Below, piece after piece: positions 1 to 60,001 of a stretch of 60,001 nt of DNA. The notes beneath the pieces were generated by a model. That model saw only the letters and a list, made by a program, of their open reading frames with translations. It did no database searches and had not been told where the DNA came from. Made by a program: the position numbers and the translations under genes. This DNA is from Candidatus Methanoperedens nitratireducens (lineage in GTDB: Archaea > Halobacteriota > Methanosarcinia > Methanosarcinales > Methanoperedenaceae), in contig DYGR01000015.1 of NCBI GenBank assembly GCA_020724545.1, forward strand, positions 1-60,001, given 5' to 3'. Positions within the stretch are counted from its first letter, which is position 1; each line of letters opens with the position of its first letter.

Positions 1-1
1 A

Positions 2-343
2 ATCGTCACAGACCTTGACGGCTATATACCTGATGAGATCGAGGCAAACAGGAGAGGCGCGATAATGGTTGTTCATGCCCACGGACATAACATGGATAAG
101 CTTGGCATAGTGAAAATGCTCAGGAACGTAATAGGTACTACCCAGTCTGCGCCGCTATCCAATGTTCACAATTTCGGAGGCTTCAGCGACGGCGACAGAT
201 GTGTTTTCCTTGCCCGTGCATCTGGCGCAAGAAGTATAAGACTTGCTGGTTTTTTTTTCGAGGACGAGAACGTGGGAGACATAAAGAAGAAAAAGCTCAG
301 GTGGGCGCGAAGACTCATCGCCATGATACACCACGATCGGTGA
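2..343 (+). CDS. mptE: 6-hydroxymethyl-7,8-dihydropterin diphosphokinase MptE, C-terminal part (cut by window edge)
   Basis: MptE transfers pyrophosphate from ATP to the pterin alcohol in methanopterin synthesis. The reading frame is open from the first bases and ends at a TGA, giving about 113 C-terminal residues. It is nearly identical to the complete MptE at 40942-41568 (both share VVHAHGHNMDKLGIVK, NFGGFSDGDRCVFLA and KKKKLRWARRLIAMI), with roughly ten substitutions. The N-terminal half lies outside the window, so it is not known whether this copy is intact. Having two such close paralogues is unusual for a biosynthetic enzyme. Confidence 0.85.
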   Translation: MVTDLDGYIPDEIEANRRGAIMVVHAHGHNMDKLGIVKMLRNVIGTTQSAPLSNVHNFGGFSDGDRCVFLARASGARSIRLAGFFFEDENVGDIKKKKLRWARRLIAMIHHDR

Positions 344-378
344 TGATATCCATTAATTGGAATTATGCTCATTAAATT

Positions 379-419
379 GCGCGCGCATTTTGTAAAACGA
401 GCGCGCGCATTTAAATGCG
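379..419. repeat. GC-rich direct repeat and palindrome between convergent genes
   Basis: The 12-mer GCGCGCGCATTT occurs at 379-390 and again at 401-412, and CGCATTTAAATGCG at 406-419 is a perfect 14-base palindrome. The element lies between the convergent ends of mptE and the Bro-N gene, so it may act as a bidirectional terminator. That role is inferred from position only. Confidence 0.5.
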
Positions 420-476
420 AAGTTAGCATTTCTCATAATATGCACCACGACCTTTTCCTTTTTATTTAATCATTAT

Positions 477-1208
477 TCAATTGATCTTTCTTATTTTCCA
501 ATCTTTTCGCAACTCTGGGAATTTCTGGGAATCCCTGTCGCGGGTAAATCTTGTCGTGGTAGTCTCGCCAAGCATTGTCAGGATTAATTCTATATCATCC
601 ATGTGGTCTCTTAAATTTTCATTTTTCAATCCCTTTAATCGTTTATATTCGCTTGGGGTCAATCCGAAGGTCGCTCTGGAGATCTCAGCAGTCAGAATAG
701 AGTACTCCTGTTTGGAGCTTACACCTCTTTTATCCCACTCATCGGTCAGTTCATCTCTTATTGCTACTCCCCTTACTCTTTTCTCAATCCACTCATCAGA
801 ATAACCCTTTAATTTATAGATCTCTTTCATCCGTTTTTGGGCCAGCTCTGGATCTTCTATCTCCTGCACCCGTTCATAACCGACTTTAGCAAGCCATCTT
901 TTGAAAGGCTCCGCTTTTTTTGAAGGGATGGACTGAATTATCCTTAACATGGATTCAGTGTTAGCGCAATCTGTTTCGTATTTTTTGCCATCAGTCGAGG
1001 GCAATTTCAGTTGTCGACAAAATGTCGATAACTCGATTCCGCCTGACTCCACGTCACGTTTTTTCAGCCTATACCAGTAATCTTTTGGGTCAGCGCTGTC
1101 GGTCAAAACCCTTACAACATCAACCACTGAGAAATACCACTGGTCATCATGCCAGGTCCGTCTTATTTTAGTTCCCTCGAAAACAACAAGCGCGCCTTTT
1201 GAATCCAT
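477..1208 (-). CDS. Bro-N domain protein (BRO/DinD-like DNA-binding protein)
   Basis: A protein of 243 residues opening with a Bro-N domain (residues 1-100). The segment LVVFEGTKIRRTWHDDQWYF followed by SVVDVVRVLTDS is the usual start of this family, which binds DNA and is common in viruses, plasmids and defence islands. The C-terminal half is charged and helical and resembles the DinD-like partner region. An ATG at 1235 is possible, but the ATG at 1208 lies one base after the methylase stop and begins just before the conserved domain, so I prefer it. It is the last gene of the leftward helicase-methylase block and is probably co-transcribed. Its role there is unknown. Confidence 0.8.
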   Translation of the reverse strand: MDSKGALVVFEGTKIRRTWHDDQWYFSVVDVVRVLTDSADPKDYWYRLKKRDVESGGIELSTFCRQLKLPSTDGKKYETDCANTESMLRIIQSIPSKKAEPFKRWLAKVGYERVQEIEDPELAQKRMKEIYKLKGYSDEWIEKRVRGVAIRDELTDEWDKRGVSSKQEYSILTAEISRATFGLTPSEYKRLKGLKNENLRDHMDDIELILTMLGETTTTRFTRDRDSQKFPELRKDWKIRKIN

Positions 1209-1209
1209 G

Positions 1210-4200
1210 TTATTTTCTCTTATTAAAATTCTCAACGATGATTATCTCTTCGGGGGTCAGGTCGTATAATTTATAGACCAACTGGTCGATTTCTTTTTCT
1301 AAGGTTTTTACTCTGGCTTGTTTCTCTGAATTTTCGAAGTAATCGAGGTCTTTGGTGATAGAGAGGATTTGATTAATTATTTTAATAAAAGGTAGCTGTT
1401 GCTCTTTTTTGATAATTTTTATAGGTATTTCAGTAAGGGGCTTATAATATAATTCTAATAATTCTCCTTTTCTCTTCCCTCTAAAATATAACCAAATATA
1501 AAATAGCTTTGAATTCAATAGAGCTAAGATATATTTTAAATCAATATTGCTATTATTCTCTTTATTAGAAATAAAGTAAACATCAGCACTCGTGTACCAT
1601 GGCTCTTCGTTATAACCGAAATTGTTTTGATATGATCTATGAGGGCAAACAATTTTTGCTCCTTCAAAAATTACATTATTTCTTGCAGCAAAAATAACCC
1701 ACCATTTTCCTAATTTAAGTGCTGCTTGCATTTCTCCTCTATCTTTACTTCTTGATTTAATAATTTTTTCATATTTTAATAAATGATTTTTAATATTTAG
1801 ATAATTATCAATATTTAACTCTCTTGTTACATATATCAGGTTTTTTTTATTCTTTACTGAGTTTGTAAAATATCTGAAAATATCCGAATTTTTATAAAAA
1901 GGTTTGATAATATTTTTTTCATATTCATTTAAATTTAATGCAGCAACTTCAGAATCAGAAAGGACATATACTCCCTCTCCCTTTTGAATATGTTCGAGTT
2001 TTAAATCAATAATATGTCTATCAGTGACTTTATCAGCGCCTGTTAATAAACCTTGATTGACATTCTTAATTTGAATTAAAGGGGAAGATTCTTGTTTAAT
2101 TTTTCTTAATAACAATTCATAATCTTGGTTCGCATCATTTGATTCATTTCCTCTAAGTCTAATATAGTTATTTTCTCCATCATATAGGTCGCTTTGTTTT
2201 ACTGAAAAATACTTACTTTTTTTATCATTCCATGAGAGTATTGAGGAGATAATATTTGGTGCAGCAATTCCAATCCTACTAGTGATACAAGTCTCAGCAT
2301 TAAAATCGGGTTGGTGATTTTTCTCCAAGATAGTTATCATATTATGCTGTCCTTTCGCTGAATCAAAAATTTTAAGTTCGTTAAAATTTATAAGTTTTTT
2401 AATTATTGCCCTATTTTTAAAATCGGTTCTTAAATATAGCGCACCATCAGCAGTAATAAAATAATTAGTAGTAATAAATGAAATTGTTGCTTTTCTCTTA
2501 GCTAGATCTAAAGCTTTATGGAAGAAGAAATAAAATATATCCATCTTTCTTTTATAAAATCTCTTACCAAATTCACTAATTTTAATCTCCCGAAATATTT
2601 CTTTATAGCCTTTCTCTCCAACATAAGGCGGATTAGCAATCACTACATCAAATCCAGGATTTTCTCTCTGAAATATTTCTGAAAAATATAACTTCCATAA
2701 AAAGAAGGGTTTTGACTTGTTTTTCTTATATTGCTGGAGTCTAAGCATTGCGTTTTCATTGCCTTGTTCTTTCAATGTTTCTTCAATTAGCTCCCATTCA
2801 ATTTTATTAATCTCCTCAGCATGTTGTTTCTTTAATTTTCTATTCTGTTCATTAAAATAGAGTTTTTGTAATTTTTTAAATTTCCCTAATTTTTTTTGAG
2901 ACTCTTTTATTCTATTTTGATGTATCTGGTCAAAAGTAGATTGCTTTATATCCTCTTCAGGCATTGATAAAATTTTTTTCTTAGTTCTTTCAAGTTTCTT
3001 TAATTTTTTTTCAATTTCAGCCCTTCGCCCGTTATCCTTTTTTTTTCCCGTATAGATATCACCAAGTTCCTGATTTAATTCATCCATATCGTTTTTAATC
3101 TCTTCCAGCCGGGATGAGATGTCTTCAGGGATTTCTTCTAACAATTTCTCATCAAACAGCTTTACACCCTCGAATTCCTCCAATAAGCTGTTCCCGCACA
3201 TGATTTTATGATCCAGGTTGGGCAGGGGCTTAATTTTTGTCATATCCGTTTCATCAACAATCAAAGAAAGCCAGAACCGAAGCTTTGCAATGTCCACGGC
3301 TGATGAATCAATATCCACACCATACAGGCTGTTTTCTATCGTTTCTCTTTTGAGGTCGTAATTATTTCTTACATTTTTAAGCAAAAAAGATAAAATTGAT
3401 CTTGCTTTTACTATTTCATTCATCATGCCCATCGGGAAAGCGCCTGAACCTACAGCAGGGTCAACTATTTTTATATTCTTCAATAGATCATCGACTTTAT
3501 TGCAATTTTCTCTTATGGAAACAGGCAGATATTTTTCAAATACATCAGGATTACTGGTTAGTTGCTGTGCCAGATCGCCATGCTGTATGAAGGTCTCAAT
3601 ATCTTTTACTGAGATATCTGTATTTGTAGCAAGATAATTGATCAAACTCTGCTGGCACATATAATGAACGATTTCCCTTGGAGTATAGAATGCGCCTTTT
3701 GATTTTCTATCGGTCACATCCAGCAGATTCTCAAAAACCTTTCCAAGCATTTCAGGATCAACAGCGACCTCTTTATCTAACGGTTCGTCCTCTTTAACAG
3801 TGAAATTGAACCTGTCAAAAGTTTCAAGAATTCTTTCAAAAATCGAATTCTCTAATAAAATTGCAGGTCCTTTCCAATCATATTCATTTATGGGTTCAAA
3901 CAGACCGCCGTTCAAAAATGGGATTTTGCAATTGAACCTGCTGTAATAATCGTCATCACGCTCAGTCGCCAGAGCTTCATAAAATAAAGGTTCAAGTATG
4001 TCGTTAAAGAAATTATCATACGGAACAATTTCTTTATCAAATAATTTCCTGAGGAAATTCTTTGGACCACTTCCCCAATCCTTGAATTTACCTGTTTCTG
4101 GATTCCTGTCAACTCCAAGCCATCCTTTTTTCTGAAGGAAATAAATAAAAACTATCTGACCTAACAACTTTTTGGAAAAATCCACTGTTGAGATATTTTT

Positions 4201-4652
4201 ATCCACAAACTCTTTTTTTACATTTGGATTCTTTTCAATAATATTCTCTAACGATTCTTTTAATTCCAAAAATAATTCTTTGTATTCAGAAAAGAACTCC
4301 TTGGTAACATTCTCAATACTGAAGGACTCTTCGATATCTTCAAGAGTTGGATTTATACCTTCTTCCATCACAAGTTTCAGGAATTGTCTTCTGCAGGTAT
4401 GGTTGGGTTCATTTACACACACCAGATAAGAATATCTTTTAGCGGGAGTTAATTCTTTTGTGATTCTCCCATCTTTTGTCCTAAAACCTGATAAGAATCA
4501 ATGTGGCTACTAAATTCTGACCAGACTGGCCAAGTTCTCGGTGAGATTTCAAATTTGTTAAATAATTCTTTAATAAATATTGAGAATCTATTTATATCAA
4601 AATTAGTGTTAAAAGTCTCATCCAATAATTTTATTGCACGTTTTTCATCCAT
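1210..4652 (-). pseudogene. Eco57I-type adenine-specific DNA methyltransferase, frameshifted near the N-terminus
   Basis: This large N6-adenine methylase has a helical N-terminal region, a SAM-binding motif VDPAVGSGAF (about residue 320 of the main frame), catalytic NPPY (about 597), a long coiled-coil insert between them, and a C-terminal TaqI-like target-recognition region. The frame starting at 4652 reads 67 residues and stops. The main frame resumes at about 4465 with no ATG. Adding one T to the run TTTT at 4474-4477 restores a continuous protein of about 1147 residues whose joint reads GQKDGRITKELTPAKRYSYL. The start overlaps the end of the helicase gene by 8 bases. The indel could be real, phase-variable or a sequencing error. 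No nuclease motif is seen in this protein; the partner helicase carries the PLD domain. Confidence 0.85.
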
Positions 4653-7600
4653 TCTTATTACCTCTTATCAGATATTCCGAAAGTATAACTTCTTTAGGTC
4701 CGGATGTATCAGAAGAGCTGGTAACAATTGTTTTTTGGAATAACTCCGGAGCAATACTGGATTTAATTACTGCTAAAATCTTAAGAGGATTTGTTTCTCC
4801 TGTTGTTTCCTTCAATAATTTCTTGATGGTTGCTTTTGATATTGCTCCGTCCTGTAACAATGTCAGTACTTCATGGAGATAATCCTCATCGTCATCGGTA
4901 TATTCTTTTGATTTCTCTACCGCTTTTATCAACCTGAAAAGTCTGGTTTCTGCGCTTCTGCCACCAGAATGTTTTAACTCTTCTCCTTCATTAATAAATA
5001 CTGCATCAAATTCTTTTTTATTAGCTTCTAAATGTTTATAAAATTCCGCATCTAATTTCTCTTTTTTAGTATCTGCATCTACTTTTAGAATCTCAGCAGC
5101 TTTAAGGAAATCAACCTCTTCAACAAGATTTCCATTTGTTCTGAAAATTTTTCTTAATTTACCTTTGCGGAAGAATGTTAATACAGAATTATAATCTTCG
5201 GTATATTCTCTTGCTGTTCTGACTTTCTTAGGAAGTCTTTTTATTTTTTCAAATAAATCTTTATTATTATCTCTTATACCCCTTAAATAAATCAAATACT
5301 TCAATTCAGGGTCGTCTTCCTCATCCTCGCCAGTAAGGGTCTTTTTTGAATTCAATCTGCTAAAAAGGTCATGCGATTTAATTTCCTCATCTGTCAAAAG
5401 CCTTGCATCATTGCCAAGCATTTCGATAAATGCTTTGATTTTAGCCTCCGCAGCTTCTTTTAAGCTGATATTTTCATTAATAGGTCCGGCAGGGAAGAAA
5501 TTGTAAGTGTATATCTTATCAAACTTTGAATCTACCCTGTTTATGCGCCCTACTCTTTGCATCATTCTTGTTGGGTTCCAGGGAATATCGTAGTTTATAA
5601 CCACATTTGACCTGTGCAGGTTTACCCCTTCAGACAAAATCTCTGTAGAAATTAGAATCCGATAATCATCTTTTGGATGTCTTGCTCTTGCATCGAAATT
5701 TTCAAGTATTTTAGTTCGTATTGCTTCTCCTGAGATGCTGGAAAAAGATAATACTTTGTTATCAAATTTTGGATTTAGTTTATCTTCAAGATAAATGGCT
5801 GTCTCTTTCGATTCTGTAAAAACAATTAATTTATTTTGTCGTAGAATTTTATCCTTGGATAAAATTTCTATGAACCTGTCGAGTTTAGGATCTTTATCAA
5901 CATCACGCCATAAATCCCGAATTCCTTTTAAAGTCTCAAGATCGTTCTTTAAGTCGTTAATAAATTCTGGAGTGAAATCATTGGAAGAGTATTGATACAC
6001 CTTCTCTTCTTCAATTAATTGTTGGATTGCTTCTTCATCATCGCTCTCCAGGAATTCAAATACTTTATTAATATGCTTCTTACTCACATACACATTTCCT
6101 TTTCCATATTCTTTGAGGAACCTTTCATAAGAATAAATAAATCTTCCAACGGACTGCTTAAACGCAAAAAAACTGCTTTCAAGCCTTTTCAACAACATTG
6201 TTTTCATAAACCGTCTCATGTTTTTCTGAGACAATTCTTCCGGTTGTGTAACCCCTTCCTTAAGGTATAAAAGCGGAGTATATCTTGCATATTTAAACTC
6301 CTTTATGATCAATTCCAGAGTCTTGGTAAAGATCTTATCTAATTTCTCATCAAAATTATATATAACGGCTTCAGGATCGTTAACCTCTGGAAATTTCAAA
6401 TTTTGTTTTTTAAGATCCTTCTCATAGTATCTTACAATATTATTCCTGGTTCTTCGTACCATTAAATAACTTAAGACATTTTTACGAATATCGTCTGCAT
6501 TTTCCTGTATTATTTTTAGATATTCTTCCTTGTCTTTTTGTCTATCCAATCCCTTTAACCTGTTCTGAAGTTTTACAAAATACTTCTCCAGATCCCGTAC
6601 CTTTGGATTAGGCAATGTTGATTTATGAGCGTTCTGAAATAGTTTTATCTGGCTAAGGATATCCAGAGGAGTATTATTAAGTGGTGTGGCGGAAACCAGA
6701 ATCACTCTCTTACCCCTGCATATCTGGAACAACTTTTCATACATCTGTGTAGTTTCAGTTCTAAAACGATGTGCTTCATCAATAAACACATTTTTATATT
6801 TATCAATTCCTCTCTCGATCAACTTATCCAGCTTGCCAATTGACTCAAACTCTGTCTGTCGGACTCCAAAATCTGCGAAAACATTAGGCCATGAACCAGG
6901 ATTATCTTTTTCGAGTAGAACCGGCGGTGCAATAACTAAATTTCTTCCATCTAACTGTTGAGCAAGCATGGCAGAAATGTATGTTTTGCCTAACCCGACA
7001 ACATCTGATATAAAAACGCCGCCATACTCTTCAAGCTTCATCTTTGCATCTCTAACAGCATCCTTCTGGTATTCTAAATCCATAAAGCTCTCAGGAACAT
7101 AATCTTTAAAGAGCTCCTCTTTATCCAGGTTGATTTTTTCCTTAAGATATTCGTAAAGAAATTTTAAGTATAGTTGATAAGGAGTGATCGAATCATTTAA
7201 CCATGTCTTTTCTTTGATGATTTCAACATAGTTTTCAGAAACATCAACGGAATTTTCCCATAATTCGTTAAATTTCTTCAAAGCAAAATCATAATCAGAC
7301 CTGTTCTTTAATTCAACATTAAACTCAATATTGTCTCTTAAGCCTGCTTTTGTAAAATTACTTGAACCAGTGATTACTCTTCCAACATCTCTATCCCCTT
7401 CTTTAAAAGTCATAATATATACTTTGGCATGAATGGTTTCGGCAGGAAAAACGCGTATCTTTAATTTTCCAGACCTGAGCCATTCTATGAATTTCTTAAC
7501 GCCCTCTTCAACTTCAAATGAATCTTTAGAGGTTTCCATTTCATTTACAAGTCGATTTGAAAATTCGTCCTTTGTTTCTTTGTGGGATAATTGCAAGATT

Positions 7601-7839
7601 TGCTGATTTTCTTTTTTTGCTTCCTGAATAAGGTCAAAGGTCTCTTTATTAGTACTTATTCCAATTAATATCCTGATATTTTCAGTTTTTTCTAGTGATT
7701 TATAAAGAGAATAAAAACCGCTTGTATAGAAATATCCAACTAAACAATCGAAAAATTGGGTATCTTTAATTAGAGTGGAAAATCTATTTAATAGATTATC
7801 ATTATTCTCATTAGTTATAAAAGTTAAATCGGTGGCCAT
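4645..7839 (-). CDS. PLD-nuclease/SNF2-type helicase fusion
   Basis: A protein of 1064 residues. Residues 20-190 form a phospholipase D-like domain with HAKVYIMTF (about 137) and GSSNFTKAGL (about 158), the HKD-type catalytic signature. A superfamily 2 helicase follows, with motif I DVVGLGKT (about 280), motif II DEAH (about 354), motif III SATPLNN and motif VI QRVGRINRV. The translocase resembles DISARM DrmD in overall plan, here fused to a DrmC-like PLD domain. The gene overlaps the following methylase start by 8 bases, indicating translational coupling. The likely role is a restriction-type effector that moves along foreign DNA and cleaves it; this is inferred from domains and neighbours. 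Confidence 0.85.
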   Translation of the reverse strand: MATDLTFITNENNDNLLNRFSTLIKDTQFFDCLVGYFYTSGFYSLYKSLEKTENIRILIGISTNKETFDLIQEAKKENQQILQLSHKETKDEFSNRLVNEMETSKDSFEVEEGVKKFIEWLRSGKLKIRVFPAETIHAKVYIMTFKEGDRDVGRVITGSSNFTKAGLRDNIEFNVELKNRSDYDFALKKFNELWENSVDVSENYVEIIKEKTWLNDSITPYQLYLKFLYEYLKEKINLDKEELFKDYVPESFMDLEYQKDAVRDAKMKLEEYGGVFISDVVGLGKTYISAMLAQQLDGRNLVIAPPVLLEKDNPGSWPNVFADFGVRQTEFESIGKLDKLIERGIDKYKNVFIDEAHRFRTETTQMYEKLFQICRGKRVILVSATPLNNTPLDILSQIKLFQNAHKSTLPNPKVRDLEKYFVKLQNRLKGLDRQKDKEEYLKIIQENADDIRKNVLSYLMVRRTRNNIVRYYEKDLKKQNLKFPEVNDPEAVIYNFDEKLDKIFTKTLELIIKEFKYARYTPLLYLKEGVTQPEELSQKNMRRFMKTMLLKRLESSFFAFKQSVGRFIYSYERFLKEYGKGNVYVSKKHINKVFEFLESDDEEAIQQLIEEEKVYQYSSNDFTPEFINDLKNDLETLKGIRDLWRDVDKDPKLDRFIEILSKDKILRQNKLIVFTESKETAIYLEDKLNPKFDNKVLSFSSISGEAIRTKILENFDARARHPKDDYRILISTEILSEGVNLHRSNVVINYDIPWNPTRMMQRVGRINRVDSKFDKIYTYNFFPAGPINENISLKEAAEAKIKAFIEMLGNDARLLTDEEIKSHDLFSRLNSKKTLTGEDEEDDPELKYLIYLRGIRDNNKDLFEKIKRLPKKVRTAREYTEDYNSVLTFFRKGKLRKIFRTNGNLVEEVDFLKAAEILKVDADTKKEKLDAEFYKHLEANKKEFDAVFINEGEELKHSGGRSAETRLFRLIKAVEKSKEYTDDDEDYLHEVLTLLQDGAISKATIKKLLKETTGETNPLKILAVIKSSIAPELFQKTIVTSSSDTSGPKEVILSEYLIRGNKNG

Positions 7840-7888
7840 CAGGAATGTTCTTCCTTTGATATTTCAAATTTCCTTCTCTCATGACCAA

Positions 7889-8068
7889 TTATTTTTTCTT
7901 GAATACATTTAACCCGACTTTGATAGCTTCTTTGCCCGGTACAGGCTGATTGCCTTCAGACGAGGCGACAATAATCGTTTTCCCTGATGATGAAGGGCCG
8001 AATTCTTTAGTTAAATCCACCCTGATTGTTAAGATATTTCCATCAATCGACATTTCAACGTTCTTCAT
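7889..8068 (-). CDS. small conserved protein of unknown function (59 aa)
   Basis: The frame starts MKNVEMSIDGNILTI and contains KEFGPSSSGKTIIVAS, ending GLNVFKKK. The ATG is preceded by a GGAG ribosome binding site. Short proteins of this pattern recur in methanogens and many bacteria without assigned function; I know no named domain. It reads in the same direction as the helicase-methylase block, 50 bases upstream of it, so it could be the first gene of that transcript or an unrelated neighbour. Confidence 0.8.
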   Translation of the reverse strand: MKNVEMSIDGNILTIRVDLTKEFGPSSSGKTIIVASSEGNQPVPGKEAIKVGLNVFKKK

Positions 8069-8461
8069 ATTTTTATTCTCCTTCTTTATTGCTCTGTTTT
8101 AATATAATCCCTCTATTCTATCTGTTCCTTTTTCCTCATATGCTTAATAAATTTTACTAAGCGTTTTTAATCTCTTCCAGTGAAAGTCCGGTCACATATC
8201 TTACTTCTTTCAATTTCATTAACCTTTCTATACTGTTCTTAGAAAGTATGAGGGTTACACAGGAGCACAGAGTTGTAATAGTTCTCCGTGTCCTCTGTGC
8301 CCTGGTATGAAAAAGTCCGTTACCGATGCTTTTTCATGTTCATTTATGAACCGCGTTCATAGCCGACTCTGTGGTTTTTAAAACCAGAAGATAATAAAAA
8401 TTTTTCTCATAAAAAGAAGAGGAAGGTTTGCCTTTTGCCTTCCTCTAAACTTCTGCTTTTT
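8069..8461. other. intergenic stretch without an intact gene
   Basis: No complete gene is visible. At about 8160-8250 the minus strand carries a short open stretch (RLMKLKEVRYVTGLSLEEIK) that ends in a stop and looks like a gene remnant. Around 8258-8303 the sequence contains a degenerate CACAGAGGACAC-type dispersed repeat of the kind also seen at about 49055. Confidence 0.5.
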
Positions 8462-8800
8462 TTAGCCCATAACAACCATGACATTCCCAATATGATCGCC
8501 CATAGGTGGGCAGCCCATCATAGCACCAGGCATCATCTGTCCGGGCATCATCTGTCCGGGCATCATCTGTCCGGGCATCATCTGTCCAGGCATCATCTGT
8601 CCGGGCTTCATCTGTTCAGGCATCATCTGTCCAGGCATCATGTGACCAGGTGGACAGCCCTTCATAGTACCAGGCATCATCTGCCCGGGCGGACAGCTCT
8701 GAGGATTATCGACGTTTTCGCTGCTTACTTCAGCCATAGCAGGCAGCGCGATTACCAGTACAGCAGATATTAGTGACATCAATATTAACATCTTTTTCAC
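8462..8800 (-). CDS. secreted methionine-rich repeat protein
   Basis: A protein of 112 residues with an N-terminal signal peptide (hydrophobic LILMSLISAVLVIALPAMA) and a mature region dominated by tandem five-residue units QMMPG, with variants HMMPG, QMMPE and QMKPG, flanked by three Cys in CPPG or GCPPM contexts. The repeat is encoded by a 15-base tandem unit. I chose the GTG at 8800 because a GGGGGTGA ribosome binding site sits five bases before it; the in-frame GTG at 8809 overlaps that site. Methionine-rich extracytoplasmic segments bind soft metals such as Cu(I) in known proteins, so metal binding is plausible but inferred. It lies just downstream of a P-type ATPase read the same way. 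Confidence 0.8.
   Translation of the reverse strand: MKKMLILMSLISAVLVIALPAMAEVSSENVDNPQSCPPGQMMPGTMKGCPPGHMMPGQMMPEQMKPGQMMPGQMMPGQMMPGQMMPGQMMPGAMMGCPPMGDHIGNVMVVMG
8522..8660. repeat. 15-bp tandem repeat encoding PGQMM units
   Basis: A unit close to GGGCATCATCTGTCC on the plus strand is repeated about eight times with few changes. It is in frame and produces the QMMPG repeats, so copy number can change without shifting the frame. Confidence 0.85.
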
Positions 8801-8833
8801 TATACTCACCCCCTCTCATGTTGTTTATACGAT

Positions 8834-8880
8834 GTACCCGGCATTCTAACCGGGCCAATGCGCCCCGGGTTTGAACCCGG
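8834..8880 (-). promoter_or_regulatory. two adjacent hairpins in the leader of the Met-rich gene
   Basis: CCCGG and CCGGG arms surround CATTCTAA at about 8837-8855, and CCGGGTTTGAACCCGG at 8865-8880 is a near-perfect palindrome. On the minus strand a TATA-like GTTTATATAGC lies at about 8919-8929, which would start the transcript before both hairpins and place them in its leader. They could instead terminate the upstream ATPase transcript. Confidence 0.45.
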
Positions 8881-8957
8881 TTATTCATTTAACGCATCAA
8901 TTAATAGTTCGACTCTGTGCTATATAAACTTATTATAAATCAAAACTAAAATTTAAT

Positions 8958-11654
8958 CTATGAAATATAACCCTTAACTCTAAATAGTTTCTTCAGTATC
9001 TCTGATGCAATGATAACGGTACTGGATGTCAGTACAATCAGTACCCATGCGTCAAATCCAAGAGGCACTGTTTTAAGTATACTCTGCATTGGCTGCCAGT
9101 AAATAGCAAGAAGCATGGCAATAGTAGAGCCAAATAGTGCAAGAAGCAGTTTTTTGTTTGCAAAAAACCCTGTACTGAATATTGATTCAGTTAGATTTCT
9201 GCAATTCAGAGCATTGAATAATCCAAAAGTAATCAGGGTGGCAAATGCAGTGGTCTGTGCCACCTGAAGGTTTTGCGGCTGCTTCGGGCCTGTAGATGCA
9301 AATAGTGCAAAAGTGCCAAGGAAAAATATCGATGCCATTGCCAGGGTATATAATAGTACTGATCGGGAAAGTATCGGCTCTTTTGGATCGCGGGGTCTTC
9401 TTGACATTATATCACGGGAAGCAGGCTCCACTGATAAACCAAGTGCCGGAAACTCTTCAGTCACTAAATTGACATACAAAATCTGAAGTGGCGTAAGTGG
9501 AAGAGGGTAGTTCAGTACAACAAAAGATAGAAATAGAACTGCAACCTCAGCAAAAGTAACTGATAGTAAATAGCTTGCGCCTTTGCGTATATTGTCATAT
9601 ATCCGCCGCCCCTCCTTGACTGCGTGGACTATTGTTGCAAAATTATCATCCATGATTACCATATCTGAGGCCTCTTTTGCAACATCGGTTCCTGTAATGC
9701 CCATGGCCACGCCGATATCGGATTTTTTAAGCGCGGGGGCGTCATTCACCCCGTCCCCTGTCATGGCTACGATATGCCCCTTCCTCCTCAGGGCATCCAT
9801 GATCCTCAATTTATGTGCGGGCGCTGCCCTTGCATAGATAGAGACCAGTTGCGCAGCTTCTGCCAGCTCCTCATCGCTCATTCTCTCGATCTCACTCCCC
9901 TCAAGTACCCCTCCATCATCAAGTAACCCTATGGTTTTTCCTATCGCCCTGGCCGTAATTTTATTATCGCCTGTGATCATCACGGTCTTAATGCCAGCAC
10001 TTTTGCATTTAGCAATGGCGTCTATCACTTCCTCTCTTGGGGGATCGATCATACCCATAAGTCCAGTGAAAACAAGTTCTCGCTCCACACATGCTGTGGT
10101 GTATTCACTGCACTCTTCGTTCTCAAAGGTTCTCCTGGCAAAAGCTAAAACACGCAGTGCATCTTCGGCCATCGCCCTGTTTACCTCCAGGATCCTGTCT
10201 TTATCTGCGCTATCCAGCGGCCTGATCTCTCCTCCGTCATAAATATGGGTACACCTTCCAAGTACCACTTCAGGCGCGCCTTTTGTGAATGCCATAATAC
10301 CCACGGGTGTTGAGTTGATCGTACTCATCATCTTCCGCTCGCTATCAAATGGAAGCTCGGCGATGCGCCGGTACTGCTCATTGATGTGTTGACTTACGTC
10401 TGCTTTTTTTGCAGCTACCAGCAAAGCTCCCTCTGTCGGGTCTCCTATTATGTGCCATCCCTTATCATACTCAAGATAGGAATTGTTGCACAACACGCCG
10501 ATTTTCAGAACCTCGTTCAACTGCGTATCCCGGACAGGGTCGATCTTTGCGCCATCTCTTAAGAACTCTCCCTCAGGGATATACCCGCTGCCTGCTACAT
10601 CTATAACCCTGTCGGTGTATATCCTCCGAACGGTCATCTCACCCCTTGTTATTGTGCCTGTTTTATCTGAGCAGATGACCGTAGCGCTCCCCAGGGTCTC
10701 GACCGCAGGGAGCTTTCTGATTATTGCACGGCGTTTTGCCATCCTCTGGGTGCCCAGGGCAAGGGTGGCAGTGACTATGAATGGAAGTGCCTCGGGTATG
10801 CCTGCAACCGCAAGCGCTGCAGCAACTATAAGCATATCAAGAATATCCTGCCCGCGAAGTGAGCCTACTATAAAAATAATAAAACTGGCAACCAAAACAA
10901 TTTTTGCCAGTTGCCTGGCAAGCCTGGCGAATTTTATCTTAAGGGGGGGCTCTTCTTCCCTGATCTGGATCATCTGCGCAATATCGCCTATCTGCGTATT
11001 GCTGCCAGTTCCCACGACGATCGCTATGCCGTTACCCCGTGTGACAATAGTGCCCATAAAGACCATGTTCTTCTGCTCTGCGACAGGGATATCCTCTCCA
11101 AGCATCCCGGTGCTCTTTGGTACAGGATTGGACTCACCAGTTAAGGTTGATTCAACAGTCTCAAGATTAATCGCCTCTATTAGTCTTGCATCTGCTGCTA
11201 TCCTGTCGCCTGCCTCAACAAGGATAACATCCCCGGGTACAAGCTCTCTTATCGGGATTTTTTTCACCCCGCCGTTACGAAGTACCCTGGCTTCAAGTGC
11301 AACCATCTCCTTCAGGGCTTCCATCGCCCTCTCTGCCCTGTACTCCTGGATAAAACCAAGTAATGAGATGAATAAGATAATAATCAGTATCACATACGCA
11401 TTCGTGGTCTCACCTGTAAAGGCTGAGATAACAGCGGCAATGATAAGGATCAGAACCAGATAATTCTTAAATTGTGAGAGAAAAAGTTGAATGGGTGATA
11501 TCCTCTTCTTCTCAGGCAGTTCATTGTAGCCATACTCTGATAGACGGTCTTTAACATCATCTGGTCTCAGGCCTGATCTGCCCGAGTGCAAGATTTGAAA
11601 GATCTTATCTATATCAAGGGCGTGCCACTTCTTATTCAATGCCAGATTCCCCAT
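8958..11654 (-). CDS. P-type cation-transporting ATPase (P2, SERCA/PMR1-like)
   Basis: A membrane ATPase of 898 residues with the cation-ATPase N-terminal domain, actuator TGES (LTGESNPV), phosphorylation motif DKTGTIT, and hinge TGDGVNDAPALKKSDIG. The M4 ion-binding segment reads GIPEALP where calcium pumps usually have PEGLP, so the transported ion is uncertain: Ca2+ or another cation. C-terminal transmembrane helices are complete. It starts at the ATG with MGNLALNKKWHAL and is followed by the methionine-rich secreted protein, which hints at metal handling, but this link is only positional. Confidence 0.9.
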   Translation of the reverse strand: MGNLALNKKWHALDIDKIFQILHSGRSGLRPDDVKDRLSEYGYNELPEKKRISPIQLFLSQFKNYLVLILIIAAVISAFTGETTNAYVILIIILFISLLGFIQEYRAERAMEALKEMVALEARVLRNGGVKKIPIRELVPGDVILVEAGDRIAADARLIEAINLETVESTLTGESNPVPKSTGMLGEDIPVAEQKNMVFMGTIVTRGNGIAIVVGTGSNTQIGDIAQMIQIREEEPPLKIKFARLARQLAKIVLVASFIIFIVGSLRGQDILDMLIVAAALAVAGIPEALPFIVTATLALGTQRMAKRRAIIRKLPAVETLGSATVICSDKTGTITRGEMTVRRIYTDRVIDVAGSGYIPEGEFLRDGAKIDPVRDTQLNEVLKIGVLCNNSYLEYDKGWHIIGDPTEGALLVAAKKADVSQHINEQYRRIAELPFDSERKMMSTINSTPVGIMAFTKGAPEVVLGRCTHIYDGGEIRPLDSADKDRILEVNRAMAEDALRVLAFARRTFENEECSEYTTACVERELVFTGLMGMIDPPREEVIDAIAKCKSAGIKTVMITGDNKITARAIGKTIGLLDDGGVLEGSEIERMSDEELAEAAQLVSIYARAAPAHKLRIMDALRRKGHIVAMTGDGVNDAPALKKSDIGVAMGITGTDVAKEASDMVIMDDNFATIVHAVKEGRRIYDNIRKGASYLLSVTFAEVAVLFLSFVVLNYPLPLTPLQILYVNLVTEEFPALGLSVEPASRDIMSRRPRDPKEPILSRSVLLYTLAMASIFFLGTFALFASTGPKQPQNLQVAQTTAFATLITFGLFNALNCRNLTESIFSTGFFANKKLLLALFGSTIAMLLAIYWQPMQSILKTVPLGFDAWVLIVLTSSTVIIASEILKKLFRVKGYIS

Positions 11655-11717
11655 AGATAATTAAGGGTTCTTCGACATATAGCCGTATCATCAACAGCTC
11701 TTAGAATTCCGATGCAA

Positions 11718-13184
11718 TTATAAGTATTTCTGACAGGTTCTCTCCAGATCCTCGGATGCAGTATCTATCTTTTTGTGAATCAGCTTGATATCATTCTCAA
11801 TATGAACAATTCCTTCCTTTAATGCGGCTATCTGGCGCCTTGTTTCTTCTGGCGCAGGCCCACCCGTCACAGCACGTTTCCTGATGTTCTCCACAGGGTC
11901 AAGAGCCTCTTTAACGTTCTCTTCAGATAGACCCATATCGCTCAATTTCCTTCCAGTGATCTCCAATGAGAGCCGATCAAGATCCTGGAGGGATGGAGTT
12001 TTTCCAGCTTTTGCGCTCGAGCCAACGATGTGGTGTGCAGTCCTGAAGGGTATGCCTGTTGATCTCACGATGGTATCTGCAAGCTCTGTGGCAGTCATAA
12101 ACCCAATACCCGATGTACGCTCCATATTCTCTTTTTTTATTTTCATTGTCCTGATAATACCACAGGCCATACGTACAGAAGACCTGATAGTATCTGTGGC
12201 ACGCCAGAGGTGGGGTGTGGCCTCCTGAAGATCGCGGTTATAGCTGTACGGAATGGCCTTGCAGATCATTAACACAGACGTTAGAGCGCCGATAACAGTC
12301 CCTGTCTTTGCGCGCACAAGCTCTGCAATATCAGGGTTCTTTTTCTGGGGCATTATAGATGATGTGGATGAGTACCGATCATCCAGCTCAATAAAATCGA
12401 ACTCTGATGAACCCCACAGAATAAGCTCCTCTGCAAGACGGCTAAGAGATATCATGAGGTTGGCATAACAGCTCATGCTCTCGATCATAAAATCGCGCGT
12501 GCTTACCGAATCCATGGAGTTCTCGATTTCAGAGTCAAATCCAAGCAGTTCTGTTGTCCTCTTTCTGTTTACAGGAAAGCCTGTTGAAGCAAATGCAGCC
12601 GCACCCAAGGGATTCTGGTTTGTGCGCTCATATGCGCCTTTTATCCTGGCAATATCGCGAAGATATGCATTCGCATGGGCAAGAAGGTGGTGCGCAAACG
12701 TGGTGGGCTGAGCATGCTGGGTGTGGGTATAGCCAGGCATGATCGTCTCATGGTGTTCTGAGGCAGTATCGAGAAGGGCTGTGATGAGGTCATGTACCTC
12801 CTCCATGAGGTCTATAAGTTCCTCGCGAAGTGACAGCCTGATACATGTGGCAACCTCATCGTTCCTTGATCGGGCTGAGTGCATTCTACCCCCCGTATCC
12901 TCACCCACAAGTTCTATGAGCCGCGCCTCAAGGGCTATATGCACATCCTCATAGGATGTATCAAGTGCCAGGATGCCTTCCCTCTTTATTCTATCCAGGC
13001 CAGAGAGGATTGCTGAGCAGTCATCAGCACTGATGATGTCCTGCTCTCTCAGCATAACAACATGAGCCCTGTCCACTTCAATATCAGCGTGGAATATCCT
13101 CTGGTCTGCCTCCATTGAGGATGTGAATCGCATGATATCCTCATCAGGTTCTATCGATAGCCGCCCTCGTCTTAGTATGTTCAT
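11718..13184 (-). CDS. argH: argininosuccinate lyase
   Basis: The enzyme splits argininosuccinate into arginine and fumarate, the last step of arginine synthesis. Its 488 residues match family length. The fumarase/lyase signature SSIMPQKKNPD is present, together with GGRMHSARSRNDEVAT and the HTQHAQPTTF segment. The start MNILRRGRL fits the family. It stands alone between the ATPase and tRNA-Trp. Confidence 0.95.
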   Translation of the reverse strand: MNILRRGRLSIEPDEDIMRFTSSMEADQRIFHADIEVDRAHVVMLREQDIISADDCSAILSGLDRIKREGILALDTSYEDVHIALEARLIELVGEDTGGRMHSARSRNDEVATCIRLSLREELIDLMEEVHDLITALLDTASEHHETIMPGYTHTQHAQPTTFAHHLLAHANAYLRDIARIKGAYERTNQNPLGAAAFASTGFPVNRKRTTELLGFDSEIENSMDSVSTRDFMIESMSCYANLMISLSRLAEELILWGSSEFDFIELDDRYSSTSSIMPQKKNPDIAELVRAKTGTVIGALTSVLMICKAIPYSYNRDLQEATPHLWRATDTIRSSVRMACGIIRTMKIKKENMERTSGIGFMTATELADTIVRSTGIPFRTAHHIVGSSAKAGKTPSLQDLDRLSLEITGRKLSDMGLSEENVKEALDPVENIRKRAVTGGPAPEETRRQIAALKEGIVHIENDIKLIHKKIDTASEDLERTCQKYL

Positions 13185-13475
13185 AAAATTCCTTTAATTC
13201 ATGTCAATAGTTGTTCTAATATACAATACATCTATTAGGATTTATCTAAAAGCTGCTCAAAATTCAGACGGGATAACAGGATTGTGAGTAGAATCATATC
13301 CTGTAAATCCTGTCAATCCTGTCCAGATTTGCCACTTTTTTGGAGTTATGATTATTTAAGAGCCTGGCTATAAGAGTTCACAAATAGAAAAAATATTATT
13401 ATTGGATTATTAAATAGTTTTAATAGCAATCAAATATAGTATAGCGATATCTTCTGATAGACCTAGATTGAATCA
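13185..13475. other. intergenic region with dispersed ATCCTGT-type repeat
   Basis: No gene is seen. At about 13268-13327 there is a block of the type ATCCTGTAAATCCTGTCAAT preceded by GGATAACAGGAT, a degenerate dispersed sequence that recurs in many prokaryotic genomes. Its right part forms an imperfect inverted repeat with the left part. Confidence 0.5.
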
Positions 13476-13694
13476 GGGGCTGTGGCCTAGTCCGGCATGG
13501 CGACGGGCTCCAGCGGAAAAAACCGGATATAATCCGGGTGTTATGATGAGCAACGGGTCTACCGAGCGAACCGGACGCGGTAAGCAATGAGGAACCGTTG
13601 GAGCACTGAACGTGCTGCTCAAAGATTTAATCGCCAAAAACCTGGCATTTTCGGAGAGACCCGTCGATCGTGAGTTCAAATCTCACCAGCCCCA
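13476..13694 (+). tRNA. tRNA-Trp (CCA) with a 145-nt intron
   Basis: Acceptor GGGGCTG pairs with CAGCCCC at 13687-13693, D stem GCC/GGC, anticodon stem ACGGG (13503-13507) with CCCGT (13660-13664), and T arm GTGAG/CTCAC with TTCAAAT. The loop reads CTCCAG before the intron and A after it, giving anticodon CCA. The intron occupies 13514-13658, after position 37, the canonical archaeal site. No CCA end is encoded. Confidence 0.93.
13543..13609 (+). ncRNA. box C/D guide RNA within the tRNA-Trp intron
   Basis: C box ATGATGA (13543-13549), D' box CCGA (13562-13565), C' box ATGAGGA (13587-13593) and D box CTGA (13606-13609) are present. The D' guide ACGGGTCT (13553-13560) is complementary to AGACCCGT at 13657-13664, and the box-plus-five rule places the target at C39. 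The D guide GTTGGAGC pairs with GCTCCAGC and targets C34. Intronic guides for positions 34 and 39 of pre-tRNA-Trp are known in archaea such as Haloferax. Confidence 0.88.
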
Positions 13695-13806
13695 TACCCT
13701 TTCAGGCATTATCCAATAAAACTTTTAATTACATCATACTCTGGATTATGAATTTTTCATAAAAAGGGTGGCATGAGCAATTTTCTATGCCACAGCAGTC
13801 TGATTT

Positions 13807-14301
13807 TCAATCAATCTTTATGGATGTTCTCTTTGTGACTTCAGTTTTTGGCAATCTTACTTCAAGAACTCCATGCTTATACGAGGTTTTTGATTTATCA
13901 GGATTCACAGTTGCGGGCAAAGTAATCGAACGATAAAATCTTCCGACACTTCTCTCCCTGTATATATAATTCCCTTTCTCCTCTCTCTCTTCTTTTTCCT
14001 TCTTTGCTACTTCTGGTGCCTTTTCTGAGGATATCTCAAGCCTGTTCCCGGTAGCATAAACTTTGATATCATCTTTATCAAGACCCGGCACCTCAGCAGT
14101 AACGATAACCTCATCCTCTGTATCAAAGACATCCACAAGTGGCTCACGGTATTCAGCTCCAATCAGTCTCCTTTCTTCACCCCGGGGCGGCATGCGTCTG
14201 CCCGGCCTTTCCCAAAATCTTCTTTCCCTTTTCCAGAAATCCTCCCACATTCTATTCATCTCCTCTTCAAAACGTCTGAAGTCTTCCATTGGATCGACCA
14301 T
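13807..14301 (-). CDS. Hsp20/alpha-crystallin small heat-shock protein
   Basis: A 164-residue ATP-independent chaperone. A Met/Trp/Arg-rich N-terminal arm (residues 1-50) is followed by the alpha-crystallin domain, beginning PLVDVFDTEDEVIVTAEVPG and ending with the signature GVLEVRLPK. The C-terminal IKI (TSIKID) is the oligomerisation motif. It is monocistronic. Confidence 0.93.
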   Translation of the reverse strand: MVDPMEDFRRFEEEMNRMWEDFWKRERRFWERPGRRMPPRGEERRLIGAEYREPLVDVFDTEDEVIVTAEVPGLDKDDIKVYATGNRLEISSEKAPEVAKKEKEEREEKGNYIYRERSVGRFYRSITLPATVNPDKSKTSYKHGVLEVRLPKTEVTKRTSIKID

Positions 14302-14388
14302 TACTAAAACCTCCCACTTATGATAGGTCTGTATAGGATTGTACTTAAAATTAACTGTATCCGATCTATGAGCCCGCTGTATACAGTT

Positions 14389-15162
14389 TTAAATTTTTTC
14401 CCATACTGCACATTTAAGTCGCTGCTTTGCTAATTCACAATAATTTTGGTCAATCTCTATTCCAGTTCCTGTTCTGCCAGTTTCAAAGCAAGCAATAAGC
14501 GTAGTCCCACTGCCAAGGAATGGATCAAGAACAGTATCACCAACAAAACTAAATAACTTTATGCATCTTCTGGGTAACTCAACTGGAAATGGTGCAGGAT
14601 GACCCACTCTTTTTTTACTCTCTCCGTTAAAGTTCCAGACCCCATTCGTCCATCCCATGAATTCTTCTCTGCTTATATCCGATTTTTGACTCCCACCTGT
14701 CTTTTTCCATTTATTTTTATAAAGGACGATAATAACTTCAACAGGTACTATAACAAATGGAGCAGATGCAGATAGCCATGAACCCCATGCTGTCCTTCTA
14801 GAAATATTCTGTTCATTCCATATAATAGTGGTATGATATTTCCAACCAGCCTTTTTTGCAATTGTAGTAATATCAGCATATACACTCTGCTGTCCACCTT
14901 TGTTTTTATCAAGAGGTATATTCAAACACAGTCGCCCATCATCCTTTGCAAATTCGTAACATCTAGTAATCCAATCCTGAGTAAAAATCAAATAATCCTC
15001 ATAAGATATTTTATCATTATGAGAATTATATTTAATATCTACATTATATGGTGGAGAGGTAACAATTAAATCAATAGTTTCATGTGGTATGCAGTCTGTT
15101 TTTAAGATATCATCGTTATAAATTGAAACTGAATCTGCATTGTAGTAAAGTTTAGTATCCAT
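14389..15162 (-). CDS. site-specific DNA methyltransferase (beta class, SPPY)
   Basis: A 257-residue SAM-dependent methylase. The catalytic motif TSPPYNV is near residue 35 and the SAM motif DPFLGSGTTL near the C-terminus, the beta-class order used by N4-cytosine and N6-adenine methylases. SPPY favours N4-cytosine, but the base is not decided by sequence. No restriction enzyme gene is adjacent, so it is an orphan methylase unless the truncated RAMA protein at 18114-19098 was once its partner. It lies immediately beyond the 3' end of tRNA-Ile, a typical place for inserted DNA. Confidence 0.9.
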   Translation of the reverse strand: MDTKLYYNADSVSIYNDDILKTDCIPHETIDLIVTSPPYNVDIKYNSHNDKISYEDYLIFTQDWITRCYEFAKDDGRLCLNIPLDKNKGGQQSVYADITTIAKKAGWKYHTTIIWNEQNISRRTAWGSWLSASAPFVIVPVEVIIVLYKNKWKKTGGSQKSDISREEFMGWTNGVWNFNGESKKRVGHPAPFPVELPRRCIKLFSFVGDTVLDPFLGSGTTLIACFETGRTGTGIEIDQNYCELAKQRLKCAVWEKI

Positions 15163-15205
15163 TTTGATCTCCTCTCGATTGCCTGCTTTTTCTCAAAAAT
15201 CAATA

Positions 15206-15279
15206 TGGGCCCGCTGCGATTTGAACGCAGGACCTCTCGGTTATCAGCCGAGCGCTCCACCTGGCTAAGCTACGGGCCC
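15206..15279 (-). tRNA. tRNA-Ile (GAT)
   Basis: Read on the minus strand from 15279: acceptor GGGCCCG pairs with CGGGCCC, the anticodon arm is CTCGG-CTGATAA-CCGAG with anticodon GAT, the T loop is TTCAAAT and the discriminator base is A. No intron and no encoded CCA are seen. Confidence 0.95.
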
Positions 15280-15377
15280 GGAACTATCGCCAATATAACG
15301 GCATGTGATTTAAATCTTATCTTTAAGTCAGTACTTCCGCAAGTAATAGAGAGATAGATTAGGCCTTTGATATCTTT

Positions 15378-15643
15378 GTGTACACATTAAAGATAAAGCC
15401 TGATCTTGAGAAGGCCCTCAAGAAGTTTGTGAAAAAAACAGGAAACAGGTTGAGATTATTCTTAAAAAAATCGATAAAATCTTGTTGAACCCCCACAGAT
15501 ATAAGAATCTTCGTGCACCTTTGAATGATTGGAAAAGAGTCCATGTGGATAAACATTTCGTGTTAATTTTTTCTGTTGATGAGGAATCAAAGACCGTCAC
15601 ACTGGAAGATTATGACCATCACGATAATATCTATAAACATTAA
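15378..15643 (+). pseudogene. RelE/ParE-family toxin, frameshifted
   Basis: The first frame reads YTLKIKPDLEKALKKFVKK and then runs out of family pattern to a stop. A second frame supplies KQVEIILKKIDKILLNPHRY, followed by a C-terminus with DWKRVHVDKHFVLIFSVDE and TVTLEDYDHHDNIY. Adding one A to the run of seven A at 15433-15439 joins them into an 88-residue RelE-type mRNA interferase starting at GTG 15378. No antitoxin gene is recognisable next to it. It may be an inactivated orphan toxin or a sequencing error. Confidence 0.75.
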
Positions 15644-16004
15644 CGTGTTTAAATTATTTAATTTAAACCAGCCCCATTCTCCTCAACGTTCAGGTACTCC
15701 GCACAATGCTCACAGCACTGTACTACCTGTTCCCTTTACGCAGGAGCAGACCTGCTCAGTGGGATTCTAACCTGTGGATATCCGCTGCTGTTTTGCGTTT
15801 TTTCAGCGTTTTCTTCAGGTGTCCTTGTTGTCATACTCTCTCCCTTGTGTTTCCAGGTACACCGTCACGCATGAGTGTTTCTATCGTTCATACGTTATTT
15901 TGGCGTTTACCAGAAGGGGAGGCATGAAATAATACTGTATCGGATTATTCTAAATTTAACCGATACCGATATATACTCTAATGTCATATCGGATATGTTA
16001 AATT
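15644..16004. other. intergenic region: repeat copy A and Fic promoter
   Basis: This stretch holds the first copy of a diverged direct repeat (about 15680-15865, matched at 17165-17345) and, from 15935, the putative operator cluster in front of the Fic gene. No intact gene is seen. Confidence 0.6.
15680..15865 (-). repeat. diverged direct repeat, copy A
   Basis: It is about 80 percent similar to 17165-17345, sharing segments such as TTTACGCAGGAGCAGACCTG and GCGTTTTCTTCAGGTGTCC. On the minus strand both copies can encode a short peptide containing RTPEENA, YPQV and RSAPA, with the same stop. It is likely the remnant of a mobile element or duplicated gene end. Confidence 0.65.
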
Positions 16005-16025
16005 ATGTCCAATACCGATATATCA
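15936..16025 (+). promoter_or_regulatory. repeated ATACCGATAT/TATCGGAT sites at the Fic start
   Basis: Four related sites lie within 90 bases: TATCGGATTA (about 15938), ATACCGATATAT (about 15964), CATATCGGATATG (15985-15997) and ATACCGATATAT (about 16012, inside the first Fic codons). Two are direct and two inverted. They overlap the start region and could bind the C-terminal helix-turn-helix of the Fic protein for autoregulation, which is an inference. Confidence 0.5.
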
Positions 16026-16928
16026 TTATTTCAGGAAAAGCTTCTTTCACGCATAAATGAAAAAATGCATAAGCTTAACTCACTTCGCCCTCTTCCAGCC
16101 GATGCTGTAAAAAAGATGCATGAAGAGATGAGGCTGCTGCATACATATCACTCAAATGCAATAGAGGGGAATACTCTGACACTCCCGGAGACAAAACTTG
16201 TTCTTGAAGAAGGTATTACTATCGGTGGAAAATCACTACGTGAGCACCTTGAAGCAACAAATAACGCCAAAGCATTCGATTTAATAGAGGATATTGCAAA
16301 GAAGAAAAAGACGATAGACCATGTTATAATTCAGAAGATTCATGAAGTAGTTACAGCAGGCATTCTGGAGGATGCTGGAAAATATCGTACCAAGAACGTC
16401 AGAATAACTGGCTCGGCAAAAACTCCGCCTGACTGGTCAAAAATAACTAAATTGATGGATGAGCTTATTGAAAAAATTCCCCAATATAAAAGGCATCCTG
16501 TTGAGGTCGCTGCTCGCCTTCACCATAGATTCGTTGAGATCCATCCATTCATAGATGGCAATGGTAGAGTGTCTCGTCTGCTCACCAACCTGTATTTAAT
16601 TGCTCAGGGTTATCCTCCAATAGTTCTCAAAATAGAGGATAGAGGAAAATATTACAGGTTCCTGAGAGCAGCGGATGCAGGAAATCCCGGTCTATTTGTC
16701 AATTTCGTTGCAAAGGCTGTAGATGAGAGCCTAACGATGTATCTTTCTATCTTCGGTGGAGTTAATGAACTGCTGCCACTCAAAGAACTTGCTGAAAATA
16801 CACCTTATTCTCAAGAATATCTGAGTCTAAGAGCAAGGCAGGGTGTTCTGGATGCGGTAAAAATAGGGAAGATATGGTATTCATCAAGACATGCAATAGA
16901 ACAATATCTATCTGAACATGGCAAATGA
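16005..16928 (+). CDS. Fic-family protein (AMP-transferase type) with C-terminal HTH
   Basis: A 307-residue protein. The Fic core motif HPFIDGNGRVSRLL (about residue 180) carries the catalytic His and the phosphate-binding Asp/Asn/Gly/Arg. An N-terminal inhibitory helix HSNAIEGNTL (about residue 50) marks a class II, self-inhibited Fic. The C-terminal 60 residues form a winged-helix-like segment (LKELAENTPYSQEYLSLRAR). Such proteins usually transfer AMP from ATP to target hydroxyl groups; the target is unknown. It stands between two diverged direct repeats, so it may have arrived as cargo. Confidence 0.92.
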   Translation: MSNTDISLFQEKLLSRINEKMHKLNSLRPLPADAVKKMHEEMRLLHTYHSNAIEGNTLTLPETKLVLEEGITIGGKSLREHLEATNNAKAFDLIEDIAKKKKTIDHVIIQKIHEVVTAGILEDAGKYRTKNVRITGSAKTPPDWSKITKLMDELIEKIPQYKRHPVEVAARLHHRFVEIHPFIDGNGRVSRLLTNLYLIAQGYPPIVLKIEDRGKYYRFLRAADAGNPGLFVNFVAKAVDESLTMYLSIFGGVNELLPLKELAENTPYSQEYLSLRARQGVLDAVKIGKIWYSSRHAIEQYLSEHGK

Positions 16929-17475
16929 TAGTGGTTTATCATGCCCTGTATAGTTTAATTTGTGCCCCAAATTTTAGCGCCACAGTTGCTATTCAGGCTC
17001 AAGATTATCTAACGGATGTACGCAACCCCTGTCGCCTTCAGTATTCCCGTATGCAGCTTTCGTCTGGCGCATCCCTTTGCAGGAGATGGATTCATTCAGT
17101 AATGAACAAAGAGAAAACAGCCCCATTTCACCGAACAATTTCTTTGCTGTGCCGTCCTTGAAATCCGATATTCAGGTACTCTGCACAGTGCTCACAGCAC
17201 CGCTCTACCTGTTTTCTTTACGCAGGAGCAGACCTGCGCAGCGGTATTTTAACCTGTGGATATACGCTGCTGATTTGTGTTTTCCCAGCGTTTTCTTCAG
17301 GTGTCCTGTCTATCATGCTTTCTCTCTTGTGTTTCGAGGCACGCCGGTCATGGACTCTGCACTGGAAGGTGCGGAGCATCATGGCGTGGGTGCATGAGGG
17401 CATCTATCGCTTATTTATTGCTAAGGCATAAATCGACAAAAAGGGGCACGAAAATAACATAGGTATGAGTTCTCC
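16929..17475. other. intergenic region with repeat copy B
   Basis: No intact gene is seen. It contains the second copy of the direct repeat and AT-rich sequence leading to the toxin-antitoxin promoter. Confidence 0.6.
17165..17345 (-). repeat. diverged direct repeat, copy B
   Basis: It matches copy A at about 15680-15865 at roughly 80 percent. The minus strand encodes a short frame with RTPEENAGKTQISSVYPQV ending in RSAPA and a stop, conserved relative to copy A. Together the copies bracket the Fic gene. Confidence 0.65.
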
Positions 17476-17535
17476 TTGAAATACTTCTCAATCATGTTTT
17501 TATATATGCATATCGTAAAGATGTTAATAAACATG

Positions 17536-17724
17536 ATGAATTTAGAAACCGAAGTAAGGGATATAAAGCGGTATGTAATCGAGATTTCGAAAAAGGTTGA
17601 TGAGCTTTTATACGAAAAAGAAATCGTTTCGTTGATGAAGCTTTCCGAAAAGTCATTATCAAGTTTCTTTGAGAATGAGCCGGATATTTATAAAATAGCG
17701 GATTTAAAGGTCAGATATAAATGA
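17536..17724 (+). CDS. putative antitoxin of the MazF/PemK-type pair
   Basis: A 62-residue acidic, helical protein (NLETEVRDIKRYVIEISKKV) overlapping the toxin start by four bases (ATGA), the normal arrangement for antitoxin and toxin. Several ATG codons lie upstream; those at 17533 and 17536 follow a TATA-like TTTTTATATATGC (about 17496-17508) by about 25 bases, which suggests a nearly leaderless start. No named antitoxin family is recognised, so the role rests on its neighbour. Confidence 0.65.
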   Translation: MNLETEVRDIKRYVIEISKKVDELLYEKEIVSLMKLSEKSLSSFFENEPDIYKIADLKVRYK

Positions 17725-18050
17725 AAGGAAAAATAGTGCTTGTGCCTTTTCCATTTACTGATTTAACCGCTGCAAAGCTTAGACCGGCTTTAGTGCTATA
17801 CGAAGGCGATAAAGATGTAATCATGGCATTTATTTCCTCAAAAATACCATCTGAACTTTCAGACGTGGATGTTTTGATAACAAAGAATCATTCTGGCTTT
17901 AGAATTGCAGGGTTGAAAGTTGATTCGGTCATAAAGCTTGATAAGATCGCAACGGTGCTGAAAGATTTAATTGTGGGTGAGATTGGAGAAACTAATGAAG
18001 AGCTAAGGAAAGAAGTGAATCTAAAACTAAAAAATATACTGGAGATATAG
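17721..18050 (+). CDS. MazF/PemK-family toxin
   Basis: A 109-residue endoribonuclease-type toxin. The opening KGKIVLVPFPFTDLTAAKLRPALVL has the family pattern (VPFPFTDL, K-RPALVL), and VDSVIKLDKIATVLKDLIVG matches the C-terminal core. Related enzymes cut mRNA when the antitoxin is degraded. It overlaps the upstream antitoxin by four bases. Confidence 0.88.
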   Translation: MKGKIVLVPFPFTDLTAAKLRPALVLYEGDKDVIMAFISSKIPSELSDVDVLITKNHSGFRIAGLKVDSVIKLDKIATVLKDLIVGEIGETNEELRKEVNLKLKNILEI

Positions 18051-18113
18051 TGCAAAACTGTTACTTAACAAATAACGCAGAAAAGCGTATAATTTATGTA
18101 GTATAAAATACAG

Positions 18114-19098
18114 CTAATAATTATTTTCTCTTAATTCACTTAACAAATGCTCTTTCCCGTTTTCATCTTTGAATTTCCAAAAAACCCAACCGTTACAACT
18201 TGTTTTAGTTATTGCCATACAAGCAGCTGACGGTGAAATATAAACTATTCCATTGTAAATAATCTTATGTTGCGAATAATATGTTGCTTTATAAAATTCT
18301 TTTTTATGACTGGCAAAAATTTCTATTTCTCCTTCTTTAACTTCAAAATCTGGAGTTACATCTTCGTCAAAAGTTGGCATTTCTGTTGATAAATTCCCTT
18401 CTTTCAAGGTCCAAATTCCTCTACCAACTCTTGCAAATCTTTTATCTGTGCACATGTTAGCATTAACACCTCTTTCAGGTGTTTTTCCAGTTGTTTTATA
18501 ACCTATTTCTTCCATTCTCTTCCAAATGTCTATATAGTGCATTGGGTTGTCTGATATTTTTAAAATTTCATACGCCAAATCTGCCATAGACTTTTCTGGA
18601 TTTAATCCAGAAAATTCAGAAGTATCCAGTACTTTTGTGTCTTTATTAGGCTGAGCAATCCTTTTTTCTATAATTGGCAATCTATATTTTTCTTTTAATT
18701 TTCTAATATCTTCTTCTTTATTGTTTTTCAAATCAAGAATCTTTTTATCTTTTTCAGAAATATGAGTTTTAATTTCACCGATTTTATCTTCTAAAATTTT
18801 TCTTTCATTTAAGATTTCTTCTTCTTTATTTTTATAATTGCTCGTTAATGATTCAATCTCTTTCTTTGCATTTTTAATTTCATTCTCTCTTTCTTGGATA
18901 TAATCATCTAAATTTTCATTATCTAAATTTTCTTTTGAGAGTAATTTTTCCAATCGTTCTATAGTTTCATTATTATTTAAGTCAACTCTTTTTATTGAAT
19001 AAAGCAAAGTATCCGAAAAGTTAGAAACGGTTCTCCAAAAAGGAGAGTAAAATCTGATATCTTCTCCGTTAGAGATTATTGCAAGTAGAGGTCTTATA
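18114..19098 (-). pseudogene. HARE-HTH/RAMA protein truncated at its N-terminus (restriction-type)
   Basis: From an in-frame stop just beyond 19098 the frame reads PLLAIISNGEDIRFYSPF, which resembles the end of an HsdR-N nuclease domain. It continues into a coiled coil (about 18710-18960), a HARE-HTH domain (SMADLAYEILKISDNPMHYI to RVGRGIWTLKEG) and a C-terminal RAMA domain (YNGIVYISPSAACMAI, CNGWVFWKFKDENG). RAMA domains are linked to restriction and methylation systems and are thought to read modified DNA. The first ATG-like start (19007) leaves out the nuclease remnant. The break abuts an IS1634-like relic, so a transposition or deletion probably removed the N-terminus. Confidence 0.75.
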
Positions 19099-19122
19099 TC
19101 CTGACTTTCAGGGTTTTATAGA

Positions 19123-19645
19123 CTACATCTGAAATAGTTCCTCTTCCAAACCCAACTTTTTCAAAATCTCTTTTTGTTCTTTCGTGAAAACTGTAAGTTT
19201 TTCAATTTTCTCTCCTCCCACAGTAAGTGTAGTTTTTCTGATTCTTCCCATTTCATCCAAACCCTCCCTCACCCCTTTCCAACCATTAGCACTTATCTGT
19301 TGTTTATACAATGCTATAGCCAGATAAGCAAGATAACATATGAAAATATAAACATCAATATGCCCTTCCTCAAAATGTCTTACTGGCTGCATTTCAAGCC
19401 AGCTTTTGAAACAATTAAAAATCTTTTCAATATCATCTTTTCCAAAGTACTGTGAAATTACCTCTGGAGCAGGCTTTTCAAAATCTGTAGTAAAAATCAA
19501 GCATTTACCATCACGAAGCCTGGCACTTTTTCGATTCTCATCATCAGGAACTACAGTAACCTTTCCATCTTCATTCTTGACAATAAAATAATCCGAAACT
19601 CCTTTAATAGCAGCTTTAATTTTGTAATCAATTTGAGAGAATTAC
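19123..19645 (-). pseudogene. IS1634-like transposase, C-terminal remnant
   Basis: From an in-frame stop near 19645 the frame gives about 170 residues. The segments VSDYFIVKN and LRDGKCLIFTTDFE lead into the DDE-transposase C-terminal pattern, with KCFKSWLE-like spacing, EGHIDVYIFICYLAYLAIAL and a helical tail. The N-terminal catalytic part is missing and no terminal inverted repeats were identified. It is the probable agent or scar next to the truncated RAMA gene. Confidence 0.7.
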
Positions 19646-19726
19646 TTATGATTCTTTAACTATCCATGGGCACCTTTATTTAAAAGTATAAAATACCGAT
19701 AAAAAGGTACATAAAGAGCAATAAAT

Positions 19727-19933
19727 ATGGTTGATACAATGGAAAATGACAAAGAACTCGACGAAATTGAAGAGATGATCCTTGAAGAGGGAAAGAAAAA
19801 CCATTCAAAAATATCTCTGCTATGTCCTGTATGTAATTCCAGTAATGTTACATACTACCTCGGAGGGCAAATTGGTTATATGTATCATTGCAAGGACTGT
19901 GGATACATAGGCGCTCTGGTTATCGAAACATAG
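19727..19933 (+). CDS. small zinc-ribbon protein
   Basis: A 68-residue protein with an acidic N-terminus and two zinc-binding pairs, CPVC and CKDC (SLLCPVCNSSNV, YHCKDCGYIGALVIE). Its ribbon resembles that of the protein at 21463-21807 (CPFC ... CREC followed by GYQGSFIIE), which also carries a C-terminal membrane segment. The function is unknown. It is preceded by an AT-rich promoter (TTTATTTAAAAG). Confidence 0.75.
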   Translation: MVDTMENDKELDEIEEMILEEGKKNHSKISLLCPVCNSSNVTYYLGGQIGYMYHCKDCGYIGALVIET

Positions 19934-20062
19934 ATCCAGGTATCTCAAATCAGGAGTTTTGGATGAAATAAAGCAATTTCGTATGATTCATTCAAATAAG
20001 AAGTACCTTGCATATTTTAAGAGGATCACCGTCCCATTTCTTAAAGCAAAAGTTTAAATGTA

Positions 20063-20080
20063 TGTAAGTAATTACTTTCA
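20063..20080. promoter_or_regulatory. palindromic TetR operator, copy 1
   Basis: TGTAAGTA-AT-TACTTTCA is an inverted repeat ending three bases before the tetR ATG. A perfect version, TGTAAGTA-AC-TACTTACA, sits at the same distance from a second, truncated tetR at 21985. This positional and sequence match strongly suggests autoregulation. Confidence 0.75.
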
Positions 20081-20083
20081 AAC

Positions 20084-20677
20084 ATGGATAGAACTGAACT
20101 AAAAATCCTGGATGCTGCCATTAAGGTATTCTCAAGTGAAGGATACAAAGGTGCAACTACCCGGAGGATTGCACAGGAAGCAGACGTCAGCGAAGTGACT
20201 CTGTTCCGCAAATTCCAGTCAAAGGAGAACATCCTGAGAACAGTTATAATCAAAGTCCGTGAAGAAGCCCTCCAAACACTTGATTTAATAGCCTCTATGG
20301 AAAAAGAGGCAGATCTTCGAACTGGTCTTCTCAGCCTTGGCAGGTACATCATGAAAGCTCTCAGCGATAACATCGACATGGTATTTTTAACACTCGAAGA
20401 AGGACGAAGAAAGCCTGAGATTGCTGAGATCACAGCCACTATTCCACAGATGGCGGTAGCACGCTTGAGCGAGTACTTTGATCTACAGATAAAAAAAGGA
20501 AAAATGCGTAGCATTGATACCCGGGCGGCAGCATTAACCTTTCTCGGCTATCCCTACTGCATACTTATATTTAAAAGAATACACGCTGATGAGGTTCTGG
20601 GCATCAGCGAAAAGGAGTTTGAGGCGTTCATCGAAATATTTGCAAAGGGTATCGAAAATTCAGATAATATAAACTGA
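20084..20677 (+). CDS. TetR-family transcriptional regulator
   Basis: A 197-residue repressor type. Its N-terminal helix-turn-helix reads ILDAAIKVFSSEGYKGATTR followed by RIAQEADVSEVTLFRKFQSK, the TetR_N signature, with a variable ligand-binding C-terminal half. A TATA-like AGTTTAAATG about 30 bases upstream suggests a leaderless transcript, with the operator over the start site. By location it regulates itself and the export genes that follow the second operator. Confidence 0.92.
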   Translation: MDRTELKILDAAIKVFSSEGYKGATTRRIAQEADVSEVTLFRKFQSKENILRTVIIKVREEALQTLDLIASMEKEADLRTGLLSLGRYIMKALSDNIDMVFLTLEEGRRKPEIAEITATIPQMAVARLSEYFDLQIKKGKMRSIDTRAAALTFLGYPYCILIFKRIHADEVLGISEKEFEAFIEIFAKGIENSDNIN

Positions 20678-20738
20678 TGAGCGCGGAAAAAATTATAAGG
20701 TTCCGAATAATATAGATGCTGACAAAAGCGTAATCCGT

Positions 20739-21460
20739 GTGCGGCGCTTCCTGAAGGACAGAGAAAGGATATCGTTCAGCAAACTTAAGCGCGAAATCAT
20801 CGATCCCGGTATCTGCACGCTCTGCGGGGCATGCGTAGCGAGCTGTGAAGTATTATCCATCGCAGCAGGAAAACCTGCCCTTAAAGGACGGTGCACTGCG
20901 TGCGGAGTGTGCTATAACCAGTGTCCCCGCACCATAACCACGGAATCAAGCCTTATCGGGAAAGTGCGCGATGTCTTTACTGCAAAATCCCTGCTCTCTG
21001 AGGTGAAAGGACAGGACGGAGGGGTTGTGACTTCCATGCTGCTGTACGCACTGGAAGATGGGCTGATAGACAGCGCGGTTATGACGGTAAAAAGTGAGGA
21101 CGAACCCTGGAAGCCGGTCTCCATAGTGGCACAGACAAGTGAGGATATACTGCGCTCAGCAGGCTCTATATACGTGCACTCATTGACGATGGAGTCGCTG
21201 CTGAGTTCAATAAAAAGAGGCTCCCGCTCTATAGGTTTTGTGGGCCCGCCCTGCAACATCGATGCTGTGCATAAAATGCAGAATTCCCCGTATGGTCTGT
21301 TACATCTGTAACAGGACTTGGTCTTGAGCTTTTCCAGGATGCAGCGGATAGAGGATATATCATGATAGAACCTCTTGAAAAGGCGGGACTTGAAAGGGTT
21401 TTGAACCTGGCGAAAGCCAAGAAAGTGCAGATGTATATGATAAAGAAGAGGGTTCAGTAG
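20739..21460 (+). pseudogene. FrhB/FpoF-like F420-oxidoreductase subunit with internal deletion
   Basis: The N-terminal part (20739-21311) has a ferredoxin-type cluster CTLCGACVASC and CTACGVCYNQCP, followed by the FrhB domain (GQDGGVVTSMLLYALEDGLI, GFVGPPCNIDAVHKMQ). It then hits a stop. The family C-terminus resumes in another frame at 21305 (SVTGLGLELFQDAADRGYIM) and ends at 21460. About 100 to 120 residues of the usual 340 are missing between the two parts, so an internal deletion with loss of frame is likely. Related proteins oxidise reduced F420. Confidence 0.8.
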
Positions 21461-21462
21461 CC

Positions 21463-21807
21463 TTAGATCATTACAATAACCTCAAACACCAATCCAGCTA
21501 CTATCAGTATCAGCATTATCCTCCAGAACCACCGCCACTTATCAGGAAAACTGAATGCAGGAGTTTCAATATTTTCATCGTATGTGTTTAAAGCCTCCTT
21601 TATCTTATTTACTTCATCAGGATCATCAACTTCGATTATGAAACTCCCCTGATAACCGCATTCCCTGCATATGTACATCTGTCCGGTGTGTATAGCGGGG
21701 AATATATGACCGCTGCTGATGCCGGAGTATTCTACACTTCCACCGCAAAAAGGGCAAATCTGATAGCCCTGTACAGGTTTTATTTTGGTATTTATCATAT
21801 GTCCCAT
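21463..21807 (-). CDS. zinc-ribbon membrane protein
   Basis: A 114-residue protein with an N-terminal zinc ribbon (CPFC near residue 18, CREC near 48) and one C-terminal transmembrane helix (WRIMLILIVAGLVFEVIVMI). The ribbon is similar to that of the protein at 19727-19933. It runs opposite to the FrhB remnant and ends two bases beyond its stop. The function is unknown. Confidence 0.78.
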   Translation of the reverse strand: MGHMINTKIKPVQGYQICPFCGGSVEYSGISSGHIFPAIHTGQMYICRECGYQGSFIIEVDDPDEVNKIKEALNTYDENIETPAFSFPDKWRWFWRIMLILIVAGLVFEVIVMI

Positions 21808-21963
21808 CGAATCACATTTACTTTAGCAAAACACCTCATCTTGTCCAGTATTGCCAAGACTCATAGGCGATCATCTCTCATGCATTCATATACAAAGTAC
21901 TTTGCATATTTTAGAGAAATCACTGATCTTTTTAATATTCTTAAAGCAAAGGTTTTAATTGTA

Positions 21964-21981
21964 TGTAAGTAACTACTTACA
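21964..21981. promoter_or_regulatory. palindromic TetR operator, copy 2
   Basis: TGTAAGTA-AC-TACTTACA is a perfect inverted repeat three bases before the ATG at 21985. The preceding 80 bases (AAGTACTTTGCATATTTTAG, CTTAAAGCAAAGG) also resemble those before copy 1, so the whole promoter is duplicated. Confidence 0.78.
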
Positions 21982-21984
21982 ATT

Positions 21985-22056
21985 ATGGATAAAACAGAGC
22001 TAAAGTTTCTGGCTGCAACTACCCGAAGAATTGCACCGGAAACAGGAAAGAGGTGA
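21985..22056 (+). pseudogene. remnant of a second tetR gene, now a 23-residue leader
   Basis: The frame MDKTELKFLAATTRRIAPET matches residues 1-10 and about 25-33 of the intact TetR, with the intervening helix lost at a GCAACTA-like microhomology and the rest deleted. Its TGA lies within the ribosome binding site GAGGTGA of the following RND gene, so translation of the remnant would run into that gene. Confidence 0.75.
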
Positions 22057-22061
22057 GTAGC

Positions 22062-23243
22062 ATGGCAGATTTTCTTGAAACTGGTTTGAAAAAGCTTGCA
22101 GAGCTGCAAAAGAGATACACCAGGCTCTTTGCTGTATTCATAATTCTCTTTACGATCGTATTGGGCATCGGCATCAAGGATGTGACCATAAGTTCGGATA
22201 TCAGGAAGCTGATGCCTACAGAGTTGCCCATATACAGAATCAATGACCGCGTCTCGGATAAATTCGGAGAAGGAGATACGGTAGTCATAGCTGTGCAGAT
22301 CGATGAATCTGCGGATTCAAAAAATGCGGTCAGGGATATACGCGATCCCCGGGTGATACAGTCCCTTATTTTCCTTGATAATGCCCTGCAGGATGAAAAG
22401 AGTGTAACAGGCATCATATCGCCTGCTGTTTTTTTCAGGGGCAAAAAAGAGTATTCGGCTCAGGAAATAACAGATACGCTGCTCTCTGCTCCGCAGGCAT
22501 CTGACTTTTTCAGCCGTGACTACAGGACCACTTTCATGTCTGTTACAGCAGACATCGGCTCAGGCGAAGATAATGTTAAAATATTTACCAGATTTATACA
22601 GGAGCAGATCGATTATACGCCAAAACCTCCAGGTATAAAATTCAGCATAACAGGTGAGCCGGTTCTAAGAATGACTGTGCTGGATCTGCTCAAGAAGGAT
22701 GCAGCCCTTATTCTTGTGGTTGCATCAGCCTTTATATTGCTTTTACTCTTCATTACACAACGCTCGTATACGCAGGGCCTTCTGATATTCATCCCACTTT
22801 CACTGGGATTGATATGGACTGTGGGAACGCTCGGCTGGCTTGGAATACCTCTCTCAATAACCACCGTGGGCCTGGGCTCTGTGATCCTGGGTCTTGGAGT
22901 GGAGTACGGTGTATTCGTGGTAAGCAGATACAAAGAGGAGAGGGCAAAAAGAGCCAGTCAGCTTGACTCCATCAGGACAGCAGTGCACGGGATAGGCACA
23001 GCCATCATCGGATCAGGTCTTACCACTATGGTGGGTTTTGGTGCGCTTACGTTCTCTACCCTGCCGCTCATACAGAACCTTGGACAGACCCTTGCTCTGG
23101 GCATAGGGTACAGTCTTCTTGCGGCGCTCCTTGCAAACCCTGTGCTGATACTGCTGGAAGAGGATTATGACTACTGGAGCACTCAAAAAAAGCTTGAGAA
23201 ACTCAGGGCAAGAGATGCAGCCCATGCTCTGATGGGGAGGTAA
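22062..23243 (+). CDS. RND/MMPL-type exporter, first half
   Basis: A 393-residue half-transporter. There is one N-terminal transmembrane helix (LFAVFIILFTIVLGIG), a large extracytoplasmic domain, then a bundle of helices (LILVVASAFILLLLFI, TVGLGSVILGLGVEYGVFVV, SLLAALLANPVLILLEEDYD), the MMPL pattern. The ATG at 22062 follows GAGGTGA by five bases and is preferred to the GTG at 22053. Two such halves normally form the pump; the second half is truncated directly downstream, so function is doubtful. Export of lipids or drugs is typical of the family. Confidence 0.85.
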   Translation: MADFLETGLKKLAELQKRYTRLFAVFIILFTIVLGIGIKDVTISSDIRKLMPTELPIYRINDRVSDKFGEGDTVVIAVQIDESADSKNAVRDIRDPRVIQSLIFLDNALQDEKSVTGIISPAVFFRGKKEYSAQEITDTLLSAPQASDFFSRDYRTTFMSVTADIGSGEDNVKIFTRFIQEQIDYTPKPPGIKFSITGEPVLRMTVLDLLKKDAALILVVASAFILLLLFITQRSYTQGLLIFIPLSLGLIWTVGTLGWLGIPLSITTVGLGSVILGLGVEYGVFVVSRYKEERAKRASQLDSIRTAVHGIGTAIIGSGLTTMVGFGALTFSTLPLIQNLGQTLALGIGYSLLAALLANPVLILLEEDYDYWSTQKKLEKLRARDAAHALMGR

Positions 23244-23245
23244 AT

Positions 23246-23713
23246 ATGAACAGGTTTATTGAAAGATATGCAGGCCTTGTCACCCATCACCCATATCTGG
23301 TGCTGTTACTTATTGTTCTGGCATCTGTTCTCGCCGTGCAGATGGCAGGAACTGTAGGGACAAAGGAGTTCGTTATCAAGGAACTGCTACCTCCGGATGT
23401 AGAGGCTATAAACACTATAAAAATAATAGAAGATAATTTCGGGAACACAGATACCATATTTTTTGCTGTTGAAATTGATCCGGCATATAAAGGCTCAGAC
23501 GAAGTGCGCGATGTGCGGGATGCAAGGGTGATATGGTACCTGGACCAGCTCTCAGAACTTGCTATGCATACCGGGGATGTGCTCGAGGTCAGAGGTCCGG
23601 CTCAGATTTTACGAAGTATCAACAACGGAAGACTGCCCCAATCCACCAGGGAGGTTCAGGAACTGTCAAATAAGAACGGGCTGCTGGCTAGCTATTTCAG
23701 CAGGGACAAATGA
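23246..23713 (+). pseudogene. RND/MMPL-type exporter, second half, truncated
   Basis: A good ribosome binding site (GGGGAGGT) precedes MNRFIERYAGLVTHHPYLV, followed by one transmembrane helix and the start of the extracytoplasmic domain (EFVIKELLPPDVEAINTIKI). The frame stops after 155 residues where the sequence changes to a COG1361-type protein in another frame. The helix bundle is absent. Confidence 0.8.
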
Positions 23714-24671
23714 TGATAAGGTCTATTATGTCCTGCATTACAAACTCAGGGTGGCTGATAATGCCCTGAAAGGGACCTATAACGTAACCCTCGGCTGGAC
23801 AACAGGGGATGGCTGGATGAAAAAAGAGTTTCCTGTTCATATCGACCCCAAACGGGCAGATTTCGTGGTTGGTGCTCTTATGACATCGCCTGAAAAGCTG
23901 ATTTCAGATACAGATGACGCGAAACTGTCAGTGAATATCGACAATATAGGAAAAGGCAATGCGGAAAACGTCAAGGTAAAGCTCTTACTGCCAGAAGGGT
24001 TAAAATCCACTTACAGCTACTCGGATGAGGACAGCCTCGGCATAATCGAAGAGGGCAAAAGTAAACAGGCAAATTTCTATGTAGATATAGATGAGAATGC
24101 AAGGGAAGGAGAATATAACGCAGTACTTGAAATCACCTATAAAGATGAAAACGATGAGAGCAGCACATACAGGACAAAAACCCTTGACCTTAAGATCCCC
24201 ATCAAGCCCGCTCCTTATCTTATAGTAGACTCAGTTACCCTTACCCCTGAGAATCTGGCACCAGGGAGCAAAGCTGTTATCCTGGTCAAAGTTAAGAATT
24301 CAGGTAATGAGAAGGCTGAATCTGTCTCTTTACGGGTATTCAAGGATGCTGCCCAGCCTTTTGAATTCAGTGAAAAATCAGATTTCATTGGAAAACTGGA
24401 ACCCGGTGAGAATGGTGATGCTGCAATTCGATTTACCGTTGATAGGAATGCTGTTGCCAAGAAGTACCTGCTGGATGTGGAATTGAGAGGGATTGATAAG
24501 AATGGTAATGTGATGATATTCAGGCGAACGGTTCCTTTAACTATAAACGAGGAAGCAAAGAGTTCTCTCTTGAAAACATTCGGTCTCATGGCAGGGTTTT
24601 TTACAATTAGTGCGGTTGGCACGGTGTATTATTTGAGAAACGGGAATCGAAAGAGCGAATGTGATAATTAA
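23706..24671 (+). pseudogene. COG1361 S-layer/CARDB-type protein, N-terminally truncated
   Basis: About 320 residues with two or three Ig-like CARDB repeats (VVGALMTSPEKLISDTDDAK, IVDSVTLTPENLAPGSKAVI) and a C-terminal transmembrane anchor (GLMAGFFTISAVGTVYYL). The frame is fused by an apparent deletion to the truncated RND gene, so it lacks its signal peptide and start. Such proteins are commonly encoded next to RND pumps in methanogens, consistent with a collapsed export operon. Confidence 0.78.
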
Positions 24672-24679
24672 ATCGGGTG

Positions 24680-24857
24680 GTCTTTCTGGACTGGCTTGTG
24701 AAAACGGATTCTAATGGTATCGAACAATGAAATAAAACTTTTGGGGAAGAATATGATGATTATGCATCCTCGATCCATTTAGCTGAAGATGGCGGTTTTG
24801 TGGTCGCAGGTTATTCGTCGCTGAACATGCGTATGTATGTCCTCCTCCGTCTAGGAA
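24680..24857 (+). pseudogene. beta-propeller repeat protein fragment
   Basis: One frame reads VFLDWLVKTDSNGIEQ, a TGA where Trp is expected, then NKTFGEEYDDYASSIHLAED and GGFVVAGYSS. This is one blade of the WLVKTDSNG/TFGG/DGGFVVAGYS repeat common in methanogen surface proteins. It has neither start nor end and is a remnant. Confidence 0.7.
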
Positions 24858-24963
24858 AGTTTATATAAGAAAATGGTAAACCTATCATGAGGAGTGAGTT
24901 AGTATGGTTAAAGTTAGTAATTCGTTCATTTCTGGATGGATAAAGGCACACCTGGCGGGGTAA
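24858..24963 (+). promoter_or_regulatory. promoter and possible 19-residue leader ORF before the acyl-CoA synthetase
   Basis: A TATA-like GTTTATATAAG lies at about 24857-24867. An ATG at 24904 opens MVKVSNSFISGWIKAHLAG, which stops three bases before the next ATG, so the GGCGGGG of its last codons would serve as ribosome binding site. It may be a leader peptide or another gene remnant. Confidence 0.4.
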
Positions 24964-24966
24964 GCT

Positions 24967-27000
24967 ATGTCAGAGAGGTTATTAAGCGAGCCTGAAGGAT
25001 ACGATCTGCTAAAGAGGTATGAGATCCCGGTTCCAGAGTATAAGATTGTAAAGAACGCTGATGAGGCTGCAGAGGCAGCAGAAAGGATTGGCTATCCTGT
25101 TGTGGCTAAAATAGTCTCTCCACAGGTAATCCATAAAAGTGATGTCGGTGGGGTTATAATCGGAATAAAAAACATAGACGAGATTAAGAAGGCCTTCAAC
25201 AAAATAATGCAGAATATAAGGAAAAATGTCCCCGGTGCCGATATAACCGGTATACTCATTGCAAAGCATATGCCTCCCGGGCTTGAACTTCTAATAGGGG
25301 GAAAAATCGACCCGTCCTTTGGCAGGATCATTACTTTTGGACTTGGCGGAAAACTTATCGAACTTATGAAGGACGTTTCACTAAAAGTGCTTCCTGTTGA
25401 GATGGACGAGATAGAGAAGATGATACGAGAGATAAGGGGATATGCTCTGATAAGGGGTTACAGGGGCGAGCCGCACAGGGATGAAAAAGAGCTTGCCAGA
25501 ATCATTGACAGAGTATCAAGACTATTTTATGAGAACCGTAATATGGTTGAATTTGATATTAATCCGCTGATACTGTATGAGAAAGGTGCGTGCGTTGTCG
25601 ATGCGAGGATTTATACAACCGATGTGGTTATCGAGCCTGTTAAAAAAATAGAGAAGGAGATCTCTGCAGGGATTTTTTATCCCGAATCTATCGCTGTTAT
25701 TGGCGCCTCTTCTGATCCCAATAAAGTCGGATATGCAGTTTTCAGGAATCTACTGGACTTCTCGGGTAAATTATATGCTGTAAACCCCAAAAGAAAAGAG
25801 ATACTTGAGCGCGAAGTATATCCATCCATGGAATCTATCCCTGGCAGTGTTGACATTGCGGTTATAACGATCCCGGCAGCAATCGTCCCGCAGGCTATTG
25901 AAGAAGCGGGTAAAAAAGGTGTAAAACTGGCGATTGTTATATCTGCTGGCTTCAGGGATATAGGCGAGGAAGGGAGAGTCCTTGAAGATAGGGTTGTGCA
26001 GATTGCACAAAAGTATGGCATCAGGATGATCGGTCCGAACTGCCTTGGGATTATCCTGCCGCATAAAAGGATCAATGCGACATTCGGCCCTGAATCTCCA
26101 AGACCCGGAAACCTTGCATTCATTTCGCAAAGCGGTGCTGTCATTACCACGGTAGTGGACTGGAGCCTGAAAGAGGATATAGGTTTTGGGCTCTCTGCTG
26201 TCATAAGTGTGGGCAATCAGGCAGATCTGGGTTTCAATGATTTTTTGAAATTCGCAAGGGATGATGCTAATACAAGAGCCATAGTACTCTACATTGAGGA
26301 GATAAAAAACGGCCGTGAGTTTATGAACGTTGTCAGGGAAGTGGCGAAGGAAAAATGTGTTGTAGCAATAAAATCAGGGGCATCAAAGAAAGGTCAGAAG
26401 GCAGCATCAACCCATACAGGTGCTGTCGCCGGGAACTACGAGGTATACATGGCAGCATTCAGGCAGGCTGGAGTCATTGCTTCACATTCCCTGAGAGAGG
26501 CATTCCAGATAGGTGAGCTGCTTGCCTCTGAGGATTACCCGAAGGGGAACAGGGCAATCATAATAACCAATGCCGGAGGCTTTGCAGTTCTTGCTGCAGA
26601 TTATGCGCAGATGTACGGCATTGAAGTTGTAGAGCTCCCACAGGAATTGCTGGATAATCTCAACTCCTTCCTGACACCAGAGTGGAGCTATGAGAACCCG
26701 ATAGATGTAGTTGGAGATGCCGGAGCAGATAGATATGCCCGTGCATTTGATATCATGATCCGTAATCAGGATAAATGGGATATTGCATTTGTTGTAGCAG
26801 TCCCTTCGGCCGTATTGGACTCAAGACAGCTTGCCCAGGAGATCGTACGATTCTCAAACCACACTCAAAAAATGATAGTCGGGTGCCTGCTTGGAGGGAA
26901 TACTATGATGAGCGGTGTGCATATCCTTAGAGAGGCATCCATACCAGACTTCTCCGAGCTTGAAGAAGCTTTCAGGGCTGTTGGTAAGGCTCTGCTTTAA
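24967..27000 (+). CDS. acyl/acetyl-CoA synthetase (ADP-forming), fused beta-alpha
   Basis: A 677-residue enzyme that converts acyl-CoA, ADP and phosphate to acid, CoA and ATP. Residues 1-225 are the ATP-grasp (beta) part (YPVVAKIVSPQVIHKSDVGG, NMVEFDINPLILYEKG). From about 235 onward comes the CoA-binding and ligase (alpha) part (YPESIAVIGASSDPNKVGYA), with the phosphohistidine region STHTGAVAGNYE. The ATP-grasp domain comes first, the reverse of the more usual alpha-beta order. Its C-terminus overlaps the convergent UPF0210 gene by four bases. Confidence 0.92.
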   Translation: MSERLLSEPEGYDLLKRYEIPVPEYKIVKNADEAAEAAERIGYPVVAKIVSPQVIHKSDVGGVIIGIKNIDEIKKAFNKIMQNIRKNVPGADITGILIAKHMPPGLELLIGGKIDPSFGRIITFGLGGKLIELMKDVSLKVLPVEMDEIEKMIREIRGYALIRGYRGEPHRDEKELARIIDRVSRLFYENRNMVEFDINPLILYEKGACVVDARIYTTDVVIEPVKKIEKEISAGIFYPESIAVIGASSDPNKVGYAVFRNLLDFSGKLYAVNPKRKEILEREVYPSMESIPGSVDIAVITIPAAIVPQAIEEAGKKGVKLAIVISAGFRDIGEEGRVLEDRVVQIAQKYGIRMIGPNCLGIILPHKRINATFGPESPRPGNLAFISQSGAVITTVVDWSLKEDIGFGLSAVISVGNQADLGFNDFLKFARDDANTRAIVLYIEEIKNGREFMNVVREVAKEKCVVAIKSGASKKGQKAASTHTGAVAGNYEVYMAAFRQAGVIASHSLREAFQIGELLASEDYPKGNRAIIITNAGGFAVLAADYAQMYGIEVVELPQELLDNLNSFLTPEWSYENPIDVVGDAGADRYARAFDIMIRNQDKWDIAFVVAVPSAVLDSRQLAQEIVRFSNHTQKMIVGCLLGGNTMMSGVHILREASIPDFSELEEAFRAVGKALL

Positions 27001-28352
27001 TTCCTCATGCCTGTAATCGGGCCTGGCATCCTGCCGCCGCGCAGTATAAACTCACGGGGACTGAACCTGTTTACCTCCATTATATAGGTCTCACCCAGCA
27101 AGCCCCCAAAATTCACATAATCCCCGGCTTTTTTGCCCGGGACAGGGATAAGCCGGACACCTGTAGTTTTTCCATTCACCACGCCTATGGAGAGTTCATC
27201 AGCGATTATGGCTGATATCGTCTCAGCAGGCGTATCACCAGGAATAGCGATCATATCAAGCCCGACAGAGCAGACAGAAGTCAGGGCTTCAAGCTTCTCG
27301 ATCGAGAGCGCACCTGCTTTTACCGCTGCGCTCATGCAGGAATCCTCACTCACAGGGATAAAAGTACCGCTTAATCCTCCAACGTTCCCTGATGCCATGG
27401 CCCCGCCTTTCTTTACCGCATCGATAAGAAGCGCCAGCGCAGCAGTACTGCCGGGCGCACCCATCTTCTCTATACCCATAAGCTCAACTATCCTTGCAAC
27501 CGAATCACCTACCTTTGTGGTCGATGCAAGTGAGATATCCACTATCCCGAAAGGGACATCCATATTGGATGCAAGTTCCCTGCCGATCAGCTCACCTGCA
27601 CGTGTAATCTTAAAAGCAGTGCGCTTGATGATCTCGGAGAGCTCAGTCAGGTCGCAGTCCCTGTTCTTCTCAACAACGCTTCTTACCACACCCGGACCGC
27701 TAATCCCTATATTGAGTGAAAAATCCGGCTCCCCAACACCGTGATAAGCCCCTGCCATGAATGGGTTGTCCTCTGGTGCGTTTGAGAAAACTGCAAATTT
27801 TGCGCATCCTATTCCATTCTCTGTTCTATTTGAGATATCCTTCAGGATATTCCCAAGTTTTATAACAGCATCCATGTTCATACCCGATACTGTTGTGGCT
27901 ACGTTAAGAAAAGCGCATACACGCTCAGTGTTTGATAGGACATCAGGCAGTGAGTCTACGAGCCGTGCATCTGCCTTTGTCATCCCTTTCTGAACAAGCG
28001 CCCCGTATCCGCCTATGAAGTCTATACCCGCATCATGCGCTGCTTTATCAAGTGTCTTTGCGATCTCAAACTGCGCTTCACTTGAGTGGGCTTCGGTTAT
28101 CAGAGAGACCGGGGTTACGGACACTCTTTTATTCACTATCGGGATGCCGTATTTATCCTCAAGCTTCCCTGCCTCGATGATGAGTCTTCTTCCATATCCT
28201 GTGACCCTCTCATATATATTCGATTTGAAAATTCCAGGATCTGAGTGGATGCAGTCTTTAAGGTTTATGCCGAGCGTCACCGTCCTTATATCAAAATTAT
28301 GGTAAAGGGTCATCCTGACTGTTTCCATGACCTCTTCAAGTGAGTATTCCAT
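26997..28352 (-). CDS. UPF0210 (DUF711, PFL) family protein
   Basis: A 451-residue protein matching the UPF0210 family (ETVRMTLYHNFDIRTVTLGI, GGYGALVQKGMTKAD, GAPGSTAALALLIDAVKKGG, GLDMIAIPGDT). The family has a pyruvate formate-lyase-like fold, but its reaction is not established. It is almost always paired with the ACT-domain protein encoded two bases upstream (28355-28633), which implies joint control by a small ligand. Confidence 0.93.
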   Translation of the reverse strand: MEYSLEEVMETVRMTLYHNFDIRTVTLGINLKDCIHSDPGIFKSNIYERVTGYGRRLIIEAGKLEDKYGIPIVNKRVSVTPVSLITEAHSSEAQFEIAKTLDKAAHDAGIDFIGGYGALVQKGMTKADARLVDSLPDVLSNTERVCAFLNVATTVSGMNMDAVIKLGNILKDISNRTENGIGCAKFAVFSNAPEDNPFMAGAYHGVGEPDFSLNIGISGPGVVRSVVEKNRDCDLTELSEIIKRTAFKITRAGELIGRELASNMDVPFGIVDISLASTTKVGDSVARIVELMGIEKMGAPGSTAALALLIDAVKKGGAMASGNVGGLSGTFIPVSEDSCMSAAVKAGALSIEKLEALTSVCSVGLDMIAIPGDTPAETISAIIADELSIGVVNGKTTGVRLIPVPGKKAGDYVNFGGLLGETYIMEVNRFSPREFILRGGRMPGPITGMRN

Positions 28353-28354
28353 CC

Positions 28355-28633
28355 TTACACCCTGTGCATTGCCTTGAAGATATTCTCATGCTGGACCTGT
28401 ATTGAGAGGTCCATCTCAGTCCCTATTACCGCAAGTTCTTTTTTTAATTCCCCGATCGTTATTATGGAATCAGATATATCAGCCAGCATGGTCATCACAA
28501 AATAGCCGTCCATGATCTTCTGGTTCAGGTCCTCGATATTGATATTGTGCTTGAAGACCGCGTTTGAAACCCTGGCGATTATTCCCTTCTGGTCTTTACC
28601 TATTACTGTTATGAATACAAGGTTTTTAGTCAT
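28355..28633 (-). CDS. UPF0237 ACT-domain protein
   Basis: A 92-residue single ACT domain of the GcvR-like type (FITVIGKDQKGIIARVSNAV, NINIEDLNQKIMDGYFVMTM). ACT domains bind amino acids and similar ligands. It is the first gene of a two-gene operon with UPF0210, two bases apart. Confidence 0.93.
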   Translation of the reverse strand: MTKNLVFITVIGKDQKGIIARVSNAVFKHNINIEDLNQKIMDGYFVMTMLADISDSIITIGELKKELAVIGTEMDLSIQVQHENIFKAMHRV

Positions 28634-28968
28634 CTGGTGCCTCTTTCAGGTTCATTTTAACCTGGATAGATATAATGTTCTCGTAACAATACAAATCCTT
28701 TCCCATCCGAAAAGGTTAAGAGCAATGTGATAGTAAGTGAAGGAAACATATACTCTTTATGTACTGATTAGGAGTAAACCAAAAGATAATTTCAAATTGT
28801 TTTGAGGATTCAAATATAGAATCTCACAATGACAGGATTATCTTAATTCTTAATCAATGCATAGTATAGAGTATACTGATGAAAAGCTGTCCCGGGTAAG
28901 CCGGGATATGTATCGTGCATTATGAAATGCATAACCCCAACGATTGTTGGAAAAGGAGGACATATAGA

Positions 28969-29829
28969 TTGTTGAATGAGTTACAGAACCGAAAGAACGA
29001 CTTGAAGGACAAATCAGAAGAATACAAAAATAAAAGAAATGAGCTCAACTTGGAAGCAAGTAAATGGGCTGGTAAAAGAAACGAATTAAATAAAAGTACC
29101 AAAGAACTGATCGATGAGGCACAGCAGCTCAAAAAGTTGCGAGATGAGAATAACCATCAGGTAAGTGAGGCTAAACTCAAACGTGATGAATTAAATGAGC
29201 AGGCCAATAAGGTATATGCTGAAATCGATAAGATCCGAAAGGAATTAAATCTTGGTAACGGACCATCCCTGAAGGAGTTAAAAAGGGAAATAGATAGGCT
29301 GGAGTTTAAGCAACAGACCGAGGTATTGACACCTTCTCAAGAGAGAGAACTTGTGGATAACATAGCCTCGTTGACTGAAGATCTCAAGCATAAAAAGCAG
29401 CAGCTTGAGGGCAGCAGTGAACTAAAATCATTACTTGAAAAAGCTCAAGTCCTGCGTGATGAAGCGGCAGCATATCATAACAGGGTTAAGGAGTATGCTG
29501 AAGCGGCGCAAAAGTATCATGATAAAATGATCGTAATTTTTAAAGATGCTGATAGGATAAGATCGGAATCAGATGAGGCACATAAAGAATTTGTGAAAGC
29601 TCAGGAAACTGCTGACGAACAGCACAGACTATTTATACAATCCCAGAAAGAGATCCGAGAACTTAATAAAGTAATAATCGGATTAAAGAGAAAGACAAAA
29701 GAAAGTAAGGAAGAATCTATCAGAGAAAAAACCAAGAAGGAAGCCGAAGAGATATATAATCAATTCAAACTTGGTGAGAAATTAAACACTGAAGATTTGA
29801 TGTTACTGCAGAGATCTGGACTTCTGTAA
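28969..29829 (+). CDS. archaeal coiled-coil protein (COG1340-like)
   Basis: A protein of 286 residues almost entirely made of charged heptads (KRDELNEQANKVYAEIDKIR), so a long coiled coil that could be an archaeal structural or scaffold protein. The frame is open back to a GTG at 28915, but a strong AAGGAGG at 28953-28959 points to the TTG at 28969 (or 28972), where the heptad pattern begins. The C-terminal tail FKLGEKLNTEDLMLLQRSGL is typical of the group. The function is unknown. Confidence 0.8.
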   Translation: MLNELQNRKNDLKDKSEEYKNKRNELNLEASKWAGKRNELNKSTKELIDEAQQLKKLRDENNHQVSEAKLKRDELNEQANKVYAEIDKIRKELNLGNGPSLKELKREIDRLEFKQQTEVLTPSQERELVDNIASLTEDLKHKKQQLEGSSELKSLLEKAQVLRDEAAAYHNRVKEYAEAAQKYHDKMIVIFKDADRIRSESDEAHKEFVKAQETADEQHRLFIQSQKEIRELNKVIIGLKRKTKESKEESIREKTKKEAEEIYNQFKLGEKLNTEDLMLLQRSGLL

Positions 29830-29899
29830 ACCTGCATCTCTTTCCTTTTAAATCAGCCTCGGTTGTTTTCTGCTTTCATGGTCAGGAGTATCTATTACT

Positions 29900-30619
29900 A
29901 TGCACGATCCAGGTTCAGTAGAAAAGCATGGGAATTCTTTTAGATGCCACATGGTAAGCTGGGATGAGGCCTACAGACTTGCTAAGATCTTGGCGAATAA
30001 AATAAAAAGATCAGGGTTTACACCAGATCTGGTCATAGGCATCGCAAGAGGCGGGTTTGTACCCGCGTGTACTGTCTGTGATCTTCTTATCCAAAAAGAT
30101 CTTGTATCTGTAAAGACCGAGCACTGGGGAATAGCAGCAGCATCCGGAAGAGCGAAAATAAAATATTCCCTTCCTATAGAGGCTGATATATCTGGAAAAA
30201 GGATACTGGTCGTGGATGATGTCGCAGATACCGGGGATACCTTTTTTGTGGTTACTGATCACATAAACAGGAAGAATCCTGCCGAAATCAGAACTGCAGT
30301 CCTGCATTACAAGACCTCTTCAATATTTATCCCTGATTACTGGGGTGAGAAACAGGATGAATGGAAGTGGATAATATATCCATGGGCTCTTTATGAGGAT
30401 CTTGCCGGGTTTATCGAAAGGGTGCTGATACACCCCATGACACATGAAGATATAAGAGAAGGCCTGAAGAGCAATTTTGATATAAAAATACCAATAAAAG
30501 ACATTCTGGAAATATTAAATGATATGAGCCTGGCAGGATCTCTCAAGAGAACAGAAAAAGATAGAAAGGTTTTTTGGGAGAATGTTGAGATTCTAAAACA
30601 AAGAGGTGCGATGAAATGA
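29900..30619 (+). CDS. phosphoribosyltransferase with C-terminal winged helix
   Basis: A 239-residue protein. The PRTase core has the PRPP loop ILVVDDVADTGDTF (about residue 105) and VIGIARGGFVPA, as in xanthine/hypoxanthine PRTases of COG2236. The last 60 residues (THEDIREGLKSNF to KDRKVFWENV) look like a winged helix, suggesting a regulatory or RNA/DNA-binding addition. The next gene, acylphosphatase, overlaps it by four bases. Confidence 0.88.
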   Translation: MHDPGSVEKHGNSFRCHMVSWDEAYRLAKILANKIKRSGFTPDLVIGIARGGFVPACTVCDLLIQKDLVSVKTEHWGIAAASGRAKIKYSLPIEADISGKRILVVDDVADTGDTFFVVTDHINRKNPAEIRTAVLHYKTSSIFIPDYWGEKQDEWKWIIYPWALYEDLAGFIERVLIHPMTHEDIREGLKSNFDIKIPIKDILEILNDMSLAGSLKRTEKDRKVFWENVEILKQRGAMK

Positions 30620-30903
30620 AAAAGAGAGTGCATATCTTTGTTTCGGGAAGGGTTCAGGGAGTATTCTTTAGATCAAGCACGAAGGACAGGGCGCAGGAGC
30701 TGGGTCTTACAGGCTGGGTGATGAACCTTGGGGATGGACGTGTTGAAGCGGTTTTTGAAGGTGAGCAAGGTGAGGTTGAAAAAATGGTACAGTGGTGCAT
30801 GGGAGGACCTGAGTATGCAAGGGTGGAGGGTGTGGAAATAATACCTGAGAGATATACCGGGGAATTTAAGGGGTTTGCAGTCAGGCACAGTATCTCTGAT
30901 TAA
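30616..30903 (+). CDS. acyP: acylphosphatase
   Basis: A 95-residue enzyme hydrolysing acyl phosphates. The catalytic pattern VSGRVQGVFFRSSTKDRAQE contains the phosphate-binding loop and Arg, and GWVMNLGDGRVEAVFEG the catalytic Asn. It overlaps the PRTase stop by four bases, so they are co-translated. Confidence 0.95.
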   Translation: MKKRVHIFVSGRVQGVFFRSSTKDRAQELGLTGWVMNLGDGRVEAVFEGEQGEVEKMVQWCMGGPEYARVEGVEIIPERYTGEFKGFAVRHSISD

Positions 30904-31144
30904 AATGCGAGACTGTTCAAGGGTGTAATAAGTTTCTATCCTTTAGCATATACAACCCTGAAGATCAGGATATTAACGGGTACTGATAATGCTTATCATA
31001 AGATTAACTTATTCTAAATATCCTCTTGTCTTAGAAAATTATTTATATGGTGAAATTGTATAAGTTCTTAAATTAGCAAATTTCTATACTATGTGAAAAA
31101 GTATAATAGTATGAAAACCGTATAACAATATGAGGTAAAATATT

Positions 31145-31555
31145 ATGAGAATTAGGGTAGTTAGTTCAAAAGAAGAGATTAATTCACTCGGATCAGGTGA
31201 AAAAATTATTCATCTTGCTTTCAGACCATCGAACAAAGACATTTTCGCATTAGTACAGGCATGTCCTAATGTTAAGGCAATCCATATACCCAGTTCGTAT
31301 ATCAGAACAATATCAAACTCTACCAAGATGTTCCTGGATATGCAGAGCATAGCCCTGCTGGAAGGCGATGTGTGGGGTCACAGAAAGGATATAAATGAAT
31401 ATTCTGAGATCAAGCCTGAGGTCTTTGACAGGATGCAGGAACTTAAGACAGAGGGCTTATCCGAATCTGCTATGCTTGATAGATTGGGAAGAGAGACCCG
31501 TCTTAGCAGGGATTTATTAAAATTCCTGTTAAAAGAGAAGACAAAGAAGAAATAA
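31145..31555 (+). CDS. DUF1699 family protein
   Basis: A 136-residue protein of a family known mainly from Methanosarcinales (MRIRVVSSKEEINSLGSGEK, KAIHIPSSYIRTISNSTKMF). The C-terminal part is basic and helical. Its function is not known. A TATA-like TTTATATGG lies at about 31041, and the leader contains repeated GTATAA-type elements (about 31058, 31100, 31120) that could be regulatory. Confidence 0.9.
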   Translation: MRIRVVSSKEEINSLGSGEKIIHLAFRPSNKDIFALVQACPNVKAIHIPSSYIRTISNSTKMFLDMQSIALLEGDVWGHRKDINEYSEIKPEVFDRMQELKTEGLSESAMLDRLGRETRLSRDLLKFLLKEKTKKK

Positions 31556-31560
31556 ATTTT

Positions 31561-31857
31561 TTATTTTTTCAACTTTTTCTGTATTTCATCCAGCAGTTGT
31601 TCGTCACTCTTGTCCCCAACCGCTATCTCAAGGTCATTGGCCATCTGTTTTATTTTTGGAGACTTTTCTTCGATCGGATGACCTTCTTTAAGTGATCTCT
31701 CAACATCCCTCAGTTCATTCTCAGTCTCTTGTCTGGCTTTTTTATACTCACCCGTTGCCTTGCCGAGTGAGCGTGCAAGTTCTGGTATCTTACTTGCACC
31801 AAACAGGATGATGACTACCAGAAATACCAGTACAATCTCCTGCGGTCCGATGATCAT
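31561..31857 (-). CDS. tatA: TatA/E-type Sec-independent translocase subunit (copy 2)
   Basis: A 98-residue protein. One N-terminal membrane helix (IVLVFLVVIILFGASKIPEL) precedes the amphipathic helix ARSLGKATGEYKKARQE, the TatA signature including FG and PEL. It overlaps the preceding tatA copy by four bases. TatA forms the pore that exports folded proteins. Confidence 0.92.
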   Translation of the reverse strand: MIIGPQEIVLVFLVVIILFGASKIPELARSLGKATGEYKKARQETENELRDVERSLKEGHPIEEKSPKIKQMANDLEIAVGDKSDEQLLDEIQKKLKK

Positions 31858-32159
31858 GTACTCCCTGTTTTTACAGTTAAATCTTTATCTTTTATTCTGG
31901 AGCGTATCTCTTCAACGAGCTGCTCAGGTGTTTTATTCTGTGCATCTAAACCCATCTCAATAGCCAGGTTATGTATTTTTATATCTTTATCATTTAATAA
32001 TCTATTTGCTCCTCTCAGGTCACGTTCAGTCTCAATCTGTGCCCTCTTGAACTCTCCGACTGCTTTACCCAGGGATTGTGCTAATTCAGGGAGTTTTGTT
32101 GGCCCGAACAAAAACAGAGCTGCAATTAGAATCAATACCAGTTCCTGAGTTCCGATCAT
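31854..32159 (-). CDS. tatA: TatA/E-type Sec-independent translocase subunit (copy 1)
   Basis: A 101-residue protein with the membrane helix LVLILIAALFLFGPTKLPEL followed by AQSLGKAVGEFKRAQIE, then an acidic tail. It is paired with a second tatA downstream. No tatC is seen in the window. Confidence 0.92.
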   Translation of the reverse strand: MIGTQELVLILIAALFLFGPTKLPELAQSLGKAVGEFKRAQIETERDLRGANRLLNDKDIKIHNLAIEMGLDAQNKTPEQLVEEIRSRIKDKDLTVKTGST

Positions 32160-32228
32160 TAAATATCAGTGAGTTTTTTTATTATATAATCTTTACCATT
32201 ACCATAAACAATCGACTCATAGCGGCTT

Positions 32229-33158
32229 TTAACCTGATATATTGAGAGAGGCTATGCCTGATCTAACAGCCTCTGCGGATCTATCCAGCGCTTTTCTCTC
32301 GTCATCGGTCAGTTTTAACTCTATGATCTCTTCCACACCGCGTCTGCCCAGTTTTACAGGAACACCAAGATAAATATCCTGTTTGCCGTATTCACCATTC
32401 AAATAAGCACATACAGGCAGGATCTGTTTTGTGTCCTTTATGACCGCTTCCACCATGTTTGTGACAGCGGCCGAGGGTGCATAGAAAGCGCTTCCTGTTT
32501 TGAGCAGATTGACGATCTCTGCCCCGCCGTTAACAGTCCTGTCAACCAGGTGCTGGATAGTAGGCGGCGAGATCAATTCTGTAATAGGAACACCAGAGAC
32601 TGTGGTGAACCTGGGAAGCGGAACCATTGTGTCACCGTGTCCGCCGAGTACCATGGCGCGTATATCCCGCACCGAGCACCCAAGTTCCATTGCGATGAAC
32701 GCGGCAAACCGACCTGAGTCCAGGACGCCGCTCATCCCGAATACGCGGTCTGGTTCAAAATTCGTGGTCTTCATGGCGACATACGTCATCAGGTCAAGAG
32801 GATTGGTAACTGTGATAACCACTGATTCAGGAGCGTATGTTGCTATATTCTGCGAAACTTCCCTGATTATCTTTGTATTTATTTTTAACAGATCCTCCCT
32901 TGTCATGCCCGGTTTTCTTGATATCCCTGCTGTGATGACAACGATATCAGAGCCTCCAAGATCCTTATAATCGTTCGTGCCGATTATTTTTGAGTCATAG
33001 CCGAAAAGAGGGCTCGACTCCATCAGATCAAGGGCCTTGCCCTGTGGCAGCCCTTCAACAATGTCTATCAGGACAACGTCGCCGAGTTCTTTTTCTGCTA
33101 TCCTCTGCGCCGCAGTTGCGCCGACTGCGCCTGCGCCTATGACTGTGATTCTGGACAT
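32229..33158 (-). CDS. mdh: malate dehydrogenase (LDH/MDH family)
   Basis: A 309-residue NAD(P)-dependent enzyme interconverting malate and oxaloacetate. The glycine motif VIGAGAVGATAAQR is at the N-terminus, ITAGISRKPGMTREDL carries substrate-binding Arg residues typical of malate specificity, and VLGGHGDTMVPL holds the catalytic His. The ATG at 33158 (MSRITVIG) is preferred to 33167 because it precedes the first beta strand directly. Confidence 0.94.
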   Translation of the reverse strand: MSRITVIGAGAVGATAAQRIAEKELGDVVLIDIVEGLPQGKALDLMESSPLFGYDSKIIGTNDYKDLGGSDIVVITAGISRKPGMTREDLLKINTKIIREVSQNIATYAPESVVITVTNPLDLMTYVAMKTTNFEPDRVFGMSGVLDSGRFAAFIAMELGCSVRDIRAMVLGGHGDTMVPLPRFTTVSGVPITELISPPTIQHLVDRTVNGGAEIVNLLKTGSAFYAPSAAVTNMVEAVIKDTKQILPVCAYLNGEYGKQDIYLGVPVKLGRRGVEEIIELKLTDDERKALDRSAEAVRSGIASLNISG

Positions 33159-33190
33159 TTTGTTCACCTGATTTTTTCTTATGAGGGGTT

Positions 33191-34039
33191 TTAATTATGA
33201 TAATGTTTTGTGTTTAACTCCAATGTATCGTACTCTTCTTTCAACGCAAGCGCATCCGTCTCAAGATTGGGGTATCCGCAGATCACCATGCCCTTGATAT
33301 CGAAATCAGAAAAAACCTGTGCCAGCTCCTTATATTTAAAAACTGATTCTTCTAGTGCAAAATGCATCCTTCTCTCCTTTTCTGAAGCTTCTAATCCAGT
33401 GGCGTGTATATACATATCGTTGAGCCCCTCCCGTCCAAGCGTATACTCCACTTGCGCCAGAACCCATGCGAATTCCTCACCTGAGTCATATCTTCCTGTC
33501 CTTGCGTGCAGGTGCGGGAAATCAATGCACGGTAAAACTCCTTCTACCTCGGTCAGGGCAAGCACCTCCTCAAGGCTCCCGAACTGCGACCTGCGCCCCG
33601 TCGTCTCAACCCGCAGTGTGATATCCACACCCTCGTCCCTTAATTGTTCCTGGATACTGCCAAGGGTATTTTTTACTCTCTCGTACACAGCCTGCGGCAT
33701 ATCCCTCTGGTAGGAGGCAGCATGGATCACCACGCTTCTTGCCCCGCATATACTTGCGATCTTTGCTGACTGAAGTATTCTGCCCTTATTCACAAAAAAT
33801 TTCGCATCGTATGTATTAAGATTGGTATAGTATGGCGCATGAGCACTTAATTTAATATCGAGTTCCTTTGCCACTTCACCGACTGCACGCGCTGTTTTTT
33901 CACCCATCCTGACATCATGCAGGAACTGGAGTTCCATGCACCCGAGACCGAGCTCATGGATCCGCTTGATTCCAGAGATGCTGCTCTTTCTTTTTGAACT
34001 GGTCGGTGTGCCTGCCGTACCAAAGAGCAGGCGCTCCAT
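33191..34039 (-). CDS. endonuclease IV-like TIM-barrel protein
   Basis: A 282-residue member of the AP endonuclease 2/endonuclease IV family (LLFGTAGTP, LSAHAPYYTNL, VVIHAASYQRD, LRVETTGRRSQFGSLEE, CIDFPHLHARTG). Zinc-ligand positions of the family (His in AHAPY, Glu in ETTGR, Asp/His in DFPHLHAR) are visible. It would cut DNA at abasic sites. It follows the ferritin-like gene with no intergenic base, implying shared oxidative-damage expression. Confidence 0.88.
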   Translation of the reverse strand: MERLLFGTAGTPTSSKRKSSISGIKRIHELGLGCMELQFLHDVRMGEKTARAVGEVAKELDIKLSAHAPYYTNLNTYDAKFFVNKGRILQSAKIASICGARSVVIHAASYQRDMPQAVYERVKNTLGSIQEQLRDEGVDITLRVETTGRRSQFGSLEEVLALTEVEGVLPCIDFPHLHARTGRYDSGEEFAWVLAQVEYTLGREGLNDMYIHATGLEASEKERRMHFALEESVFKYKELAQVFSDFDIKGMVICGYPNLETDALALKEEYDTLELNTKHYHN

Positions 34040-34528
34040 TCAACCCTCTATCTCAAGAGGAGAATAACCATACCATGAGCCTTCCTGCTCAAGATGATCT
34101 AATGCCTCAAGAAGTGTCTCCTTGTGCCCCTCCTCAAAATGCACGAGTTTCAAGAACAGATCCTTAGCCGATCTATCCTCTGTTTTTTGTGCGCTGCCTG
34201 AGTATAGTTCAATAGATCTCTCCTCAGTTTTGATCCCGAGCTTAAGTACGTCCTTTGTCTCCTCTATATTTAGAGGCCGCAGGGGTTCTGGAAATATACG
34301 CCGGGCTCTCTCTGTGCTCTCCTCATCCAGAACTTTGATATCAATAGACCTCCCTGAGATCCTTTTGTATTCCTTCTCAAGCAGTTCCTGATGCTTCGCC
34401 TCATACTTTGAAAGCTCTCTGAACAGCGCTTTTGGATTCTCATCCTCAACAATGTCGCTGAATATCGAGTAATACTCCTTCCCGTAGATCTCGATCGATA
34501 TAGCTTCTTTTAGGATATACAGAAGCAT
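34040..34528 (-). CDS. rubrerythrin-like ferritin-family protein
   Basis: A diiron four-helix protein: EAISIEIYGKEYYSIF, YEAKHQELLEKEY, GIKTEERSIELY and FEEGHKETLLEALDHLE provide the repeated Glu and ExxH ligands. It likely handles peroxide or iron. The frame is open upstream to 34642, but the conserved region begins at the ATG at 34528 (MLLYILKEA). A GTG at 34555 lies just after AAAGGGGGT and is also possible. It is immediately followed by the endonuclease IV-like gene. Confidence 0.85.
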   Translation of the reverse strand: MLLYILKEAISIEIYGKEYYSIFSDIVEDENPKALFRELSKYEAKHQELLEKEYKRISGRSIDIKVLDEESTERARRIFPEPLRPLNIEETKDVLKLGIKTEERSIELYSGSAQKTEDRSAKDLFLKLVHFEEGHKETLLEALDHLEQEGSWYGYSPLEIEG

Positions 34529-34666
34529 ATTGCTCTGATTGTTCGTATTATTCACACCCCCTTTAAAAAATGATCCCAATCGGTAATAAAGATTGTCAGG
34601 TACAATAATGCAATAATTTTTACGAATGGAAACCATTAACATTGATAATAATTAACAGGTGCTATC

Positions 34667-35488
34667 ATGGTTAACCATACAAAAGTCAAGGACTATATGA
34701 CACAGGAAGTAGATACAGTCTCTCCTGAAGACACAGTCAGAGATGTCATACAGTTGATACGGAGGACAGGACATGATGGCTTTCCTGTAGTGCGGGATAG
34801 GGATAGCAAGGTCATGGGGTATATATCAGCCGCGGATATGCTTGAGAAAGGTTTTGATGAGAAGGTCTCAAAAATCATGAGCCGGGATGTGCTTGTCGCT
34901 GATACAGAGATGGATATGAGCGATGTAGCACGCGTTATATTCAGATCAGGCAAATCAAAATTGCCTGTCGTGGATTCAAATAAACATCTGCGCGGTATTA
35001 TTACGAATTCTGATGTCATACGATCACATATAGAGAGGACAAGCCCTCAGAAGGTCTGGACGCTCAAGAAAACACTTGAAGCTATCCATAATATTCATGT
35101 TGATGTCATCCGCGAGCCTGTCAATATAGATGAACTTGTGCCGACACAGCCCAAGATCTATGCAGACGAGCTCGATGGAAGGATATACGAACTTAAGAAA
35201 GGACTGGCTGAGCCGATCGTTGTAATAAAAAAGCCTAACAAACTTATACTCGTGGATGGTCATCACAGGGTTGTAGCAGCAAAGAAACTCGGGATAAAAA
35301 GTATGGATGCTTATGTTATCCCGTTAGGCGATGAGGTGCATCTTGGCATGGAAAAAACGGCAGCATCAGCAGGTCTCCATACACTCTCGGATATTAAGAT
35401 ACTTGATTATGCCAAACATCCTCTCATTGAGGTAACAAAAAGATTAAAAAAGAATGATGAGAACGGTTTAGCTGATGTAAATCAATAA
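34667..35488 (+). CDS. CBS-pair protein with ParB-like nuclease domain
   Basis: A 273-residue protein. Two CBS domains (VKDYMTQEVDTVSPEDTVRD and SKIMSRDVLVADTEMDMSDV, residues 5-120) form a nucleotide sensor. They are followed by a ParB/Srx-type domain with LVDGHHRVVAAKKLGI (about residue 190), the family's nucleotide-binding motif. This architecture is recurrent in archaea and suggests a ligand-controlled DNA-binding or kinase-like role. It converges with and overlaps the next CBS gene by seven bases. Confidence 0.88.
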   Translation: MVNHTKVKDYMTQEVDTVSPEDTVRDVIQLIRRTGHDGFPVVRDRDSKVMGYISAADMLEKGFDEKVSKIMSRDVLVADTEMDMSDVARVIFRSGKSKLPVVDSNKHLRGIITNSDVIRSHIERTSPQKVWTLKKTLEAIHNIHVDVIREPVNIDELVPTQPKIYADELDGRIYELKKGLAEPIVVIKKPNKLILVDGHHRVVAAKKLGIKSMDAYVIPLGDEVHLGMEKTAASAGLHTLSDIKILDYAKHPLIEVTKRLKKNDENGLADVNQ

Positions 35489-36357
35489 AGGACAATTTTG
35501 TCTAAGATATCCGTTTTTGAGATAAGCCCAACAAACTCGCCATTAACCCGAACAAGCAGCCTTCCCACCTTCTCTTTATTAAAGACCCTAACTACCTCAT
35601 AAAGGGGCAGTTCGCCGTCAACCGATATGATCCTTTTTGTCATTATATCCTTGATCTTAAGACTGGTCTTACCCTCAGCAAGTGTCTTTCCAATATCTGT
35701 GAGGGTTACGATGCCCACGATCGCATTTTTATCCCGTACAGGTGCGCCATGGATCTTATTCTCAACAAGAATCCTTGAAGCCTCCTGTATTGTGGCAGTA
35801 GCAGGGATTGTTATAGGGAATTCTTTGACATAGTACTTAATTGGCTGCTTTGGCAGGGATATCATTTCCTGTATAATGAATAATAACGTATTCTCTGTAT
35901 CATCCCGTCCGATCACTTCTCCGCGCATTATGAGTTTGTTTACAGGCGTAGGCCCTATTGTGATAGAATCTCCGATATCAAATTTCTTTATATCTCCGAG
36001 GACATGAACTGTTGCATTGCACAGATCAGGGTGCCTGACCGTAGTAAAACTGACCTCCGCAGCCGTAGCATTCGGGATCAACTCGTTATTCCGTTTTATC
36101 GGTACTATTATTTCTTTATCCATTTCAAATAAGCACAGTGCACGATAGGTCTCGCCAGTCGCCTTGTATCCGCCTTTTGGCCCGGGTACCCCCTCAACCA
36201 GTCCCAGTGCTTTGAGTGATTGCATCTGGTTCCTGACTGTCCCGGGGTTTCTATTTATAACCTCTGCGATATCTTCTCCTTTAATTGCTTGTTTTCTCTC
36301 CCTGTATAGATTAATTAGAGCAGTTAGGATTTCTTTCTGAATAGGCGTAAGTTCCAT
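35482..36357 (-). CDS. HTH-CBS transcriptional regulator
   Basis: A 291-residue protein. The N-terminal winged helix (LTPIQKEILTALINLYRERK, GTVRNQMQSLKALGLVEG) is followed by a middle domain and two C-terminal CBS repeats (IQEASRILVENKIHGAPV and IKDIMTKRIISVDGELPLYE). It belongs to a group of methanogen regulators thought to sense adenylates. It lies opposite the CBS-ParB gene. Confidence 0.9.
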   Translation of the reverse strand: MELTPIQKEILTALINLYRERKQAIKGEDIAEVINRNPGTVRNQMQSLKALGLVEGVPGPKGGYKATGETYRALCLFEMDKEIIVPIKRNNELIPNATAAEVSFTTVRHPDLCNATVHVLGDIKKFDIGDSITIGPTPVNKLIMRGEVIGRDDTENTLLFIIQEMISLPKQPIKYYVKEFPITIPATATIQEASRILVENKIHGAPVRDKNAIVGIVTLTDIGKTLAEGKTSLKIKDIMTKRIISVDGELPLYEVVRVFNKEKVGRLLVRVNGEFVGLISKTDILDKIVLY

Positions 36358-36495
36358 ATATTTAGTTCTCCTGAATTCATATTATATAGTGAGTATATAT
36401 AACTATTGATGATGATATTTTCAATATACCATCTTCGATTAGCTCAATCTCCTACTATAGTATAAATAATAGTTAAACTAATAATAAATCTTATC

Positions 36496-37770
36496 CTATT
36501 TTTTCTCCCATTTTTGAAGATATAGCACCTCAGATAGTGTTTTTCCTCTCTTTATCTCATCCCGGATTCTACGCTCATTTTTTTCAACCTCGATCGCTCG
36601 TCTTGCAACCTCATACCCCCTTTCCCTGGGTATAACCACCACACCGTTATCATCTCCCACTATAAAATCACCGGGTCTAACAGTCTGACCTCCGCACTGT
36701 ATTTCTGCATTGATCTCTCCAAACCCCTTTGGCTCACCTGCATTTGGCATTATTGAGGTCGCAAACACAGGAAAATTAAGGCGCCTGATATCATCCACAT
36801 CTCTTACTGCTCCATCGATCACCACACCTGCCACACCGTTATTAATACAGCTCAATGTAGCTAACTCTCCCCATGGGGCAACATGCGGGCTTCCATTATA
36901 GATTACTATAACATCATCCTTTTTTGCTGCATCGATAGCCTCTACAGTCTTTGCCCAGTCGCCAGGGAAGGTCTGGACTGTGACCGCCCTGCCCACAGCT
37001 TTGGTGCCAGGGCAGATAGAGTGGATATTCTTCATAGCCCCTTTCCTGTGCATTGCATCAGAGATATTGGGCGTGGATACGCGTTTCAGCAGGATAAGCG
37101 TCTGCTCATCTATTGATCTCTCAGGTTCTTCTGTGATCCCGGGAGCATCAATGCTCTGGCGGATAGCCCGGGCAGAGGCGGTTACACTGGATGAGCGGAC
37201 GATGTTTCCCCCTACGATAATAATACTTGCACCTGATAGAACCGCTCTGGCAGAGCTCTGCGCATCCAGCCCTCCTGCAACGGCTATGGGTATATTTAAC
37301 TTGAGTTTCTTCAGGATCCTGATAGGGTCCTCTCCCACCATCTGCTGATCAATACCTACATGCACATTGATATAATCGATCCCCATATCTGCTAATTCTA
37401 CAGCCCTCTGTGCAGGATCGTCTGTAGACAGGATATCAGCCATGAGTTTTACGCCGTACTTGCTGGCTGCCCTTATAGCATCCTGGATCGTGGAGTTATC
37501 CGCATTTCCAAGGATAATGATAATATCCGCGCCTGCTTTGGCTGCCATCTCAACCTCCATGGCGCCTGTATCTATGGTTTTCATATCTGCCAGAATAACA
37601 TGATCAGGGAATGCTGCTCTTAGCTGTCTTACTGCGTCCATGCCCTCGCTTTTAATTAATGGAGTGCCTGCTTCGATCCAGTCCACTCCACCCTCTACAG
37701 CTTCTTTTGCGATCTGGATAGCACGGTCTATCTCTAAAACATCAAGCGCAACCTGAAGTATTGGTTTGAT
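36496..37770 (-). CDS. fused 3-hexulose-6-phosphate synthase/RraA-like protein
   Basis: The N-terminal half is an HPS TIM barrel ([58 protein letters not shown]) that condenses formaldehyde with ribulose 5-phosphate. The C-terminal half is RraA/demethylmenaquinone methyltransferase-like ([32 protein letters not shown]). The first usual start is GTG at 37686, but that omits the expected first strand. The frame is open further upstream and reads [20 protein letters not shown], with no ATG, GTG or TTG before a stop at about 37826. A GGTGAT site precedes ATC at 37770, so a rare start or an N-terminal indel is likely. In archaea it supplies pentoses or fixes formaldehyde. Confidence 0.85.
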
Positions 37771-37866
37771 AACATCACCATTAAATAAATTAGCTTGTGT
37801 GATTAAAGCTTTAATGGTTGGTTACAGGCCAAAACTTATAACCTATCAAGAATACAACAGAATATT

Positions 37867-38505
37867 ATGGTCGAAACAAAAGAGATCTCAGATACTAAAT
37901 CTGAGGTAATGCGTGTGATCCTCAATGTCTCCAAGAATCTGGCCAAAGAGAAACAGGGCGCTCTTTTTGTTATAGCAGACCATGAGAATATTACGGGCAA
38001 CTACCGCCCCCATTATCCTCAGCTTCAGTTTACGGGAGACCTGCTTAGTAAAGGAATGGATACAGTTATCGAAAAACTTGCTACCCTTGATGGTGCTATG
38101 ATTTTTACACCGGAAGGTACATTGATTGCATACGGCTCAAGGATATTAAAATCTGAGACACTCCTTGGTTTTGGTACAAAGCATGCTGCTGCAAAAGGAA
38201 TAACATCATTTGATAACTCAGCCACGGCAGTACTGGTCTCGGAAGAGAGCGGGTGGATAAAGGTTTTTCAGAAAGGAGATATCGTCCTTGAGACCGATGC
38301 CGTGGATATCGAATCATCCATACTTGAGAAGGTTTCCAGCTTTCTTACAAACAGAGATATGGCCCTGCTTGCAGGTGCAGGGATAACGGTAGCCGCAGGT
38401 ATGGTCACTGCACCAGCATTACTGATAGTGGGCGGGGCGTACATGGTGGTTAAGACAGCGGGATCAGTGATATCCTCAGCTTTAAAGAAGGAAAAGATCA
38501 AGTGA
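37867..38505 (+). CDS. DisA-type diadenylate cyclase domain protein with membrane tail
   Basis: A 212-residue protein. The DisA_N signature appears as LDGAMIFTPEGTLIAYG and GFGTKHAAAKGITSF, near the canonical DGA and GTRH motifs, though Arg is replaced by Lys. Such domains make cyclic di-AMP. The last 50 residues contain glycine/alanine-rich hydrophobic stretches (ALLAGAGITVAAGMVTAPAL) that probably associate with the membrane. It overlaps dapF by four bases. Activity with the changed motif is not certain. Confidence 0.82.
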   Translation: MVETKEISDTKSEVMRVILNVSKNLAKEKQGALFVIADHENITGNYRPHYPQLQFTGDLLSKGMDTVIEKLATLDGAMIFTPEGTLIAYGSRILKSETLLGFGTKHAAAKGITSFDNSATAVLVSEESGWIKVFQKGDIVLETDAVDIESSILEKVSSFLTNRDMALLAGAGITVAAGMVTAPALLIVGGAYMVVKTAGSVISSALKKEKIK

Positions 38506-39329
38506 GCGATATGGTTCATTTCACAAAGCTGCAGGGCAACGGGAACGATTTCATCCTGATAGATGAGTGTAAAGAAGAGGTCATACATGCTGATAAAAAA
38601 TCAGCCTTTGCGGCAAAGTACTGTGACCGCAATTTCGGGATAGGAGCTGATGGCGTCTTATACCTTGGAGGCTCAGATAGAGCAGATATCAGAATGCGGA
38701 TATTCAACTCAGACGGCACAGAAGCAGAGATGTGCGGCAACGGCATCCGCTGCTTTGTGAAATATGCGCTTGATAAAGGTTATATAAAAAAGAACGCAAC
38801 TGTTGAAACGCTTGCAGGCGTTCTTTCCATAAGTTCCCGGATTGAGGACAGGACATGGGTAACGGTAAATATGGGCAAACCTGTTTTTATGCGGGAGAGA
38901 ATCCCTTCAAGAGGAGAGGGTGAGTTCCTTGAGGTGGATATGCACGACTACAGTGTGTCGGCGGTCAATACCGGTGTACCTCATGCGGTCATTTTCGTGG
39001 ATTCACTTGTACCTCAATTGATGCATATAGCACCCGTAATTCGCTATGATCCTGTCTTCCCGAAGGGGATAAACGTGAATTTTGCGTGTGTGGATTCAAT
39101 TGATGAGATCACCATACGCACATACGAGCGCGGGGTGGAGGCTGAGACCTTAAGCTGCGGTACCGGTTCCGTGGCATGCGTTGCTGTAGCCAGCAGACTT
39201 GGAAAGACTGGCAGGAGGGTCAGGGTAAATACAAAAGGTGGAGAATTGATAATCACTCTTACCGATGAGGCAGCTTTTATGGAAGGCCCGGCTGAGCGTG
39301 TATTTGATGGAATTATCGTCTCTAATTAA
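38502..39329 (+). CDS. dapF: diaminopimelate epimerase
   Basis: A 275-residue enzyme converting LL- to meso-diaminopimelate for lysine. The two catalytic Cys are in AEMCGNGIRCFVKYA and TLSCGTGSVACVAVA, and FTKLQGNGNDFILID is the typical start. It overlaps the DisA-like gene by four bases. Confidence 0.95.
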   Translation: MSDMVHFTKLQGNGNDFILIDECKEEVIHADKKSAFAAKYCDRNFGIGADGVLYLGGSDRADIRMRIFNSDGTEAEMCGNGIRCFVKYALDKGYIKKNATVETLAGVLSISSRIEDRTWVTVNMGKPVFMRERIPSRGEGEFLEVDMHDYSVSAVNTGVPHAVIFVDSLVPQLMHIAPVIRYDPVFPKGINVNFACVDSIDEITIRTYERGVEAETLSCGTGSVACVAVASRLGKTGRRVRVNTKGGELIITLTDEAAFMEGPAERVFDGIIVSN

Positions 39330-39356
39330 GTCTCCCGCCAAACTTATGAGAATTCA

Positions 39357-39428
39357 AACCGCAGATAAACGCAAATGAACGCAGATCTGCTGCATTGTAT
39401 CTGCGTTTATCCGCGTTCATCTGCGGTT
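39357..39428. repeat. 30-bp inverted repeat of the GCAGAT/AACGC type
   Basis: Arms beginning AACCGCAGATAAACGCA (39357 on) and ending ATCTGCGGTT (39428) pair over 30 bases with about four mismatches, all compatible with G-U pairs in RNA. Units of this kind are dispersed in many environmental genomes. Lying 28 bases after dapF, it may act as its terminator. Confidence 0.7.
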
Positions 39429-39507
39429 AATATTTTATTGATTGTTATGCAGCAGACTATAGCAGCAAAGTTTTTAATCAGCAGACCCATGTAGAAGGAG
39501 AATTAAT

Positions 39508-40380
39508 ATGCTTGATATCGCAATCCCAAAAGGCAGTCTTGAAGAGCAGACACTTCTCCTGTTCAAACAGGCAGATCTTGAGATAAGAAAAACAGACCGT
39601 GAGTATAATCCTACAATAAAAGACCCGAGAATAAAGAAGGTAAAGATACTGCGCCCGCAGGAGATCCCAAAGTACGTTGAAGAGGGCTACTTTGATCTTG
39701 GCATCTCCGGGAGGGACTGGGTGATGGAATCAGAATCCGATGTGATCGAAATCGCAGATATGTTCTACAGTAAGATGGGGGAAGGGATTGTTAAGATCGT
39801 CGTGGCTGTACCCGATCATCAGGATATCAAAACCGCAAAAGACATAAAACCAGGAAGCAGGGTCTCAACAGAGTACCCCAGGCTCACAAAGAGGTTTTTT
39901 GATAATCTGGGCATTCCTGTTGATATTCGATACTCATACGGCGCAACAGAGGCCAAAGTCCCGGAGCTTGTGGATGTGATCGTGGACCTGACAGAGACAG
40001 GCTCAACCCTGCGAAAGAACGGGTTAAGGATTGTGGATATCATACTTGAATCCAATACAAAGCTCATCGCCAATAAGAAGAGCTGGAATGACCCTGCGAA
40101 GAGAAAAGAGATAGAGGAGATAAGGATCCTTTTGCTGGCTGTACTTGAGGCGCGCGGCAAGGTGTATATTGTGATGAACGTCCCTGAGGATAGGCTGGAC
40201 GGCATTGTGAGCGCCCTCCCTGCCATGAAAAACCCAACGGTCTCAAAGCTCTACAAGTCGGATTACTATGCCGTGGGAACGGTTGTGAGCAAGAGCGAGA
40301 TCAATATCCTTATACCAGAGCTCAAGACCCTGGGCGCAGAGGACATCCTTGAGATGGATATCACCAAGATCGTACACTGA
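39508..40380 (+). CDS. hisG: ATP phosphoribosyltransferase (long form)
   Basis: A 290-residue enzyme for the first step of histidine synthesis. Start MLDIAIPKGSLEEQTLLLF, then DLGISGRDWVMESESDV, and the phosphate-binding region DVIVDLTETGSTLRKNGL. The extra C-terminal domain (VLEARGKVYIVMNVPEDRL to SEINILIPELKTLGAEDI) is the histidine-feedback domain of HisG-L. A GAAGGAG ribosome binding site precedes the ATG. Confidence 0.95.
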   Translation: MLDIAIPKGSLEEQTLLLFKQADLEIRKTDREYNPTIKDPRIKKVKILRPQEIPKYVEEGYFDLGISGRDWVMESESDVIEIADMFYSKMGEGIVKIVVAVPDHQDIKTAKDIKPGSRVSTEYPRLTKRFFDNLGIPVDIRYSYGATEAKVPELVDVIVDLTETGSTLRKNGLRIVDIILESNTKLIANKKSWNDPAKRKEIEEIRILLLAVLEARGKVYIVMNVPEDRLDGIVSALPAMKNPTVSKLYKSDYYAVGTVVSKSEINILIPELKTLGAEDILEMDITKIVH

Positions 40381-40383
40381 ACT

Positions 40384-40914
40384 ATGCGCATCCTTGTCCA
40401 TGTCTGCTGCGCGCCGTGCTTTACATACCCTCATAAAAAACTGGTCGAGGAAGGGCACGATGTGACGGGTTTTTTCTACAACCCGAATATACACCCTTAT
40501 CTGGAATATAAGAACAGGATGGAGTCGCTCAAGAGGTATGGAGAGCTAAAAGGGGCAAGGGTGATCTACAGGGATGATTATGATCTGGAGGGCTATCTCC
40601 GCGGTGCACTTGGCGCTGAGGACAGATGCAGGTTCTGCTATACAAACCGGCTCACTGAGGCAGCCAGAACCGCAAGCGAGCTTGGGTTCAAGGCTTTTAC
40701 CACCACGCTGCTGATATCCCCGTACCAGAAGCATGAGGCGCTTATCGAAACGGGAGAGAAGGCTGCGGATGAATACAGCATAGAGTTCTATTATAAGGAT
40801 TTCAGGGAAGGGTACAGGGAGTCACGCGGACTTGCGCGGGAGCTTGGGCTGTATATGCAGAAGTACTGCGGGTGCATCTTCAGCGAGAGGGAGAGGTACT
40901 CTGGCGGGAGATGA
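40384..40914 (+). CDS. queH: epoxyqueuosine reductase QueH (DUF208)
   Basis: A 176-residue protein. The Cys pairs HVCCAPCFTYP, DRCRFCYTNRL and MQKYCGCIFSERE are those of QueH, which binds an Fe-S cluster and reduces epoxyqueuosine in tRNA. It starts three bases after hisG. In archaea the exact substrate is less certain because they mainly make archaeosine. Confidence 0.9.
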   Translation: MRILVHVCCAPCFTYPHKKLVEEGHDVTGFFYNPNIHPYLEYKNRMESLKRYGELKGARVIYRDDYDLEGYLRGALGAEDRCRFCYTNRLTEAARTASELGFKAFTTTLLISPYQKHEALIETGEKAADEYSIEFYYKDFREGYRESRGLARELGLYMQKYCGCIFSERERYSGGR

Positions 40915-40941
40915 AGTAATCTGCCAGTAACTCGGCCTGCT

Positions 40942-41568
40942 TCAAGACTGTATCATGGCGATGAGTCTTCGCGCCCACCTGAGCTTTTTCTTCTTTATCT
41001 CTCCCACGTTCTGATCCTCGAAATAAAAACCAGCAAGTCTTATATTTCTTGCGCCAAATGCACAGGCAAGGAAGACGCACCTGTCGCCGTCGCTGAAGCC
41101 TCCGAAATTGTGAACATTGGATAGCGGCTCAGACTGGGTTGTACCTATTACGTTCCTGAGCTTTTTCACTATGCCAAGCTTATCCATGTTATGCCCGTGG
41201 GCATGCACGACCATTATCGCGCTTCTCCTGTTTGCCTCGATCTCATCAGGTATATAGCCGTCAAGGTCTGTGACGATTACATCGGGGATGATGCCTCTCC
41301 TGAGCAGTATGCTTGTTGCGCCGTCGGCAGCGATAATCACATACCTGTTTGTATCGATCTTATCAAGGTCATAAGAAAGCGTGGGAGCGTTGCCGCAGAC
41401 AAGGACGTCTTTCCCATGGAGTTTCTCTTTCAGGATCGATGGATCAGCGGCTTTTCCAGAAAGCAGGTTTGACAATAATCGTGCGGCTTCCTCGTCTTTT
41501 ATGCGACTCCAGCCGAAATCATGAAGTATTTCCTCGTATATGGGTTCCCATTGTTTAAAATTCATCAA
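40942..41568 (-). CDS. mptE: 6-hydroxymethyl-7,8-dihydropterin diphosphokinase MptE
   Basis: A 208-residue enzyme of methanopterin biosynthesis (MNFKQWEPIYEEILHDFGWS, LVCGNAPTLSYDLDKI, IAADGATSILLRRGIIPDVI, VTDLDGYIPDEIEANRR, HAHGHNMDKL). It belongs to the DUF115/MptE group. The truncated copy at the window start is a close paralogue. It runs convergently to queH. Confidence 0.94.
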   Translation of the reverse strand: MMNFKQWEPIYEEILHDFGWSRIKDEEAARLLSNLLSGKAADPSILKEKLHGKDVLVCGNAPTLSYDLDKIDTNRYVIIAADGATSILLRRGIIPDVIVTDLDGYIPDEIEANRRSAIMVVHAHGHNMDKLGIVKKLRNVIGTTQSEPLSNVHNFGGFSDGDRCVFLACAFGARNIRLAGFYFEDQNVGEIKKKKLRWARRLIAMIQS

Positions 41569-41592
41569 CAGATCATATTTTCAGACACGCTC

Positions 41593-41886
41593 TTAAACAC
41601 AGCAGTAGATCGTCGCCATTGCCGGGTCTTTGGGATTGTAGCCAGATCTGGTACCTTCAAAGTGCTCATCAGTGAGTGTCAGATCCGATATCTCAGATAC
41701 CTGAATGAGCTTCCATCCAGCAGGACTGCCGGATTCACTGTACCCGCCGGTCTGGTATGCCCTCAGTAATTCACTGCCGGCAGTACCGGCTCCATAGCAG
41801 AATGGTTCTATCATGCGAAAACCGCCTCTGTAGTATAATCGGATGACCTGCTTTGAGCGTATTGCAGAGCAAATCATTGAATTCAT
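41593..41886 (-). CDS. small WYL-domain-like protein
   Basis: A 97-residue protein (ICSAIRSKQVIRLYYRGGFR, EPFCYGAGTAG, ELLRAYQTGGYSESG, DEHFEGTRSGYNPKDPAM) of a stand-alone WYL-like group; the domain binds ligands or nucleic acid ends in regulators. The ATG at 41886 follows GGAGG by eight bases and fits the family; the open frame further upstream has no family similarity. Confidence 0.85.
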   Translation of the reverse strand: MNSMICSAIRSKQVIRLYYRGGFRMIEPFCYGAGTAGSELLRAYQTGGYSESGSPAGWKLIQVSEISDLTLTDEHFEGTRSGYNPKDPAMATIYCCV

Positions 41887-42059
41887 ATCCTGTGCCTCCA
41901 CCTCTAATTGATAACAATATTGAGAGCCGATTCTATTTATGTGTATGCTCTCTCTTATGCCAGTAGGTCCTGACAAAAACAGGGGTCTGTATACCAGCCC
42001 TGAATACATAAAATTTATTAGTCGCTGAGACAGAATAATATTTGGGGAGGTGAACAACA

Positions 42060-42224
42060 ATGGCTAAGGAGTTTGACTGCAGGTCAGCGGGTGTAGACTG
42101 TCCCTTCATGATCAGAGATGAGAATGAAGATGAGATGGCCTCATTGACCCAGCAGCATGTCAAAAACACACATCAAAAGAGTATGTCAAAGGAAGAGATA
42201 CTCAGAAATGCAAGGGAGATGTAG
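42060..42224 (+). CDS. DUF1059 family small protein
   Basis: A 54-residue protein (KEFDCRSAGVDCPFMIRDE, QQHVKNTHQKSMSKEEI) with the Cys-Cys-His-His arrangement typical of DUF1059. A full GGGGAGGTGA ribosome binding site precedes the ATG. The function is unknown. Confidence 0.9.
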   Translation: MAKEFDCRSAGVDCPFMIRDENEDEMASLTQQHVKNTHQKSMSKEEILRNAREM

Positions 42225-42515
42225 GCCAGTACAGAGTACGGTTGAGAGTTAATCAAACCGGTATCAGAGAATATGTGGATCATCTTGTAAAAGAATTCGG
42301 TGAAGAAGTAAATCTATTAAAGGGATGTGATAGTTAATCAATAGTTCATATTCTTCCATATTGGCAATCGGGTTTTCATATTCTTCCCATTTTCTTTTAT
42401 TTTAAAAATAAGTCTTAAAAAAACTCTTGAATTTCAGTCTGTTTTCAGAAATCAATACAATTGTATTGGTAGAATAGGGGCAATATTCTTAGGTTATGGT
42501 ATTAATAATAGGACT
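42225..42515. other. intergenic region with a short gene remnant and a palindrome
   Basis: A frame ending at 42337 reads VNQTGIREYVDHLVKEFGEE without a convincing start, so it is a possible remnant. AT-rich promoter sequence follows. The perfect palindrome CAATACAATTGTATTG occupies 42453-42468, 50 bases before the next gene. Confidence 0.5.
42453..42468. promoter_or_regulatory. 16-bp perfect palindrome, possible operator
   Basis: CAATACAATTGTATTG is self-complementary over its full length. It precedes a small DNA-binding-like protein (42516 on), so it may be that protein's own operator; this is an inference. Confidence 0.45.
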
Positions 42516-42725
42516 ATGACAAAGCCTGGATACACCCACGTATTAATACCAGAATCTTTACACAGTGTTTTGAGAGAGAATGCGAAAGAACAGAAAACAA
42601 GCATATGGCGATACATTGCGGGGTTGCTAAAGGGTAACCCCAAGCGGCCAAAGGTGATAGACTCAAGATCTATTCTCGCAGGAGTTCAAGGGTTCGAATC
42701 CCTTCCCCTGCACCCTGATTTTTAA
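42516..42725 (+). pseudogene. small RHH/antitoxin-like gene running into a tRNA
   Basis: The first 40 residues (PGYTHVLIPESLHSVLRENA, TSIWRYIAGLLKG) look like a genuine small helix-rich DNA-binding or antitoxin protein. The rest of the frame is read through the tRNA-Leu sequence and is unlikely to be the original C-terminus. The gene therefore appears joined to the tRNA by an integration or deletion event. Confidence 0.55.
42628..42712 (+). tRNA. tRNA-Leu (CAA) with disrupted 5' acceptor strand, probable pseudo-tRNA or att scar
   Basis: D stem ACC/GGT, anticodon arm ATAGA-CTCAAGA-TCTAT (anticodon CAA), a long variable arm CTC-GCAG-GAG, T arm AAGGG-TTCGAAT-CCCTT and 3' acceptor CCCCTGC plus A are all normal. 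The 5' acceptor strand reads TAAAGGG instead of the expected GCAGGGG, leaving three mismatches at its outer end. The boundary where tRNA similarity begins lies inside the upstream gene. It may be non-functional. Confidence 0.7.
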
Positions 42726-42755
42726 AAATAGGACTTGAAAGAGGTTAATTTCATA

Positions 42756-43523
42756 ATGCGAATATATGTGGCATATAACGGCAAATTCGGAGAACGCGTA
42801 ATAGGGAACCTGATAAATTACAAGAATTTCTGCACTTCCTGCGATAAATTGTGTATCTTTTGCAGGGACGATAAAACGCTTAATTTTGCAGATAACATTA
42901 CGGGAATCTATACCCAGCCTTCGAATCTGCCTGTGTATATAGAAGAACCGGCGAAATATATGCCTCCCGGCCTGCCAGAGAACGATATATTGTTAGCTAT
43001 AAACCTGCATCCCGATATTATAAGCGAACTTCCTGGCCTTGCAAAGGATTCAGGTACTCGTTTGATTATAGCTCCCATTGAAGAGCCTGACTGGCTGTCG
43101 GGGGGATTAAAAAACCAGATCAAGGAGAAATGCGAAAAGCTTGGTATTGTTTTTACTGCCCCGAAACCATTCTGCTCTCTCAAAAAAGGGGAAGATCCAT
43201 TAATAGGTCATTTTATAGAGCATTTCAAGATAGGTTTCCCCGGATTTAAAATCGGGGTTAAAGATAACAATATTGCAACAGTACAGGTTTTATGCAGCCA
43301 GCCATGCGGATGTGCCTATTATGTAGCACAGAAACTTAAGAACGTTCCTGTAGATGATAGACTGGACGAGGTTATATCAAAAGCGCACCATGCATATCCC
43401 TGCACTGCGGGTATGGAAAGGGATGCAGAACTAAAAGATACCATCCTGCATAAAGCGGGATATATCATAAGAGAAGCGGTTCATGATGCTATATTCACCG
43501 AAACCATGAATAATTTTCAATAA
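42756..43523 (+). CDS. DUF166 family protein
   Basis: A 255-residue protein of COG1810 (MRIYVAYNGKFGERVIGNLI, LLAINLHPDIISELPGLAKD, APKPFCSL, VLCSQPCGCAYYVAQKL). Conserved Cys residues in CSQPCGC and HHAYPCTAGM suggest a metal or cluster site. The family is archaeal and its reaction is unknown. The ATG at 42756 is preferred over 42735, as the conserved strand begins there. Confidence 0.9.
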   Translation: MRIYVAYNGKFGERVIGNLINYKNFCTSCDKLCIFCRDDKTLNFADNITGIYTQPSNLPVYIEEPAKYMPPGLPENDILLAINLHPDIISELPGLAKDSGTRLIIAPIEEPDWLSGGLKNQIKEKCEKLGIVFTAPKPFCSLKKGEDPLIGHFIEHFKIGFPGFKIGVKDNNIATVQVLCSQPCGCAYYVAQKLKNVPVDDRLDEVISKAHHAYPCTAGMERDAELKDTILHKAGYIIREAVHDAIFTETMNNFQ

Positions 43524-43603
43524 TACTATCGAATTAAAGTGAAGGAGTGACTATGCAATAGCGTAGATATTTATATGCTAACTCATAAAAAGGTAAATGC
43601 AAA

Positions 43604-43834
43604 ATGATGACTATAATACAAATCCATAAAGAAGAAAAGTACTTTGTTGCTGTGGATCTAATAACTAATGTAGCAGATCAGGGTGAAACGGAAGAAGAGG
43701 CGGTAGCAAACTTGAAAAAAGGGCTTGAAGAGCATTACCAGATTCTTATGGAACTTGCTCCCAAAAATCAAAAGATCTCATTCTTAGATATTGAGGTAGA
43801 AAAATTTGTCCAAACTTCCGAATCTTTCAGCTAA
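43604..43834 (+). CDS. hicB: HicB-family antitoxin
   Basis: A 76-residue protein with the HicB pattern of a short beta-rich N-terminus (KEEKYFVAVDLITNVADQGE) and TEEEAVANLKKGLEEH. It precedes and overlaps the HicA toxin by 29 bases. HicB neutralises HicA and usually represses the operon. Confidence 0.88.
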   Translation: MMTIIQIHKEEKYFVAVDLITNVADQGETEEEAVANLKKGLEEHYQILMELAPKNQKISFLDIEVEKFVQTSESFS

Positions 43835-44030
43835 GGATGTAATTAGAGTTCTAAGTAAGTTTGGATTTGTGGTTTATCGCCAAACTGGAAGTCACATCCA
43901 TCTATGGAATGAAGATTCAAGGTTACTTGTTACAGTTCCGAATCATCAAGAACTGGCTAAAGGAACATTAATCTCTATTATGAAACAGGCAAAGATAGAA
44001 CGAGAGGAATTTTTATCAAAATTGAAGTGA
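43806..44030 (+). CDS. hicA: HicA-family toxin
   Basis: A 74-residue double-stranded-RNA-binding-fold mRNA interferase. SAKDVIRVLSKFGFVVYRQT and GSHIHLW carry the catalytic His, and TVPNHQELAKGTLISIMKQA completes the fold. It starts at TTG inside the hicB end. Confidence 0.92.
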   Translation: MSKLPNLSAKDVIRVLSKFGFVVYRQTGSHIHLWNEDSRLLVTVPNHQELAKGTLISIMKQAKIEREEFLSKLK

Positions 44031-44085
44031 GTTGTGTGCTCTATCTTGAGACCTGTTGCTGACCGTGTGCTCATCGCCCCTATCC

Positions 44086-44541
44086 CTATAATAAAATAGC
44101 TCCTGCCAGGTACGCTACAGCCAGGTATCTCAAGAACTTGCCTGTGAATACAAAGACCGAGAATATAAGGAACCTCAGGCGCAGGATTCCACTGACTACA
44201 GTAAGAGCATCTCCTATCAGGGGAAGCCATGTGAACAGCAGCACGTAAGAACCGTACTTTGAAAAGTATTTCTCAGCTCTCTCGATCTCGCCAGGTTCAA
44301 TCCGAAGATATTTCTCTATATAATCCCTCCCCTTAAGACCTATATAATAACTGGTGCATGCGCCGAGGAAGTTGCCAATAGAAGCTACAAGAACAACAGC
44401 ACTGAGATTAAATCCCCGTGAGATAAGAAACATTACAAATCCCTCGCTGCCAAGGGGAAGTATTGTTGAAGCTAAAAAACTTACAGTAAACAGGCCGGGA
44501 TAACCATAACTCGATAATACGCCTTCAAGGGGTTCTAACAT
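44086..44541 (-). CDS. YqaA/DedA-like (VTT) membrane protein
   Basis: A 151-residue integral membrane protein (YGYPGLFTVSFLASTILPLG, IGNFLGACTSYYIGLKGRDY, LFTWLPLIGDALTVVSGILR) of the VTT/SNARE-associated group. Relatives are lipid scramblases or transporters. The ATG at 44541 begins the conserved region. Confidence 0.88.
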   Translation of the reverse strand: MLEPLEGVLSSYGYPGLFTVSFLASTILPLGSEGFVMFLISRGFNLSAVVLVASIGNFLGACTSYYIGLKGRDYIEKYLRIEPGEIERAEKYFSKYGSYVLLFTWLPLIGDALTVVSGILRLRFLIFSVFVFTGKFLRYLAVAYLAGAILL

Positions 44542-44651
44542 AGAATAGCTCTTATAGCATTCAATCAAAGATAAATATTGAGACCTCTCCCTTCTTTCGG
44601 CGGGAGATTCCAGCGTTCATATAACCTCTCTGCGGCTCTCATCTTCATAGA

Positions 44652-44702
44652 AAGGGGTAGAGAAAGCCCGCCTGATTCATCGGCGGGCTTTCTCTACCCC
44701 TT
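44652..44702. repeat. 21-bp perfect inverted repeat (hairpin)
   Basis: GGGGTAGAGAAAGCCCGCC at 44654-44672 is repeated inverted at 44682-44700, and two more A-T pairs extend it to 21 pairs around a nine-base loop TGATTCATC. It lies between the YqaA gene and the TnpB element and may be a left-end structure of a mobile element, a MITE or a strong terminator. Confidence 0.75.
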
Positions 44703-44734
44703 GAGATTAGTATCATATGCTCGCCCAAAAAATG

Positions 44735-44807
44735 TTTGCTATAATAGATTTCGGGGCAAGCACAAAATATATATTATTTCAAGGCATATTAATATTTGCT
44801 ATAATAG
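44735..44807. repeat. 13-bp direct repeat upstream of tnpB
   Basis: TTTGCTATAATAG occurs at 44735-44747 and 44795-44807, six bases before the tnpB ATG. It could mark the left end of the element or its promoter. Confidence 0.5.
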
Positions 44808-44813
44808 TGTGAT

Positions 44814-46166
44814 ATGTCAACAAAAAATGAGACTATAAAAAACACTCTGAAAGCCACAAAAGAAAAAAGAAAAAACCAGACATGCAGAGTGTATGAGATT
44901 AAAATAGACAAATCACATCTTAACAGTGAATCAAGAGAGCATCTGCATGTTATGTTCCTTGAAGCAAAGTGGCTGTATAACCACATTCTTTCTCAGGATG
45001 ATGTTTTTGATCTGGACTTTGATTATAAGATTCAGGAAGTGCCTGTTAAAGTTAAAGATGTTTTTGATATCCGTGAATTGAACTATTTATCGTCTCAGAT
45101 GAGACAAGGCCTGATCGAAAGAACCCAGGATAACATCAGAGGACTTCATGAACTCAAAACCAACGGCCATAAGGTTGGTAAATTGAAATACAAGAGCAAA
45201 GTACATTCTATTCCATTAAAACAGTACGGCAATACCTATAAGATCCTTGATAAAAACCATATCAGGATACAGGGAATCAAGCAGAAAATAAGAGTAAGAG
45301 GTTTAAAACAAATTCCTTCTGGAGTGGACATAGCAAACGGTACACTGATCTGCAAACACGGAGAATACTATATATCTGTAACAACATACCAGACAAAAGA
45401 AAAAACAGTTATCCCCATAGGACAGCTTGGTATTGATTTAGGTCTTAGTAGGCAGATGACGTTAACTAACAGTATAGGAATCCAGTACTCTATACCTATC
45501 ACTAAAAAACTGAAAAAGCTGCACAGGAAGCTCAGCAAACAGGAGCTTCACAGCAACAACTGGAACAAAACAAGAATTAAGCTTGATAAAGAATATTCGC
45601 ATATCAACAACATCAAGGGAGATATCAAATGCAAGATAGTTTCTCATATTAAGGACAATTATGGGGTTGTCTGCTATCAAGATGAAAATGTAAAAGCATG
45701 GCAACGGATATGGGGAAGGAAAATTCTTTCAACCGCAATAGGAGGGATAATAAGCACACTTGAGAAAAAGGTGCATACTCCTGTTGGAGTGGATCGAATG
45801 TACCCTTCTACCAAAACATGCTCTGTATGTGGAAATGTCCAGGAAATGTCACTGGACGAACGAATATATGTCTGCAAGGGATGCGGTAATATCATGGATA
45901 GAGACCATAATTCTAGCAACTGTATATTGAATGAAGGATTGAGAAAAATAGGTACGGTGCGTACCGAATCAAGGGTTGCGCCCCTTGAGGACGCAGACAC
46001 GTATTGCGAAGCAATACGTGGATACGCAATCAACTGGCGTGACAGTTGGTTAACGCCTGTGGAGATTGAAGCCTCTACTTTAATGTCCCTGAAATACCTC
46101 AACAGTATCCCATACGTTAAAGCAAGTTCGGTCTATGAAACAGGAAGCTTCACAGCTTTAGCGTGA
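44814..46166 (+). CDS. tnpB: TnpB RNA-guided endonuclease (IS200/IS605 family)
   Basis: A 450-residue protein with complete RuvC residues: Asp in GIDLGLSR (about 205), Glu in YQDENVKAW (about 285) and Asp in DRDHNSSNC (about 365). The zinc ribbon CSVCG ... CKGCG lies before the last one. TnpB uses an RNA made from the element's right end to cut DNA and helps the transposon persist. No tnpA transposase is next to it, so this is a TnpB-only (IS1341-type) element. All catalytic residues are present, so it may be active. Confidence 0.93.
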   Translation: MSTKNETIKNTLKATKEKRKNQTCRVYEIKIDKSHLNSESREHLHVMFLEAKWLYNHILSQDDVFDLDFDYKIQEVPVKVKDVFDIRELNYLSSQMRQGLIERTQDNIRGLHELKTNGHKVGKLKYKSKVHSIPLKQYGNTYKILDKNHIRIQGIKQKIRVRGLKQIPSGVDIANGTLICKHGEYYISVTTYQTKEKTVIPIGQLGIDLGLSRQMTLTNSIGIQYSIPITKKLKKLHRKLSKQELHSNNWNKTRIKLDKEYSHINNIKGDIKCKIVSHIKDNYGVVCYQDENVKAWQRIWGRKILSTAIGGIISTLEKKVHTPVGVDRMYPSTKTCSVCGNVQEMSLDERIYVCKGCGNIMDRDHNSSNCILNEGLRKIGTVRTESRVAPLEDADTYCEAIRGYAINWRDSWLTPVEIEASTLMSLKYLNSIPYVKASSVYETGSFTALA

Positions 46167-46176
46167 GGTAGTTCAC
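46146..46176 (+). ncRNA. right end of the TnpB element and scaffold of its guide RNA
   Basis: After the final codons a small hairpin (TCAC ... GTGA) and GGTAGTTCAC ending at 46176 match the conserved right end of IS200/IS605-type elements. In characterised systems the omega RNA scaffold covers this region and the following 16-20 bases of flanking DNA, here from 46177, act as guide. Confidence 0.65.
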
Positions 46177-46395
46177 TATGATCCGAATGAAGCATACACA
46201 TCAAGAACTGATGCTCTTGCGTTTGATGAGATTAAAGAGCAGCCATATGGGAAAGTAAGAGAGATAATCAGTAGAGGTCTTGTCAACAGACCAGAGAGAA
46301 TAAGGTTAGCCTTTGAAACTAACAAACTTCTCTCGAATCAAAATGGCATGGCTACAGGCTATACCATGCCCATGTCTACAGACAGGGGTAGTTGA
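46177..46395 (+). pseudogene. C-terminal remnant of a second TnpB-type protein with its right end
   Basis: The frame YDPNEAYTSRTDALAFDEIK, then QPYGKVREIISRGLVNRPER, resembles the C-terminus of another TnpB group. It ends at 46395 in GGGGTAGTTGAC, again like an element right end. It lacks its N-terminal part and zinc ribbon. The first element therefore seems to have inserted into an older one. Confidence 0.6.
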
Positions 46396-46429
46396 CGTAC
46401 TTAATTCATACCAGATGGAGGAATAATAT

Positions 46430-46840
46430 TTGAACCCTGAAGAAATAGTCCGCTTATTGAATGAAGATTTTGTTCATGAGATAGAAGCAACGATGGTATA
46501 TGTTCGGAATGCTTTTGTTATGCCAGAGTGCGATTCAAGCAGAGTTACAGAGGCCATATCCATTGATGAGATGAGACATATGAACTGGCTTGCAGACCTG
46601 ATCGTCAAAAGAGGCGGGAAGCCAAGTATGGAGCACATGGAACTTGTTTTCGGAGGAGATGACCTGAAAAGCCAGTTAGAGCTGCAAAAAGCTCTTGAAA
46701 CAGAAGCTATCGAGAGGTACAAAAAGCAGATCGAGATCATAGATGATCCCGAAGTGGTAGGAATCCTGAAACATATCCTTGATGAGGAGAAACGGCACAG
46801 AAAAGAGTTCGGGATGAGGCTTGAGAGGATTACAGTGTAG
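46430..46840 (+). CDS. ferritin-like (bacterioferritin/rubrerythrin-type) protein
   Basis: A 136-residue four-helix diiron protein: LNEDFVHEIEATMVYVRNAF, ISIDEMRHMNWLADL, ETEAIERYKKQIEII and ILDEEKRHRKEFG supply the ligand Glu and ExxxH motifs. It starts at TTG after GGAGG (about 46414). The likely role is iron storage or peroxide detoxification. Confidence 0.88.
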   Translation: MNPEEIVRLLNEDFVHEIEATMVYVRNAFVMPECDSSRVTEAISIDEMRHMNWLADLIVKRGGKPSMEHMELVFGGDDLKSQLELQKALETEAIERYKKQIEIIDDPEVVGILKHILDEEKRHRKEFGMRLERITV

Positions 46841-46886
46841 ATATACATAATCAAAACGTTTAATATAACAGAGACCAATTTTTTTA

Positions 46887-48035
46887 ATGGCGAGTGGTAT
46901 GTCAGTAAAATATTCCGTTAGGTTTATTATTTTGTTCACTCTTCTCCTGATCCTTCCATCAGCGGCAAGTGCCTCTGACTTCAGGGCTGAGGAAAGGCTG
47001 GTCATCGCTGAGGGCGAGATAATAAATGATGATGTTTATTTTGCAGGGAATTCAATAACCGTAGATGGCATTATTAATGGTGATCTCATCGCCGCAGCGG
47101 GTGAGATCAAGGTAAACGGGATTATAAACGGGAGTCTTGCGGCAGCAGGGGGTTCAATTGCAGTCAACGGTAATATCACAAATGATATCAGGGCTGCTGG
47201 CGGTACTATTACAATCGACGGAAATGTGGGGGATAACGCTCTTATCTTTGGTGGGAACTTCATTTTAGGAAGAAACGCAAGTATAAACAGAGATCTGACT
47301 GTTGGTGTTGGCAACGCTGTCATTGATGGGACTGTAAACAGGGATATCAACGGAGGAGCCTCGAATATGGAAATGAGGGGTACAGCCATGGGCAATGTGA
47401 CCATGAATATAGGAAATAACATGAGGATCCTGCCAGGTGCAAGAATAGGCGGGAATCTTGTATATACGGCACCCAGACCGGCTGAGATTGCTGAAGATGT
47501 CGTCTCCGGGGATACAATCCATAGAGTACCACCTGATGAACGAAGGGATGTATTCGGGATAATAGGTGGAATAATAGGGTATCTCTGGCTTTTATTGGTC
47601 GGGATATTGTTCCTTGTTATCGCCCCCGTGGTATCTCAGAGGATCACCGATAATATTTCTGCTAACCCGTTAAAAAATCTTTTATGGGGGATCCTGTTCC
47701 TGATAGTAACACCTATCCTGGCAGTAATACTTCTAATAACTATAATCGGTATCCCTCTTGGCCTGATATTGATAGTAATCTATATCATCAGCTTATATAT
47801 AAGTAGAATTTTTGTCGGGCTCTGGGTTGGACAATATATATTTAAAACATCTGAAAAAAAGACAAGATACAAGTTAATATCCCTTGCTATCGGGTTATTA
47901 ATAGTCTTTATCGGGATTAACTTACCGATTATCGGGATACTTATTCATTTCATAGTTGTAGTTCTTGGGCTTGGAGCTATCGCATTGACTGCATATGACT
48001 ACTACAGGGGATTAAAAGGGCAAAAGTCTATTTGA
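46887..48035 (+). CDS. bactofilin-like polymer-forming protein with membrane domain
   Basis: A 382-residue protein. A signal peptide (FIILFTLLLILPSAASAS) leads into a right-handed beta-helix of short repeats (ITVDGIINGDLIAAAGEIKV, GGSIAVNGNITNDIRAAGG) and then four transmembrane helices (IIGYLWLLLVGILFLVIAPV on). The beta-helix is of the polymer-forming type but placed outside the membrane. A similar intracellular-type protein occurs at 57610-58452. The function is unknown. Confidence 0.82.
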   Translation: MASGMSVKYSVRFIILFTLLLILPSAASASDFRAEERLVIAEGEIINDDVYFAGNSITVDGIINGDLIAAAGEIKVNGIINGSLAAAGGSIAVNGNITNDIRAAGGTITIDGNVGDNALIFGGNFILGRNASINRDLTVGVGNAVIDGTVNRDINGGASNMEMRGTAMGNVTMNIGNNMRILPGARIGGNLVYTAPRPAEIAEDVVSGDTIHRVPPDERRDVFGIIGGIIGYLWLLLVGILFLVIAPVVSQRITDNISANPLKNLLWGILFLIVTPILAVILLITIIGIPLGLILIVIYIISLYISRIFVGLWVGQYIFKTSEKKTRYKLISLAIGLLIVFIGINLPIIGILIHFIVVVLGLGAIALTAYDYYRGLKGQKSI

Positions 48036-48049
48036 AATTTTAGCGGGAC

Positions 48050-48829
48050 TCATGCATGCACGTGGCGATCATATGCATGGGAGTCCACTCGTATTTCGAA
48101 TTCACAATAATCGTAACCTGTACCCCAGCATTTTACTTCTCTTACGGAATGGGATTTCCCAAGAACGGTATCCAGTATTCCGGCGATTATTCCCTCATCA
48201 CTTGGGCATAAGGGTTTTCCGATATCAGGCATTTTATGGCACTGGTAGCAATCCCTGACACGGATCCTGTCCTTCCCGATCTGCTCAACTTTACCTAATT
48301 TTAACTTACTCCAGATATCAGCGATCTCCTTGATAACTGAATCAAATTCAGATGTTTTAATCTGTTTTGAGAAAACATTCTTTCCCAGGTTATAGCCCGC
48401 GTGATACATCGGCCTGTCAAGCTCGATTCCTGATTCAATGATCGAAGATTTCAACAGACGCAAAAAAACAAGTGATACCTTATCACCGAGTTCTTCTCTT
48501 GTCTGTCCACCAAACAGGCTATTGAAAAGCTCTTTTTTTACTTCCTCATTAATCTTTTTTTCACCTGTAGCTGTTATCAATTCTGGACTTAGCGAATAAT
48601 ATTTCATCGGTATACCATGGCTCTCATGATCTACCTTTGAAATTCTGATAATCTTGCTATCTGCCAGAAGTTTTAAATGGTGTGATAATGTTGGCTTGCT
48701 TAGCTTTAGTTGACTGGCCAACTGCGTGTTTGTCATCTCCTTTTCAGCAAGGAGTTCTATTATCTTCTGCCTGGTTTTATCTGAGAATAATTTTGCAATT
48801 TTAGAATCTGGTTTTAATATATATTCCAT
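48050..48829 (-). CDS. ArsR-family regulator with V4R sensor domain
   Basis: A 259-residue protein. The N-terminal winged helix (DKTRQKIIELLAEKEMTNTQ, LKLSKPTLSHHLKLLADSKI) is ArsR type, and the C-terminal half has the V4R pattern with Cys residues (RDCYQCHKMPDIGKPLCPSD, EVKCWGTGYDYCEFEI). V4R domains bind small hydrophobic ligands or metals. The same operator arrangement occurs before this gene and before 49214, so it probably controls both. Confidence 0.92.
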   Translation of the reverse strand: MEYILKPDSKIAKLFSDKTRQKIIELLAEKEMTNTQLASQLKLSKPTLSHHLKLLADSKIIRISKVDHESHGIPMKYYSLSPELITATGEKKINEEVKKELFNSLFGGQTREELGDKVSLVFLRLLKSSIIESGIELDRPMYHAGYNLGKNVFSKQIKTSEFDSVIKEIADIWSKLKLGKVEQIGKDRIRVRDCYQCHKMPDIGKPLCPSDEGIIAGILDTVLGKSHSVREVKCWGTGYDYCEFEIRVDSHAYDRHVHA

Positions 48830-48880
48830 ATTTCTGAAATCTTTAAGATAAATCTTATAAATAGCATTGATTATATATCA

Positions 48881-48907
48881 ATCTAACTGTTAGGTAGACA
48901 TCTAACA
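48881..48907. promoter_or_regulatory. ArsR-V4R operator, copy 1
   Basis: ATCTAAC-T-GTTAGGT (48881-48895) is followed four bases later by the half-site ATCTAACA (48900-48907). It lies next to an ATATATAATC promoter element of the regulator gene on the minus strand. Confidence 0.7.
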
Positions 48908-49173
48908 ACATTATTTTAAGGCGCCTGCCTGAATTCCAATTTGATAAGAATATTTTTATACTATTTAACCTACATTCTGTACCCCTTGATTTTTCTATTT
49001 TATATTTTTCCTGATTGCGATTTTATTAAAATGGCCAAGACAAGATAATAAACCACAGAGGACACAGAGAACACAAAGGTTACAATCAGGATTTCTTAAC
49101 CTGTTATCCCGTCTAATTATTGGATGGGTTCTGATCATCAGTAAGATTTATATATCTTATTAGTTCTATAAGA

Positions 49174-49200
49174 ATCTAACAGTTAGATGTAAATCTAACA
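49174..49200. promoter_or_regulatory. ArsR-V4R operator, copy 2
   Basis: ATCTAAC-A-GTTAGAT (49174-49188) and the half-site ATCTAACA (49193-49200) repeat the copy 1 design with identical spacing. The site overlaps the expected transcription start, about 25 bases after the TATA box, as for a repressor. Confidence 0.72.
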
Positions 49201-49213
49201 TGGAGATTAGAAT

Positions 49214-49378
49214 ATGGATCTGATAAGTGAGAACAAAATCGGGATTGTCAAAGGAACGGTTGTGGAAGAAGCTGCTGAGAGCAACTTCAAAGGCGAGACA
49301 GGTGAAGTCGGGCTGTACCTTGCGATGGCAAGACATGCAAGAGCCATAGAAGGTTTGCTCAACAGGTATTTCAAATAG
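49214..49378 (+). pseudogene. rubrerythrin with large internal deletion
   Basis: The frame gives 54 residues. The start KIGIVKGTVVEEAAESNFKG and GETGEVGLYLAMARHA match the N-terminus of ferritin-like rubrerythrins, and AIEGLLNRYFK matches the extreme C-terminus. About 110 central residues with most iron ligands are absent. The joint falls at ARHA, a motif that occurs near both ends in intact relatives, so repeat-mediated deletion is likely. A GGAG ribosome binding site is present, so a short peptide may still be made. Confidence 0.7.
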
Positions 49379-49389
49379 AGGTGAGGGAA

Positions 49390-50010
49390 ATGGTCGATGC
49401 AATAGCAGATCAAACAAACGGTGTCGTAGCGGTGTTACCTGCTACCCCGGCAGGATTGATTACATCAAAGCAGCTTGAGAAAATAGCAAAAATCGCAAAT
49501 GATGGTGCGGGGCTTGTAAAACTCACATCCATGCAGAGAATGGCTATACTGGTGAAAAAAGAGCAGATCGATTCAGTTAGAGACGAGCTTGCTGATGTGG
49601 ATATGAAGGTTGGAGTTATTGGAAAAAGGGAGGTCTGGAACCCTATGGGATGCACGGGCGCACTGTGTAAGTACGCAAGGCAGGATGCTCTTGCAGACGC
49701 AATCGCGATTGCAGCACATGCAGGTACAAAAGCTCCCAGGCAGGTAAAGATCGGAGTGAGTGGATGTCAGAACTCATGTGCATGGAGCAAGGTCGTGGAT
49801 ATAGGACTGGTTGGAACCAAAGACGGGTATGATGTGTATATAGGAGGCGATGCGGGCAGAAACCCGCGCATAGGGCAAAAATTGAAAAATGTGCCGAAAG
49901 AGGAGGCAGTAAGCGTGGTGAAAGAGATAGTGGATAAGTTTAACACTTATGGAAAAGACGGCGAACATCTCTATCAGGTAGTTGAACGACTCGGGCTTGA
50001 TGTGTTCTGA
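49390..50010 (+). CDS. small sulfite/nitrite reductase-like protein (Dsr-LP type)
   Basis: A 206-residue protein with the ferredoxin-like half-domain (GLVKLTSMQRMAILVKKEQI) and the siroheme-[4Fe-4S] Cys sets GCTGALCKYARQ and GCQNSCAWSKVVDIGL. The second set has the usual CX3C spacing. The first is CX4C, one residue shorter than the common CX5C. Relatives in methanogens are stand-alone and of uncertain substrate. The ATG at 49390 follows GAGGTGA and is preferred to the GTG at 49381. It is under the ArsR-V4R operator together with the rubrerythrin remnant. Confidence 0.87.
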   Translation: MVDAIADQTNGVVAVLPATPAGLITSKQLEKIAKIANDGAGLVKLTSMQRMAILVKKEQIDSVRDELADVDMKVGVIGKREVWNPMGCTGALCKYARQDALADAIAIAAHAGTKAPRQVKIGVSGCQNSCAWSKVVDIGLVGTKDGYDVYIGGDAGRNPRIGQKLKNVPKEEAVSVVKEIVDKFNTYGKDGEHLYQVVERLGLDVF

Positions 50011-50015
50011 TCAGG

Positions 50016-50690
50016 CTATGCGAGCAGTACTGATATTATCCCGGTCAGGAATATCCCATCAAAGGTCCCGGCTCCTCCGATAGAAGCAACCGGAGCACCC
50101 AGATCCGGGATTTTTTTCAGGTTGAGAAGATCAGCGCCGATCAGGCTGCCAAGGGTGCCTGAGATATATGCAATGATGGGAGCATTCTGTGGTGAGATTA
50201 TGAGCGCCACTGCGGCTGACATTACAGGTGGGAGAAACGCAGGGACAGCGATACCAAGCCCTTTTACGGGTCGCGCAATCATATGGATTATAAGCGTCAT
50301 GACAGAGACCCCGAGCAGTACTTCGATCGGGTTAGCCCTGATGATCAGAAGACCGGATATTATTACAGGGATCACGGCACCTCCCAGATTGACAGCTATG
50401 ACTGTACGCCGCTCTTTCACAAGAGGGATCACATACCTGAACCAGTAAGAATCGATCTCTATACCTGAGACCACGGTAGTCCGGGATACTATCTGCTTAA
50501 CAGGGATGTTCACATAGCTACCAAGCAAAGATAAGAAAAGTATAAGTATAGCGTACTCTGGAGGAAACCCCAGCTTTCTGAAGGCAATGCCTATGAGACC
50601 CAGGCCTACGAGTATAAAGAGCACAAAGAGCATGAAGAATAATACGGCTATAACTGATGCTGCAAATCTTGAGTAGAATATACTGGACAT
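50016..50690 (-). CDS. DUF1614 membrane protein
   Basis: A 224-residue protein with six or more transmembrane helices (VIAVLFFMLFVLFILVGLGL, AVIPVIISGLLIIRANPIEV, GIAVPAFLPPVMSAAVALII, ASIGGAGTFDGIFLTGIISV). It belongs to the uncharacterised DUF1614 family of archaea and bacteria. The function is unknown. Confidence 0.88.
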   Translation of the reverse strand: MSSIFYSRFAASVIAVLFFMLFVLFILVGLGLIGIAFRKLGFPPEYAILILFLSLLGSYVNIPVKQIVSRTTVVSGIEIDSYWFRYVIPLVKERRTVIAVNLGGAVIPVIISGLLIIRANPIEVLLGVSVMTLIIHMIARPVKGLGIAVPAFLPPVMSAAVALIISPQNAPIIAYISGTLGSLIGADLLNLKKIPDLGAPVASIGGAGTFDGIFLTGIISVLLA

Positions 50691-50795
50691 CTGACCCTCA
50701 CAGGTATAGGTTTCTATCTGGTATGGTAATTAAGGTTTCGAACATTATACATGTGCTAAAAAGATAGCTTACGATATACATTTGCGGATCAGAAT

Positions 50796-52280
50796 TTATG
50801 CTATTATTTCTGCATTATCCGGATCAAGCCCGCTCCACTTTACTCTGTAACCCAGGAATTCAAGTATCTGGCAGTGTCCTTTCAGCCCGTATCTCTCAAA
50901 AATTTTGATTGCCTCGTTATGTTTTTTCACGCCATTCAGTTCGCTCCTGATCTCCTTGAGGATCTGATGATTAACAAGCTGATCTCCAAAAAGTAGATAA
51001 TCCCTGCTGCTGTAAGTTATTATTCTCTTCAGAGCCTCTGCACTCACGCTGTATCTTCTGGCCACTTCATCTATGTTGATAACATCGCCGTCTAAAGAGA
51101 TCTCTATATTCTCAAGCTTTGTAGATTCTTCCAGTAACTGTTCTTCTTCGTATTTTCTCAGTATTCTTATTATCTCAAGATACGGGATTTTTTTATCATA
51201 GAAGATCAGGTTATCAGTTTTGAATTCTGGGCCTGAGCATGCAAGGTTTCTGTCCACAAGAAGTATGATACTCTCTTTTAGCTGATTGATCTTCTGGATT
51301 TTATTTCTAAGGTACTCAGGTGTCCAGAAGCCGACGATCTCGACATATACCCTGCTTGCGTTTCGCTCAAGTGAGAAATCCGGGATAAAGGCATACTGGC
51401 CTGCTTTTAGTACCGCAGGCTCCCGCCTGATAGACCAGCCATTAAAATTAAGCAGGGAGAATTCCTTCTCAATGGCGCTGTCAAATGCCTCCTCAAAGAT
51501 ATCAGTATTGAATACCTGCCTGGTATCATCCAGAACAAAATCAAAAATCCTTTTTCCCTGCATGGTTTTCTTCAATATGCTTGCCCTCAGGCCCCATCTG
51601 CTTGATCTTATAATGGCTGGCAGGAGTTTTGCAAGGGATGTACCATACCTCTCAGTCAATTTGAATAAAGATATAGGCCCATCAAGGTATATTTTACCCT
51701 GCTCAATAGAGTACATGAGCCCTAGCTGCTTTATCTTTCTGAACACATGCTGGTAATTATCCTCTATCTGGATTTCCATTCCCACGGCCCGAAACAGGAG
51801 CGTCTGGGTAAGGGATAGGTTATACTGCATGAGCAGGTTCTCTGGAGTGATCGTTTGAAATTCCCTGATCATGAGATTCTCTTCCTGATCTGCCCATAGA
51901 GCTTTCTCTAAATGTTCTGGTCTGATCGAGAGTTTATCTGCTGCCCTGGACAGGATCTTCTCTCTCTCTTCCGGGCCTGTGACAATCTCTTTGCACTCCT
52001 CAAAAACCGCTCTCCTGGCAGTGATGGGATCAATGGCGGCATCCGTATCTATTACACATCTCCTCTCAAGAAGTGCAGCAAGTCCTCTAACCAGGCGATA
52101 GTTGATCTCTTCAAAGTCCCCTATTTCCTCCAGCAGTTTCCCATATGTTTTTCCAACATGCCTCTGGAATATATCAATAACCGAGCCTGCAATCTCAATG
52201 TACTCCTGATCAAGAGCAGCATAAACAGGCTCTATCTTTCCCTTATGTATTCTTGTAACGAGCAGGTCGCTTGTCAGCAT
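50796..52280 (-). CDS. bax1: Bax1 nuclease (DUF790)
   Basis: A 494-residue protein of the DUF790 family (MLTSDLLVTRIHKGKIEPVY, PDFSLERNASRVYVEIVGFW holding the nuclease Asp and Glu). Bax1 is an endonuclease that binds the XPB helicase in archaeal nucleotide excision repair. It begins two bases after the XPB gene, matching the known operon. Confidence 0.92.
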   Translation of the reverse strand: MLTSDLLVTRIHKGKIEPVYAALDQEYIEIAGSVIDIFQRHVGKTYGKLLEEIGDFEEINYRLVRGLAALLERRCVIDTDAAIDPITARRAVFEECKEIVTGPEEREKILSRAADKLSIRPEHLEKALWADQEENLMIREFQTITPENLLMQYNLSLTQTLLFRAVGMEIQIEDNYQHVFRKIKQLGLMYSIEQGKIYLDGPISLFKLTERYGTSLAKLLPAIIRSSRWGLRASILKKTMQGKRIFDFVLDDTRQVFNTDIFEEAFDSAIEKEFSLLNFNGWSIRREPAVLKAGQYAFIPDFSLERNASRVYVEIVGFWTPEYLRNKIQKINQLKESIILLVDRNLACSGPEFKTDNLIFYDKKIPYLEIIRILRKYEEEQLLEESTKLENIEISLDGDVINIDEVARRYSVSAEALKRIITYSSRDYLLFGDQLVNHQILKEIRSELNGVKKHNEAIKIFERYGLKGHCQILEFLGYRVKWSGLDPDNAEIIA

Positions 52281-52282
52281 TA

Positions 52283-53620
52283 TTACCTCATGGATTTTGC
52301 TCTTCTTCTTGCAGTACCGATCTCGCTTGTCTCTGCTGATACGATCTCATACAGGATAGCCTCCTTTCCCCTCTTCTTTCTAAGTATCCTCCCAAGCCTC
52401 TGTACAAAGGCTCGCTCGCTTCCTGTCCCGCTTATGATTATGCCCACATCGGCATCAGGTACATCGATACCCTCATCAAGGACTTTTGATGTAACAACTG
52501 CTTTATAAATACCCGATTTGAATCGCTCCAGGATCTCATTTCTCTCTTTGCTTGCTGTCCTGTAGGTAATGGCAGGTATAAGGAATTCTCTGGATATCCT
52601 GTAAACCAGCTTATTGTGCTCTGTGAAAATGAATACTCTTCCCTCTCTGTGCTTTTTCAAGATCTCAGCAAGCTTCTCTACTTTCGATGCGCTGTTCAGG
52701 GCTATGTCCCTTGCCGTATTTCTTGCAAGCAGTGCGGCTCTTGCACCCGGATCTCTTCCGCTTCTGATCACCAGTTCCTGGAAATCAGCAGGATTCCTGA
52801 TCATGATGTTATTCTTCTTAAGATATTCCGAGAAGATCCCATGGTTCAGGTTGTATTCCTCTTTCTCTTCCCTGATAAGCTCAACAGAAATCTTCTCAAG
52901 CCTGTAGGGTGAGAGATGTTCTCCTGCAAGCTCTTTTACCTTTTTCTCAAAGACCCTGCCACCCACAAGCCTGTTAAGCTCTGTATGCAGACCGTCCTCG
53001 CGCTCGTACGTGGCTGTCAGGCCCATTCGAAAAGGAGAGGCAAACATCAGGGCTATGTGCCTGTAGCCCTCAGCAGGCAGATGATGCACCTCATCAAAGA
53101 TTATGAGGCCGAATCTGTTCCCCAGCCTCTCAGCATGGATATACGCAGAGTCGTATGTGGATACGGTTATCGCCCTGATCTCCTGCTCACCTCCACCAAG
53201 GACTCCGATATCCATTTTAAACTCTTCTTTTAGCCTTGTGCGCCACTGGTTCACAAGATCAATGGTCGGTGCTACTACGATCGCCGGTGTATTCAGCAGG
53301 GATATGGCCCTTATCCCCAGGATTGTCTTGCCGCTTCCTGTAGGAAGAACAACAACGCCGCGTTTATCATTGGCAATCCAGGCATCGAGCGCCTGTTCCT
53401 GGTAATCCCTCAGTTCTATGCAGCTTTTAAGCTCAGGGCACGGTATAAGATCAAGAACGTTATCTCTGAATTCAAGGCCGGATGACCTGAGGAAATCAAT
53501 AATGTCTTTGTAGTACAGGGCCATGGCCCTGAAGCCTCTTGAGCGCTCATCCCATGTGGAGTTGGGGACCCTGACATTGCCCCGGATAATGATAGTACCC
53601 CTGTTAAATTCAAGATGCAT
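52283..53620 (-). CDS. xpb: XPB-type DNA repair helicase
   Basis: A 445-residue superfamily 2 helicase. Motif I LPTGSGKTILGIRA, motif II DEVHHLPA, the RED motif in ATYEREDGLH, and motifs V/VI in SKVLDEGIDVPDADVGIIIS and QRLGRILRKKRGKEA are all present. The first 75 residues are the damage-recognition domain. It is paired with Bax1. Confidence 0.94.
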   Translation of the reverse strand: MHLEFNRGTIIIRGNVRVPNSTWDERSRGFRAMALYYKDIIDFLRSSGLEFRDNVLDLIPCPELKSCIELRDYQEQALDAWIANDKRGVVVLPTGSGKTILGIRAISLLNTPAIVVAPTIDLVNQWRTRLKEEFKMDIGVLGGGEQEIRAITVSTYDSAYIHAERLGNRFGLIIFDEVHHLPAEGYRHIALMFASPFRMGLTATYEREDGLHTELNRLVGGRVFEKKVKELAGEHLSPYRLEKISVELIREEKEEYNLNHGIFSEYLKKNNIMIRNPADFQELVIRSGRDPGARAALLARNTARDIALNSASKVEKLAEILKKHREGRVFIFTEHNKLVYRISREFLIPAITYRTASKERNEILERFKSGIYKAVVTSKVLDEGIDVPDADVGIIISGTGSERAFVQRLGRILRKKRGKEAILYEIVSAETSEIGTARRRAKSMR

Positions 53621-53924
53621 GATAAGTAGTTAGATGGAAACAGTATAGAAAAGGCTTGCGATGGTGAAAAATCAAATTGACCATCACCTTTATAATAGTA
53701 TTCAAGAAATTTATAATTTCCTGAATAACTTCCCCTTAACTATCGTGCGGACTTACTTAGAACCTATCGAGCGAACGTATTTCAAGTATTATCTACATAT
53801 GTGGTCGGGATAGATTCTTTATACAAAAACAGGTACAACAATTTATTTAAAATAATATTTTATAACAATAGAATAGATTGATATAAGAGATAATCCTGCT
53901 GATCAGGTTTATTAAGGAGACTGT
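53621..53924. other. intergenic region
   Basis: AT-rich sequence between divergent XPB and CorA-like genes, with an AAATAATATTTTATAAC stretch (about 53850-53870) that could hold the CorA-side TATA box. No gene or repeat is recognised. Confidence 0.5.
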
Positions 53925-55040
53925 ATGAACGATGAAAAACAGGCAAACACAGTACTTACTGAAGGGAAAAAAGAACAGAATACTGCTCCTCAAAATAACG
54001 GTTCACGCGCTCTGTGCGTGGCGCTTCCGATCTCTGGAGGCAAGCCGTTAAAATTTATAGGAGATAGTCCGCATGAGTTTATACCGTTTCTTAAAGAGTC
54101 TTCTATTGCATGGTTGAATTTCCCGGTAAAAGATATAGAGAAAGATGCAGAGGTCATTGCAATTAATCTTGGATTTAGTTCTACTCTTGTACCCATTATC
54201 CTCTCAAATTATCTATCTGCTTATGATGACCGCGATACTGAACTGGGATTAATGCTCCCTGCTGTATCAGTAAAGGAATTTGAAGTTAATGTCAGCCCGA
54301 TATTAATTCTAATAAGAAAGGACCTGATTCTCACGATTCATAATCAAACCGTGAGCCGCCTGGTGCGTTTCTCAAGGTATGCAGATGCTTTTATGAGAAA
54401 GATCAAACCTAACCTCCTGCAGCAGGATAAATTGACAATTATTCTTACAAGAATAATCGATGTAAATATTAACAGGAATTTTGACCATCTGCGTGAGATA
54501 GAATCCAGGGGAGATGAACTCAGCAAGATCCTGATGGACCCCATGACACCAAGGGGAATGATCGCTCCAGAGATATACAACATGAAACATGCTCTTATAA
54601 GCTATCTGGATACGCTGTGGGCCACACTAGATGTCGTGAACTCACTCAGGCATGGCGATGCTGAACTCATGACGGACAACAGCAAACTTCTTGCCCGCGT
54701 GGGTATACTATCTGATGATGTCAACAGGCACATAGCCCTCAGCGAGCACATGTCCGAGGTACTGGCCTCAGGACTGGAGGTGCTGCAGAGCATATACAAC
54801 AACCAGCTCCAGATCGTGAACAACAGGCTTGCTCTTGTCCTGACCTGGCTTACTATAATAGGGACAGCAGTGCTTGTACCAAACACCCTTGCAACTATTC
54901 TCAGTAATTCAGCTTTTGATCTTGGGCCTGAGGACAGGGTATGGTATTCAGCCCTCCTTGTTGTATCAACGATCCTTTCAACATGGGCTGCCTACTGGTG
55001 GGTAAAAAAGAAGGGGCTGCTACCCTTCGAAGTGGATTGA
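53925..55040 (+). CDS. CorA-like metal ion transporter without the GMN motif
   Basis: A 371-residue protein. The long cytoplasmic alpha/beta domain and stalk helix (VASGLEVLQ-type segment preceding YNNQLQIVNNRLALVLTWLT) and two C-terminal transmembrane helices follow the CorA plan. Where Mg2+ channels have GMN after helix 1, this one reads TAVLVPNTLATI. Ion selectivity is therefore unclear. An AAGGAG site precedes the ATG. It ends one base before the convergent TolB-like gene. Confidence 0.85.
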   Translation: MNDEKQANTVLTEGKKEQNTAPQNNGSRALCVALPISGGKPLKFIGDSPHEFIPFLKESSIAWLNFPVKDIEKDAEVIAINLGFSSTLVPIILSNYLSAYDDRDTELGLMLPAVSVKEFEVNVSPILILIRKDLILTIHNQTVSRLVRFSRYADAFMRKIKPNLLQQDKLTIILTRIIDVNINRNFDHLREIESRGDELSKILMDPMTPRGMIAPEIYNMKHALISYLDTLWATLDVVNSLRHGDAELMTDNSKLLARVGILSDDVNRHIALSEHMSEVLASGLEVLQSIYNNQLQIVNNRLALVLTWLTIIGTAVLVPNTLATILSNSAFDLGPEDRVWYSALLVVSTILSTWAAYWWVKKKGLLPFEVD

Positions 55041-56186
55041 TCAGTTCTTAGAGAGGATATCCGGGACCACCAGAAGAATAAGTAGGACTATAATTATTAC
55101 AGCCAGTACCATAAACATAGTCCATAAAACGCCCCCTTCTTCTTCTGACTCCTCTTCGATTCCTTCCAGTACCGGAGTCTCAATAGCAGGTGCAGTCGGG
55201 GCTACAGTCTGTGTTGTTACTGCCCGGGCTGTTTCAGCAGGAGTAGTAGTTGGTACAGCGGCTGTTATACCAGCAACATCTCCCACTGCAATTCTCACTG
55301 TACCAGAGCTGTCTATCGCTGCATACGAGAATTTTTTACCGTCACTGCTAAACGCCGGGCTTATCTGTCTATAATCAGAACCAGTGAACAATCTCCTGCT
55401 GGTTCCATCAGTGTTGATTGCAAAGATCTTCTCAGCGGATGAGGTCAGGTCCTCGTAAGAGACGTATGTTATTGTGCCGTCCGGCCCCCATACCGGGTTG
55501 TTCTTTTTTATTTCATCAAAGGTGAGTTGTCTTCTCCCGGTTCCTGCTGCATCCACTATATCCACTATAAAAAGCTCTTCTCTAAGTCTGTCATTGTATG
55601 ATACATACACTATACTTTTTCCATCCGGGCTTATTGCAGGGCTCCATTGCTTGAATGTATCGTTAAAAACCAGTCTCTTTCCCGTGCCATCTGCGTTGAC
55701 TATGTACATCTTCGGGTTTGTCATCTCATCCAGTGACGTGTACATCAGGAATTCCCCATCGGGACTCCATGATGGGGCAGCCCATGCTGGTCTTTCGAAC
55801 GAATTTCCCTGCCTTGTGTTATCAAGAATGAGCTGTTTGTTCTCAGTGCCGTCAGGGTCTACAACAAATATCTTCTCCAATCCATCCTTCCCAAATGAGA
55901 CATAAGCGATCTTATCAGGTCCCCATGCGAGTCCCCATTTTTTAAATGCGTCGTCAGTAAGCTTTGTTTTCCCTGTGCCGTCCACGTTTATTACAAATAC
56001 CTGCTGTATGTGTTGATCATCATATGCAACATAGGCGACCTTTGTTCCATCCGGGCTTATAACCGGATCCCATAGTTCTGTTTCCGGGATATTGAGTTTT
56101 ATCACATTCTCTACTGAAACTGCACCTGCTGCACTAATCGAGGTAAGTAATAAAATAAGGCTGATAAGCAAGGGTACTTTACTCAT
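55041..56186 (-). CDS. TolB-like PD40 beta-propeller, membrane-anchored
   Basis: A 381-residue protein. A signal peptide (LLISLILLLTSISAAGAVS) precedes about six PD40 blades (DPVISPDGTKVAYVAYDD, WSPAISPDGKSIVYVSYND, ISPAFSSDGKKFSYAAIDSS), a Thr/Pro-rich linker and a C-terminal helix (VLAVIIIVLLILLVVPDIL). It should sit on the outer face of the membrane. Its ligand is unknown. Confidence 0.9.
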   Translation of the reverse strand: MSKVPLLISLILLLTSISAAGAVSVENVIKLNIPETELWDPVISPDGTKVAYVAYDDQHIQQVFVINVDGTGKTKLTDDAFKKWGLAWGPDKIAYVSFGKDGLEKIFVVDPDGTENKQLILDNTRQGNSFERPAWAAPSWSPDGEFLMYTSLDEMTNPKMYIVNADGTGKRLVFNDTFKQWSPAISPDGKSIVYVSYNDRLREELFIVDIVDAAGTGRRQLTFDEIKKNNPVWGPDGTITYVSYEDLTSSAEKIFAINTDGTSRRLFTGSDYRQISPAFSSDGKKFSYAAIDSSGTVRIAVGDVAGITAAVPTTTPAETARAVTTQTVAPTAPAIETPVLEGIEEESEEEGGVLWTMFMVLAVIIIVLLILLVVPDILSKN

Positions 56187-56285
56187 TGGGCATGAGTAGT
56201 ATGCAAAGCATGATAAATGTTGCGCAATGTTAAATGAATTTTATCTGGATATGTTAAATCTCAGGATAGCAACGTGAGTATAACC

Positions 56286-57299
56286 TCAAATTCCGAGGGC
56301 TTTATTAGTTTTCGCTATCGATCTTGTTCCGTCTCCCTCCAGCTCAAGCATCGCCCTGACTGCATCCACGTTCTCAGGAACCACATCAGCCTCCTGGTGT
56401 ATCGCCTGGAAGAAATAGAGCTCTCCCTTAGTGATAGAGATCGAGTCCTTCCATACCACGTTCTCCCACACATCACCCCTTGGCCTTCCTATGTCCTTTG
56501 CGAATTCCATAGCTTCGGCTGTTGATTTTATCCTGTCATTGCTGCTTACAAGCCTGATGCGCGGGCGTTCTTTGAAGAGATTTATGATCTCATCCTCACC
56601 TGGTGTATTTTTTAATTCTATATTGAGCGCGTGAAGATGCATGAGTGTGGTTGATGTCTTCACGGCCATAGTTGTAATATCAATATGCGGAAGGATCGAG
56701 TTCACATCAGGCCCGTGGTGTGAGGGAAGCTTGATCGGATCAGGGACCAGAGCGTTTATCGGGCCTGTTTTTATATCATTCGGATCGGCTGCCCGCCTCA
56801 TCAGTGTTACCCTGGCTTTTTTGATGCCGTATGCAGTATCAAGAGCATATAGTACCCTGACAAGCCCTGTCGTATTGCAGGAGACAACCCTGGCAAAATC
56901 CCGGCCTATGGCATCCTTATAATTTGCCTCTGAATTGAATGAAAAACCTGCCAGTTCATGTTCCTCCCCACCCTGCCAGATCGCCTTGATACCGTGCCTC
57001 TCATAGAGTTCCTTATACTCGGCGCCGATATCCCCGGGGGTGGCATCGATCACGATATCTGCTTTATCCAGAAGATCATCCAGCGTACCGCTGACTTTTA
57101 TATCTGATTTTTTGAATTGCTCGATATTCTCTCTGGCTGTTGTATAGAGATCGTATCCTTTCTCCTGCGCGATACGTGCCTCAAAACTCGGTCTTGTTTT
57201 CACAACACCTATAATTTCCATGTCGTCCTGAGCAGCCACCGCATCTGCCACACGTTTTCCTATTGTCCCGTAACCGTTTATTGCCACTTTCGCTTTCAT
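56286..57299 (-). CDS. gap: glyceraldehyde-3-phosphate dehydrogenase, archaeal type II
   Basis: A 337-residue phosphorylating enzyme of glycolysis and gluconeogenesis (AKVAINGYGTIGKRVADAVA; catalytic Cys in VVSCNTTGLVRVLYALD; HHGPDVNSILPHIDI). The ATG at 57299 follows GGGAG by five bases and is chosen over 57326. It is downstream of the CooT-like gene on the same strand. Confidence 0.94.
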   Translation of the reverse strand: MKAKVAINGYGTIGKRVADAVAAQDDMEIIGVVKTRPSFEARIAQEKGYDLYTTARENIEQFKKSDIKVSGTLDDLLDKADIVIDATPGDIGAEYKELYERHGIKAIWQGGEEHELAGFSFNSEANYKDAIGRDFARVVSCNTTGLVRVLYALDTAYGIKKARVTLMRRAADPNDIKTGPINALVPDPIKLPSHHGPDVNSILPHIDITTMAVKTSTTLMHLHALNIELKNTPGEDEIINLFKERPRIRLVSSNDRIKSTAEAMEFAKDIGRPRGDVWENVVWKDSISITKGELYFFQAIHQEADVVPENVDAVRAMLELEGDGTRSIAKTNKALGI

Positions 57300-57322
57300 A
57301 CTATTCTCCCGCTTTAAATTAT

Positions 57323-57496
57323 TCACTCATCTATTATAGCTTCCTGTTTTGTTAGATTAACATCTATTATTCTGCCCGGAATGGTTTTGATATCACCCAG
57401 TATGCCGTAGAGTTTGATAGAATCCCTGTCAGCAGTTATACGTACAACATCTTCCATTATAGTATTCCCTTTGAAAATTACCTTGAGTTCACACAT
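57323..57496 (-). CDS. CooT-family small protein
   Basis: A 57-residue protein (MCELKVIFKGNTIMEDVVRI to IDVNLTKQEAII) matching the CooT-like family, whose members carry a conserved Cys2 that binds Ni in carbon-monoxide dehydrogenase maturation; other members are of unknown role. Its stop lies 23 bases before the gap start, so the two are probably co-transcribed. Confidence 0.85.
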   Translation of the reverse strand: MCELKVIFKGNTIMEDVVRITADRDSIKLYGILGDIKTIPGRIIDVNLTKQEAIIDE

Positions 57497-57609
57497 GGCA
57501 TTTAATTCGGTTTGTTGATATTAAGATTTATCATACCGTGTGGCTATTATAAGGCGGAGACTTTGATATATCCGAGTTAAAAGAACTGATCATACCTGAG
57601 AATACTGTC

Positions 57610-58452
57610 ATGGAGGAGCACTTCATTATAGTTGACGGTGACGTTGTGGTGGGAAATTACGCAGAGCTGGGTTTTGGATTGATCGCAAAGACCGTGGTGG
57701 CAGGGGAACATGTGAAGATAAACGGCAGCATACTCTCGGAGAACGATGTAAGGGTGGATATGTGGTCTGAGATAACAGGGGATATTAAGGCCAGGGCAGA
57801 TGCCTATCTTGGCGAATTTGTTAATATCTCAGGAAAACTCGTTGCTGGAAACCTTGATGTCGGAAACAATGTGAAGATCAACGGTGGTTATGATGTCAGG
57901 GGATGGCTCGTTGTGCGCAACCCTCTCCCTGTAATCATGTTCATATTTTTTTACATAATGGCCCTGCTGCGCCTGGGCAGTGAAGAGGAGGTTGAGAGAG
58001 CGCTTGAAGAGCTGTTCTCTGATGATACATCTCAGAATAAGCTCATGTCAGTACCTGACAGGACAAAGATCAGCCTTGAGACAATAAAAACTATCGCGCC
58101 TGCTGTGATCGGCAGCCGCTGCCGCATGCTAGGTAATATCCATGCCAGTTCAGCATCTATTGGAAACCATGTAACGCTGTTTGGCAGTGTGCGTACAACA
58201 GGCAATATTACTGTCGGAAGAAGCTGTACCATACATGGGAATATCGTTTCCAGGGAAAAAGTGAGTATAGCGAGAAACTCAAGAGTTCTTGGTAAAATAA
58301 CTGCTGATTATATAGTACTGCACGAAACATCAATGGTAGATGGCATTCTAACTGCTGCTAACGGTGTGACTGTAGAGAGAGATGATCTTGATGGGTTAAA
58401 TGATATTGAGAAGAGTCTGTTCTACGGATTCGTGATGCTTGAGGATATATGA
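57610..58452 (+). CDS. bactofilin-like polymer-forming protein with one membrane helix
   Basis: A 280-residue protein. Two beta-helix segments of short repeats (VKINGSILSENDVRVDMWSE; GNHVTLFGSVRTTGNITVGR) flank one hydrophobic stretch (VIMFIFFYIMALLRL, about residue 112). The frame is open for a further 15 residues upstream (DISELKELIIPENTV) with no common start codon, so the true start may be a rare codon or hidden by an indel. It resembles the beta-helix domain of the protein at 46887-48035. Confidence 0.82.
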   Translation: MEEHFIIVDGDVVVGNYAELGFGLIAKTVVAGEHVKINGSILSENDVRVDMWSEITGDIKARADAYLGEFVNISGKLVAGNLDVGNNVKINGGYDVRGWLVVRNPLPVIMFIFFYIMALLRLGSEEEVERALEELFSDDTSQNKLMSVPDRTKISLETIKTIAPAVIGSRCRMLGNIHASSASIGNHVTLFGSVRTTGNITVGRSCTIHGNIVSREKVSIARNSRVLGKITADYIVLHETSMVDGILTAANGVTVERDDLDGLNDIEKSLFYGFVMLEDI

Positions 58453-58541
58453 AATACTCGTAATTCTAGTACATCCGCGCTAACTTACTGCTTCAATGCA
58501 CTAAAGATATTTGTATATACACATCATTTTAGCATTGAATT

Positions 58542-59969
58542 ATGGGCGCTTGGTTAGATATTATTGATAATTATATTAAATTAAAAGAGCTTCAAATTAA
58601 GCATACACCATTTGAGATCATAGAATTGGGGATCGGGAAACTTGTGAAAGAGGAAGAGCACTCTGCGATACTAGATTTTACAATCGATCAATATAAAATC
58701 GATACGTTCTGTCGTTCAAGCGAAAAACTCTTAATAGATATAGACGGAGAAAAACATAAATGTGAAGTACTCGGCCTAAGTAAAGATCATATTACACTAA
58801 CAGTGCATGGGTATAGCGGTGTACATAACGATGCAAAGTTGCTAATAGACATGAGCTTCATTTTTAAAAAACAAAAAGAAGTACTTGAAGAATTTAAAAG
58901 TGATAAACACTGTATTCTCAGGGGGCAGTTATTTGGAAACTATGAGATTAAGGGCGGAGATAGTACAGAGCTCAATAATAGAAATGAACCCTTGAATGAA
59001 TTGCAGAATAAGGCTGTATCTATTGCTTTAGGTGTGAAAGATTTATTTTTGATATGGGGGCCACCAGGCACAGGAAAGACAACAATAGTTCCAGAAATAA
59101 CAAAGAATTATTGCGACCTTTGGAAAAAAGATAATACTAGACCCAGGATTCTAATATGTGCGTGGACAAACACTGCAATAGATAATGTTGTTAAAAAGCT
59201 TTATAAGGAGAATTACAATATCATAAGGTATAAGAATGGGGTTATTATAAGGTATGGGAAGGGTACTACATTAAACAAAGATACGTATAAAGAAGTTTTA
59301 TATGATGTTCAGGAAAAAGAATGCAGAGATAGAATTGAAAAAGAATATGCATCAAAGCTAAGACCGTTAGAATCTGCTAAGAAAGATATATCAGAAAAGA
59401 TAAAAGAATACGAAAACAAGATTGCAACAATTCAAAATAAAACATCCGAGCTGAAGACAGAAAGCAGTAAGCTGGTTAAAGAATTGCGTGGCCAGATAGA
59501 TTTGGATATAGAAGAGCTGAAAGATTCATTAAAGTTCATTTTTGAAATAGAACTTTCTAAAAGACAAAAGCAAATATATGCATACAGCAATGAACTTGAT
59601 AATATTAGAGTTGAGCATGAAAACACAATAAAATTCATCGAAGAACTTGCCAAAACGATTAGACGATATGAAGTTGATATAAATAATTTTAAAAATGAAA
59701 ATAATAAATTAAATGAATCGAAGGCTGAACTTCAACATAATTTAGATATAGCTAAAGGGTATTTATTTTTCATAAAACAGAGCAAATTGAAATATTTGGC
59801 TTACCTTGCAGGGGTTTATTCGCCATCATATTTAAACGATCTCATAAAATATGGATTACATAAAAAGAGAGCTGATGCTGTTATATTATGTATAGAAGCT
59901 GTAGAACAAAAGTTAATATTTTTAGAAGGAAAACTGAATGAAGTAATTTTCGTATCCACTTCAAATTAA
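58542..59969 (+). CDS. SF1 (UPF1/DNA2-like) helicase, N-terminal part, interrupted by stop
   Basis: 475 residues. An N-terminal OB-like region (residues 20-130) leads to the Q motif region NELQNKAVSIAL, Walker A GPPGTGKTTIV (about residue 173) and motif Ia CAWTNTAIDNV. A long antiparallel coiled-coil insert follows (residues 255-420). The frame stops just after EVIFVSTSN, before the DExx motif. After the stop the same frame continues MVTQNSLIIA into the window end, so the remaining helicase half may follow a nonsense or indel mutation. An AT-rich promoter precedes the ATG. Confidence 0.8.
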   Translation: MGAWLDIIDNYIKLKELQIKHTPFEIIELGIGKLVKEEEHSAILDFTIDQYKIDTFCRSSEKLLIDIDGEKHKCEVLGLSKDHITLTVHGYSGVHNDAKLLIDMSFIFKKQKEVLEEFKSDKHCILRGQLFGNYEIKGGDSTELNNRNEPLNELQNKAVSIALGVKDLFLIWGPPGTGKTTIVPEITKNYCDLWKKDNTRPRILICAWTNTAIDNVVKKLYKENYNIIRYKNGVIIRYGKGTTLNKDTYKEVLYDVQEKECRDRIEKEYASKLRPLESAKKDISEKIKEYENKIATIQNKTSELKTESSKLVKELRGQIDLDIEELKDSLKFIFEIELSKRQKQIYAYSNELDNIRVEHENTIKFIEELAKTIRRYEVDINNFKNENNKLNESKAELQHNLDIAKGYLFFIKQSKLKYLAYLAGVYSPSYLNDLIKYGLHKKRADAVILCIEAVEQKLIFLEGKLNEVIFVSTSN

Positions 59970-60001
59970 ATGGTAACTCAAAACTCTTTGATAATAGCAA
60001 C

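Follow-up and report, generated by a model that had tools for sequence, protein, structure and literature searches.

In type III and type ISP restriction-modification systems the methylase carries the specificity and the SF2 motor is either separate or fused to it, the nuclease being of the PD-(D/E)XK or Mrr kind rather than PLD, and the methylase either belonging to a different class from the one considered here or forming a single chain with the other activities. A PLD nuclease joined to an SF2 motor is found in SauUSI (PDB 7clg), an enzyme which translocates in an ATP-dependent manner and dimerizes via its nuclease domains, but which has its own target domain for methylated DNA and, in the passages that describe it, no methylase partner (PMC7913695). 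HKD nucleases fused to SF2 helicases have also been described with other partners (PMC10853773, PMC2292703), and in type-2 BREX-related systems an HKD nuclease lies N-terminal to a Swi2/Snf2 helicase, accompanied by an N6-methyltransferase, a DUF499 ATPase and DUF3780 (PMC12839542). The only probable relative found in the literature is Pin17FIII of Prevotella intermedia 17F, a 7.6-kb locus in which methylase genes lie beside a SNF2/RAD54-family helicase and one gene of which was shown to place m6A on GGYGAB (PMC5608340). This relationship is judged from gene order and genus and not from sequence; Pin17FIII differs in having two methylase genes and is filed as type IIG, and the passages on it only mention the helicase and make no mention of a PLD domain (PMC5608340). 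No paper naming the gene pair described below was found in the literature search, and PMC12715929, in its relevant passages, concerns other genes.

The window analyzed is a stretch of 60,001 nucleotides from Candidatus Methanoperedens nitratireducens, the left edge of which is the end of its contig (C42), leaving the surroundings visible to the right only. The locus spans positions 477-8068 with all genes on the minus strand. Its first gene, S59 (7889-8068), encodes a small protein of 59 residues without a match in Pfam, PADLOC or NCBIfam profile scans and ends 49 nt ahead of the start of HEL (4645-7839), a single uninterrupted ORF of 1064 residues. The methylase gene, MT, follows, its body (1210-4422) encoding 1070 residues, and the last gene encodes a Bro-N/DinD-like accessory protein of 243 residues (477-1208; Pfam Bro-N 1.9e-10, PADLOC PDC-S13 1.1e-107, 358 bits). 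The earlier note had placed the Bro-N gene one base after the methylase, and this is correct, as its ATG at 1208 is one base past the MT stop. The PADLOC models C3a139, PDLC03596 and PDC-S13 match the three large genes, but as separate models and not as one system.

As the earlier note had proposed, PLD and SNF2 parts are combined in one protein. HEL matched PLDc_2 (1.6e-11, residues 52-194) and RE_NgoFVII (residues 105-205) within an N-terminal nuclease part of approximately residues 1-210 (7210-7839), followed by an SNF2-type motor (SNF2-rel_dom 4.1e-8, Helicase_C 2.2e-19), and the PADLOC model C3a139, 'HKD+Snf2', matched at 137 bits. The HKD-site residues H137, K139, S159, N161 and E172 were invariant in all 50 aligned members, as were the residues tested in Walker A, DEAH and the QRxGRxxR motif VI. 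The predicted structure (pLDDT 80.9) gave RapA and then SauUSI as top Foldseek matches, both with low TM-scores; the resemblance in shape to SauUSI is weak (TM-score 0.20 by query length, rmsd 30.8). A stop reported in the HEL region of the G017 copy was dropped as evidence of damage, as the ORF is open over 1064 codons. With respect to type III systems, ResIII does match HEL (6e-8), but HEL carries a PLD site and MT has no N6_N4_Mtase match. Nor does the block resemble type I, with no Methylase_S match among its genes and a TaqI_C specificity domain lying within MT itself.

The description of the locus as a minimal restriction-like system was borne out when relatives were compared. One scan returned 167 related stretches, of which the best 80 were kept as the locus set. 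MT, or a piece of it, lay downstream of HEL on the same strand in every one of the 58 loci with at least 2.5 kb of downstream sequence, and in 72/80 overall, the other 8 having less than 2.5 kb; the two large proteins thus form a conserved two-gene module, which occurs in archaea and many bacterial phyla. This number of related stretches contradicts the idea of few relatives, which holds for described ones, with one probable relative in the literature searched. Within the class, HEL relatives were found in 5/237 genomes at 1e-100, own genome counted. The fixed gene order does not extend to the wider family: in relatives from Thermus, Allomeiothermus and Thermococcus, MT's counterpart is upstream with one or more other genes intervening. 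Across the 21 loci present in both the HEL and MT alignments, HEL divergence tracked that of MT residues 1-560 (Mantel r = 0.86, with 0/2000 permutations as high) but not that of the specificity region, residues 781-1060 (r = -0.01). Such a correlation could also arise without interaction, if the two genes were transferred together or share a common descent. In a Prevotella nigrescens relative, a complete MT is accompanied by two C-terminal MT pieces in reverse orientation, an Mpi-family invertase and, by our own reading, a 47-nt inverted repeat coding for GFDIVIGNPPY, as would be expected if the specificity half were switchable.

The earlier note had called the block DISARM-like, and a reduced DISARM, in which DrmC and DrmD had fused and DrmA and DrmB had been lost, would share with this locus the broad parts of PLD, SNF2 and methylase. 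Partial PADLOC matches are consistent with such an origin (DrmD up to 107 bits, DrmA 46, DrmC 24, DrmMI up to 111). However, HEL reached only 121 bits against the DrmD model NF038317, which has a cut-off of 610, and in the proposed comparison of the helicase with DrmD, 23 helicases of the PLD-methylase group were split by a branch of SH-aLRT 100 from 14 DrmD-like and 3 NF042964 rows. This was a quick tree with a long-branch warning, in which all 14 DrmD-like rows were below the curated cut-off. DISARM has a separate DrmC, a DrmD-family helicase and DrmA/DrmB, none of which was found here: the PLD domain is the N-terminus of HEL, with DrmC models scoring only 17-24 bits, and the absence of DrmA/B-like genes that had been noted holds for the genes of the block and the ten to the right, to 28 kb. 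The only PF09369 (DUF1998; DrmB) match of the genome is away from the locus, on contig C19. As the standard form in relatives is moreover one of two genes, we consider derivation from DISARM extremely unlikely.

The HKD-SNF2 architecture with an N6-methyltransferase also recalls the DUF499-centred, type-2 BREX-related systems (PMC12839542), and the MT model resembles BrxX/PglX. Membership of HEL in that group is nevertheless very unlikely, and at this locus the reading was rejected, as DUF499 is absent there, the only match of the genome lying elsewhere (C45:37776-39014). HEL scored 140 bits against NF042964, which we take to be the type-2 BREX-related helicase and which has a cut-off of 1100, and that family was separate in the quick tree. 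DUF3780 had no match to the block genes in the Pfam scan. BREX itself has PglZ and BrxC, neither of which was matched in the block or the ten right-hand genes, and MT only resembles PglX.

MT is an N6-adenine methylase with an Eco57I core (3.3e-27; N6_Mtase was also matched) and a TaqI-like specificity domain (TaqI_C 4.8e-11). Its DPAVGSG and NPPY motifs are intact, DPAxGSG and NPP being conserved in 35/35 aligned members as well as the window copy. The best PADLOC match of the MT body was REase_MTase_IIG (PDLC03596, 497 bits), which would imply a second nuclease, in MT itself, with HEL acting as a helper in a type IIG enzyme. Fold matches to the predicted structure of a relative's MT (L032) included MmeI and BpuSI in addition to CamA, BrxX/PglX and M.BseCI, and among 35 members the N-terminal domain residues E55, D68 and K76 were shared by 28, 32 and 30, respectively. 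Against this, no canonical D...(D/E)xK pattern was seen among conserved columns 1-150 of the 35-member alignment and it is HEL that carries an invariant PLD site, and we regard a type IIG enzyme as unlikely. PglX enzymes were once also listed as type IIG in REBASE (PMC12707154), so that this classification does not by itself imply a nuclease.

The 8-base overlap between HEL and the methylase gene given in the earlier note does not involve an uninterrupted methylase. It starts from the ATG (4652) of a 67-codon ORF ending at 4449 (4449-4652), a 5' fragment which corresponds to residues 1-66 of relatives' MT and to positions 1-57 of PDLC03596. The long MT ORF has a GTG start, is in a different reading frame and begins at approximately residue 150 of relatives. 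DNA alignment with L005, the nearest relative compared (68-69% DNA identity to the window in MT), indicated a net loss of 217 nt, out of frame, inside the conserved N-terminal domain, with an approximate junction at 4422-4475 and a matching gap in the PDLC03596 profile from 57 to 159. As MT has lost most of this domain and its frame, function is probably impaired in this genome's copy. The locus here may have decayed to a relic that neither restricts nor modifies DNA any longer, a possibility which we rate at somewhat below even. Decay is consistent with the deletion and with remnants in relatives, namely an L099 ORF in which HEL 1-422 is fused to the MT end, and L169 and L176, where S59 is followed by short pieces of MT or HEL. 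Where the MT end is on the locus, MT was split or short in 10/51 cases, so impairment or mis-assembly is frequent among copies; HEL was split in 2/80 (L051, L061). However, the ORFs of HEL, the MT body and Bro-N are open over 1064, 1070 and 243 codons, the 217-nt loss could be either a real mutation or an assembly error of the contig, and translation may restart inside MT.

A methylase, an SF2 motor and a nuclease are thus encoded together with catalytic motifs intact, the MT N-terminal domain being damaged in this genome. Judged on sequence, the HEL-MT pair is likely to constitute a two-subunit, ATP-dependent restriction-modification system. Gene pairing and order, the HEL and MT-core motifs, correlated divergence, a varying specificity region, differing accessory genes and the damaged MT N-terminus are seen directly in the sequences, and from them we infer methylation, translocation, cutting, dimerization, a rule for self and non-self and the roles of the accessory genes. 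Host DNA would receive m6A from MT, which would recognize its site via the variable C-terminal specificity domain. Where foreign DNA is unmethylated, a site bound by MT would license the SNF2 motor of HEL for ATP-driven translocation and, by analogy with SauUSI, the PLD domain, probably as a dimer, would cut when motors stall or collide. The gene or gene pair in the slot beside or between HEL and MT, which differs among loci (Bro-N, AlbA_2, RhuM, toxin-antitoxin), would probably regulate or guard the system. Rather than a new kind of defence, the pair represents a familiar one in a form that has been little described. It apparently lacks a name in the literature searched, and PADLOC files its methylase as a stand-alone type IIG enzyme; recognizing the pair would correct annotations. 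It may also tie the published GGYGAB motif to a likely cutter, offers a compact system for how an SNF2 motor drives a PLD nuclease, and the slot supplies guard or regulator candidates that can be tested. More tentatively, and with slightly less than even confidence, the pair could represent a widely spread unnamed class in which a PLD-SNF2 subunit is locked to a PglX-like methylase with a freely swapped specificity domain (by inversion in some Bacteroidota) and a slot between the two genes for interchangeable regulators or toxin-antitoxin guards, the window's archaeal order being one in which conserved S59 and Bro-N frame sites at which type I, type III and the present system take each other's place.

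The earlier note had asked whether Bro-N and the 59-residue protein co-occur with the pair. Both were linked with several restriction types and not with this pair alone, and are therefore not core parts of it. Bro-N occupied the slot in 8/72 HEL-MT loci and was also present inside type I operons of related archaea, and its relatives were found in 44/237 genomes of the class at 1e-20 (own genome counted), against the far fewer with HEL. A pair-specific partnership was rejected on these grounds, and Bro-N counts among several accessory genes that can replace one another. Neighbours in 30 Bro-N regions (20 + 10) were viewed by BLAST clusters only.

S59 was found in 26/99 relatives (own genome counted) and in 43/374 genomes of the phylum, a search of plasmids returned no match, and it also accompanies type I systems in related archaea. 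Thirty S59 sites from nearer relatives were inspected, S59 being called in 28; these are close kin and the sites are not independent. In 7, S59 was followed directly by a whole or partial restriction gene (HsdR cluster 3, Mod 1, HEL 3), the HEL cases including one cut by a contig end (L177) and one 67-aa piece (L176). Mod and Res were third and fourth after S59 in L164, a Ppl-like gene was second in L159, and Bro-N or a piece of it lay within 9 kb in 8 sites. No restriction gene was seen in the remaining nearer-relative sites, such as those with an M42 peptidase. S59 as a general leader gene of restriction systems was upheld only in part. In the wider phylum, where S59 was called in 18 of 20 sites, none of the listed neighbours matched the restriction queries. 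Pfam analysis of 10 proteins downstream of S59 in the wider phylum identified two ResIII-HEAT helicases, a RecQ-HEAT helicase and one AlbA_2 protein among unrelated genes.

The block lies on the minus strand at the very start of contig C42, the first base of which is also that of the window (genome of 2.9 Mb in 88 contigs). In order of transcription it comprises a 59-aa ORF (S59, 7889-8068) without a family match in Pfam, a 1064-aa PLD-SNF2 ORF (HEL, 4645-7839), a 67-codon ORF (4449-4652) which matches the start of the methylase in relatives, a 1070-aa Eco57I methylase ORF (MT, 1210-4422) and, with its start at 1208, a Bro-N gene; Pfam supports HEL, MT and Bro-N. As the earlier note had proposed, the PLD and SNF2 parts are joined in one protein, the single HEL ORF. 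Genes for a P-type ATPase, argininosuccinate lyase and Hsp20 lie to the right, and a small protein with many MMPGQ repeats is encoded between the block and the P-type ATPase gene (8462-8809, minus strand).

Relatives were collected by one scan of the species-genome collection, from which the best 80 of 167 related stretches (55-77% identity) were used. MT or a piece of it was found downstream of HEL on the same strand in 72 of these 80 loci, and in each of the eight loci without it the remaining contig was shorter than 2.5 kb. All 58 loci with at least 2.5 kb downstream carried MT or a piece, and the two large proteins thus form a conserved pair. The gap between them was below 200 nt in 47/72 loci, 13 of these overlapping, and at least 200 nt in 25. 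Members placed in the helicase tree came from phyla including Methanobacteriota, Bacteroidota, Chloroflexota, Acidobacteriota, Thermodesulfobacteriota, Elusimicrobiota, Atribacterota, Armatimonadota and Fidelibacterota. Remoter members were found on six plasmid-collection records from Prevotella, Parabacteroides, Thermus, Allomeiothermus and Thermococcus; in the last three genera the methylase is upstream with other genes intervening. Within the class of the window the pair is rare, with HEL in 5/237 genomes at 1e-100 and MT in 7/237 at 1e-40, own genome counted in both.

As assembled, the MT gene of the window is damaged, judging from comparison with relatives, through either a true break or an assembly error. 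The PADLOC REase_MTase_IIG profile (PDLC03596) matched the 67-aa ORF with positions 1-57 and the long MT ORF with positions from 159. Similarly, BLAST matched the window to residues 1-66 and 150 onward of the MT of L005, a related locus (MT identity 68-69%), and alignment of the DNA showed a net 217 nt absent, which is no multiple of three. The domain struck by this loss includes R84, R88, N89 and W115-R116-F117-S118, identical in 35/35 members. Because MT is split into the 67-codon ORF and the long ORF, the 8-base HEL/methylase overlap described earlier is real for the original start codon only and does not hold for a continuous gene. Of the 72 relatives with MT, 41 carry it as a single ORF of 1000 aa or more; it is cut by the locus end in 21 and split or short in 10. 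HEL was split in two of the 80 loci (L051 and L061); these splits may be real breaks or assembly errors. In one ORF of locus L099 (469-2274, minus strand) HEL profile positions 1-422 run directly into the terminal part of MT, the product expected if a large stretch within the pair had been deleted.

With respect to mechanism, the PLD and motor residues tested in HEL were kept in 50/50 members. The predicted HEL model (pLDDT 80.9) best matched RapA (TM 0.25 by query length), followed by SauUSI (TM 0.20 by query length), the sole PLD-helicase restriction enzyme among the 50 matches listed. Since these TM-scores are low, the matches support the predicted domain plan and not a close likeness of shape. 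SauUSI is described in part of PMC7913695 as an ATP-driven translocase which dimerizes via its nuclease domains and shreds the DNA between sites. The model of MT from locus L032 (pLDDT 79.5) matched CamA (TM 0.72 by target length) and BrxX/PglX (1123 alignment columns, TM 0.45 by target length), with further matches to M.BseCI and MmeI. Specificity is most likely seated in MT, and loss of MT would therefore silence the HEL cutter instead of making it toxic; the finding of a broken MT next to a HEL that is still intact would fit such an arrangement.

Distances between HEL proteins were correlated with those between MT residues 1-560 (r = 0.86, 0/2000 permutations as high, 21 loci in both alignments), but not with those for residues 781-1060 (r = -0.01, 21 loci), where the mean distance was 0.79 and the alignment poor. 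This pattern is consistent with a single machine of exchangeable specificity; joint inheritance by itself would likewise raise the correlation of HEL with MT 1-560. In Prevotella nigrescens (locus L095, 10800-18835; record NZ_CP082843.1) the genes after a complete MT are an Mpi-family invertase and two pieces in reverse orientation that match the MT profile in its C-terminal half. Inverted repeats connect MT with both pieces, one of 47 nt (96% complementary) with the nearer and a perfect one of 18 nt with the farther, each at or just ahead of the NPPY-coding stretch. This is an apparent invertible cassette in which inversion would swap the specificity half of MT, and a cassette of this type might conceivably account for additional unassigned motifs that have been described in P. 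intermedia 17F.

No name for the HEL-MT pair as such was found in the open-licence papers searched, and parts of the idea are already published. HKD-SF2 helicase fusions with methylases are described for BREX-related and Dnd-linked systems in parts of PMC12839542 and PMC10853773, and an m6A type IIG locus adjoining a SNF2/RAD54 helicase in Prevotella in a part of PMC5608340.

The earlier note had likened the block to DISARM. A quick 40-row tree set 23 HEL-family helicases apart, by a branch with support 100, from 14 DrmD-like and 3 NF042964 helicases, which argues against a DISARM-type helicase. Because several rows were long-branched and 0/14 DrmD-like rows exceeded the DrmD cut-off (NF038317), this quick tree indicates separation only and not the relationships among groups. 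The HEL profile scored 391-757 bits on five of the six plasmid-collection records (Allomeiothermus left out) and at most 113 bits on DrmD-like and NF042964 helicases. Elsewhere in the same genome, contig C45 (37776-54044) carries a DUF499 gene and a DrmD-like SNF2 helicase (365 bits) about 12 kb apart, possibly a BREX-related system.

The contents of the slot between HEL and MT were tallied in the 25 gaps of at least 200 nt. An AlbA_2-cluster gene was present in 10 (Pfam on one, L031, gave SLFN_AlbA_2 and HATPase_c_4) and Bro-N in eight; RhuM, DUF3800, DUF6922 with AbiEii, MNT with HepT, and HigB with HTH occupied one gap each, L070 held one gene pair and L079 no clear gene. Neighbours were scanned up to three genes away (112 of 130 proteins, at least 300 aa, 25 commonest families listed; PADLOC families in three or fewer members and Pfam families in two or fewer may be missed). 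Among the matches listed, GajA, AriA, Old, NsnB, RhuM, Fic, YhcG, GmrSD and SIR2 models each matched 3-5 neighbours, some models probably being matched by the same proteins, and no third constant gene was seen. At one locus (L020) Avs4 adjoins MT.

In related genomes Bro-N and S59 are found at other restriction loci as well as with the pair. S59 lies about 60-120 nt ahead of HsdR-cluster genes in L152, L154 and L156, of Mod in L179, and of HEL or part of it in L176-L178. Bro-N separates HsdS from HsdM in L154 and L156 (type I clusters assigned by Pfam on one member per cluster). On these grounds both genes are linked with restriction loci, at sites of changing content. On the other side, a restriction gene is lacking at many S59 sites, and in the wider phylum 0/18 sites examined had a neighbour matching the restriction queries. 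Five S59 sites share an upstream RecQ gene and differ downstream, with type I genes in L154 and L156, just Bro-N or a fragment thereof in L155 and L158, and the contig end in L162, which suggests that this chromosomal site is a defence hotspot. In L159 (3664-6273) the second gene downstream of S59 is a Ppl-like defence gene (138.6 bits), and a piece of Bro-N lies farther on. Within the window itself, a group of genes near tRNA-Ile (14389-19007) is perhaps a second small defence cluster: 14389-15162 encodes a type II-like N6_N4 methylase, 16005-16928 is a Fic gene, and 18114-19007 encodes a HARE-HTH protein that matches RAMA weakly.
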